Made by a program: the position numbers and the translations under genes | NCBI GenBank assembly: GCA_007922195.1 | Contig: ML682028.1 | Coordinates: forward strand, 18,347,214 to 18,411,213 | DNA length: 64,000 nt | Direction: 5' to 3' | Origin: Podocnemis expansa | Lineage: Eukaryota > Chordata > Testudines > Podocnemididae | Notes under the pieces: model-generated | Told to the model about the DNA's origin: nothing | The model's database searches: none | The model's input: only the letters and a program-made list of their open reading frames with translations | Part shown: positions 1 to 64,000 of the stretch, piece by piece | Layout: each line of letters begins with the position of its first letter | Numbering within the stretch: position 1 is the stretch's first letter

Positions 1-321
1 AATAACCCCCCCAGGGTCCCACAGACCTGGCCCCATCTCCTCTGGGGTCTGTAATACACCCCCAGTGTCCCACAGACCTGGCCCCATCTCCTCTGGGGTC
101 TGTAATACACCCCCAGGGTCCCACAGACATGGCCCCATTTCCTATGGGGTCTGTAATAACCCCACAAGGTCCCAGGGACCTGGCCCCATCTCCTCTGTAA
201 CAAGGCCCAGGGTCCCACAGACGTGGCCCCATCTCCTCTGAGGTCTGTAATACACCCCCCCAGGGTCCCACAGACCCACCCCATTTCCTCTGGAGTCTGT
301 GATAACCCCCAGGGCCCCACA
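1..321. repeat. 51-bp GC-rich minisatellite, about 6.5 units
   Basis: A unit of about 51 bp, with the core GTCCCACAGACCTGGCCCC followed by a CTCCTCTGGGGTCTGT-type segment, recurs with starts near 1, 53, 104, 155 (shortened), 199, 249 and 301. The array begins at or before the window edge and its last unit stops where a hammerhead-like repeat begins. The ORF on the opposite strand across it only reflects the repeat. Confidence 0.9.
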
Positions 322-418
322 AAAGCTCATGCAACAAATAAATTTCTTAGTCTTTAAGTGCCCCAGGACTCCTTGTTCATTGTGCTGAATTAGACTGACA
401 CGGCTGCCCCTTTGGAAC
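316..418 (+). mobile_element. Hammerhead-like (Penelope-type) repeat fragment, 5'-truncated
   Basis: The sequence CCCAC, AAAA, GCTCATGC is followed by the AATAAATTT..TTAGTCTTTAAGTGCC and GGACTCCTTGTT blocks and ends at CCCTTTGGAA. These blocks recur in other copies in this window. The left half of the motif (CTGANGA and the first arm of stem II) is missing because the copy is fused to the minisatellite at the shared CCCACA. Confidence 0.7.
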
Positions 419-526
419 TTATCCTCACTTGGAGATCCTGTGCCAAGGGCGCTTCCACACAAGGGGTGACCAAATGTTCCAGTGTTATAATGACAGGTCC
501 ATTATTCACAGCTTTTTATTATATAG

Positions 527-713
527 CAGGGGTGGCCAAACTTATGGAACTCAAGAGCCACACAAGTTGATTACTAAACCTTCAAGAGCCGCACTGAGGC
601 CTATAGCCGTATACCTTTACCTACTAAATTGATTTGCTGATGTTCTTCCACGAGCCACTCTTTTTCATTCGAGAGCCACATGTGGCTCCTGAGCCGCAGT
701 TTGGCCATGCCTG
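527..713 (+). mobile_element. hAT-type MITE, copy A
   Basis: A 187-bp element starts CAGGGGTGGCCAAACT and ends AGTTTGGCCATGCCTG, forming inverted termini. It is flanked by perfect 8-bp target duplications TTATATAG (519-526 and 714-721). The 8-bp duplication and CAGGG termini are typical of hAT transposons. There is no coding capacity. Related copies are at 5204, 12055 and 18034. Confidence 0.88.
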
Positions 714-1285
714 TTATATAGGGTCTATTACCTCCCACCCCAGCCTGATTTTTCCTATCTGGTTACCCTTCTTCCACTTGCCTCCCCAGCCTGGTGGCAA
801 ACATTCACGCTGACTTCTGCAAGCTATGTGCTGTCCCTGTAGCTTGGGGGTGGGGAGTGGCTTATTGCCCCAAGCACAGGCCATCCCTCCCCTCCAGCTG
901 CAACTGGGGCCGTGACTGTTCTGCAGACCCTGATTTGAGCAGCAGGCCATGCAATTGTAAATTTAGCCCTGTATGCCAGCTTTGTGGATTGCGGCTTTCT
1001 GCTTCCTGCCCCCACTGCTGAGCCCCAGCCTGCTTTACAAACTTTGTTGGGCATAACTAAGTCACCCAGGCGTCCCCCAGGGATCACGTCACCTGCCCTT
1101 TGCAGGCGTCTCAGCTGCACCCTGGCAGTGCAAAAACTCTTGCTACTAGCTAACTCTAGCTTCTCCCCTGTTGCTGCCAGATAAGGATGAGCAGCTTTAC
1201 TTGCAACGTCTGCATTGCAAAGTTAACAGCAAAGGCAGGAGGAAAAAGAAGGAAGAAAAAAAGAAACAAACAGAAAAGCTGAGCC
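714..1285. other. Unassigned spacer before the tRNA gene
   Basis: I see no recognisable gene. Short ORFs occur on both strands but have no family resemblance. If FBXO31 keeps its human position, its first exon would be expected near or left of here; nothing in this stretch reads as an F-box N-terminus. Confidence 0.5.
1274..1277 (-). terminator. RNA polymerase III TTTT terminator for tRNA-Met
   Basis: AAAA on the + strand reads TTTT on the transcribed strand and begins 9 nt after the 3' end of the tRNA gene, the usual position for a Pol III stop. Confidence 0.65.
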
Positions 1286-1358
1286 TGCCCCGTGTGAGGA
1301 TCGAACTCACGACCTTCAGATTATGAGACTGACGCGCTACCTACTGCGCTAACGAGGC
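1286..1358 (-). tRNA. tRNA-Met (anticodon CAT), elongator type
   Basis: The 73-bp gene reads on the - strand from GCCTCGTTAGC to ACGGGGCA with no intron. The acceptor stem GCCTCGT pairs with ACGGGGC (one T-G wobble). The D-arm contains AGCGCAGTAGGTAGCG, the anticodon loop is CTCATAA with CAT at + positions 1325-1323, and the T-arm has GTTCGATCC (B box). The lack of initiator features, together with close identity to the vertebrate elongator tRNA-Met that I recall, supports an elongator rather than an initiator. All stems are intact, so it is probably functional. A TTTT stop follows. It lies about 12.3 kb upstream of the MAP1LC3B start codon on the opposite strand. Confidence 0.96.
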
Positions 1359-4300
1359 TCTACAAAAACAGAGCTCTCCACTGATATTTATTCTGAATTG
1401 GTCTCATCGCACATGGCTTTCATTACTTGTATTTTTTGGTTATTTTACTGTGCGAGTTCTCCAATGACCTCAGTTACAGACACAGCAAGCCTGCAAGGCT
1501 GAGAGGCAGCTCTGCTTTTGCAACCGACTCCTCTGCACTGTGGCTATGTGTTACTTACAGGAGGGCTGTGGGGACCCAGCAACAGCTGATCAATAGTGAG
1601 TGTGCAGAGAAAAAACACCAGGCTCAGGGATGCATGTGCATTAACATTATTTGCAAGGAAATCAAGTGGTTTGCAGTTAACCTTTAACAATTAAAACCAC
1701 CCTTATGTGTGCTTCTACCCTTTGAAGAGCACGTATGCAAGGCTGAGCTCTCTGGATCAGGAACAAACTTTGCAGTGGTGGTTTGTATAAGGCCTAGTAA
1801 AACAGAGACAGCTGAGGGAAATTTTAGCCCCAGTGCTCTTCAAGGGAGCCAGGATTTCTCCCCTAACTGGGGTCTTTGAGCCCTGCCAACACAATAAAAA
1901 AATAATGACCTGTGCTTAATATACTGGACCATTATATTCTCACCCCAGAAATTAAGGGCTGGAAGCACAGTGACTGCAAAAATAACAGTTACCTCTGCAA
2001 GGCTATCTTCTCCCAGGTGCTGAATTACCAGCAGACCACCAGCTCAAGGATTCAGTCAAAGTCCAATAGCTCTGTGAGGATGGAAACATGAGGGGGGTTG
2101 CTGGACACTCCTAGGAGGAGGGAAATGCTCTGGTGATGGCAGCTAGCGTGGAGGATGCAACTCAAGAAGGCCTGGAACATGCATTTTGATGTTGGTTACA
2201 TGCTCCTGCATCAGATCCTGAAGCGATAACTAAGTTTTCTGTGAAGCAAGGTCGTTTTCAAAAGGAGCCATTGATTTGGGTGCCCAGCTTGACAGCTTTG
2301 GCCATGTTAAGATTTGCAGGTGACCTGGGCACACACCAGTCTCATCTCAGTTCACAGAAGCGGCAGGTGCTGTAAACTTCTGAAAGTCAAGCTCCAGGGG
2401 CTCTGCGGTAGGCAACCCAGTGACTGAATCACCCCAAACCAATAGTCACTTTTGCAAATGTGGCTGCATGGATGGCATAAGAGGAATGTGTGGAGCCAAA
2501 CAGATGCCTTTATGGATTAAATCACATAGCCCTCCTGGTTCATCAGGCTACTGCAGTCCCCACGCAGAAGCACAAGAGCTCTGGTGATCTGGGGCAGCCT
2601 AGAGGAATTTGTAGCCAATATGTAGCTAATTAGGGCTACTGGGCTTAAGGGAAAAAGCAGCAAGGGACTGACAACAAGAACTCCACTGGAAACTAAAACA
2701 CCTTTTCACTCCCTTCGGACCCCCACAGTCTTCTCCCTGCCTCTAAATAAAATACTCATTATCCCCATGGGTACAAGGATTTATCTGTCACCTCCCCAAT
2801 GACTGTCAAGTCTCTTGATAACCTGGCTTTTCAACTATAACGAGTGAAAACACCTCTCCTCAATTTCATCCCCTGAAACTGCAGAAGCCAGCAGAGGGCA
2901 GGCTGGACCACAGTGACACCAGGCAGCTTCTTGGGAGCTGAATGGGAAGGGAAGGAAGAGAAAGGAAATGACTCCCTAGCTAAGTGGCAGGGCTGTCTCC
3001 CTCTGCATTGCTCCCGAGACAGCCAGTGAGGCTTAGGGTGTACACATGATGGAACGGGGAGCTAGGAATACAGGAGTGCTCATCACCTTAACTCTGCCCC
3101 TGGCTCACTCTGGACCAGACCCAGAACCCACTTCACTCAATGACAGGCAGGAGGCTTTTGATCAGATCTGTGGGCCCTGGACCAGTCATTTGGCCTCTAT
3201 CTGTATAAAACATAAGGATTTTAAATCTTCCCTCCTGGGGAAGGAGACTTAAAGACAACAGCTAAAGATATGAAGTGCTCTGTCTGCACTTAAGGATGGC
3301 TCTTATCTTACCACTTGGATGCAGAGGTGGCTTGCCACACCAGGTACTCTGGCCTTTGCAATCCCCAGGATCAGAGTAATTCCCACTGAAGTCACCCCAG
3401 CATCCAAGACCCAGCTAGAGGTCTTGCAATGATGTCCACTCACGGCACCATCGTGCAATTAGTTCAGGTGACAGCTCCTGTTGCTGCTAAAGGGAGAGAG
3501 GGAATATGGAGGGTGGGAGTAGTGGGGCCAAACTGGGTCAGGTGTAGGATCAGAACTGATATATTTACATTTCCAAGGAGAAGGCTTAACTCACTGTTGT
3601 CAGATTTTCCCTGCTGTATCTTCTAGGCCCCTTATCCCAAAGCTATCACCTTTCATTTTCTTGGCAGGGGCAAGGATAAATATGTTGTATTAGTCACTTA
3701 CATTACTCACCTTTTTTCTGATACTAGCAAGTACTTAAACATCCTTAATTACTGCACAAAAATAACTGTGGCATCTAGAGTACAAGCTCCAAACACTTCA
3801 GCATCACTATTATAGGGTGCCGTTGAATAAGGGATGTATTGAAAAGTGCTGCTATGTTTCATGTCTCTCCACCAGTAAAGGGCCTGACAGGTTCCCACCC
3901 TCCCTGTGGAAGTTAGTCAAAAGTCTTTCATAGACTTTCAGGGGTTTTGAATCAGATCCCAAACTGGGGTCCCTGTTTTTTGGAATTCTGCAAGTATTTA
4001 CGCGTACCAACAGGTGGCACAGCTGGTCAGTTTTAGTCTGAACAGCTATGACAGAGGATCATTTATTTGACGGCAAGAGGAGGAGGGGGGCTGTAAACCA
4101 GGTAGTGAGAGAAGGACACGTTCTCTTTCCAATGCCTGCGCTTTAGCGTGATCGTCACAGTGCAGCTCAGTGTAAGCCTGCAGTGCAGTTTCTGGATGTA
4201 TTATATGGCCTTAGGGAAGGGAGTCTTTGGAAAACAGCCATTGATGGCTCATCACTCCAGCTGAGAAAATGCATCCTCAAGGACTGCGCAGTTTTGGTTT

Positions 4301-4734
4301 TTACATCTTTATTCCAGATGTTTCTAATTTTCTGGGGAATAGCATTTTTCCTCCTCATTTTAGCCATCACCACCTTTTGCTTTTCTGACTGGGCTTTGAT
4401 CTCATCAGACCTCCCAGGGTAAGATGGGGACTGTGCAGGTGGAGGCCCTCCACAGAAAACCCAGAATGCTGCAAACAGTGCAGTTGATGACTCAGTGGCT
4501 TTTTTCTCTTTGAGTCAATCCTCAGCCCAACGCCATTGTATGGTAGGGAGCTGCTGTGTGTCTAATGAGCTGTAAGACTGGCTGCTCGCCTGTGCTTCTA
4601 ATCACGTGCAGCCCTTAAAGACTGTGGCAATTGCACAAGCAAAGAGTTGTTGTTCCTGGTGTCTTGGCCAGATTCCAGTCTGAGTAATTCCAGTTTGCTC
4701 GTCTCACGTCTCCAGCATGTTCAGTTCTAAAAAC
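1359..4734. other. Mostly unique spacer without a recognisable gene
   Basis: No coding exon, RNA gene or clear transposon is visible apart from a degraded MIR-like stretch near 3046-3240. Short ORFs lack family motifs. Confidence 0.5.
3046..3240 (+). repeat. Degraded MIR-like SINE (tentative)
   Basis: Two blocks fit the MIR order: AACTCTGCCCCTGGCTCACTC, then GGACCAGTCATTTGGCCTCTATCTGTATAAA. The spacing is longer than usual, so an insertion or chance similarity is possible. Confidence 0.4.
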
Positions 4735-4739
4735 AAGCG

Positions 4740-4965
4740 GGAGGTAGTGTTTAGGTCATGGGACTGAGAGTCAGGTGTTTCAGGTTCTATTTCTGGCTAT
4801 GCTAAAGAGTAACAGTTGGGTCCTTGTGGCCAAGTCATGAACCTATCCAGGCCTCAGGATCGCTATCTGTAAAATTAAAATTATATTTACCCTCAGGCAG
4901 CTCTGAGACTTTATTATTATTTGTAAGGTGCTGGGAGATCATTGAATTCAAGGTGTACTAAACAA
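4740..4965 (+). repeat. MIR-type SINE
   Basis: In order: a GGACTGAGAGTCAGG box, TTCTATTTCTGGCTATGC, GGCCAAGTCATGAACC, CAGGCCTCAGGATCGCTATC with TGTAAAATTAAAATTAT, then TTTGTAAGGTGCTGGGAGATC. This is the tRNA-derived MIR/core-SINE pattern. Confidence 0.75.
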
Positions 4966-5203
4966 AGTGGAAAATATTATTACATAAGATATTAATCCAC
5001 AAATCCACACACACAGAATATACACTCTATCATGCTTGCAAAGGGAGTGTGACTCTTTTGGGATGAACAGAGCTATATAAAATACATTATTTTTTTCCAG
5101 CTGCCAAAAATTAGCTGTTTCATTTTGTTTTCACAGAAAACAGCTTCATTCACAAAAAAAGTGATTTCTGAGGTCAATAGATGTTTGCTGATGTTACTAT
5201 ATG

Positions 5204-5389
5204 CAGGGGCAGCCAAACTTATGGAACTCAAGAGCCACACAGGTTGACCATTAAACCTTTAAAAGCCGCACTGAAGCATATAGCCATACACTTTTAGCTA
5301 CTAAACTGATTTGCTGATGTTCTTCCGCAAGCCACACGTTTTCATTCAAGAGCCACATGTGGCTCCCGAGCCGTGATTTGGCCACGCCT
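5204..5389 (+). mobile_element. hAT-type MITE, copy B
   Basis: Same family and orientation as the element at 527-713. It begins CAGGGGCAGCCAAACTT and ends TTTGGCCACGCCT. Near-identical 8-bp flanks ACTATATG (5196-5203) and ACTACATG (5390-5397) mark the insertion. Confidence 0.82.
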
Positions 5390-5440
5390 ACTACATGCGG
5401 TATCTGGGTGCAATGTTTCTTGTGCAATGCCCTACAGCAG

Positions 5441-5621
5441 CAGTGGTTCTCAACTACTGTGTCAGGCCACATTACTGTATTGCCACCCCATGGTGGTAAG
5501 TGGGTTGTGGTGAGCTGGGGAGATAGCCAGATTTGGCCTGGGGTGGGTCAGCTGGTGTGTCCTGTAGGGTCATGATATGTCACCAAGTGTGTTGTGACCT
5601 GCAAAAGGTTGAGAACCACTG
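5441..5621. mobile_element. hAT-Charlie/MER5-like MITE
   Basis: The inverted termini CAGTGGTTCTCAAC and GGTTGAGAACCACTG match the hallmark ends of MER5-type hAT elements. It lies 50 bp from another hAT MITE. Target duplications are not clear. Confidence 0.75.
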
Positions 5622-6689
5622 GCCTACAAAGCTAGCTTGGAGAGCACAAAGCATGGCTGTTTTGCTCCCTCCACAAGCATGACTATTGCTTTGTGTTATG
5701 CTTAATTCCCTGCTGAATGAGGCAAAAACTTGGGGCAATGGGCATACTTCAAGAAGGAATTTATACTTCAAAGGATTTTCCTCACAGGACTCTAACAATT
5801 TTAAAGGAAAGGTAGGGTCTACAATTCTGAACAGAACCCTTTAAAATGATCACAGGTTCTCAGTGCTGGTACAAGAGAATCTGAATATGCTGGAGAATGG
5901 CTGCACTCTCGGATTTGATATATTCAAGACCATTAATGACCTTTGATTAATATAAAGGGTCAGGTTTAGATCAATAAACCGTAGAAAACTGGTGTACAAT
6001 GAGAGAATCTCTCTGCATCCCCTTTTTTCTGTTACCCTGCTTTTTCCTGTCCACCACAGTTACCTGAACTTTCGCTCTCTTTTGGGGAGAAGGGAAAGCA
6101 AAGCAAAGGGAAGAAACAAACAAATTGACACCATTTTTCTGATCAAGTGCATTGGTGAGACAGTAAACTGAGCTCTAGTGACCAGCTGCTGAGTGCAGTA
6201 CAGTTTCCCTCCCTTCATTTTTTGCACTTTCATCTGTAAAGTGATTGAGTGGTTTTCTGCTCAATGTGTGCGACTCGAATGCTAGTGTGAGGCACTGGTG
6301 TGACAACCCCGGAGGGTAACATCTTCTATTTGGCAACAGAATAAGTGCAGTACAGAGAGCAAAGGAATAAACTCCGCCTATATACCACCAGGGAAGTTTG
6401 GGGTGGGTTTGTAATTCTGACTGTGAAATATATTTTGAAGTGCTGCCAATTAGCTGATGTGGAAACCTGACTGAGTCCTTAGAAACGGGCTTTTCTCAAG
6501 CGGCCATCATGAAAGACTTACTTGACTTCAAGGATAGAGTTAGACATTGCTTTCTAGCTTAGGTTTTGTGAAAGTAGACTGTAAGTAGAGATATTTTTGG
6601 TATTAAAGTTAGTACCTGGAGCTCAAATGTCAAGAATGTTGGTGCAGCAGGTGCCCTTGCAACTCTGCACTGGTGATGAGCTAGTCCTT
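5622..6689. other. Spacer, nothing recognised
   Basis: AT-rich to neutral sequence without exon-like, RNA-like or transposon-like signals that I can support. Confidence 0.4.
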
Positions 6690-7062
6690 AGAACATAAAT
6701 ATGAGCACACTGGTTCAGGCCAATTGTCCGTCTTGCCCAGCATCCTGTCTTCTAAGAGTGGCCTGTTCTAGATGCTTCAGAGGGAATAAACAAAACAGGG
6801 AAATTTCAGGTGATCCATCCCCTGTTGTCCAGTCTCAGCTTCTAGCAGTTGGCGGTTATGAACACCCAGAACATGGGTTTCTTGTCTCTGTCCCTGACCA
6901 CCTTGGTTAATAGCCATTGATGGACCTATCCTCCATGAACATGTTGAATCCTTTTTTAACCCAGTTATACATTTGGCCTACATAACATCCCCTGGCAATG
7001 AGTTCCATTAGTTGACCATGCGTTCTGTGAAGTTTCCTTTTGTTTATTCTAGTCAAAGATTT
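6690..7062 (-). mobile_element. CR1 LINE 3' fragment
   Basis: On the + strand the antisense CR1 order appears: CATCCTGTCTTCTAAGAGTGGCC, GCTTCAGAGGGAATAAACAAAACAGGG, GATCCATCCCCTGTTGTCCAG, then GGCAATGAGTTCCATTAG. A second copy at 36293 shows the same blocks. A hammerhead-like element follows directly. Confidence 0.8.
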
Positions 7063-7082
7063 AGCAAACCCTTTTGGCAAAC

Positions 7083-7340
7083 AAAAGAAGCAAGGAGTCC
7101 TGTGGCACATAAAGACTAACGAATTTATTTATCACATGAGCTTTTGTGGGAGAAAATCCCACTATGTCAGACACTTTGAAGTTGGGGACACTTACAGAAT
7201 TTTGGAGAACAGTAGCCAAGGTTAACAATAAGAAAGAGGAGTTGTGTGGCACTTTAAGACTAACAGATTTAGTTTTAGAGTGCCACACGACTCCTCTTTT
7301 TTGCTGGACTAGACAAACACGGCTATCCCTTTGGAAATTA
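7083..7340. mobile_element. Hammerhead-like repeat cluster with inverted arms
   Basis: A reversed copy (about 7085-7171) contains the degraded core read on the - strand: CTGACAT, GTGGGA..TCCCAC, AAAAGCTCATG. Next comes a reversed tail (7231-7270), then a forward tail (7277-7338) ending CCCTTTGGAA. The arms 7234-7253 and 7279-7298 are inverted repeats with one mismatch in 20. Confidence 0.75.
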
Positions 7341-8334
7341 ACAGTAAGAGTCTGTGATTAGGAGATTCCTCTGAGACATGTGAGTCTGGGGGAAAGAGCC
7401 CCACTGGACATTACTGGGAAGAAGGCAGATAAATGGTGGCCCAGACAAAGCTCAAGGAATGGCTTTTTCCATAGCAAAAAAAGCTGGGTTACACAGGTAA
7501 GGGGAGACCAAGAAAATCATAACCGAAGGTATAAGGGCAGATAATGCATTGGACCAGACAATTCTGCTGGGATGGGAAAGCAGTCCACTTCTTCCAGAAA
7601 CAGTTAGGTTTGATCCAGGGAAGGCATGTTGCAGAGAGAGCAGTGGGTCAAGACGTAGTGAGCAACATTGACAAGAGAAAACTGAAGAAGAAGAACGGGC
7701 TAGCTGACTCTCTCTTGAGTGCTAGGTCAAGCCCCATCAGACTAAAGTGACTGACCTAAGGCTCGGTCCTAGCTGCTGAGTAGCTGGTCCCTCAAAAGCC
7801 AGCTTACCAATATGTGATAACCACTTTCTAAGGCACAGTGACTACAGACCGTGACCTATGTCTGGTCCAATAAAGCCAGAGGTAGATGGCTATTCTCTGC
7901 TGTTCTAGAGCCTTTAGTTTAAATCTAGTGGTGCTCACAAAAGAGAGTACATAAGAATTGTACAGGATCAACTTTTCCCCAGCTGAGAAAATAGTCTTTT
8001 GTCTCATGGGACCTGCTAGCATAACAGATAGAAAAAATGTGTTGTTTTTTTTTTTTGCTGCTTCAGTATTTGCCTGTATGGTTTTCTGCAGCCTCTCAAA
8101 CTGTCGATTGATGGAATCTGTATTGGTTGGAATCAAAGCTAATACATAATGTCTCCCCAGGACTGAAATATTCTGCTGCAGTCTACAGAAAGGCAAGTCT
8201 TGGCACAGGTTTATCTGAATCAGGGCCTCCACAATCCTACTTTCTAACAAATGACACCCAGGCCAAGGTCTGGTGTGTTCTATGACAGCTTTGACAGCTA
8301 ATATGACCTGTGGGATAGGGCCTGGGAATGGGTT
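7341..8334. other. Spacer with one unassigned 140-codon ORF
   Basis: A 140-codon open frame on the - strand (8250-7828) has no motif I recognise, no start context or splice signals that support it, and a length that chance allows in a window of this size. Nothing else is visible. Confidence 0.35.
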
Positions 8335-8490
8335 TCAGAAATAGGGACTCATCCAAGGTCTGTCACTGAGCTGCTGAGACCTTGGATAAGTCACCTCACC
8401 TCGCTGTCCTTCATTACCCCATCTGGGACGTGGAGATAATACTACCCTTTTTTTTGTAAAGTGCACTGAGATCTATGGGCTAAAAGCATT
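8335..8490 (+). repeat. MIR-type SINE
   Basis: GGTCTGTCACTGAGCTGC, ACCTTGGATAAGTCACCTCACCTC, CCCATCTGGGACGTGGAGATAATACTACC and GTAAAGTGCACTGAGATCTATG occur in the standard MIR order. Confidence 0.78.
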
Positions 8491-9589
8491 ATATGGACCA
8501 GATTTTCAAAAGTGCTTTTCACCCATTTAGGCACCTAAATCAAATAAGTTGATTTTCAAAAAGGCTCTCTACCGACTACCTTCCCCTGAGAGTATAAGGG
8601 CTGCTGGAGAAGACTACTTTCAGACAGCTTGCCCCAAAAGTGCGAGTGAAATTGGTATTTCCGGTGTGGGTGTCTGCACTCCTGGATAATACAGCAATTC
8701 AGAAAATACAGTGAGTTCTAATTTGGCTTAATGTCTAAAGCTAAGAATGATTTTCTTACTCAGGAATGGAGTGATTCCAACAGTGAAACACTTGCAAACA
8801 GCTTTTAAAAGCAATCTCTTTAGAAGGGATTTCCCTGTTCTTCAGTCAGTGGGCAGAGGAAGCAAGCACAGCTTTCATTTCTGTAGTTTAAGTTTAAATG
8901 CACCAACCTCCCTGCTGATGATCAGCTAACTTCTTTCACCTGCCATTTTCCATATAATAGATGGAAGCATTCATAGATCTCAAGGCTGTCATTCTCTGAG
9001 CAGTCTCATTTTGTAGTGATCTCATCCTATGATTATATAGCTACTGGAAATACATGGCCTTGAATCATAAGCTGCCTACTGAGCCATCCTTGAGAAATGA
9101 GAAAAAAGCATCCTGTAATTTTAGTGTGGATGTCCTTCCTGGACACCGTGACATACTACAAGTAATCACCAACTCATCAACCAACATTAAGGGATGGCCC
9201 CCATGTGCTGAGGCATCCTTGTCTTGCTAAGAATTTTTGTTTGACTGGCTGCAGAAGGAACTCTGACTGCAATGCATCATCATGGCAAGGCCATGGGTCA
9301 CCCCAATAGCTTGCATCATAAGACAGTTACAATTTAAAAACAGTTTTGACTTAAGCAGAGGCAGGCGATGGGGGCAGGCATAAATTAAACCTTGGTTTGC
9401 ACCTTAAAGTGTTTGGGTTCTGCCACAATTCTATAGAATCAACTATCACCTTTGATAAATTGATGTGGCTTTATCCAAGTGTCACAATGAAGATTTCTTT
9501 AGTCTGGGCTTTAAAGGTATGATGTTAGATGGTTTTACTTAGCTCTACCTAATAAGCACTTTCTAAAGCTAGTGGCTTTCAGGGAGGTG

Positions 9590-9711
9590 GATTAATGATG
9601 TTGTTGGGGAAGCTCTTTTGCTGGCATAGGAATGTCTTCACAAATGTCACAGTGGCAGAACTGCACTGCCATAGTGCTGCACATGGAGATAAGCCCTAAT
9701 GTAGACAAAGC
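9590..9711. mobile_element. Degraded Harbinger-like MITE end
   Basis: GGGAGGTGGATTAATGATG, GGGGAAGCTCTTTTGCTGGCATAGGAATGTCTTCAC and the closing AGCCCTAATGTAGACAAAGC resemble the end of a common sauropsid MITE with GTCTACA termini. This is assigned from memory; the left end is not clear. Confidence 0.4.
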
Positions 9712-10419
9712 TTATGTGCACTAGGGAAATACTGAATCATGCAACTTGCTTATGCTTAAAATAAACTGTTCAACACTTTAAAGTTTCCAACCCTTTGTTT
9801 TCCCCCATCTCCTTGACATTTGAAACTAATTTTATGTGGCCTATGTTAATCTAAATAAACAGAAGTACATATTAATGACACTAGGATCAATCAATCAATG
9901 CTATGACTGTGAAGAGGTAAATTTCAAGGTAAATTCCTGTTTTCAGTTTTGCAGACAAAACAAATCCCTTGGAACAAAGCAGTTCTTGATTCCACCTCAT
10001 GTGAAAAGAGAATGTGTTTTGGAAATGGATGCTAAAAGGGATCAGCTGTTTTGAGTTACACAAGTGTAGGAAATATTCTTATTTTTCCTTATATTATAAA
10101 TCAAATACCAAAACAGACCACTGTTCAGGGTAAGTGGCTGTTCTTTTAGAAGCCAGTAACCTATTGGGACAGGAAAGGACGCAACAGCCCTGAGGCTCGC
10201 TTTTACTTTGTGTTACATTCCTAAAAACTCATGGTTCAGGATTTCAGTCAGCCACCTGTGGAGGGCGGCAAGGGATGCCCCCTCCATGCATAGCTTGTGT
10301 GTGTGTATGGGGTGTGCGTGTGAGGGGTGTTTAATTTTTTCAGTCTCCTTACCCAGATGCATTAGTCATAGTGCTAACTGGAGAAGGCACATCCGACAGA
10401 GTGTGCCCAGGCTCTGAGG
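9712..10419. other. Spacer, nothing recognised
   Basis: No gene, RNA or clear repeat; a GT-rich stretch near 10290-10325 is the only compositional oddity. Confidence 0.35.
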
Positions 10420-10850
10420 TGGCACCAAGCAGTCTTCGTTTCAGGTGCTTCACAGGCTGGTTCTTGCTTATATATTACCATATGTGGGTACAGGAACCAG
10501 GAAGGAATTTTCCTCAGGTTAGACTGGCAGTAACCCTGGGATTTTTTTTTTTTTTGGTGTCTTTGTTTGCAGAGAGTGGGTACAGAGCACTTGCCAGAGT
10601 TATATGACTACATCTTAATCATTTCCCTACCAATGTAGGGGGCTCAAACACTGGTGCCCTGCCATCCCTCCAGTTCTCTTCCTGTGGCCAGCATAGTCTA
10701 GTCTCCCATGGGCTGTAATACTTCGGTTTAATTTTGGCTGTTGGATTTTGTGTGCAAGTGCTGGGTGGTGTGGTTGGCCTATGATATATAGGGCAGACTG
10801 GATGATCTTGGAGCCCCTTGTGTCCCTAAATTTAAATACTGCCATTCAAC
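10420..10850 (+). mobile_element. CR1 LINE 3' UTR fragment
   Basis: Sense-strand CR1 tail blocks: GGAAGGAATTTTCCTCAGGTT, GACTGGCAGTAACCCTGGG, TTTGTTTGCAG, then GTGCTGGGTGGTGTGGTTGGCC and GGGCAGACTGGATGATCTTGG followed by CCCTTGTGTCCCTAAA. This is the usual 3' end of sauropsid CR1, opposite in orientation to the copies at 6690, 36293 and 49575. Confidence 0.72.
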
Positions 10851-11278
10851 CTGCTAGGTGGTAGCAATACAGTTGTGGGGTTCTGATCTTTAAGCAACAA
10901 TTCCATCCCCAATTAGGCTGGCAATAATGTCTCTGACATATTTGAGACCTCTTGTTTCTCAGAAAGGACCCGCCATTGCTTGTTTTGAGGCAGTCACCCA
11001 CCCTTAGGCAAGAAGGTTGGGGAAGGACACAATAATGTCTAGATGTGAAGACTGCTCATCAGATTTGTCATGCTAGGCCCTTGTTATAACACTTGTATTT
11101 TAATAATGCCATCCGTATTGGTTGCACAATTCACACCTGCTCTGTGAGATGTGTGAATGGAGATGAGCAAGTAACTACTGAAGAGATGAATGGAATGGGG
11201 ACAAGTGAGTTGTTTCAGCCATTGTTTAATTGCAGGTGATTATCCTGCTACACTTGGAAACAAATTGAAGCTACACAA

Positions 11279-11465
11279 ACATGGAGTCCTGTGGTTCTTA
11301 AAGACTAATAAATTTATGCATTGGATGAGCTTTGGTGGGAGAAAAAGAGTCTGACGAAATGGGATTTTCTTGTGTGAAAATTAATGCGATAAATAAATTA
11401 ATTAGTCTTTAAAAGTGCTGCTGGACTCGTTAGTTTTGCTGAACTAGGCTAACATGCACCCCCCC
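11279..11465. mobile_element. Head-to-head pair of hammerhead-like repeats
   Basis: A reversed tail (GGAGTCCTGTGG..AAAGACTAATAAATTTAT, 11284-11318) is followed by a forward copy with CTGACGA at 11351-11357, an eroded stem II, GAAAA, ATGCGATAAATAAATT and the TTAGTCTTTAAAAGTGCTGCTGGACTC tail. The 5' (ribozyme-like) ends face each other. A C-run ends the copy. Confidence 0.75.
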
Positions 11466-11889
11466 CCCCACCGCTTTGGAACGGAAGCTAGACTCAGACA
11501 CTGTGTACCCCAGTATTTTTTTTCCTTTTCTCATGCTACTAAAGTGCAAGTATGCTACAGCATCTTAGCTGGCAAAGGCTTGAACTCGGGCAGTAACACT
11601 TGAACTGAAAGCATGAGTGTCAACTGGTATAACCACCTAAAGAGTCAAGCCCTGTACCTAGGGGCTGTAACATGCCCAAAGCCTGTCTTGAGCAGACACT
11701 GAGGCGGACAAGTGGTGGCACCATGGTTAAACTGCCACTGTCTGTTCTATACTCTCCTAGCACAAATAACTACATTGGCAGGAGTGCCATAGCTGGGCAC
11801 TTAAGGACGATGCCAATCTGGACAAGATCTGAGTGGTCCCTGGGATTTATAAACCCACATTTCTCAGAGGAGCAGCCATGCTAGGCTGT
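11466..11889. other. Spacer, nothing recognised
   Basis: Contains a short poly-C tract at the left edge and no recognisable gene or repeat. Confidence 0.35.
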
Positions 11890-12275
11890 TGTACAATAAA
11901 AACACGAGTCCTGTGGCACCACAGAGACAGACTTCTTTGAGCATATGCTTTTGTGGGCTCCAACCCACTTCATCAGACGGATGAAGACATGCAGCCAACA
12001 AAATGGGTTGGGGTCCACAAAAGCTTATGCTGGAAGAAATCTGTTGGTCTACAACAGGCATGGCCAAACTGTGGCGCAGGAGCTGCATGTGGCTTTTGAA
12101 TGAAAAAGTGTGTCTCACAGAGGAACATCAGCAAATTGATGTAGTAGGTAAAAGTATATGGCTATATGCCTCAGTGCGGCTCTTGAAGGTTTAATAATCA
12201 ACTTGTGTGGCTCTTGAGTTCCATAAGTTTGGCCACCCCTGGTCTATAAGGTGCCACAGGAGTCTCATTGTTTTT
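11890..12275. mobile_element. Older head-to-head hammerhead-like pair, split by a hAT MITE
   Basis: The reversed copy (about 11900-11990) reads on the - strand CTGATGA, AGTGGG..CCCAC, AAAA, GCATATGC, then TC. It thus keeps the U and C of the expected cleavage site, but the G of GAAA is mutated. The forward copy (from about 11991) has GCTTATGC then TGG and the CTGTTGGTCTATAAGGTGCCACAGGAGTC tail, interrupted by the MITE at 12055-12241. The sequence differs from the GCTCATGCG subfamily elsewhere, so this pair is probably an older subfamily. Confidence 0.75.
12055..12241 (-). mobile_element. hAT-type MITE, copy C, nested
   Basis: Reverse-oriented member of the family at 527. It is flanked by GTCTACAA (12047-12054) and GTCTATAA (12242-12249). 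Removing it and one flank restores the GTCTATAAGGTGCCACAGG block of the host repeat, so the MITE inserted after that repeat. Confidence 0.88.
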
Positions 12276-12651
12276 ACGGTATTTCTCAGTGCTCCCCACT
12301 ATCTATAAACTCATCTTTCTCAGTGGCCCCTGGTGTTTATAAACCCCTTGCTGAGGGCTCCCCACCAATGTGCTAATTTTTCATAAGCTGTGTGTGCAAA
12401 AAATTTCATGTGCCCCAAAAATTTGTGTGCGCTAATATAAGCATGATTGAATTTTTTGGTGCACACTTGATTTTGTTGCCTGCAGGGTGTCACACCCTGT
12501 GCGCACGCACCCGCGTGCAGCTTAGGGGGAACAGGGCTCCCCAGTATCTACACCCCACGGCGGGGACGCAGTTACAGGTTTTGAGGAACGCGGGCGGGCG
12601 TGGCAGGGAATGGCTGTGGGGTGAACTGGGGGGGGTGGCTTTTGCTGGGGT
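12276..12651. other. Spacer with a probable dispersed-repeat remnant
   Basis: The stretch 12375-12535, with GTGTGCGCTAATATAAGC, CTGCAGGGTGTCACACCC and GCAGCTTAGGGGGAACAGGG, resembles a sauropsid dispersed repeat that I cannot name. GC content rises toward the following array and CpG island. Confidence 0.35.
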
Positions 12652-13290
12652 GGGATGTTTATGGGGGGTGAGCGGGATGCAGTCACGTGGTGGCGCATTT
12701 ATGAGGGGTTAGCCAGGCACTATCACGTGACAGGTATTTATGAGGGAAGGGCCCCCAGGCACAGTCATGTGACAGGTATTTATGAGGGGTTAGCCAGGCG
12801 CTGTCACGTGATGGGTATTTATGAGGGGTTAGCCAGGTGCTGTCATGTGATGGGTATTTATGAGGGAAGGGCACCCAGGCGCCGTCACGTGACAGGTATT
12901 TATGAGGGGTTAGCCAGGCGCTGTCACGTGATGGGTATTTATGAGGGGTTAGCCAGGTGCTGGCACGTGACGGGTATTTATGAGGGAAGGGCACCCAGGT
13001 GCTGTCACGTGACGGGTATTTATGAGGGGTTAGCCAGGTGCTGTCACGTGACGGGTATTTATGAGGGGTTAGCCAGGCGCTGTCACGTGACGGGTATTTA
13101 TGAGGGAAGGGCACCCAGGCGCCGTCACGTGACGGGTATTTATGAGGGGTTAGCCAGGCGCTGTCACGTGACGGGTATTTATGAGGGAAGGGCACCCAGG
13201 CGCTGTCACGTGACAGGTATTTATGAGGGGTTAGCCAGGCGCTGTCACGTGACGGATACTTATGAGGGAAGGGCAGCTGTCACGTAGCGA
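12652..13290. repeat. 39/42-bp E-box (CLEAR-like) minisatellite upstream of MAP1LC3B
   Basis: About 16 tandem units have the form GGTATTTATGAGGG, then either GTTAGCCAGGCGCT (39-bp unit) or AAGGGCACCCAGGCGCC (42-bp unit), then GTCACGTGAC. The 10-bp palindrome is perfect at 12884, 13004, 13043, 13082, 13124, 13163, 13205 and 13244. CACGTG is also kept at 12684, 12724, 12805, 12925 and 12964. CATGTG replaces it at 12766 and 12844, and the last unit reads CACGTAG at 13281. GTCACGTGAC is the CLEAR consensus for TFEB/TFE3/MITF and also fits USF. The array ends about 436 bp before the LC3B ATG. Regulatory function is inferred. Because 39 and 42 are multiples of three, long open frames cross it on both strands; these are not genes. 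Confidence 0.95.
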
Positions 13291-13408
13291 GGCGGATGGC
13301 GGTTGGGCGACGCCAAGTGACGCGAGGGGGGGACACTCTACGCGTTGGGGCTCTGGGGGCGGGTCCATGAGAGGGGCTGGGTGAGCGAGGCGCCCCGCGC
13401 CGCGGATG

Positions 13409-13418
13409 GTCACGTGTG
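13409..13418. promoter_or_regulatory. Promoter E-box (GTCACGTGTG)
   Basis: CACGTG with a 5' GT flank, 120 bp beyond the end of the tandem array and outside its repeat unit. It is a candidate TFEB/USF-type site; binding is not shown. Confidence 0.5.
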
Positions 13419-13509
13419 CGGTGAGCAGCCGACGTCGCCCACCAGGGGGCGTGGCCTATTGGGGCGCGCGCCCGGCGGCGGCGGCCGTTAGTCCCTCCCC
13501 AGCGCGCGC

Positions 13510-13519
13510 GGCACGTGAC
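13510..13519. promoter_or_regulatory. Promoter-proximal E-box (GGCACGTGAC)
   Basis: CACGTGAC matches nine of ten bases of the CLEAR consensus, 170 bp before the start codon and within the CpG island. Of all the sites it is the best placed for a direct promoter effect. Confidence 0.55.
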
Positions 13520-13688
13520 AGCGGCGCGGGTGCCTCCCTCCCCCCCCCCGTTGTGGCGCAGGCGCAGCGGCGCGCGGCCGAGGCTCCGCCCCCTGTGACG
13601 CGCGCGGGCCGGGCGGGCGGTTGGTGGCGGCGGGGTGGCGCCGCAGTCGGGAGCCGCCGCCAGCCGGAGCGGGCCGAGCGCCGCCGCC

Positions 13689-22015
<8,327 letters not shown>

Positions 22016-23575
22016 ACCATTCATGTGGCTTGTAGCCTAGGATCTTGGTTTTACCTTCTACCCCCATCCACAGAAAAAGAAAGGGATCTCACCTACTGCT
22101 CGCAGTACCTTAGCATAGTGTGGCTTTAGCAGGTGTCCTCATCTTCCCTTGCCTTGTCTGTGAATATTAAACAGCTGAGCGCCAGTACAGACCAGCTTAG
22201 AAAATGTGCTGTCATATTTCACACAGGCACGCTTGTTTTAAGTCTCTGGACTTCCTGAATGGACCCAGACCTTGCACATTCAGATTACCAACACAAGAGG
22301 GACTTGACTGGCTTTGGTGAACTGGCACCCGTTTCCAGTAGTGAACATAAGTCTGTTTCTGGGTGACACATCTCTGTTAATTCCTCTTCCTGGTCCCAGA
22401 AACAGCTCCTTTTCATGGAAGGGCTTCCTTTTTCCAGCAGGGAGCATACCTGTGAGGGTCTAAAGTGCAAGTGTGTGCATATTGACTCTTTAGTTCAACT
22501 GTGGAATCATTTGCCTCAGTATTTGCAGAGTCAGGGCAAGTGGTGGTGGTCAGGGAATAGTTTAATTGTACTGCTGCTGCATAAGAGAAGATGGCAGATT
22601 CCTGTACATTATTCATACCAAACCCTAAAGCTTTACTCTATAATTTAGCAAGTATGTAGTATGATGATCCCAGGTTAGCACCTGGCCAGTTAACATTGAG
22701 AAATTTCAGTTTATTACAAATCTACACTGATGCTATGGCTGTTCTACATAAGCTAGTTTTTGGTGGATGGTCCCTGCTTTCTTCTCCAGAAAATAGTTGG
22801 GAGTTTTTTTGGTTCAAAGAAATTACTTCCATAAACATGACTAATAGATACAGCCACTGAAAATGGGTAATGCTCCATAGTGAGCTGGATCGTTAATCTT
22901 TTAATTTTACTCCATGCAGTAACCTGTTCTTGATTCTGTTATGTATGTTCAGCAAAGAGCTTGTATATGGTACTCTTCAGTGCTGGCCTTCAAACTGCTT
23001 TGTTTAAACACATCTGCTGATGCCACTGGTCATGCATGTTATAGGAAATGTGACTCTAAATGGTCTGTTATAATGGATGGGGAAGTTGTATGAGTGTATT
23101 TCATGTTGAAAGTTATGAGGAAAAACCAGCTATTCTGTCACTGCTTCCTCCCAACTGCATGGAGTTTAAAATTTTGGTGTTTCCAGTAGCATGAAGAGGG
23201 ATACATCATGTGCAAAGGGTACCAAGTAGGATCAGGGTCCTGCCTCTAGCTGTGTAGTAAAATGAAGTCTAGCAGGCTGAGACTGACCCTTGTACATCAT
23301 GTGTGTGAATCAATTAATGCACTGCTGCGGAGAGGAGGAGAGAAGCAATACTACTGTGTCATGGCTCTCTGTATGGCATCGAGTTATACAATTTGCACCC
23401 ACACCTTTCTGCATGTATCTTGTTCAATGCTTATTTAATTTTTAATATGTTTTTACTTAGTGTAACTGCTAAAAGCAGATTGTCCTTTTAGTTGTGTAAA
23501 ACCATCTTAACTCATGACAGCTGTTCTTGTAATTACTGTGATCAATACAACTGATTCCTGTACAAAATGTTGCTT
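22016..23575 (+). other. MAP1LC3B: MAP1LC3B 3' UTR (extent inferred)
   Basis: Continuous sequence follows the stop codon without another exon signal. The end is placed after the variant signal AATACA at 23544-23549, giving about 1.55 kb. A longer form reaching the AATAAA at 24226 is possible. Confidence 0.55.
23544..23549 (+). terminator. Candidate poly(A) signal AATACA
   Basis: A weak variant hexamer followed about 30 bases later by T- and A-rich sequence. It is one of two candidate ends for MAP1LC3B. Confidence 0.4.
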
Positions 23576-24714
23576 TTTAAAAAAAAAAAATACAGTGCTG
23601 TTATGGATGGATTACATCCAAACTTAAATCACAGCTTGAGTGATAATTTATAGACTGTTTTCTTACATCAGTGCAACAGCCATTCATAGAGAAGGGTGGG
23701 CAAATGAGTTAAAGGTCACCTGGTGCATCCAGTAGCTTGAGCTGACTGCTAGGTTTGTCCATCATCAGATCTCAGCAGGGATTAGTAATCTGAAGCTGTC
23801 TAGGACCCTGACCACCTGTAGACTGCAGGGACCTGGTCATAAAAGAAAGGGGGAAGTCTGAAATAGGGGAGGCTGATGGTGGGCCATTCAGTCCTGCAGT
23901 GTAGATGGTAGGGGGGAAGGAGGCATATTTCCCCTAGCAAACATGGAATGATACTAAGACAAAACCACAGTAATAAACCAGCTTGACTATGTTGCACAGG
24001 GACCACACCTGTTAATGTATTGGCCAAGATCTTAAATCAAAACTTCCAACACTTCAAAATCTGTCTATTTTTTTATCCTAGGCTAATTTGTTTGACTCCG
24101 TGTTACAGGTTAGTTTAAAGAAATTTTTTAATTTGGGGGTTAGAGTCTATAGCGCTTGCTCCATGAGTTGTCCCCATTGACTGACTAGTAAGGAAATGCA
24201 TTACAATCTAGCTCTGCAGTGATTTAATAAACAATTCAGAGGCACGTGTATGAAGATATTGAGAGTTAGCTGGAAGATTTCAAAAGGAATAGCTCTAGCA
24301 CAACAATGAGCAGACACCAGTTTGTGTAGCTTACTGTACAAAACTCCTTCCAAATCCCTGTTTAGGATTGCCTCTTAGGGCTAAGGCTTCATTCAGGAGG
24401 TCCACTCCTCTTTCATCAGTGACAACCAGACTTGTAAGTCCCTGCACTGGCATGTAGGAGTGAAGTGTCAAGTTGTGGACAACTGTCTAGCAACCCTGTA
24501 GGGTAACCCCAGTTGTCCAGGCCAAGGTCTCCGCCCGCTTTTAAATACTGGAGAACAGAACCACATAGACACAAAATGCTGTAAGGTCTAGCTGATTAGA
24601 TGAGAGTACCTAGACTGAAGGGAGCATTAATGTTCTGAGTCAATTTAAGGTAGTTTTCAACTTAACATTGGGAGAAAGCTAAAAGGGATACAGCCTTTTA
24701 AGATCAGTTAAGGA
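23576..24714. other. Convergent spacer between MAP1LC3B and ZCCHC14
   Basis: No exon or named repeat seen. The short ORF at 24027-23800 on the - strand has no recognisable family. Confidence 0.45.
24226..24231 (+). terminator. Canonical AATAAA, candidate distal MAP1LC3B poly(A) signal
   Basis: The first canonical hexamer on the + strand that I noticed near the end of this convergent region. Use would extend the 3' UTR to about 2.2 kb, leaving about 0.5 kb before the end of ZCCHC14. Confidence 0.4.
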
Positions 24715-24729
24715 CTTGAATTTTTTTTT

Positions 24730-24735
24730 TTTATT
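24730..24735 (-). terminator. ZCCHC14 poly(A) signal AATAAA
   Basis: TTTATT on the + strand reads AATAAA on the - strand, just before a genomic A-rich run on that strand. It lies about 4.1 kb after the ZCCHC14 stop, in line with the long 3' UTR of the mammalian gene. Confidence 0.55.
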
Positions 24736-27704
24736 ATTTTCCATACATTAAATTTACTTAGATAAAAACATTCTAAAAATGTACAATTTTACCTTTAACA
24801 AAGTATAATAAAACATAAAAATTCCAATACCAGAATACTTGACATTTACAATTCAAAATCAAATTAGCTGAATATTAAATATTTACAAAACTATTTTTAA
24901 AAATATTTATAAAGTTACATGCACAATTTGTAATACTAGAATTGACTGAAGTAAGGGAAATGGCTCAAATGGGAGTTGGAGTTTCCTTCATTCCTAGTGG
25001 AAAATTACATCCTAGAGAAGCTGTTCAACTGTAGTTCAAAAGCCAGGATTTGCTTTGTTTCTGCACCAAAGCATCTCTTACTTAGATAGGTCCAAGGCTT
25101 TATGGTGCGTTTCCTTACCTTTGGCTACGACCAGCAGTGTGATCTTCTAGAATCTTCCAACTGGTAAGTTCATTCACTTTCAGCACAGTAGGACCCACTG
25201 GATTTCCAAAGAAATTCTAGCCCACTCCCAGAGTCCATGGCTTGAAGCCTGAGTGACCTCTAATACATGCAGTAGGACTGATACCATTGTAAGACTGCAA
25301 GAACTAACCCAGTTCACTTAGTTTTTATTTGAGGGAGTGGGTATCTCTAGCAAATGCCATAAACTAAATTTTAGTGTCAGTACTAGCTAGTAGCAAATGG
25401 CTGAGGTAACAGTGGTTGATAGATACCGTTTCAGGAAATCTTTCACTTAATTTCTGGCAGAATTTTTACTGGTTGTGTTTTTAAATACGCAGTTTAGGAA
25501 GTGACACAACATGAAACCTGACATTGCTGTAGGTAAAGGTATGATGGAATCCTATTAATACCTACTGTAGTACGTGTCTGACGAGACAAATGTTAATGAC
25601 AGCTATGTGCTTAATTTCAAACTGGACTGCTACTGTCAGAGGAGTTTGTTAGCAATTCTGGTTTCATTTGATTCCTAACACTTCCATTCTCAGTACTTTA
25701 AAATTGGAAAGACTGTTCTGAATTGCACTAGATACTCAATATTCCCTGGGGGCAAGGAAGCTTAAAGGCTTGTCCCTCCCCCAACACTCCTATAGTGCTG
25801 AGATTAAAAGTAGAGAGTGATAAGGAGTGTGTGCATCTCTTCCCTTTTGCATTTTAAAAAGTGTCAGTTATCCCATAGTGCAAGCTAGTCTGAGAACTAG
25901 CCATTTCTCACTTCTAGGGCAACGATAAGAACCTACTGCCTTTTTCTATATCTAGACCTATCGCAAAGGTGGTGTGAGCTAGTTCTTTGTCTCTGTCAGA
26001 CTGGAACCAATTTAAGGGGAAAGAGATGGACTTGTGCCTCTTAAAATGGATTATATAATCAAAGTGCTCTATTTAAGATCACCAGTTTTGGTGGTTCTTG
26101 ATGCAAACTTAACAGATGACATGAGCAAATCAGAAGCCATAACTCGGACCAATGGGTAGGGGAACCTCTGTATAAACAGCACTGCCTCCTCAAACATCTC
26201 TGCATTAAGCTTCCAATTCCTTCCATTTACTCAGGCTTTTCTGAGTTTGACTTGAAATTAGACTTCAAAGGTATTTTTTAAACGATAGCTAAGTGCACAT
26301 AAACCAGCCCTAACCTTACATAAAGGAAACATTCCTGAAGACAAGAGTTCTGAACATAGGAGAGAGTTTTTAAAGACACTTACTGGACAACAGTTCAGTT
26401 TAATAATCCTTGTTACTCTTTTGACTTTGCAATGAACATTAAACACACAAGGTTATTAGTCCTCAACCTTGCCCACTAAAACAAAATGCAACTGGTACAG
26501 AAAATGAACTTTTTTGCTAGTTTGAGATATAGTTTAAATACAATTAAATTTTAAAATATTCTTTTGTTTTAAAAAAGTGAAAAATGTGAAAGTTTGGCTC
26601 CCAGCACAAGTTCCAGGCCACTGCAGAGACCACCAAAATCTTGTAGCAAAACATTAAGTGAAAATTGCAGGTTCCCTTTCACATATTTTCTAACATGTTT
26701 TTTCCTTCTCATCTCAGGCTCATTAAGGCAAAATAAATTGCAGTCAGTTCTCATTACTTTAGTGTTGCAGGGTTGAAAGTCACTCATGAGACCAACATCT
26801 GTAACCACCTCAAAATAACAGACGTAGCAGACAATTGTTTCAACACTGTATATAAATACCGTAGTGTGAACAGAGCTGAAGATTCAAAAGTATGGCGTTT
26901 CTTCATTGCATAGAAATAAGCAACAAATTTTGTTTTTTTTAAACCAAATGTTACACACTTGCAGGTTCTTGTTTCCAATAAAGCAAAAAAAACTGACCTC
27001 CAAAGAAAATGTGGGACAAGCTTGGTATCTTGCCATCTCATGTTACAATGCCTCAATATCAGTGCTAATTTATCATAGTGTCCTGGCCTGTTGCTGCTTC
27101 CGAGTGATGTTGAGTTTCGTGAAAATGGAACTGAAGGATGGCCCAGACCTTTAACTTCCACCATTTACCACTGAAATCTTGGCTGACCATTTATGGTATT
27201 AGTCACTCATAGCAACACTTCGGTAGCTAAAGCCATATCTACCCTTAATAGCTTTGCACCCAGATCAAAAAGTGCCTTGCACTGGGTATGGCTTTCCTTG
27301 CTTTCAAATCAGAGCAAGATGCGCCAGTACAAGTGCTGTTTATTCTGGTGAATGCTTCTCCACTAGGGTTTGCAACTGATGTCGCTATATAGATATTTAA
27401 AAGAAAGAAAAAAAAACCCAAAAAACTCTAGACCATAAACAAGGCCTCAGATCTTAAAGTTGTGTATTTTAAATCTAGAAAACAACTTAAAAAAAAACTG
27501 GCCTGAAATTTAAAGGGCACACCCATTGCATCATGTGGAATTCCTGGTGCAAGACAGGACAAGACCTTTTCAAGACAGGAAATGAGCTTTGTTTGGCTTC
27601 CTCCCAACTCTTAGTTAAATTTGCCACCTCAAAATTACGTGCACTAGATAGTTATCACCAAAATGAGTAGTCTTCAGTCTACTGCAACAAAGGAGGCCAA
27701 CAGT

Positions 27705-27727
27705 AAATCAATCAATCAATCAATCAA
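27705..27727. repeat. (AATC)n microsatellite
   Basis: Five to six tandem AATC units inside the ZCCHC14 3' UTR. Confidence 0.9.
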
Positions 27728-28859
27728 ATCCTTCAAAGTCTTTACAATAATGATGTTTACTCCTCTTTACATGTTAGATTTTTACCACCTTTTTGTAGCA
27801 AAAGCCCTGGGCTAGGAGTCAGAGTTCCATTATATAAAGCCACAGCTTTCTAAACTCTGCTTCCAGAGATTCCTTTTAGGATAGTTTAAAATTCATTTAC
27901 AAAAACAGAGTGGGAAGGTTTCTGTGAAAGAGTCCTATACGCAGTGGCAGGACTTAAAAAGTTGTTTCATGGATTACATTAAAAAAAACCCAACCATTTT
28001 TGAAATCTTTGTGACCCTGGAGTCTCTGGGACTTGGACCCTTGGAAAACAAAGTTAATTCCACTGCTGGTAACCCGCCTCTGTCTCGTAACAATGACAAC
28101 AGTGAGAATAAGGGTGTTTCCAGAAGGAACTGAAACTGCCACATCTGTTCTTTTGGAAGGGAAAGGAGAGAATTACCTCAGATTTTTTATTGTGGAATAA
28201 ATCACATAACCTGCTGGTGCCAATATTTAAAGGTTGGAACTTCTTTGCCTCTTGCATGGGTCTCGGTGTGATAGTGTCTGCTAAAAGTGCAGCAGCCTGA
28301 ATAGTTTTACATTCTTCTGTAGTGCAATCCTGAAAAATCCCAGAGATTAGTGCTTGATCACTTTTGAAAAAAAAGTGGATATAATACTTATCTCCCCAGC
28401 ATGTCAGAAGCTGGCTGGCAAATGGGCCACTCATACCTCAACTTCCAGCTCCTACTTCAGATCACATTATAGTAGCTGCCCTGGCGCTGTATTTTTGTTG
28501 TAGAAGGTCCGAAGATGGCAACATTCTTCAGCAGAAGTGTGGAGGGATGTTGTGGGTTTTTTTTTTTTTAAACTTTTGCAACAGAAAATGTAGTTAGCCA
28601 GCTTCACCTGCTATCCACTACACATCAGTCGCATGATACGTACTAGGCGAGTTCCAACACCAAGATCTAAGCTTGACATTTGGCGATCAAAAGTGGGTGT
28701 AATGCACCCCTAAAATAGATTTTTCTACCAAGTCTAGTAAAGTAAAGCACCTTTGGATTAAAAAACACATTAAAGTTTAACAGCAATTGACTTCTCAGTT
28801 TTGTATTTAAATTTCCTTACATCTCCATGGCTTACAGTGTTCTCTTGCCAGAGAAAATA

Positions 28860-28915
28860 TCAGTCTGTGGAGTCAAGACTTTCAGCTGGAGGGGCATATT
28901 TTAGCCTAAAGGTAC
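28860..28915 (-). CDS. ZCCHC14: ZCCHC14 last coding exon and stop
   Basis: Acceptor CTTTTACAG, then GT completing Gly, TFRLKYAPPAESLDSTD and TGA (28862-28860). The exon is too short to show up as an ORF; it was found by matching the conserved C-terminus. Confidence 0.95.
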
Positions 28916-30175
28916 CTGTAAAAGACGGAAAAAGAAGGAAAGGAAGTCAACAGTGCATGCCTTTTTGTAGCAATCATCACACATTTTAAATACCTGCCAT
29001 TACAGGTTATGCGAAGTCATTATAAAATACTGTAATTCAAAAAAATTAAACTGCATTTTAAAAAATTTAAATAAAATGTTAAACATTTTAAAACAAAATT
29101 TAACAAAACTGATGTTAAGGTCTTAACTTAGCATAAACTCATTTAAAATTAAATACAAAAATAATGTTCAAGCACTACATGCTTGCTACCTAAGTTTTAG
29201 AGAACGTCAAGCCACTGACTTGCTGGAAGTCATTGGCTAAGCAACAACCTCTAGTTCTAGGTGAAGTGCTAACCCAGCTTTTGACAGCAGTACCTCAGGC
29301 ACAGAGACCATTTTCCTTCATTTCAAATTTAGGCTATTCAACTAGTTAACTTCAGTAACTAGTTTCTTCAAAATTAAGAGAAACTCAGAACTGACAAAGC
29401 AGGAAAGCTTGTTTTCCTCTTGCAATGTAGTAGTAAAACCTAGGTGTGAGAGGATGACATCTACTAATTCTAAAATCTTGAAGATATGATCAGCAATAAT
29501 CAAACACTATTTCTTGTTAAAAAAGATTTTTAAAGGGACTTTTCAATAAATGTACTTCCTCCTTATGAATCCAGCATATTTAATTTTATTTGAACTACCT
29601 TATTTAACTAGTAAATTTTTAAAATTGTGTTTTAATATGATTTTGCATTTTTAACTGAATTCCAATTTCCATCCAAATGCAGCTCGACATAAATCACAAG
29701 TAAAATAAATGAATTGTTCACCATTTTTTTTTACTATAATAAAGAATGTAAAAAACCAAATGTGAATAAATGTATTTTAAACTATGTATACTTAAATAAA
29801 TGCATACAGATGTATTTGTAGCATCCTGGTTAGCAAAAGCCTGTCCAGTTATACCAGTGAGAATCAGCCTCTCTTTAGAAAGTCACTGAGGTGCAAGTGC
29901 AATACAAGACTGATAGGACAAAAAGATAAGTTTCCTGCTTGCTGATTTAAATCATTATTAAAATCTGATTAAATCGTTTTGATCAAAGTTAGTCCATCAT
30001 CCCCTCTGTACAATAAAAGCAGCAGCCAATCTCACACCTATGAAGCTATAACAAAACATTGACAGGGATGTCTACTGTAGGTAAAAATTAAAATACAGAT
30101 ATTAAAAACAGCAGGAATTGCAGACACTTTTTAAAGTATGGATGAAATGGCAGCTTTAAAATGCAGTGAGCTGCA

Positions 30176-30215
<40 letters not shown>

Positions 30216-33200
30216 GTGGGTCTGTTATTGGCTGAGGGCTGATTGAGGTAGTGCCACCATTTTCTGATCTGCCACTAAGTTCTAGAAACAACACTCTGAT
30301 TATTCACACTTTTAACACTGCTGGAAAGGTGCTTAATCTCTAAAATAATGAGCGAGTTCTGATGATGCACAGCTCTGTAGAAACAGAAGGAAGACATTCC
30401 TTGTCTTAAAGCAGAATCTAAAATATCACTTGCAGTGCTATAGTCAGGTCAGTCCCAGGGCATGAGAAAGACCAGGTAGTACATTTTATTGGATTGATTC
30501 TGTTGGTGAAAGAGAACCTGAAGACTAGCTTGGCATAAGCTAGAAAGCTTGTCCCTTTCACCCACAGAAGTTGGATCAATAAAGAGATATTTACATTTTA
30601 GCTTGACAAGTCGGGCAAGGTATTACTAGAGCCCTGGATGGGTACAAATACGTAGATCTGTATCCACAATAAATGATCCGCAAATATCCGCATCACTTGT
30701 TCTAGCCTAAAGTCTGCATTTCATTCTGCAAAGTTACACGCATACACTACTTTAAACGCAATACTCCAAGAAAAGAAAAATATGACCTGAATATATTCTT
30801 GGTAAAGTAACATTTCACTGCCAAACGTGCCCTGTCTTGGCCCAAGGATTTTAAATCTCTTTTAGAAATACCTTTACCACAATACTGCAAGATGTATGGA
30901 TGCCAGCAAACCCACATTTTCAGTAACCAAAAGCCAAGCCCTTCAAGAGGATGCACACACTTCATTATAGATGATGTACTCGTGTGCTTTTCTTTTCAGG
31001 TTGTTAATTTGCAAACTTCTAAAATAACCTTCAAAATAAAAGAGATGATGGCTCAGGCCCTTATTCCCAGACAACATATGCGGCCACAACACTCAAATCC
31101 TTTGGAAGGAAATTCTCTTATATGCAGGGAGCCTGCACAAGACTTAGAACAGCACCAAAGGTCTAAAGTTGAGAACATGGGGGTACACACAGGACTCAAC
31201 TTAATCTTCTGTGAATTTAACCCTGAGTGTCTCTCTCTCCTCCCTCTCAAAGATACTGGCTTGCAAAATGTATTTTCTGAAATTAAATGAAAACTTGATA
31301 GAAATAAGATACCATCATTAGACTTCCTTCACTGCCCCCACACTGCTAACTCCCATTCAGATCAATATGTGGCCCCGCACACTGAGCAAGCGAACAGCTC
31401 CATGTGTACGCCGACACCAGTTTCTTACCTTGCCGATTGAAATCCATTGGTGGCTGTTTGCAGTCCTGAGCTCGGTGACCGCTGGCCCCACAGTTGTAAC
31501 AAGAAAGGTTCCCATTTTTCTTGTGGCTTGAACCACTGCCGTTTCCCATCATTCCTTGTGCCTGATACACCCCTGCTGTCCCCGCCATGAAGTTCTGCAT
31601 TGGGGGCACTGTGAACGTGGACTGCCCACTCATTACAGAGTCTGGTGCTAACCCACCATTGTAGGGAGAATGAACCATGGGGAAAGTCGTGCTGTTGTTG
31701 TACTGCTGTGTGTTGATGTAGCCATTACTACAGAGGGGACTGAAGGGTAGGAACGGAAAGGTGAACATTGAGGAACCTGAAAACGGGTGCTGGAAATAGT
31801 TAGCATAACTGATGGTCATTCCACCGGAACCACAGTTCCCACTACACCCACAGGAGCTACACACCATACACCCTGGGGGCTGCTGCTGCTGGTGGTGGTG
31901 GTGGTGATGGTTCTGGTTCTGATTTGGTACAGGGACACTCCCTGCTGATCCGCTGCTGCTGCTGCTATAGAAACTGTTCTCTGCAACAGACGACAGCGTG
32001 GGGCTAGAACTGGGGGGAGGACAGCTGGGCAGATTTGCCACATTTGCAAATGACGTGGCTGGGTGGCTGCCGGAAGAGGCAGTGTTACTGTTCGCACAGA
32101 AGCTGCCTGGCATTGGGGCAACCGGCATGCTGCTCATCGCAGAAAAGGCAACTTTGGTGTTGGCTGTATAGAGAGCAGTCCGGGGATTGATTATTGCAGG
32201 AGACACACTTATTTGCATATTACTGGAGCAGGAAGTTTGTCCGGCCGTGGCAGAATCCGTAGGAATAGAGGACGACACCAGAAGCTTGATAGGTGGACGC
32301 GCCATGTGGAAGACTGCGCTGGATGATACAGTGGCAGCAGCACTCGTTTCTGCTGTTGATGAAGCCTGTTGAGTTGTTTTTATCACTCTGTCCAGAGTTG
32401 AAGCATGGACAACTTTGGTTCGAGGACCAAAGTTAACAGTAGATGAAGTGCCGTTTTCAGGAACTCCTGACAGTAGCTGGAGCGGCTGATGGGGAGATGA
32501 TGTGGGCATCACATCAACTACTGAATTTCCAAAGCTCTTATCCATTTTAATGCTGCTTCTAGGTCCGGCTGAAACTTTATTTCTTTCTTCTAAAGACAAA
32601 AGCGAATGCACAGAAGAGGAAAGAAGTTTCATGTCTGTATTTCGTTCCGACTTGTGCATTGAATTTAGCATTCGAATAGGGCTGAGATGAGTGGAGGCTG
32701 CTGTCAGTATTTGCATTGGCAAGGGATGGTGGCCAGAAGGACTGGAGCCTGTGTCATTCTGCACAGGTAGAACCTGGGCTGTGGGTCTTGCTGAGGCTGA
32801 TGTGAAATGATTGAGTAACATCACTGGCTTCTCCTTGTCTGAACCCTCCAGGTGAATCTCTAAACCTAGAGACAGAAAGATCCATAAATCCCTAGATGGG
32901 GCAGATCAACACAAATATAAGCTTTTCTTGGTTTTCCTTACGTCTCTCATTCTCCTCAGCGCTATCTGAGCTCTCTTCCCTGGTCTGGATCCCCATGGGA
33001 CTGGAAGAGGAACTTGAGTATTCAGAAGAACTACCTTCTCGGGGAAGGGGGTGGGCCGGCTGATCCACATCTACACGTAGCTCTGAGGACAGAATATGCA
33101 TGATAGTTAAAAAATGTGAAAACTATTTGCAAATTGTCACCTGTATGCCAAAAGCCTAGTACAATACTGCGGTTTATGAATGTGTCTCCAGCAGTATCCT

Positions 33201-36200
33201 GACATTAATACATAAAGTTGCTTCAGGCTAGTGGGCCTTCACATTGACCCAAAGAGCAGGAGTCCAGAGGAGTAATGGTTACTCAGAGCCGAGTCAGCTC
33301 TTCATATGCAAATTATGCTTATTACATGTTGGTGTCACTCAGATATCACCATGAACAAGGCTCTTCACTGAATCAGCTAAATTTTGGAAGAATGTGATCA
33401 AAGGACTGACACAAATAAACCAATTCAGCTGGAATTTGAGGGTTAGGACAGTAAAGGTATGAGCTTGCTGTTGTGCAAGAATATATTCGCCTTAAACCAG
33501 TTTATAGCTTAAGATGGCAAACTGTTCTCAATATTGCTTATTTACCTGCAGCATGGTTGCCACGAATACTCTGGATAGGTCCTACATGAGTAGTAGGAGG
33601 GACCCTTGCCACCCCACTGCTGGTAACTGAAGGTGGTGTTGCTGGATTTAGGCACCGTTTCTCTGATTTTTCTCTGCAGGGGTGGAGGGAAAAAAACAAC
33701 TGGTTTAAACAACTCGGTATTTAAACAGGTTTTTGAATGAAACTGAGGTAGATCTATGTTGTCTGACTCAGTATTTTCTACAATGATGCTAAATCTAAAC
33801 ATTTGGAAGTTAAATCAACCCTAACCACCACTTCTGGCTGGAATTTACATCAGCCTTTCTTGTTATATGGTATTACACTGAGCTACTGATTTACACAAGG
33901 TATGGAGGAAGGTACATGTGAAAACACCACAAAGAGAGAGGCTATGTAGAACAGAATTTTGTCTGATTAACTCAACACAGTGAAACAGAAAGCTGGCCCT
34001 TCATTTCAAAGAGGAACTTAAATGCAGACAGTTTAAGGGATTAAGTTCATTGTGATCCAGACATCACAACCTGAAGCCTGGTCTACACTACAAAGAGCCT
34101 CTCTTGATGTGTCTCTACACTCAAATTTTGTCCCCAGCTGACATCAGCGCCTTTCCATGGCATTGTGATACCACCACCACCCTGAGCAGCATGGAGCCAT
34201 GTTTGATCTACTAAGGTTGATGCAGTGCTAGTGTAGACACTGCACAACCTGTGTTGACCCCACCAGTCCTCCAGCAGCTGCCCACTTCCCTTCAACAGTG
34301 ACTGCTTAGGTCACAGCTGTAAACGCTACTGGTCACAGCTGTAAACGCTACCAGAAGTCTCACCGCTTTAAAACCCTCTACTTTTTTGGTATGTCTTTTC
34401 CTGATTGTCCACCTTGGTGAGCACACCTAGCTGCTCTCCCAGTGGTCCATGCCAGCTCAACATGCTAGGAGCTCTCCTAGGAGTAGACAGAAGGTATTGG
34501 ATCTTCTGGGCCATGGACATGCTGTAGAAATGTCGTAATCTATGAACCGATTATATGGGGGATGCAAGCAAGGGGTACGCAACAGGGATCAACAGCAATG
34601 CTATATGAAAGCAAAGGAACTGTGGCCGGCAAACCAATAATCTGGTGTTGAGCCACAGACCTGCTGCTTTTAAGAGTCGCATGCCATATTTGGCATAGAC
34701 CTCATCAGCACCCTACAAACCACAATGTACCCCCCCTTTGAGGAGCCCAAAACAGAGAGCAAAGAGGGGAGATATGGCAGGGGGAGGCAGCAATGTCAAC
34801 AGCCAGGACCTGTTTGAGACTCCACCATAGTCTACTATTCTTGACAGTCAAGCAGGAAGAGCCCAGTGAGGGGAAGGGATAGCAGTTAAGTGTGTGCATA
34901 TAATTCTCTTACAGTGTTCACATTTAAAGATGGCACCCAGTCCATCTCCAAACTAAAAACCACAGGCATCCATTTGTGACTGGTTTACTTGTGTGAGAAG
35001 AGGCAGAGTTAACCAACACAGGCAGACTTGGTATCTTCTTGTCATTCCCATTGGTTAGGCCAGGACATATGGAGCTCTTTGTTTATGTGCAAGGGTTGAT
35101 GTCCCTTGCATCCTCCCAAAAGAGCTGCATGAAAAAACCTTTCAGAAAGATCCTTTGCAGTCCTCTCCCAAAGGTTTCTAGGGATGGCAGCCTTATTTCT
35201 TCCTCCATTACAGGATGCTTTTCCACACCACTCTGCAGGGAGCTGGGCTCACATCAGTGCAATTTGCAGGCCACTGGTATACAAGCCTGCTTGTCTTCAG
35301 GATGCCAGAAGCAGATGTGCTTTTTGTCTGTTAACTTCAGGAGCGCAATAGCAAGTAAAGCCACCTCTGCTGTCTGTGGCAAATAGGGTCAATATTCATT
35401 GCCAGTGCCCCATATCTGTACCCATGGAATATGGACAGAAATTTTACTGTTTCATGCAACTGAAATTCTTCCTCCATTGGCAGACCATACTCACCATGGC
35501 TGGAGCTGCAGCTCTCAAAATGAAGTGTCAATAGGCATGTCTGATTAAAAGTTTTGATGGGAATGAGAGAAGGGAGTTGTTAAACTTATCTTTCCCTTTT
35601 CAGTATGACTGTAAATCCACACATAAACCAGACATGCAGCAGCAGCTGCTGCCATTGAGGCCTGTGGGATCCCCCTCTGCACCCACAGAACTCTTGACTG
35701 TGATGAGAAGGAGAAAGAAAAGGCCTAGGGTAGGGATCTCAAACATATGGCCCATGGGCCACATGCAGCCCCTAAAGCTATTTCCTGCGGCCCACCATGA
35801 CACGATCGTTACCAATATTTGCAATATCATTCTATGGAAAGGTTTCAGTGGTGCAGCCCTCGGGCTACCGTACTAATCCCCATGTGGCCCTCTGCTAGTC
35901 CTCATGCAGCCCTCATGGTGATTTGAGTTTGAGACCCCTGGACTAGGGGAACACATTCAGCAAGATCCTGCAAGACATGGCTGCATCACGCAGTGAACAA
36001 AGGATCTAGATAATCAATATGGCAGAGAGCTTGGAGAAGGAAAGAGTAGACAGGAGAAAGGTCCAGGAAAAGGACAGAGAGATGCACCAGGGCTTAACAC
36101 TTCTCCTCATCCACCAAGTCCTGCACATTGTAGAGAGTCACAGTCCTGCACAGCAGCAGACAATTAAAGGCCTCACACAGTTGCATGACAACACCCTTCC

Positions 36201-39200
36201 GTTGCGTATTTCTCAGGGACCAGTAGTAAATTGATGTTGCAAGCTTCCAGAATTCTATTATAGGAGCTTCTCCACTGTCAGTATAGCTCCCATTACACAA
36301 GAACAGCCAAACTGGGTGAAACCAATGGTTTATCTAGCTCATTATCCTGTCTTACGGAAGTGGCCAGTGCCAAGTCCTTCAGAGGGAATGAACTGAACAG
36401 GGCAATCATTGAGTGTGCCGTCCCATCATCCACTCCCAGTTTCCAGCTTAGGATAGCCGGAGCATGAGGTACACCCCTGATCATCTTGGCTAGCAGCCAC
36501 TATCTTCCATGAAAATTATCTAATTCTTTTTTGAACCCAGTTATAGTTTTGGCCTTCACAACATTTCCTAGCAATGAGTTGTGTGACTGAAATAGTACTT
36601 CCTTGGTTTGTTTTAAACCTGCTGTCTATTGATTTCATTGGGTGAGCCCCAATTCTTGTGACATGTGAAAGGGTTATTAAGACTTCCTTTTTCACTTTCT
36701 CCAGACCACTCAGAATTCACAGATCTCTGTCATACACTCTCTTTGTTGGGTTTTTCCCCCAGATGAGGTGTTCATCTCTTTAATCTCTCCTCATATAGAA
36801 GCTGGTTCTATACTGCAGTAGTCTGTTACTCATCTGTGTACTTTTCTAATAGAAATTTGAGGTGTGGTAACCAGAACTGCACACAGTACTCAAGATGTGG
36901 GTGCAGCATGGATTTTTCTAGTCTTATATTTTGTCTTATCTGACCCTTTGCTAACACTGTTTAGGCTGTTGACTGCCACGGTACACTGACTGGAGGTTTT
37001 CAAAAAAGCTCTTGAACAGTTTTAAAAGGAACAGCAGCGAAGACATTGAATATATGGTCAGCTAGACACATTTATGTGGCCCACTTGGCATATTTGGATT
37101 CCGGAGAGTTAGCCCTTCCAGTATAAAGCCAGTGTTTCTCACCGTGCATTACTGAATTTCATCTGCCATTTTGTCACCAGTCACCCAGTTTTACGAGATT
37201 CTGGTATCCCTGCGCTGGATGGGGTGTGGTGAGCTCAGCACACAAACCTAAGAACATGGTCTTTTGCATCCAGAAGTTCTGCAGTCACTGCTCATCATCT
37301 TAAACTTGCATTATGATGTGCTTTCATCAGTCAGTGCTTGTTTTTTGAACCCAAAAATGTGCTCCACTGACTACAGCTGCTCCATAAATGCCAACAAGAA
37401 TCCTGAATTGTTTTTTTGCAGTCTCTCTCAGTATGCTGTCCTCAAGGAAATCCTGACAGCCTCCGTGGTTGCAGTACTTCCTTCAAAGTGAAAATAGAGG
37501 AAGATTGTGTGTCCTGTACTTGCAGCATCCACGAGAATAGCAGAGTTTGCAGGTTCCATGTGTCTGTCAGAGATGATGGTCACCTGAAGTGCTGAGTGGG
37601 TTTGTGGGATTTAAAAAAAAAAAAAAAAAAAAAAAAAGTCATGAGAACTCTGAGATAAGGCTGGTATTATGGGACGTAGAAAGCTGCAGGCTAGCATTGT
37701 GACTCCTTGCTCCCAGAGATCCTTGCACAACTCATTTCTACCCCAGAATGTATGGTGAAAAGTTCCCAACAGGCATTGTGCTGGACAGTGTGTATGGCAC
37801 ACTGGGATACTTACTCTTGGTGCACTGTAGCGTGCATTGGTAAAAGCAATCTTGGTGCATATGCACAGCATCGATGCAAGCAATCACGCATGCTTGTGCC
37901 TGAGTGATTTCCAAACACCAGCAGCTGCATGTCAACATAATTTGTATTGTCCCAAGTTTGTAGTGTAGACACGGTCTGGCTAATAACAATATTGGGAGAG
38001 GAGTGTAGTGTGTATAAAAAAGAAAAGGAAAAACACTGAAATAGTTTTAAGATAAACGTTTCCTTGTAGCAGAGGCAGCAAATGCATGGTCAGCTCAGTG
38101 CGTTATGGATCCCACATGGCATGGTTGGATTCCAGAGTTAACCTTTCAAATGTAAAAACTGTAACCAATGCAATGTTCTCTTCCTGAGTCTGCATGGATC
38201 CCGCATGCATGTGAACTCTCTCACTTCTGCTTTAATCTGATTAGGTTGGTAATGCCAAAGCTCAGTGACAACACTTCACCATGTCATCAGCTATTTATTC
38301 ACAGTTTACTACATCAGTGAGGATGGGAAACAAGTGAAAGTGAAGCCCAGCACAGGAAGAAAAATGCAGAGAAGAGAAAGAAGGAAACTAAAAAGGACTG
38401 GGAAAAAGAAACAGGAAGAAATAGCATTACTGCTAGTGGTGAGAATGATTTTGCCCCCGAGTGATGCTGAATTCAACCTTAACAACACTGAAGACAATGA
38501 GGAATTTAGTTACTCCATACAGTGACTATTCCACCTTTGATCTTGATACAAATACCCCACTGACACGAGTGGCTGTTTCACAGTGAACTGAGGGGAGGAG
38601 TGGGTAATCCTAAATTTATGCTCCAAGTCACAATTAAAAATGGAACTTGAGCCTCTTCAAAAGTAAAGTTTACATGTTTACCTTTCAGTGTCTGTGATTC
38701 AAATATTGCAGGTCTGAAAGCTTAAAAGTGAAGAGTCCTGTGGCACTTCTAAAGACTAACAAATGTATTTGTTGCATGAACCTGAAAATTTTCAAAGGCA
38801 TTTTCAAGCATCTGATAAAGTGGTATTTTCTCCCACGAAAGCTCATGCGGTAAATAAATTTGTTAAGTCTTTAAACAGGACTCCTTGTTTGTTCTGTTGA
38901 ACTAGACTTACACAGCTTACCACCCTGGAACTTGAAAGTGACATTCATTGTCCAGCGTGAGATAAATTAGTAAACAACAGAAAAAAAACAAACTGTGAAA
39001 AGTAATACTGATTTTACAGGTTTTTTTCTTCTGTGTTAATAATTTAAGGAGTAATTAATAGCACAGTTAAAGAAATGTGTTTACTTGATTGACAGTGTTC
39101 ATTTAAAGATGTTCAGTTCACTAATTTTTTTGGGTGTTTATCTTACTGGCTTCAGATGATCAATAATAAAACAGTAAGCCAGCTACAAATAATCCTTATT

Positions 39201-42200
39201 TTCAAAATTTTTTAAATTACTTAAGCCTCCACACCTCTGTGAAGGAGAAGTACAATCCAGATTTACACACAGGGAAGCCTGGAAGATTTAACAATTTGTT
39301 CTCCTCACAAAACAAAACCCAGACTAAAATTGGGAATAAATTCAAGAGCTTGTACAATTCTAGACCATAGTGCCACCTAACAAGATCTTACAAAATGAAA
39401 AAGACAGACCCCTCCTTACAAACACACTTACTTTTCCAATTCCAGCTGGGTTTTGAGTTTTTTCTTTGCGCCCATGGTGAGAGATTCAAATTTATTCAGA
39501 TCTTCTTCAGTAAGGCTCAGAAACTTTTATGGAAGAAAATATGGAACTGATTTTACAGGCAGTATATGGATATATACATTTCAAATGACTAACGTAGTCT
39601 CATCTTCAATGATTGCCAGTTCTCAAAAGCATCTTACAGACTCCTATAAATATTTACACATGTATAAAATAAGTTTTATTCCAATTTTAAATTAAAGACT
39701 TAGGCCATTGGATGACTTGCATATTCTGAAGAGGGTTTTTATTTTAATTACAAATATACTGTTTAAGTATCAGCCTTTATCAATCATTCATAACAAAGAC
39801 AATGTAGCCTGTGTGTTTTCTGAAAGGCAATTTTGTACTATAGATGTACCAAATAAAGCCCACGTTGTGGTTCCCTAAAGCCCCAATGCCATTCTCAGAC
39901 TCCTTTCTCAAGTGTCCATTGGGCAACTATAAGAATGACACAGCATTTAGGAAACAGGGGATTTTGGGGCTAGTCAAGTTAGCAAAAGCAACAGCTGACA
40001 AATTTTGGGAAAGACAAATTGTAAGGACCAGATTAATGTTGCAAATTTCTACCGCTCCTTTCTCTAAGGAACAGTTAATGTACATAGCACTACTATTACC
40101 TCAGTGAGGATGGGACTGTAGCACAATGCAAGGCCATTAACTACTTCCTAGCACGCAGGATACTGCTATAACCTCAGAAATAGAAGGGAGCCAGTGGCAA
40201 AGTGGTGAAAGATGAATGACCCATAGGGCAGGGGATTCTTTGGTTATGTTTGATTTATTTATGTAAATTGTTTTGACTTATGGTGATACAGATTGGCTGC
40301 TGTAAAAGTGTTGATTATTGCTGCTTTATTTCTGCCGAGTCAACCTAGAGTATATCAGGTGGTTCTAAAAAAAGTTAAAATGTAAATTTCTGTTCCCTGA
40401 GTATGTCATTTGAACAGAGAAATCATTTAGCTATCCCATCTAGAGCAGAGTTCACTTTTGTTGCATGGGTCAGCGTAGCTGCAAACTTACCATGAACATT
40501 TTTCAACAGAATATATGTATCAATCTAAGCACAGCAATGATTTGGGGAGAAAAAGCCAAACATTAAAATATGCACAATTTTATCAGAAAAAGGAAACATG
40601 ACAATGTATTTTTCCCCTCTAAATGAGGAAAACTGAAAGTAGAAAAATGAGGCCTTAAGCCATGATTATGAAAATAATGTCTTTCAAGCTATGCTGCAAT
40701 GTTGAAAAGATCATTGCAATTCAGAGCTGTGACTTAAAAGGCTAATTATTTAATCCACCAGAGGGCACTCAAAGATCAAATACAATAAGCGTAGGTGGTT
40801 CATTTTACAACATGTACGTTACAGATAAAGCTGGGTATTAAAGCATGGTTACATTCCTCTGATTAAAAGCCAATGCACTACGACAGCATTCATTACAGTT
40901 TGCATGCAAACGTTCATGCAAGTATTTTTTGTTCACAACAATTTTGGGGGACAGAGTGACACATCCAACACTCATGCACGTTTACGTACAAAGAAACTCA
41001 TCTCAGAAGTGAATGTTGACATGCATCAAGGCTTTTACAAATAGGAGCAAAAAATCAATCAACAAGTGGAATGAAATGTGACTCAGAAATCTTAGACAAT
41101 CTATTGCACACCAAGGACGAATGGTGAACAAGAAGAGCAAAGGGGGTTTTGCCAACAGTTGAGAATTCTGAACAAATTAGGAAATATTTAAAACTGAAGT
41201 CTGTTGCAAGCTCATACACCAAAATGGAAAATGATTTAATCAAAAAAGTGTTCTTACAAATAGTTTTCCCACCTCTAGCTGCAAATATCAGCCATTCTAA
41301 ATGTAGAATATGAACTTTTTCATTTTGTTTTTCTATCCATGCGAAAGAATATGCAGCTCATTTAAAAACCAAATTCCTCTCTCTTATCTAGCCCACAACT
41401 TTACCTTCTCCATTGTGAGTTGTTTGAAGACAGGATAATACTTATGCAGTCGCAGTTTCCTGAGCCAGTCTAAAATCCCATTTTGCTCCTGGGTCTGGGG
41501 TGTCTGTGGACTGGAAGACAAGATGGGTGAAGAGGCATCCATTTGGGAGCGGTAGGCCAATGATGAGCCTGTACTCCCTGAATGAGAACAGTGGGGTAGT
41601 GCAACTGAAGAAACTGCTGAGTGCTGTACGTGATTTTGAGAAGCCTGAATGCCAGCCACTCCACATATGGGTCTGCAAAATAGAAAAATAATTGGATTTA
41701 ACATACTGAATTATTGCCATGCAGAGTTATAATTCACCAATAAAATAAAGGACAATGTTTCTGTGATCCATAAAACACTGCTTATTTACAAGTTACTGAT
41801 TTATATTTTTAAAATCCCCCACTGTTAATCCAATGAAAACAGTCTAGGTTACATCTAATATTAAAATTGAGATTCCAATATTGGCACAGCTTTCCTTCCT
41901 GTAACAGAATATAAGAACTTGTGTTTGTCCCATATAGTTTAAAAAAAAAAAAATCCATTCAGAAGTGATGGCAAAGGGCCATCAGTCCAATATTTGAAGG
42001 AAAAAAATCTGTTGTGAGATGGTTTTTACACATGTGCAGTGAGTCAGTCACTTCAGTTACCAGTACTTCCCCCCTCCTTGGTCTTTCCACTTTCAGTGGA
42101 GAAAACAAGAATCACTCCTCAACTGTAAAGTGTTCATTACTTGGTTTCTGGATTGGTCAAATCCTCAGCAAAAAGAGCCTTCCTTGGAAGAGGTCAGTAG

Positions 42201-45200
42201 TGGCCTCCCTCAGAAAAGCCAGATTCACAGCTGAACAACACTGCCCTTAAAGCAAGAAACATACTATACTAAGTGGAGCATGGAGGAAACCCCCCCCCCA
42301 CATTAATATTAGAGAAGAGCATGGCTGTTTAAGTAGCGCAGTGCCTCCACTGATTATGGCTACTGTTTACTACTTCTACTCAGGTAATGTCAAGGAGATC
42401 CCAGTCAGAGCTCAGGGCCAGCTTGAGCTAGATATGTACATGCATATTAAGAGAAGATGCTCCCTGCCCCAAAGACAAACGAGAGTGAGGAACAGCTGGG
42501 TACAAGTCACAGATGTGCAGTGCCAGCTAAGACTGAGAGAAGTACGAGAAGTGTAATAAGCAACAATCACAGAGATTCTCCCACCACTGTGGGTCAGCTG
42601 GCTCTAACAGCCAGGGGAGTGCTCATGGAAATGGATCGTCACAGTTCTCCCATTCTCTGCAATTCCTCTCAGGGCAGGTAATAACATTACACTAAAAATG
42701 CCAGCTACTTGTCTACGTTGGCACTCTCTCCACCGCTAGCACGCGCATGGGCTGTGCTCAAGTTAGCGTCTCCTAAACTCTTCAGGGCAGAGAAAGTCAG
42801 CAAAGAACTGTAGCTTTCAGGAGTTCGCTGCTCTGAGACCAACTCAAAGGAGCACGCATCCCCAAACGCGTACAACACTACATCTATACAAAACGCATCT
42901 TCCTAACAGGGACATGCAGGTGGTTATCCAAATGAAAGAATTTACAGCTCTACATCAGACAGAAATCAGCTTTCTCACCTTCCAGATGCACCCAGTGTAG
43001 TGACTACTTTATAGAGGGAGGGGTTGGCAGGACCTAAACAGGGAAATTAAAAAACAAAATTTTGACTGGCATCAGTCTACTAAATTTATGTCAATAATGT
43101 GCTTTTTCAAAAACTGTTTGTTTAAACTCACTTGAACTCTGAAGTTGCTGGGAAGAAGCTGAAGTGCTGAAGAATTTCTTGACATGGTCGTTTTTTAGCA
43201 CATGGGAAGGTAATGATGCCAAATACCTAAAAGTTAATTTACAAAATCATGTTTGTCTTTCAGTTAGCCATGAAATCAACACTGAAATCTAGACTGCAAT
43301 TTGCATTTACCTTTACTTCTTTCCATGCCTATTGAATTCATGCTTTCCCTTTATACTGTCTCTATTGTGGCTAATAGTTTATACTCAAAGCTGATTACAA
43401 TCTTATGAATACAAGAGGTTGGAAGAGTGAACAATTACAAGACAGAGTGTACAGACATAAACTTGAAAATTGCCTGTAAAAATTGTCAGAATAAAGCCCA
43501 TAAAATATAGCTGCCCACTATTGTGCCCTTTAAGCTTTCAGATGAACAGTAGGTATAATGTCAGGCAATACAGTAAAAAAAGACTAAAACTGGTGTGTCA
43601 TGGTTTTCTTCTAGCTCCTTCCTCTTCTTGGAAACTAAAAATGGCAATCTTCTAGAACTTTATAATGTATAAAACATATATTATATTCATTCCCATTACC
43701 AGAGTTTTTCCTACAAAGCAAAACAAAACAAAACAAAACAAAACAAAAAAGTTCTATTCTTACCTGCCAAATCATCTCCATATTCTGACAGTGATAAAAA
43801 ATATTGTTGAAAAGTAAGAAAAATGGTTTGGGGAAAATGTTTGACAGCTGTTCACATATGTAATGTCTAAAAAGACAGTGGGTCAAAAGTTACTCCTATA
43901 AACATACACACAGCTTCCAACCTGAAAGTTGACAGTTCATCTTCATAGACATGAGTAAGTCACTAACGTGAAAAATGAAAACACTGCAATTCGGAGGTCT
44001 TTATTTTGTAACGTATTCAGCGTTTTAAAAATAAACTTCTGTCTCTCCCTGTTGGATGGATAGAACCCTTGCTTTGTAAAGAGAGAGTGTTCTGCTAGCC
44101 TGGACTTGCAGAAAACTGTTGCTAACAGCAGCAGCAATCAAGATATGAAGTCTAAAAGGGATTATTTAAACATTAACTGTATTTCTCATTGCAATCTCAG
44201 CATACATTGGTTGCAAAAATAGTGCCCATGGTGCCGTTCCAACACCAGTAGTAATGGTAAAGAAATGCTGTCTTGACTAGGAAAACAAGGTGCTTGGCAA
44301 GCACATTAACATTAATTAGTATGTTTTCCAGTAAAACTGTATGTAGAGCAGACAGGTATCAAAAAATTCAGCTGGTCCTTGTCAGCTCTTAAATTCTGCT
44401 TGAAGAACCGTTTGAGCACTTCAAATAAACCAACCAAATGTCAAGTGCTTGCTGACATTATTTTGCTTGACAGTGTTCCAAATTAGATAGTTTAAAACTA
44501 TTCTGGTTGGTCCACAATGGCCAAGTGAATTATGCTGGGAAGAGCCTTTTAAACTACATATTAATAGGATTTAGGTGCCACTGCACGTGGGTCTTGAGAA
44601 CAACTAATGAGAAATAGAAAATTGTTGAGGCCTTTGAACATACAAGTGAACCACTTTACATGAGCATAGCTGCTTACTTTGCTCCAAAGTAATAGTAACG
44701 AAACAATGTGATTCACGTTAACTACGAGAACAGCAAAACAAACCGTGAAAGTGTTTAAAAGACATCACCACATAAACAAAGATTGCCCTCAAAAGTGTTT
44801 TCTCCTGTATTTTTTTCAACTCGTTCTGGCTATGTTTTTCTGTTAAGGACCCAGACTAATTTTACAGTTCTTACTCAGGCAAAACTCCCATTCGCAAGAT
44901 AAGGTCTTGAGTGAATATCACAATAGGCTACTTCATTAAAGGAGAAAAAAAAGAAAGAAAAAAAAAGCCAAAACAATCTTTTCTTCCTGCCACTTCTCAC
45001 AAGTAGTTAATCCAAGTGTGGGCTCTTACTAAATTCCATACTGAACAAGTTTAGAACGTCACTCTTCACATACTTTGTACTTTAAATGATCTAAACATGA
45101 TCACTTTTTCAAGGAAATATTTCTACTGGAAAGTCATAAGCCATTATTTACCTCTATTAAGGAGCCCCATGATTTGTACTTTTTTCAAAAGTGTAAGCCC

Positions 45201-48200
45201 ATCATAACTCATATTGAACAGGAATGTCACTGCCCCAGGGAAAGACCCTGGGCCCGGGCCACACCCCTTAGGCCACGATCTGGCGCCCCATGTGCCAGAC
45301 ACCAGTGATGCCCCTGATATTGAAATGAGTGGAACTACAGCAAACTATGTTTGCAGGATCAGGCTCGAAGTTCTTGCAAAGTAGTTTAAAATGTAGACAA
45401 GATGATTTACTTCCTGTTCCTCACCCCCACTTGGAAAGGAAGCCAAGCACCAAGTAAAAACCAGCTTTCAGAAGCATACCTAATGTCTGATTCCAGATCC
45501 ATGTGGTTCCTTTCTAGGTAAAATGAATCCGAGCCAGCTAGGCAAGGAATGAATTTCTCCAAATTTTCTTCAGGGTACAGCTGAGATAGCTAAAGGGAGA
45601 GGATATTACAAATTGGAAGAAAAGACAACTTGTTACTGGTCATTTGAGGAGCTTGATATAGTTTCATAGAGTTTAATCTATTCATGTTATCTTAGGGTGC
45701 TTCCAAAATACCACTGAACAAAATCAAATATAGGGAGAAAGTACAAAGTAAAGTTCTTTTAGAGTCCTTTACCTTAGAAATAAATTCAGTCACTTCAGTA
45801 GAAGATTTGGTTACCAATGTCACTGAAGAATCAGACCACAAGACCTTAAGAAATGAGAAGCGTTTGGTTTAGTAACTAAGCACACAGCTCTGTGGTTAAT
45901 GTTAATAGCCTGGAATCAGTGAACAGCAATTCATGCATTATTTACCCAATGTGTGAATAAAGGCTTGGACCATTTGTATGTTTGGCATAAATGTGATAAA
46001 ACTTTTTGTCCACACACAATTACAGTCCCTTTGTTCACTATTTTTATTCAGAAAATGGCTGCCCACCCTTCTCACGGTATTCGATTCCTGCTAACTACCA
46101 TTAAGCACCATTCAGAGCTCTTTACATTGTACAGAGTCATTGTCAGCTACAGCAAATGTAAATGCCAAATGGAAGAAACATTTTTCCTCCCATTGTTAAC
46201 TACAACAGCTGTTTTGTAGAATTTGAAGTTCAATATAAACACCACACCACCGCATGTTGTCCCTCTCATTTACAGTTCATCAACGTGAAGATGAGGATCT
46301 GAGGGAAAATGTCTCATGCAATATAGCAGAAGCTGTATACCGAAATCTGCAGCTACTGTCCTATCTACACTTTTTAGACAGCATCTTTTGCGTGTTCTCG
46401 AAAAACAAGACAGATAAGTGTTTCTTTCTATCTGCTTTTCTATAACAAGCCTCTACAACTTTTTTTTTTTTTTTTAAACTATTACTACAAAGATATTCAT
46501 TAGTTGGTGAGCTGAAAGTAAGAGTACCTTGCCAGAAAAGTCTGGCTACCGCTGCTTATTCTAAAGACCCATACACTGAAAATACCTCAGGTCAACTGTC
46601 TGGAAAGCATCGGAATCTTCTACATACAGTAAAGCATGGAAAAAGCCTGTCTTTATGCTTTTAAAAATCAGGAAGCAAATTTTTCCACATGACACTCGTT
46701 TCAGTGACAATTGAAAACACAAGTTTTCCCAACTGTCAGGATGCTTTCAAAACACTGATGATTAGAGAATATTTCAAAATACATTACATAATTGAGGAAT
46801 TTCCTCTTTCTACAGTTGCTAAACCAAAACCGAGAAACTCTGAGGAGTTTCTGCTTTTACAAGGTGTCTTTTTTCCTTCAACCAGCTCATGCTACATTCA
46901 CGAAAGAGTCTCTCAGAGTTCATGACAAAGCATGAAGGAAGGTATATTCTCCCCCTCCCAGTTTTGTAATAAAAGTAACTGACGTCTGATTGTTTTATAT
47001 TTTGATAATATGCTACAATTCTCAGCATTTACAAAACAATTACATGCCTTTTCAAATCAATGACAAGTAATTTCTGATCACATCAAATTGCTTTCACAGC
47101 CTTGCTTTTTCTCCCCATTGCTTCCAAGTGGCACATCAGAAGACAGTTTTTAACCCGGGAACAGCAATTTATTGGGTTAGCTAACTGCACCCTGTCCTGT
47201 CAGAAAGTTCTAGAATATCAATTTGAAGCCAGAAGCATAAAATTTCCAAATTAAACTACCATTGTTACAAGTAGATCTAATTCTCTGTCACTGAACGCTT
47301 CATTGTTTATGTGATGTATCTGACTACTCCGCGTGTGCGTGGGCAGGATCTTGATTTCGTTGCTACTCAATTGCACCAGTACGGCAGCACTCGCACTCCC
47401 CTCACACCCTCCAAAAGGGTGTCTGCAATGTTTCTGTTTCTGTCTGTAGCAGCAGACACAGAGGAATGGGATGGTGAAGAGTGGCGGGCCCAGGCATATG
47501 GGGGCTTTTTGTGGCCTCTCCCCTCCCACACACACCCCTCCCCCCCCCGAACTTAAAAAATTCACATATCATTTAAAGGGTATTCTGTTAAAAACCCCAT
47601 CAAATTAGTAGCCACCCTTTGAAAAGCCAAGTTTTATTTTGAAACCTGATGTGTTATCAATTAGCACTACCCAAAGTATCTCCAAGTTTATGGCCTTATT
47701 CTGAGTGGATCTTTCTCCCACGAAAGCTCATGCGATAAATATATTTATCAGTCTTTAAACACACCACTAGGCTCCTTGTTTGTTTTGCCGGACTAAACTA
47801 ACATGGCTGTGCCTTTGGAACCAATGCCAGTTTAAGGGCTTGAGACAAGAAGTGGAAAAATGCTTCATTCTCACCTAATATGACTGATGCGTGTTTCTGA
47901 ATTCTTAATACAATACTCACAATATTTCTTTGATTTATTAAATAAGGTCACATCTAAAAGGCCATAAGTGAGAAGAGAGGAGGGAAGATACACAAGAAAA
48001 CAGGCTGCTGAAAGCAAGAATCTGGCAAAAACTTCGATGCGGACATTAAACCTCACACAGACAGTAATATGATTTTTTGGCATCTGCTTCTGTCAGACAA
48101 ACATTAGCAATATTGCCTTCCGAACCACTAAACAATGGAAGATCTCTATTTTGCTTAATGTCACAAGTTTTCCAATTTACATCAGAATTTTAATTTTTTT

Positions 48201-50784
48201 AAGGCTCTTATCAAATACATGTTTGTCCAAACTCAGCTTTCATGCCAGTAAGTAGATGTAAAACTCAGACGCTTCAAATTGCTGAACTTTATGGAACAAA
48301 TATAACTCTCGTATTGTTCACCCCCCCCCCCCCACAGAAGCACAAGAGAAAGTTGGACACTATTACCAATATTTCCTGAGCTCACCTCGGTTTCAAACCA
48401 CACATTCCACCACTGAGTTTTATCACCTTAGCTCCTAAGAGGATTGTCTTTGGTGGTGTCTAACCTATTATAGAGCTTTTTCTTTAGCTTTCTTACAGCT
48501 GCACTACCATCACTTCAGCTCCCTCAGTGCAAGATCTAAGGAAGGTAAAATATATTGCCTATCTGTGTTCAGAGAGGGCTTGTCTGGATGGCACAGTGAT
48601 AAAAATTCCAGAACCATTAACACATTCTCTGCATTGAACTTCCCACTGTTGCTAGGACTGGGGGTAGTGCAGTGGGGAAATAATTTTATTTTTCAGGGTA
48701 GATAAGGCCTTATTGTCATTAAAACACAGCACAAATAGCCGTAAAGTAAAAATTTAACTTCAATGCAGTCTCAAGCATCTGTATCTTTGTTTTCAAAGGA
48801 TGACAGCTTGCATTTGGGTGACAACTCCATAGAGAAAATTGAAGTCTAAGTATTTACCATAGATTTAAGGAATATCATTCTTGTAATTAGCGTACAGGAC
48901 CAGCAATCAGAGCTGTTTTTATGCCTGGATCTGCCACAGATGCCCTGTAGGACTCTAGGCAAGTCACTTATCTGAGCTTTGTTTCCTCATCTGGGATAAT
49001 ACTTGCCTCTTAAGGATATGCTGAGGCTAAACTAATTAAAGCCAGATTCCTCAATCTGCTAAAGGTATTTCTGTGCACAAAGAATGGGAAGTGGTCTTAA
49101 ATCAGCTGGAGAATTCCCTATGTTCAAAGAAACTTAAGTGTGAAGACAGCAGAGGCCACAGCCTTTCCCACAATGTCCACGGTAAGTGAGTGGATCACAT
49201 CAGCGTGACGCTCTGCCCCACCGACTACCCCACTGGCTGTTCAGGAATGAACATGGCAGTTGCAGCCAGTTGTGTGTGGCATCCCCTCTTCACGTCATCT
49301 CTGAGACAGGATGGAGGATCAAAGCCACTCCTCCGTAAAGCCTGTATTGATTATGTAGCCCTTTGATCTCTGCTTTATAAAGAGAGAGGAGGCCAGTGAT
49401 TTTATATGCAGTTTTGAAGGACAGTATTACCTAAAATTATTGCATTGGTTTTCCCAACAAGAAGTGAGATCTTGAACATTGACAATACAACAGAACTACC
49501 TAACCCTAAATCAAAGTCTGCTTTTGGTGTCCCACACTAAAGATTCTCAGGCATACTGGAATTCAGTACAGACATTCGCTGATTCATAGAGGTTAAAGCC
49601 AGAAGGGATCATAAGATCATCTCATCTGAGCTCCTGTTGGTGCCCATCTGACGCTGAACCTTCCAGAACAGCATTCCAGCACTTTTTTGGGGAGCCAGAA
49701 TGGCATTCCTATATTTCTGACTTGGCTCCCTGCTCTGGAATGGAAGATGGTGGCTCTATGACCTGCCCTGGTAACTGAAATGACAACTCTCCTTCTGGAG
49801 CAGGCCTGAAGCTGAAGGGGTGGAAGAAAATGATGCTTTATCTCCTCCATTTCTGCACCATTCTGGAGAGCTGAGGCACTTCTTTCTTAAGGAGTAGAAC
49901 ACTCCTCCTGCACATCCCAGGATATCACATTTTACCCAGTTACTCCTTGTGTCAGGCTAAAGCATTACCTGTATTTGGCTAAATTATATTTCCAGAAGGG
50001 ATCCTGTCTTGGTTTAAAGACCTCAAGAAACAGAGAATCTTCCATTTCCCTTGATAGTTTTGTTCCAGTGGTTAATTATTCTCACCTTTAAAAAATGTGA
50101 ACTAGTTTCTACTTGGAATGTGTCTGGCTTCAGCTTCCAAGGGTTGTTTTTTATTATGCCTTCCTGGTAGATTAGAGAGCCCTTTGGTACCTCGTATTTT
50201 CTCCCTCTGAAGGTATTTCTACACACTAAGGAAGTTACCTCTCAAATCATCTTTTTGATAAGCTAAATGATTTGAGTATTCTCTCACTGTAAGGCCTTCT
50301 TTCCAGCCATCTAATAATTTTTGTAGCTCTTTACTGTGTTCTCTTCAGAATGTGGACAACAGAAGCGCACATAATGTTCTGAAACCAGTCTCATCAATGC
50401 CATATACAGAAGTAAAAATCACTTCTGCTCTCACTTACCTCTCCCTCATTTATGCACCCAATGATTGTGTTAGTCCTTCTGGCCACAGCATTATCTCATT
50501 TTTACAAGCTTTTGGCCAAATACTAGTACCTGTAGAAACCACCTAAAAACACTCTCATTCAAAAATGATTCCCTTTGATGATAGCTTTTTGAGATCTGTC
50601 AGTTCAGTATGAATGTTCCTATTTAGGTTTTAAGTTTTTTGTTTTTTTTTTCCTCTGACCCCATTAGGAACAAAAAAAAAATTAAAAAAAAAAAAAAAAA
50701 AAAAACTTACCTCAAAGGAATATTCAACATTTCTTTCATTCTTCCTAGGCACCAATCCCTTTACTTCCAATTTTTCAACACTCA
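28860..50784 (-). CDS. ZCCHC14: ZCCHC14, zinc finger CCHC-type protein 14 (11 exons, 5' part missing)
   Basis: ZCCHC14 is an RNA-binding adaptor. Its SAM domain recognises small stem-loops and it recruits TENT4 poly(A) polymerases, which lengthen and stabilise tails. Eleven exons in phase encode about 842 residues to the stop. In order they hold a PX-like region (EYSFEVLWSDSS..EFISKLSQLYPEENLEKFIPCLAG, first three exons), the SAM domain (NGILDWLRKLRLHKYYPVF.. into LTEEDLNKFESLTMGAKKKL, exons at 41405 and 39432), a Ser-rich acidic stretch, a long Ser/Thr/Pro-rich low-complexity region with a His6-Gln4 run, the CCHC knuckle CYNCGASGHRAQDC, and the C-terminus TFRLKYAPPAESLDSTD. The family, as I recall it, is about 950 residues or more, so roughly the first 110 or more residues lie beyond 64000. 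All junctions are GT-AG. Confidence 0.96.
28916..31428 (-). other. ZCCHC14 last intron
   Basis: AT-rich intron from GTAAGA to CTTTTACAG containing a 34-base T tract at 30179-30212. No gene or clear transposon recognised. Confidence 0.6.
30179..30212. repeat. Poly(T) tract, 34 bases
   Basis: Uninterrupted T run, the longest homopolymer noticed in the window. No element body that it could tail is evident. Confidence 0.95.
31429..32865 (-). CDS. ZCCHC14: ZCCHC14 large exon with the CCHC zinc knuckle
   Basis: Acceptor TGTCTCTAG, donor CGGCAAG|GTAAG. 1437 bases, one open frame. It begins LEIHLEGSDKEKPVMLLNHF and continues through a Ser/Thr/Pro-rich region (probably disordered), HHHHHHQQQQ, a Cys-rich CMVCSSCGCSGNCG patch, an aromatic FQHPFSGSSMFTFPFLPF segment, and the C-x2-C-x4-H-x4-C knuckle (31502-31461). 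Reading past the donor gives a spurious extension to 31346. Other-frame ORFs here are shadows. Confidence 0.97.
32942..33082 (-). CDS. ZCCHC14: ZCCHC14 exon (Ser-rich acidic stretch)
   Basis: Acceptor TGTCCTCAG, donor GAGAC|GTAAGG. 141 bases encode LRVDVDQPAHPLPREGSSSE, YSSSSSSPMG and EESSDSAEENER. Confidence 0.94.
33546..33673 (-). CDS. ZCCHC14: ZCCHC14 exon
   Basis: Acceptor CCCCTGCAG, donor GCTGCAG|GTAAA. 128 bases encode EKSEKRCLNPATPPSVTSSG through RGNHAA. Confidence 0.94.
34605..34760 (+). pseudogene. Myb/SANT-like DNA-binding protein remnant (transposon-derived)
   Basis: From 34605 the frame reads MKAKELWPANQ, stop, SGVEPQTCCF, stop, ESHAIFG, then a TTMYPPFEEP stretch. This resembles the KELRQAYQKTKEAN..SGSEPQTCRFYDELHAILG end of Myb/SANT-like domains in PIF-Harbinger proteins. 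In-frame stops show it is dead. Confidence 0.6.
35731..35940. mobile_element. hAT-type MITE, second family
   Basis: The termini TAGGGATCTCAAAC and GTTTGAGACCCCTG are inverted. The 8-bp flanks are GCCTAGGG (35723-35730) and GACTAGGG (35941-35948). 210 bp, no coding capacity, inserted into the Harbinger-like element. Confidence 0.82.
36293..36990 (-). mobile_element. CR1 LINE 3' fragment
   Basis: On the + strand: ACCAATGGTTTATCTAGCTC, TATCCTGTCTTACGGAAGTGGCCAGTGCC, TTCAGAGGGAATGAACTGAACAGGGCAATC, GAACCCAGTTATAGTTTTGGCC, GGTAACCAGAACTGCACACAGTACTC. This is the antisense order of the CR1 3' UTR and the end of ORF2. It is nested in the Harbinger-like element. Confidence 0.82.
37613..37637. repeat. 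Poly(A) tract, 25 bases
   Basis: Uninterrupted A run inside the Harbinger-like composite. Confidence 0.95.
38727..38938. mobile_element. Head-to-head pair of hammerhead-like repeats
   Basis: A reversed tail (GAGTCCTGTGGCACTTCTAAAGACTAACAAA, 38732-38762) is followed by a forward copy with CTGATAAA, GTGGTATTTTCTCCCAC, GAAAGCTCATGCGG, AATAAATTTGTTAAGTC and the GGACTCCTTGTTTGTTCTGTTGAACTAGACTTACAC tail, ending CCCTGGAA. The ribozyme-like ends face inward. Confidence 0.78.
39432..39523 (-). CDS. ZCCHC14: ZCCHC14 exon (second half of SAM domain)
   Basis: Acceptor CCATAAAAG, donor GGAAAA|GTAAG. 92 bases encode FLSLTEEDLNKFESLTMGAK and KKLKTQLELE plus two bases of Lys. Confidence 0.95.
41405..41672 (-). 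CDS. ZCCHC14: ZCCHC14 exon (first half of SAM domain)
   Basis: Acceptor TATTTTGCAG, donor GAGAAG|GTAAAG. 268 bases, ending with QNGILDWLRKLRLHKYYPVF and KQLTMEK, the first SAM helices. Confidence 0.95.
42979..43033 (-). CDS. ZCCHC14: ZCCHC14 exon
   Basis: Acceptor CTGTTTAG, donor GGAAG|GTGAG. 55 bases encode PANPSLYKVVTTLGASG, with split codons at both ends that fit the neighbouring exons. Confidence 0.92.
43132..43226 (-). CDS. ZCCHC14: ZCCHC14 exon
   Basis: Acceptor ACTTTTAG, donor TTCAA|GTGAG. 95 bases encode YLASLPSHVLKNDHVKKFFS and a Ser/Gln-rich end. Confidence 0.94.
43716..43750. repeat. (AAAAC)n microsatellite
   Basis: Five to six tandem AAAAC units in a ZCCHC14 intron. Confidence 0.9.
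45480..45589 (-). CDS. ZCCHC14: ZCCHC14 exon (PX-like region)
   Basis: Acceptor CCCTTTAG, donor TTAG|GTATGC. 110 bases encode LSQLYPEENLEKFIPCLAGS through HMDLESDI plus two bases of Arg. Confidence 0.94.
45773..45844 (-). CDS. ZCCHC14: ZCCHC14 exon (PX-like region)
   Basis: Acceptor TTTCTTAAG, donor AAG|GTAAAG. 72 bases, in phase, encode VLWSDSSVTLVTKSSTEVTE and FISK. Confidence 0.93.
47701..47821 (+). mobile_element. Hammerhead-like repeat
   Basis: CTGA, GTGGATCTTTCTCCCAC, GAAAGCTCATGCGA, AAATATATTTATCAGTC, then the CTAGGCTCCTTGTTTGTTTTGCCGGACTAAACTAACATGG tail, ending CCTTTGGAAC. A deletion removes part of the CTGANGA core. Confidence 0.78.
48321..48333. repeat. Poly(C) tract, 13 bases
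   Basis: Uninterrupted C run in a ZCCHC14 intron. Confidence 0.9.
48885..49045 (+). repeat. MIR-type SINE
   Basis: GGATCTGCCACAGATGCCC, GACTCTAGGCAAGTCACTTATC, TTTGTTTCCTCATCTGGGATAATACTTGCCTC and GGATATGCTGAGGCTAAACTAATTAAA follow MIR order. Confidence 0.78.
49575..50545 (-). mobile_element. CR1 LINE 3' part (end of ORF2 and 3' UTR)
   Basis: On the + strand the antisense CR1 order runs from TTCATAGAGGTTAAAGCCAGAAGGGATCATAAGATCATC through AAACAGAGAATCTTCC, CAGTGGTTAATTATTCTCAC, TTTGATAAGCTAAATGATTTGAG, TGTGGACAACAGAAGCGCAC and CCTTCTGGCCACAGCATTA. On the - strand a degenerate VRIINHWNK-type stretch matches the usual CR1 ORF2 C-terminus. The copy is 5'-truncated, as is normal for LINEs. Confidence 0.85.
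50711..50784 (-). CDS. ZCCHC14: ZCCHC14 exon (start of PX-like region)
   Basis: Acceptor TTTTAATAG, donor GAG|GTAAG. 74 bases: two bases completing a codon, then SVEKLEVKGLVPRKNERNVE and YSFE. It is the first exon of the gene seen in the window. Confidence 0.85.
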
Positions 50785-51124
50785 CTATTAAAAGTAAAGA
50801 AATGAGAATAAAAAGGAAGTTCCCAAACACAGTGAAAATTACTTATTCTTACCTAGCATTGAATTTGTTTTGAGAGTGAAATATGACAGGTATATATACA
50901 ACAAACTGGTTCACATCATTCAGTGCACAGGAGGAATGGTGATCACTGAATGGATAGCTCAATATTTCTATTTTCATCACTCAATATGCATCTGCATGAC
51001 TTGGTCACTGCACACCAGCCAAACCCTGCGCTGAACACAAAAAACTTATTTCCTCCTGGTCTTTCTATGGCACTTAAAAGCAAAGCATAGGAGTTCTTCA
51101 CAAATGCTAAGGAGCTTATTTTCA

Positions 51125-51330
51125 CAACACCTCTGTGAAGAAAGGAGCTATTCCAGTTTTACAGATGGAAAACTGAGGCACAGAAAGATTAAAGCCAAAG
51201 CTGTTAAACATGTCCACTAATCTCAGGGGCCCGACTTTTTCAGAGTATAAACATCTTTACAGTACTCTGTGTTCCAAGCACAGCTCCCATTGATTTCAAG
51301 CACAGTGGGAACATGTCAGCCTGAACAATT
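51125..51330 (+). repeat. L2/MIR-like fragment
   Basis: CCAGTTTTACAGATGGAAAACTGAGGCACAGAAAGATTAAAGC is the typical conserved L2/MIR3 stretch. CAGCTCCCATTGATTTCAAGCACAGTGGGAAC follows and fits another common sauropsid repeat block. Confidence 0.6.
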
Positions 51331-53394
51331 CAAGTTTGAAAAAGAGTTAAGCAGTTGAAAAGAGGGTTTGTAGTAGAAAACATTTGACAACTTTACTGGC
51401 GTTGCTGCCAAAAGCACTGATAATAAATAGCTACACAAGACAATCCTGCCCTTCAGATTTTTGCTGCATTATCTTCATGGAATCCTTATCTATCAGCCAC
51501 ACACAAAAGAACCTGTTTGACTGTACCCGTTTTTCACCAATATCAATAATTTCTACTGGTTTTTGATTAAACATATAAAAAAAAGACAGGGAATTTTTTC
51601 GTTAAAAGGATATTTAAATGGCTTTGGGCTCCTACAGAAAGTAAACTGGGGGGGGGGGGCGCTCCTGGAGTTTTCACGCCAAACAGTGGACTGAAGCAGG
51701 GATGGGATGCCACCAAACAGGAAATCCACCTCTCCAGAGCCCCAGCATCTTGATTCTGGTGGAGAGTTTAACCAGGCTTCTGCACACTTATTCGAGGTTA
51801 CTTATACACTGCATTATTAGCAGGCTTGGCATTACAGACACTGTGTAAATCCATTTTTATATTATACCCAGGACATTGCAGTTATAGCACAGAACGCTGA
51901 GCAGTAAAATTGCATCTGGCTCCATTACTGGAGCCTAATCCCTTCATATTCTCCCCTTTGATTGCTTCAAGCCATGCTACCATGCCCTTGCAGCCTGTTT
52001 TCCTGCAAGCTGCAACAATCTTGACATCTACTGAAGTCTTTACTTAGGCTATTTAAAGACCTATTACTAGGTCCTGTTGGTGTTTGAAGACAGTAATAGT
52101 TTAGATTCTGGCTATTTTAGAAACTTCCTCTTTCTCCAGCATTGTTCTCACTCATCTTTAGTCATACGCTTTTTAGGAATCCCACAATCGTTTCACAGGT
52201 CAGCTGATAACAGTTCAAGTTGTGGTGCTGGCTCTTCACATCTCTCTCAATCATTCCATCTCCACTTATTTCCTCTCCCATACCGCCAAACAAAAAATAA
52301 ATGCATTTTCAGCATGGCTACTCTTGCTCCATATTTATTACATACTCTGTTTTCTTATTCTGAAGCCTTTCTTAATTTAACATTTTCAGAGGCTTTCCCT
52401 AACCCTCTCTGAAACTATGATTTAGTCATTTTTATTGTATTTCACTGCTGTGTTGCACCTGGATCACCTTAGTTTGGGGAGAGGGTGGAATGTGTGGCAT
52501 GTTTAGAATAAGTAATCTCCTGACTTGATGGAGTGGCTGCACACTGCTTTGAAGATACATAAATACTTAAACATGGTTAAGCAGTCTGTGTCTGTCTGTC
52601 TCTCTATTAAAAAAGAGTTCAGTTCAACCTCATCCACAGTTAGAAGTGTTGTACATTGAATGTGGACTAGAATCAAATGCAGTAAGAGATTGCAAGAAAG
52701 TGCATGACTGGCAAGAAACTTCGATCATCATTTCCTGGGTAAAACTCCATAAACAAGAAGCAGGAACAAACTTGTAGAAGGCTTGATAAACACTTTTGCG
52801 ATATACACATCTTCAGAGATTGACAGAGGGAAGGGAAGTCATTTAGATTTGGCAACTGTTACTTCTCTGAAGAATTATTAATGCCAATTCTGTGTTACAC
52901 TACTGGCTTTGCTCTGCATTCCTTTGCGGTTTCTAGACTCCACTGTATTCAGATAACATCTCTAGAGGTCTCAGCACATGCTAGTAATTCAAGCAAGACA
53001 GAAGCGTAGATAGCTGTAAAAACAGTTGTGTACGCTTTACTAGTTGGGTTATTGGCAGGTTTTAATATGATCTTACGAACATCTATTCCCATGAATTTTG
53101 TTCACCTCAGCCAGCTGGCATGTTAAAGCAACTGTCTGTCTTGCTTATACTAGGACTATACAATTCTAACTATTGTGTTTAGAAAACAACTCCTAGTGTG
53201 GATGAGCATAATTCACTTCCCCAGATTAGATAAATTCTAATCAGCTACTGTTAAAGGATCTTACTTTGTTATGGAAAAGGAAAAGCACACTGCACAGCAG
53301 TGCAATATATGTTTATTGTAAAGTAGTACTGCATCGAGGGAGGGACCCAAAAGGGGCAAAAAACCCCACAAGACTTGCACAGTGGGAAACTTAC

Positions 53395-54257
53395 ATTAGC
53401 CAATACCAACTAACACCTGTATAACTTACCATGACTAGGCCACATGTAAGCCAGGAGTGTTGTTTAAAATACTTGTGTAATCCCTTTGGGGTCTTAAAGA
53501 GCATGGTTCCTTTAAATCTTTGCCCTGGGGAGGAGGGACTGATTGCTCTGGAAGGAGGGTGTGGGGCTGAGGGGAAGGGGGCTGCAGCCAGAGGCCCAGG
53601 AGAGAAGCAACAGAGAGATGGAGAGACCCTGCCTGAAGCCAGGGAGGACAGAGCGGCTGACCTGGGAGCCCAGGACAGTACCCACAGGAGGACACTGTAC
53701 TGGGGGGAGTTGTCCAAGGACAACTATGACTGGCCACTTGGAGCCGTGGGGCTGTGAGTACAGGGCCTGGGACTAAGTGGGAGCTGTAGTTAGTTAAGTG
53801 GGCAGGGTGTTGTTCTGTGGTCGCAGAGAGCGGCAGAAGAGGCATCCGAAGGTTTTTGCTGGAAAGGTTGCTAACACTGAAGACGACCAGGAGCTGCTGG
53901 ACTGAACACTGGACTGGAGCTGTGCTGGGACTCCTGAACTCAGGGCGCAGACACAGAGCTCACTGTCTGCCGTCAGCCTGCTGCACTGCGGGGCCTGCAG
54001 GGGCCCTGTGTTGGCTGTTACTCTGTGTTACTGATGCCCCATCTCCCCTGTTGGTTTCTGCTTCGCCCCTCCGTATATAAATCTTCCCCATTCCCATAAT
54101 TCCTGTGCTATCCCAGTGTGTGTGTGGTCATTCTGGGGGGTTTGGAACAGATGCCCCTGGGGTAAAGGGGCTCTCCTTGCTGCATTAATGCGCACACCCT
54201 TCCTTGGCCAGAACTGCCTGCAGGGCAGTCTCTTATCTTGGCCACGGGGATGTTACA
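53395..54257. mobile_element. GC-rich LTR-like or other dispersed element (tentative)
   Basis: An abrupt block of about 860 bp, much richer in GC than the surrounding intron. It contains GTATATAAATC (TATA-like, near 54072 on the + strand). On the - strand it begins TGTAACATCCCCGTGGCC and ends near CCCACTGTGCA, as an LTR would. No clean target duplication is visible, so the class is uncertain. The 108- and 136-codon ORFs inside show no known family. Confidence 0.35.
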
Positions 54258-54639
54258 CTTGTTATTCAGTTGCCCTCTATTTTGAGTGAATTAAATGCAC
54301 TGAATACATTCCCCAGCCATCTCCTCAATTAAAAAGGCATGCCATTTATCAGGGAGGTGACTGGAGTCTACTATACTGGCAGTGTCATAGGATTCTGTAT
54401 GATTCAACCTATCCTAGATCATTCAATATAGTTCAGTGCACTAGAATTAAGTTTTATACTGCATCCATCACAATCATCTTCAGAGTTTTCCTATTTAGCT
54501 ATTAACATTCTAGTTTTTAACAATGCTGCAGGTTTAAACAAGAAAATTCATAACTCTTGTGGCAGTCACCCATTCATGTATCTAAAGAAGCCCTATCAAA
54601 TTCCTGTTCCATTCTGGTCAAACTTCATGGTTGTAGGAT

Positions 54640-55490
54640 TTGAAAATGAATTAATGTGACATTTTCAAGTGTTTACAACTGAAATGTCAGGTGTTGTAAC
54701 CTTGGGGGTCCCAACCCAAAAGGGAGATGCAGGGGTCAGTGAGAGGGGTCTGGAAATTGTTGTGGGGGTTGAGAGAGTACCGCCTTCACTTCTGTGCTTC
54801 CTTCGGAGCTGGATGAGTAAGGCAGCAGCTGAGAAAGTTTCAGCAGACAGAAGGCGAGTCTGATCTCTCCCATGCTGCATGCCTTGACCGGCGCTCCTAG
54901 CTGCTAGTCCCAGCCAGTGGCAGACTAATGCACAGGCCTCAGAGGCCCTATGCCTGTGGCCCCAGCCAATTTGCAGAAATGGGCACCCTGAACCCCAGCA
55001 GGAGACAGGAGGAGGGGCAGAATCCTTTATCCTGACTTCCACTCAGAGTGGGGAGATAGAGGACTTGCTCTTACCCTGGATGGCTGCTCTTTGGGGTGTG
55101 GAGGGGAGAAATCAGACCCTCCAGTTACCTCCCCTGCCTGCAGAAAGTGCCAGGATTGCAGAAGTGAGACACATTCACTTCTGTGCTTCCTCCAGAGGTG
55201 GGTCTGCAACCTCCACCGAGAGCAGGTGTGCGGGGGGAAGAGCAAGGCCTGTCCCTCTCCAGCCCGCCTGGGGGAGCTAGGACTCACCTCCACCTTCAGT
55301 AGGCTCCTTTGGCTGTAGGAAGCTATGGGGCTGCTGCCCAGCCTTGGAACTTCATACAGCAGGGGACGGTACCTGAAGATGGGTCAGATTCTCCTCCTCC
55401 AAGCGTAGCTGTGCAGGGGAAGGATAAGTCTCATCCCTCCCCAGCCCAGTCAGGACTAGCAGCCTCCAGCTGGGGAGGTCACCCTACATA
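54640..55490. repeat. Dispersed repeat with an internally duplicated segment
   Basis: CTTCACTTCTGTGCTTCCTTCGGAGCTGGATGAG (from 54784) recurs in altered form as ATTCACTTCTGTGCTTCCTCCAGAGGTGGG (from 55171). Both are followed by GC-rich sequence. GGTGTTGTAACCTTGGGGGTCCCAACCCAAAAGGGAG at the left end resembles a common sauropsid dispersed repeat whose class I cannot name. Confidence 0.5.
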
Positions 55491-56079
55491 ATAATCTTTT
55501 AAAATCTGGTGTGAAGATTAACTACTCAGATCAATCAATCGAAGAAAAAGTTGTAATTCATCAAGCAGCAAAGAAAGGGATACAATGCATTTACTCAAAA
55601 ACCCTAAGGACTACTGACACTGTCAACTGGGTTACATCTCTGAAAACTACACTTACACTTTCACAAGACACCCTTGCCAGAAATCCCCTTCTCCACCAAC
55701 AGGGTCACTGATACAGCTGTAATACATATTGTTGCACAGAATGGAATAATTTCAGCTCAGACAGAATCACATATCCAGTCCACAACAGTGAGACATCACC
55801 TCCCACTGTCACACCGAACAATTTGAGCAAAGCGTCCAGAACCAAACCAGCAAGGCTGCAGAACCACCTCATAAAGGTTGGCTTCACTGGCTAGGATTAA
55901 AACTGTGGTAAAGTAAGGTTTCATTATAGGAACTTAGTCATATGCTGACCATTCATATGAATCATTGCCTAAACATCATCTTCTCTTCAATGTGCCATGC
56001 AAGCAAAGGAGATTGGAGGGAGGGGGAAGAACAAGTACTTGTGTTTAGGGGGAAGCTTCTTTTTGGGGCAGGTCATGCA

Positions 56080-56210
56080 ACAATAGTTTTCTATGGGGTT
56101 TCTTGTGCCTTTCTTTTGAAGGATGTGCTACTAACTAGCCACTGTTAATCACATGTAACTAGACTAGATGGACTACTTATCTGAGTCAATATACCAAATC
56201 CTGTGTTAAG
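56080..56210 (+). mobile_element. CR1 LINE 3' tail
   Basis: TATGGGGTTTCTTGTGCCTTTCTTTTGAAGGATGTGCTAC, ACTAGACTAGATGGACTACTTATCTGAGTCAATATACC and AAATCCTGTG match the sense-strand CR1 3' end in order. Confidence 0.75.
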
Positions 56211-58674
56211 ATTTTTTTTTTTTAAATCAAGATAGTCAATCACAGCAAACAAAACTTCAAAAGGATAAACAATGCAACATCAACCAGGTTACTATCTCTA
56301 AGAACCAATATTTAAAAAGTCAACTCTGCACATGAAAACCATACCCGTCTCCTTTTACATTTGACTTTAAAGGTCTTATCAACCAAACTTGCAGTAACAT
56401 TTTTTTTCTTTTCCCCCCACAGATGGCTTAAACAGGCGAATTCTTTTTTCAGGATACATTTCCTGTCATGTTTCCTGAAACCAAGACCAGTTGTAGATGA
56501 AAGTCTTTTGAGACAGTTTTGTGTATAGACAAGGTTAACAGAAGAATAACTAAGCTATAAAGAGGGACATGCACAAAACTGACACAGCAAAGCAACAGAG
56601 GTGAGCAATCAGGGGTTAGATTAAATGACACTTGCAGTGCCTAATTCTGTGATAGGGTAAAATCACAACCAAAACCTCCCCTCTTAAAAAACTGCTGCTG
56701 AAGCTTTCCAGTAAAAAACAAACAAGCATTCGGTGTGAAAGAAAATATTTTATAGTAGATAAAAAAAACCCAAAAAAAAAACCCACCAACCCTCTCTAAC
56801 CCAATAACCTACAATCTGCACATGCTCATTCAACCTAGTTCCAGTAGTGGAAACACATTGTAAAGTCCACATGGCTGAGACTGCTGACTAGTGCAGCACA
56901 CTGCTGGCACTCAGCAAATGAAGATGAGAAAAGCTACAAGTCACTTTTTAAAAAGGCAAACCTCACAGGTGAAATACTCTGCTCTGTGTTGTGCAGGTGG
57001 ACAGACCAATGATCATAATAGTAATTTGTGGCCTTAATCTATTAACTGCACTCATGAAGCTTTGTTTCCTTACAGGAATGCTTACGCATTCAAAGGAAAG
57101 TACAACTGATTAAACGTTTGTTTAAATTATGTGGCTGTCGAAAGCAATCAGTTTAGAAAACACATTCCAGGTCACTGTTTGCTCATAGTTTTTAAACAAA
57201 TGAAGAGTACCATGTCTTAAGAATAAGAAAAGAAGTCACGTAGGAATACTTTAATAAAAGAATCCTTAAAAATGCTGATAGAATGCCAGGAAAAAAAGAA
57301 GTGTGGTTAAATATAATCATGTGTTCGCAGCGTAAATTAACATCTTTAAAAACAACTTGCATAAACCAAGCACATATGTTTAAAATGCTACTTCATTTTA
57401 AATTTTTTGTATAATTCTTTTTATTCTCCTGTGCACCCTAAAAAATGCCTTCAAACAAAAAAGCAGAGATTTTCCTTCATTTAAAATCATTTATGGTCTG
57501 GATCCTGAGAGCAGCTGAACACAACAACTTCTTGAAGCTGGTACTACTGTATGCAGTAGAATTAGAAGATCCCAGCAAATACATAAACAGACCTGCTCCT
57601 GGGCCACACTGATGATTCCACGCTATTTAACATAGAGCACTCAGAGCTTTGTAGTACTTGCAACAGTTAATAACAAGTGAGATGAGAAACAGCATGGCCT
57701 GGTCAGCATGAAACTTAGGAAAGGGTATAGGCCATAACTCCTTTTAACAAATTCTAAATAGTCAATCATCATCATAGCAAATCCCAAAAGGAATATGGCC
57801 TCCTTGCAAATCAAACATCGTCTCTGTTGATCTCTGGTGACATGGACTGATGGTATATTCAAAGAAGATTTTAACATTAATTCTAAACAAACAGAGCTGT
57901 TAATACAAAGAGACAGTTGGCAATGTGGATTGCTATCTCCCCACAGGAACAGTTTGCTGGAAGACAGTACTTCTGAGGGCATATGTTTTATAAATGTTAA
58001 GTTGAACTTTCAAACTTATGACCCAGCAGCTTCTGAATCATTAAATATTAAAAGGATGACAGAGAAACCTTTAGACTTAAACTCTGCTCCATTTAACAAA
58101 TAAGAAAAATATCTAGGAGTAGGACTCTCTTGCCACATATTAACTCAGCAATCACTCCTGAGCACAGTCAAAAGGCAGTGTGGGAGGTGGGTGTGGTGGT
58201 AACCAATCTGCTTTGTACCACTGAGAAGCTGAAGTGTTAAAAGGTGAAATATTTAAACAGAGGTGCTCTTTGGAGGAGAAATACATTACAGCCTCTCTCC
58301 TGTTAGGAGAGGAAAGAGAGGAGAAGGACAAAGACACAATGTGTCACTGTTAAAAGTTGAAAGTTTCACAGATAATTTTATAAAAATGTATTATTGCAAG
58401 AATTATATAAATGCTAAATTAAGCTCTAAAGCGACAAATTTACAAAAGCACATGGCTCACATAGAGAGAGGAATTATACCAATGGGGGGGGGGCATGTCA
58501 CTGAGTATACAAAAACTTGTTTGACAATCTATAAAACTAAGAAGGTGGTACCCTGATACACACAAGTGATGGAGAATGGATTAACAACTCAATGTTCCTT
58601 TTTAAAAGCTCTCTAAAAGTAGCAAAAAGAGCAAAGCCAACTCTTAAAAGCTGAAATCTAAAGTTAATCTCTAA

Positions 58675-58835
58675 ATAGGCAGCCGTGCTAGTCCAGTTCA
58701 GCAAAACAAACAAGAGTCTAGTGGCACTTTTAAAGACTAACAAATTTATTGGATGAGCTTTCATGGGAGATAACATGTGATAAATAAATTTGTTAGTCTT
58801 TAAAAGTGCCACTAGACTCATTTGTTATTTAAATT
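58675..58835. mobile_element. Head-to-head hammerhead-like pair with perfect 35-bp arms
   Basis: The reversed tail includes AACATGG-type sequence read as GCCGTGCTAGTCCAG, then GAGTCTAGTGGCACTTTTAAAG. The forward tail follows. Arms 58714-58748 and 58785-58819 are perfectly complementary over 35 bp with a 36-base spacer. The spacer holds GATGAGCTTTCATGGGAGATAACATG, a remnant of the core. Confidence 0.85.
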
Positions 58836-59668
58836 TAAGTGTCTTATGCATTGATCTGTCACATAAGGATGATGAAATGGAAATGATTAAACATCTTGTC
58901 ATTTAGAAATCACCAGAAATAGCAGGAAGATTTGCCAGAGGATTAACCTGCTTTCATGCAAGAAGTTACCTAATACATAGTCACCATCTCATGAAGATAA
59001 ACAATCAGGACATTTTATCAATTGATCTTGAGCCTCTGCACAAGTGCAAAGTGTTTCTGCTGAGAAGTATTTAAGTTTTGTAATAAATTTAAATATACAG
59101 ATTATACATTCCTCTATAAAGAAATGCAATATGATAGCTGTTGAAAGGTATGAAAAAAGTAGCAAGATCTTTGAAGGTCTCTCTTCTGATATGGACAGAC
59201 AGAACAAATGTCTTAATGAAACTGGAGTAGGAGAGAGTCAGGAAATAATTACTTCTATTTTGGGGACAATAATGTGTTACTTAATTTGCCCATCTATGTT
59301 TCTTCCCAAAATTATTGCATTTTTCTGCATAGAAGCATGCTTATATCAGTCCAATAACTGCTTGCTTCTATACTTTTAGAAAAAGAGTGACATTTGCAAA
59401 ACTCAGAAATTCAATTATGAATTTAGCAAAGTGGGAGAGAGGAAAAACAGTTGTGAAACCGAACAGCCAAAACGTTCTTTAGAGCTCTATGCAGTGTTCT
59501 CGTAGCCAGGTCAGTCTTAGGATATGAGACACACAAGGTGGATGATGTAATGTCTTTTTTTGGACTCACTTCTTGGTGACAGAGACACAAACTTTCATGC
59601 CACACTGAGTTCTTTGGGGCTTGGACATTTTACTGGGGGTTCCCTAACTGTTAGATTAGCTTGAGGTA

Positions 59669-59945
59669 GGGATCAGACAAACCCATTGTAACTTAGGCAA
59701 AAGTCATGGAATAGTCACGGGAAAACCAATTAAAATCATGGTATAGTCATGGCCACAAAAAGTGTAATTTTTAACAAACATTTACACCGCCCTGCTGGGC
59801 CAGCTCGGCATGTGTCCTAGTGCTAAAACAGTTCCAATGGATAGTCGAGCATACCCAGAAGTAGGAAGTCGTGAGGAAAGTTGTGGGACCCAAGAGGAAA
59901 CTGGAAATCACAGTTTCTATGAGCTCTGTGACTTAGTCTGATCCC
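59669..59945. mobile_element. Small TA-flanked MITE (mariner-like, tentative)
   Basis: The termini GGGATCAGAC and GTCTGATCCC are perfect 10-bp inverted repeats, each bordered by TA (59667-59668 and 59946-59947). The interior has GTCATGGAATAGTCACGGG and GTCATGGCC blocks. TA flanks suggest Tc1/mariner, but the short ends leave doubt. Confidence 0.6.
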
Positions 59946-62900
59946 TATTTTATGGGAACAATTCCTTCACTAGATCCAGAGGCTACCTGAATGGCAGGTT
60001 TTGGTCTGCGAGTCAGCAGCAGGGCTGTTTTTGTGATGGTATTCAGGGGTACTGAATACTGGGGCCATTTTTTCACACCGATGTGGCCCCAGTTCCTGCT
60101 GCCACCAGCTACTCTGGGTCCTGGCTAAGTACTGGCACCCATTTTCTTTTTTAAGAAAAAAGAACACTGGTCAACCGAGTTAATCAGATTTATTTAATTT
60201 TCATTTTCTTGCAGTCATTTTTAGTGTGCATGCCTCAAATTAAATACAGGAATAGGATCATATCTAAACTTCTTCCTTTTGGTTTCTAACCTATCTATTG
60301 GACCAGCTCTCTCAAGCTTGTATTATCCCTTTCCATTTTCTTTGGATGGAGAAGAGCAGGACCAAGATGTGTAGTTTACCCTTGATCTGACCAGGTTTTC
60401 ATTTGGAAGGGATGAAAATGGGTGGGGGGGGGGAGGGGAGGAAAAGTCCTACAAGCGATCCAGACAGGCCTTTGTTTTTCCATCCACTTATGCAATTGAA
60501 GACAATAGTCAATCCAGGGACAACAGCAATGGATGCCCCCGGAACCTCTTGCTCGCGTCTATCAATATGTCATCTTCTCTCTTGTTCTTTGCACTTCCTC
60601 ACTGGCCTTTATTCGCTTCTCCTAACTCTACTCTGCAAACGTTTTACATGGCTTCTCACATTTGGTCACTGCCACAAAGGACCTTTCTTCCTGAAGGAAA
60701 GACAAGAGTTTCTGGGAGAGTAAGAAAGGGAGAAAGGAGAGGGAGAAAGAACAAACTATTCTAAAAAGCTTAGCAGATAGTGTCAAATGATGATGGGACT
60801 CAAATCAGCCTCACATTCAGGGCATCTTGTCTTTCTGCTGACGCCCACCAAAACTACATAAAACAAGGAAGCAACCGTGCTGTTCTGTGGACAGCTGCCT
60901 CTTAGACATTGAGGAAACCGGAGCTCTGAAGGAAAGGCAGGATAGCCAGAAAAGAGGCAGCAAAACCGCTGGTCTGATTATCTCAGCTACCTACTGGAGA
61001 AGAGCAGAGCACCCTGTCACTGAAATTTATGTTCCTCTGGTGCATGGGGAAAAAACCTCTCTGTCAACATCAGTAATGCTCAGGAGAGGTGTCATTTTTC
61101 CTTGCTACCTGGAAAATAAGACTTTCCTTTAATTTACAGAATGTTTTTTAGCACTGGGCTTAATACAGAGGCTTTTTTGATGACAATGTTATCTTAGTTG
61201 AATTTAAAATAATACATAGAAACCTACAGGCCACATTATCCCACAGGGAGGAATTACACAGTTTAGAAAAGAATTTTAATTTATTTTTTGGCACCATATG
61301 TAAAGCTCAATATTTATGGGCTGTGTTTGCTATCTCCATCCAAAGGGCTACTATTCAGCATGATTCTATTTCCTCAGTTTGGTTCACTTCATTTGCAGAC
61401 TCTGAGTAACCCTTTCATGTTTCTCCAAAACAGGATCTAAATTAAAAATAACCCTAACTCCTATCCATACGCTTTAGCTCTTAAAACCTAAAATCAAAAC
61501 AATGTATGAATTCAATGAACACAGAATAGTTTTGTCAGCATTTTAGCTAGCCAGAGAAGGCCACAATGTTTACCTACATAATTGTTCCAGGACTGCATCA
61601 TATTTAAGGGGCAATGGAAAAACATCCCACTGTCTGCACTGAAAGTGGGAGGTGACGCATATCTGGAGAGGAAAACCTAAAACCCAGATGAATATCATTC
61701 AGCTGTTTTCAGAAAAGAAAAAACCCATATGTTTAAACACTAGAACCTACATAATTGAAGTTTTTCTTAACAAATGTTTTGAGAGATCAGCACTAAGTTT
61801 TGTGTTACTGCTGTACAGCTGTATAATGCAGTCACTCTACAGACAGCTGCCACAGGCTTACTTGCTTTTTTTTTTTTTTTAAATGCTAAAACAATTTTGT
61901 ACAGAGTAATTTAATTAAAAGGAATTGCTGTGCTAGATACATTGTAGATCAGCTCCTGGCACTCGTACCAAGTTTGACAATAGTCACATGCTAAATTAGA
62001 CATGCTATTCCTTTAAAAGCATACATGTCATGGACAGATAGCTGATCCTATAATGTGGTAGGCAGAAAAGGAGGGGGCAGGGAAACCTTTGACAACACAA
62101 GTGAACTGTATAGCAAGGACAAAGAGGCTTCATTTTATCTTATTAGTTACGGATGCTGCGGCTACAGATGAAACATTCATTTTTGCTTTATTAAGAACGC
62201 TCTTCAAAAACAGTCTGGTTTGTAGAAAATATCCCCCATAAAAGCACAAAATACCTCAACAGTTATCATGCATGCCCCACTTCCTGTGTGAGAGGGGGCG
62301 GGTGGGCACCAGCAGCACACTATTTGCACTCTTTAGGCACACGGTTGCATGTATAGCAGGCCCCAAGCCCACAAACAACATGGGAAGTGTGGTAGTACCT
62401 TCACGAACTGTGAAAGAACTCCCCACTCATTCAAACTGCAGTGTGCTCAGATAAGCATTTGTAGGATTGAGGCTTCAATCTGAACATACAATTATATTTG
62501 TGTACACAAACTGGACCACAGTACGCATAATTGCATCTAATTAGCTGTTTATATACAAATGTGCAATACATGTAAAACTATGCATGTAACTACATGCCTG
62601 ATTTGCTTAAAATCAGTTAATGTTTTTTGTCTTAGTTTTCAAGTTAGAAGACAAACAGTAATTTTCTCTAGTCAAACTAAAGATCTAATTTGCTCATGCA
62701 ATTACTGTGACTACATGCATAAATGTCCAATTAGTTTCAATAAATGACTATTTTGCACATGCAATTAAAGAAACAGGCTCTTCATGTCTAATCACACATT
62801 CCAAACCAATATCTACAAGACAGAAGATTTACAAATCTTTGTGAATTAAATATAGAACTTTCTGGATGAATATGAGAGAGAATGTCCCTCGGCAAGAATT

Positions 62901-63631
62901 CAGGAAGAAACAAAAATGACTTAAATCCTAGTTCCAACAAATTAACCTGATATATAAAAATCTCAAAGAAAACCAGGCTCTATGGAAAAAAATATGTACA
63001 AGTTCAGGTGTGCAGAGACAGCTTTTCTCTGTCCACAATGTGTATAAATTGTGCTAAAATTCAGGCCATACTGAAATCCCACCACTTCCTGAAGACGAAA
63101 AACCAAATGCAACTGAAGTTTCCAAAGTTCAAATTTTGAGATGCAACTAAAACAGATGTGTGCTGTCAGCTGAATAAAAGCACACACCCTATTCCAGCAC
63201 ATGCTGGAAAGGACCCATCCAGGGAAGAGCACTGTAACCAAACTTACGTTTCCACTCCAACTGGGAGTCTTGTTTTGAGCCCTGATTTCCTCTTGGATTA
63301 TAAGCAACAGCATTGGTTCAGAAGGCTGGACTGAGACTTAGTGACAACTGGCAAAGTGGCTCCATTTAAAAACAGGAGAACAACTGATGAAAGAAGAGTG
63401 CTATTCCATCTGCATAAAGGGATTATGGCCCAACATAATCAGACTACATCAGGTTTACGAAAACAAAACTATTAGTAGAAACCTTCCTACTCTAAAGCAC
63501 CTAAAAAGGTTATTAGAAATAACTTATGTTGCCAAATATCCATCATTTACATTAAAAGTCTCTCCTCTGATCCCAAACCATGATTAAGTCAATAAACTCA
63601 CCAGGCTCTAGTTCACTCATCTTCAAAGCAT

Positions 63632-63752
63632 CTGACGAAGTGGGATTTTCTCCCACGAAAGCTCATGCGAAAAATAAATCTATTAGTCTTTAAGTGCCAC
63701 ACAATTCCCCCCCTTCCTGGACTAGACTAACATGGCTATCCCTTTGGAAATT
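63632..63752 (+). mobile_element. Hammerhead-like repeat, well-preserved core
   Basis: CTGACGA (63632-63638), stem II GTGGG/CCCAC (63640-63644 and 63652-63656), GAAA (63657-63660), GC-TCAT-GC, then GA, followed by AATAAATCTATTAGTCTTTAAGTGCCACA, a C-run, CTGGACTAGACTAACATGGC and CCCTTTGGAAAT. It is the most complete copy in the window. Confidence 0.82.
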
Positions 63753-64000
63753 TACATTTATAGACATGGTGAACTAGCATACTAGCATAGGTCAGCTTTG
63801 TTCTCCATAAAAATTATTCAAGTTCTGTTGAAACAAAAATATGAATGTAAACATGACATTAGGGCCATGAAGAGTCTGCTAAATGAAGTTATATGCTTAG
63901 AACTTAACTGAAATCCACTAGGTGAAGATCTGATTTTATTTACATTTTTCTTTGCATCAAAATGTGAATTTGTGGTCTGCAGTACATAGCCGTATGTTAG

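Follow-up and report, generated by a model that had tools for sequence, protein, structure and literature searches.

The MAP1LC3B locus and its upstream minisatellite

The window, by which we mean the whole 64,000-nucleotide stretch of Podocnemis expansa DNA analysed here, contains MAP1LC3B. Four plus-strand stretches match human LC3B in order, two of them perfectly, and the solved structures that best fit exon 4 are those of LC3B (Table 1). The gene looks intact, and the first-pass annotation was right to call it LC3B. After the conserved glycine, the C terminus encoded in 21839-22015 reads VHSSV, where the human protein reads MKLSV. FBXO31 exon 1 lies on the minus strand about 2.2 kb to the left of the window (L002:7458-7790). 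Might FBXO31 and LC3B share a bidirectional promoter? We rejected this idea: the first exon of FBXO31 is outside the window and about 15 kb from the array described below. Downstream of LC3B, a CCHC zinc-knuckle protein is encoded on the minus strand (31346-32905). From human gene order it is presumably ZCCHC14, in which case the order FBXO31-LC3B-ZCCHC14 would be kept.

Upstream of the LC3B ATG lies a minisatellite, an array in which units of more than about 10 bp are repeated head to tail. Annotated beforehand as about 16 units of 39 or 42 bp, each built around one E-box, it resolves into 15 full units, mostly of those two lengths, and a degenerate 16th site. Split at the E-box and counted to the next start, the units measure 40, 42, 39, 39, 42, 39, 39, 42, 39, 39, 42, 39, 42, 39 and 35 bp. 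They fall into two types, A (39 bp, ending in GGGGTTAGC) and B (42 bp, ending in GGGAAGGGCACC), which follow one another as A B A A B A A B A A B A B A B; unit 1 is divergent and the last unit is shortened. Tandem Repeats Finder (TRF) placed the repeat at 12682-13268 with a period of 39 (14.6 copies, 82% matches), and higher-order periods matched better: 120 (4.9 copies, 91%) and 81 (7.0 copies, 86%). Most aligned unit columns are invariant, E-box columns and others alike.

Other repeats occur in the window. A second minisatellite with a C-rich unit occupies 8-321 (period 51, 6.3 copies). A dispersed repeat at 12053-12249, with copies at 519-715, 5204-5389 and 18557-18650, stops about 425 bp before the array.

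CACGTG is present in 13 of the 15 full units, and 8 of these 13 are GTCACGTGAC; the eight palindromes and thirteen CACGTG counted in the first-pass annotation were exact. Sorted by core, the full units comprise 11 TCACGTGA (8 within GTCACGTGAC), 2 TCATGTGA and 2 CACGTG with one standard flank, and all 15 hold an MiT/TFE-compatible core. GTCACGTGAC is given as CLEAR in PMC6614182 and PMC8773671. By word and neighbourhood the sites are of this kind, since GTCACGTGAC and TCACGTGA lie near an autophagy gene. Their position is another matter: according to PMC11262230, most CLEAR elements are no more than 200 bp from the start site, whereas the CACGTG and CATGTG cores of the array begin 443 to 1005 bp 5' of the ATG at 13689 (the last intact CACGTG at 443 bp), distances here being taken from the ATG and not from the start site. 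The sole CACGTG less than 200 bp from the ATG is a nonarray site, that at 13512 (177 bp); the one at 13411 is 278 bp away.

Table 1. Features of the MAP1LC3B locus, in window positions
Feature	Position	Strand	Remarks
Minisatellite	12674..13287	+	15 full units and a degenerate 16th site
CLEAR 8-mer TCACGTGA, unit 2	12723..12730	+	Further 8-mers without the full 10-mer at 12804 and 12924
M-box TCATGTGA, unit 3	12765..12772	+	E-box CpG changed to TG (core at 12766)
M-box TCATGTGA, unit 5	12843..12850	+	E-box CpG changed to TG (core at 12844)
Stretch with eight GTCACGTGAC (CLEAR 10-mers)	12884..13253	+	Starts at 12884, 13004, 13043, 13082, 13124, 13163, 13205, 13244
Degenerate 16th site CACGTA (GTCACGTAGC)	13281..13286	+	Gene-proximal edge of the array
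CpG island, LC3B first exon	13301..13800		CpG o/e 0.90-1.14 (100-bp bins) vs 0.21 in the 200-kb sample
CACGTG in CpG island (TCACGTGT)	13411..13416	+	278 bp 5' of the ATG
CACGTG in CpG island (GCACGTGA)	13512..13517	+	177 bp 5' of the ATG
MAP1LC3B first coding exon	13689..13728	+	13 residues, then a GTGAG donor
MAP1LC3B exon 2	15446..15501	+	Ends placed by eye from splice sites; match 15445-15504 identical to human protein
MAP1LC3B exon 3	17053..17160	+	Ends approximate; identical to human protein
MAP1LC3B exon 4 and stop codon	21839..22015	+	Start approximate; best solved structures are LC3B

Origin, spacing and decay of the units

Our background sample drew 20 stretches of 10 kb each, at even intervals, from the same contig (200 kb). 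It holds 12 CACGTG and 1 TCACGTGA, and TRF found 3 repeats in it (period of at least 10, at least 3 copies), 0 of the 3 with an E-box. The window has 19 CACGTG against 3.35 expected: 13 in the array, the two at 13411 and 13512 that had been noted in the CpG island and are indeed present, and four elsewhere. All 8 GTCACGTGAC in the window are within the array, and shuffles of the window expect 0.02; copies of a unit amount to one event, however, and shuffling the individual unit is the fairer test of this excess. Dinucleotide shuffles (50,000 draws per type) contained TCACGTGA in 0.06% of cases for A and 0.05% for B, and GTCACGTGAC in 0. This favors a seed site already present in the promoter over the chance creation of an E-box within the unit.

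Could the present flanks have supplied the unit? The alignment of unit 12 to the site at 13512 was matched by only 2 of 200 shuffles, but by 60 of 1000 when the core was held fixed, and we rejected the flanks as a source. The other five unit-versus-flank alignments were equalled in 52 to 144 of 200 shuffles. A coding repeat also seems unlikely. Both strands are open across 12625-13287 (220 aa plus, 198 aa minus), which is unsurprising for 39- and 42-bp units, both lengths being divisible by three. Pfam gave no family for the plus frame of the array and, for the minus frame, three weak families with 0 stretches passing each (DUF7556 just above its cutoff, the other two below theirs). No G-quadruplex (four runs of at least 3 G, loops of 1-7) was found on either strand of 12601-13300.

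It had been proposed that the 39- to 42-bp spacing turns neighboring sites toward a similar face of the helix. This claim failed. The phases of the 15 sites scatter, with resultant lengths R of 0.27, 0.18 and 0.10 at 10.3, 10.5 and 10.55 bp per turn. At 10.5 bp, 42 bp makes four turns and 39 bp makes 3.7, and a helix face is shared only by neighboring sites 42 bp apart, those with a B unit between them.

CpG loss is concentrated in the distal part of the array. Across the 33 aligned columns, 15 of the 22 departures from the majority letter are CpG transitions. Of the 42 CpG sites in units 2 to 15, 15 have been lost; units 2 to 8 account for 12 of these losses, and CpG o/e by 100-bp bin rises from 0.30 at 12701 to 0.83-1.11 at 13001-13300. 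The distal losses suggest germline methylation of the distal units; the pattern as a whole fits a distal half methylated in the germline and a proximal half free of methylation, or else proximal units of more recent origin. CpG methylation hinders bHLH-ZIP binding.

Has selection protected the E-box? Among units 2 to 15, 12 of 14 retain the E-box CpG, 8 of 14 the CpG six bases before it and 7 of 14 the CpG seven bases after it. Comparing 12/14 with 15/28 for the other CpGs gives a one-sided Fisher p of 0.04, with units that are copies and not independent. Counted as runs of identical loss, the E-box has 2 against 3 and 5 at the neighboring CpGs, or 1 against 2 and 3 if copying from any of the three preceding units is allowed. 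Because units copy one another and the loss runs number just 2, 3 and 5, we do not claim selective protection of the E-box CpGs: the event counts give it no support, and the case is not convincing.

Close CLEAR clusters elsewhere in the genome

A whole-array search of the 2.39-Gb genome, in which very frequent words are passed over and the top candidates alone are scored, matched one place, the array's own locus. The array is thus a single-locus minisatellite and not a dispersed satellite, and recurrence at many unrelated loci, which the first-pass annotation named as grounds for refutation, was not seen in this search. We also searched the 2.39 Gb for clusters of exact TCACGTGA, with no mismatch and with gaps of 10-40 bp only. 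Triples occur at five places. The LC3B array, with its 11 copies, accounts for 5 matches that overlap; the four other places have one match each, with three TCACGTGA apiece per 3-kb locus. Pairs gave 44 matches spread over 34 places; the LC3B array contributed 7 of these matches, and none of the 33 other places exceeds three copies at these gaps. Hence, the LC3B array is the largest close TCACGTGA cluster that the search met at gaps of 10-40 bp. Gene naming covered the triple places, the other 29 of the 34 holding pairs only.

The four other triples are GC-rich, with CpG o/e of 0.94-1.25 around the cluster. One adjoins an exon of GAA, which encodes lysosomal alpha-glucosidase (E=1.1e-46), and another is about 0.75 kb from an exon of TPP1 (E=8.3e-14). 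GAA and TPP1 are lysosomal enzymes belonging to the CLEAR network. A third triple occupies a stretch rich in CpG, roughly 5 kb away from an exon that best matches HIGD1A (L023:1501-1586, L034:1244-1468), a gene of the hypoxia-induced HIG1 family and not lysosomal. The fourth, the C87 cluster, is in a CpG-rich and possibly bidirectional promoter; there, by eye, the three TCACGTGA (L029:1501-1620) stand between candidate first exons of opposite direction, MAPSEE on the minus strand and MAAGGLCAR on the plus. With LC3B, GAA and TPP1 among the five triple places, CLEAR-type clustering probably serves as a functional code in this genome, LC3B being its extreme case. The earlier description of the array as a homotypic cluster of CLEAR-type sites gains from its 11 TCACGTGA and from the close triples at GAA and TPP1.

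The cluster near TPP1 includes a small tandem duplication (L031:1489-1547), a 24-bp unit present 2.3 times that carries TCACGTGA. Units with a CLEAR site may thus have been duplicated locally at more than one lysosomal gene. We rejected an extended unit common to the clusters. Shuffles with the core fixed reached the score in 65 (TPP1), 388 (GAA), 27 (HIGD1A), 98 (C87) and 60 (LC3B-proximal) of 1000, and likeness beyond the core is not established.

How specific are these counts to the CLEAR word? The composition-matched palindrome CTACGTAG gave 0 pairs, and is an imperfect control that may be a rarer word (0 in the 200-kb sample). In that sample, 24 composition-matched palindromes with a central CG occur 0 to 3 times each. 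Reversed-word controls were not lower (8 triples against 9, 306 pairs against 44), and the reversed word AGTGCACT is a poor control, being without CpG and occurring 5 times in the sample against 1 for TCACGTGA.

A candidate MiT/TFE array and its alternatives

What might the array do? We give about an even chance to the reading that a single-locus minisatellite expanded round a CLEAR-type E-box and forms an MiT/TFE array that would raise TFEB/TFE3-driven LC3B transcription with repeat number. Unequal exchange or slippage probably expanded the unit around one such E-box. The product would offer some 15 candidate sites for TFEB, TFE3 and MITF, most of them usable by USF, MYC/MAX and other bHLH-ZIP factors too. 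When mTORC1 is low, TFEB and TFE3 would enter the nucleus; many sites could then bring higher local occupancy and coactivator recruitment beside the CpG-island promoter, and LC3B transcription would be induced more strongly, in proportion to repeat number. Binding, activation, dose dependence and variation between individuals are the parts of this scheme that we infer. Several observations count against it: the distance of the cores from the ATG, the CpG losses in the distal units with the methylation they suggest, the unconvincing retention of the E-box CpG, the reversed-word counts, and a triple near the nonlysosomal HIGD1A.

Human data bear on the scheme. ChIP signals at human MAP1LC3B are given for TFEB, TFE3 and MYC (PMC10625625), for MYC (PMC6689058) and for MITF (PMC6355916). 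According to PMC11262230, CLEAR elements typically occur in clusters, and a design with six sites is responsive to TFEB and TFE3; the natural 15-site array should therefore respond to these factors if open. The two CpG-decayed TCATGTGA sites should also remain usable for MiT/TFE, because human MITF binds the M-box with a Kd of 2.6 nM, against 0.9 nM for CLEAR and 1.5 nM for the E-box (PMC6355916). A bolder proposal, which we consider doubtful, is a copy-number-variable TFEB rheostat: an ordinary CLEAR promoter would have become an enhancer of about 15 sites, individuals or species with more units would raise LC3B more steeply or to a greater extent when starved or short of oxygen, and M-box conversion by CpG decay would shift the array from general E-box factors to MiT/TFE.

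A serious rival to the MiT/TFE array, possible though short of probable in our estimate, is that a minisatellite beside a CpG island enclosed a promoter E-box and was carried along neutrally, its copies adding little because LC3B expression is already set by the CpG-island promoter and the pair of proximal sites. CpG decay in the distal units agrees with a neutral passenger, as do event counts without E-box protection and the greater distance of the array from the gene than is usual for CLEAR sites; homogenisation alone accounts for near-identical units, most columns being invariant. However, shuffled units seldom hold TCACGTGA (0.06% for A, 0.05% for B) and never GTCACGTGAC, 15/15 full units are still MiT/TFE compatible, LC3B belongs to the autophagy pathway itself, and two of the four next-largest close clusters are those at GAA and TPP1. 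An assembly artefact or a miscounted array would be very improbable. Tandem arrays are often miscounted in assemblies, but this one is at one locus only, inside a 20.4-Mb contig, and its units show graded divergence and a mixed A/B order and are not exact copies.

It is also conceivable, but rather unlikely, that constitutive factors are the main users, with USF (or MYC/MAX) keeping the promoter open or forming a barrier at the CpG-island edge and MiT/TFE secondary. USF acts as a barrier at an insulator, CACGTG is present in 13/15 full units, and CpG o/e climbs from 0.30 (bin 12701) to 0.83-1.11 (bins 13001-13300) toward the island. PMC6689058 and PMC10625625 place MYC on the human MAP1LC3B promoter in competition with TFEB/TFE3. 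Yet 11/15 sites have both of the flanks that MiT/TFE favor, T and A, both sites that lost their CpG turned into M-boxes, and two further close clusters are at lysosomal genes. We conclude that the interpretation of the array as a cluster of TFEB-type sites is plausible and is strengthened by the genome-wide comparison, with its phasing part rejected. If active, the array would be a natural experiment relating the number of identical CLEAR sites to the strength and threshold of the starvation response, at a gene whose product marks autophagosomes and in a turtle lineage. It would also show that a physiological response element can grow by repeat expansion and leave the gene unharmed.

How does the array compare with known systems? 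Among the matches listed, no title concerned an E-box or CLEAR minisatellite (PMC5703907 concerns TERT), and none was on point for turtle, TFEB and autophagy. Promoter VNTRs whose variation changes how many factor sites are present have been described (PMC3899988, PMC8024321). Like them, the array has a unit that carries a factor site, and repeat number could set site number; it departs from them in its candidate factor class (MiT/TFE bHLH-ZIP), in its roughly 15 sites and in being known from one assembly. With known CLEAR elements it shares the same 8- and 10-bp words, the same gene class and multiple copies, but it differs from the CLEAR clusters elsewhere in this genome in having 11 TCACGTGA in tandem against two or three (gaps of 10-40 bp) and in lying farther upstream. 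The engineered 4XCLEAR and six-site CLEARoptimized reporters (PMC10425213, PMC11262230) also set several CLEAR sites before a promoter. Unlike these constructs, the turtle array is natural, with more candidate sites in 39/42-bp units that bear the marks of CpG decay.
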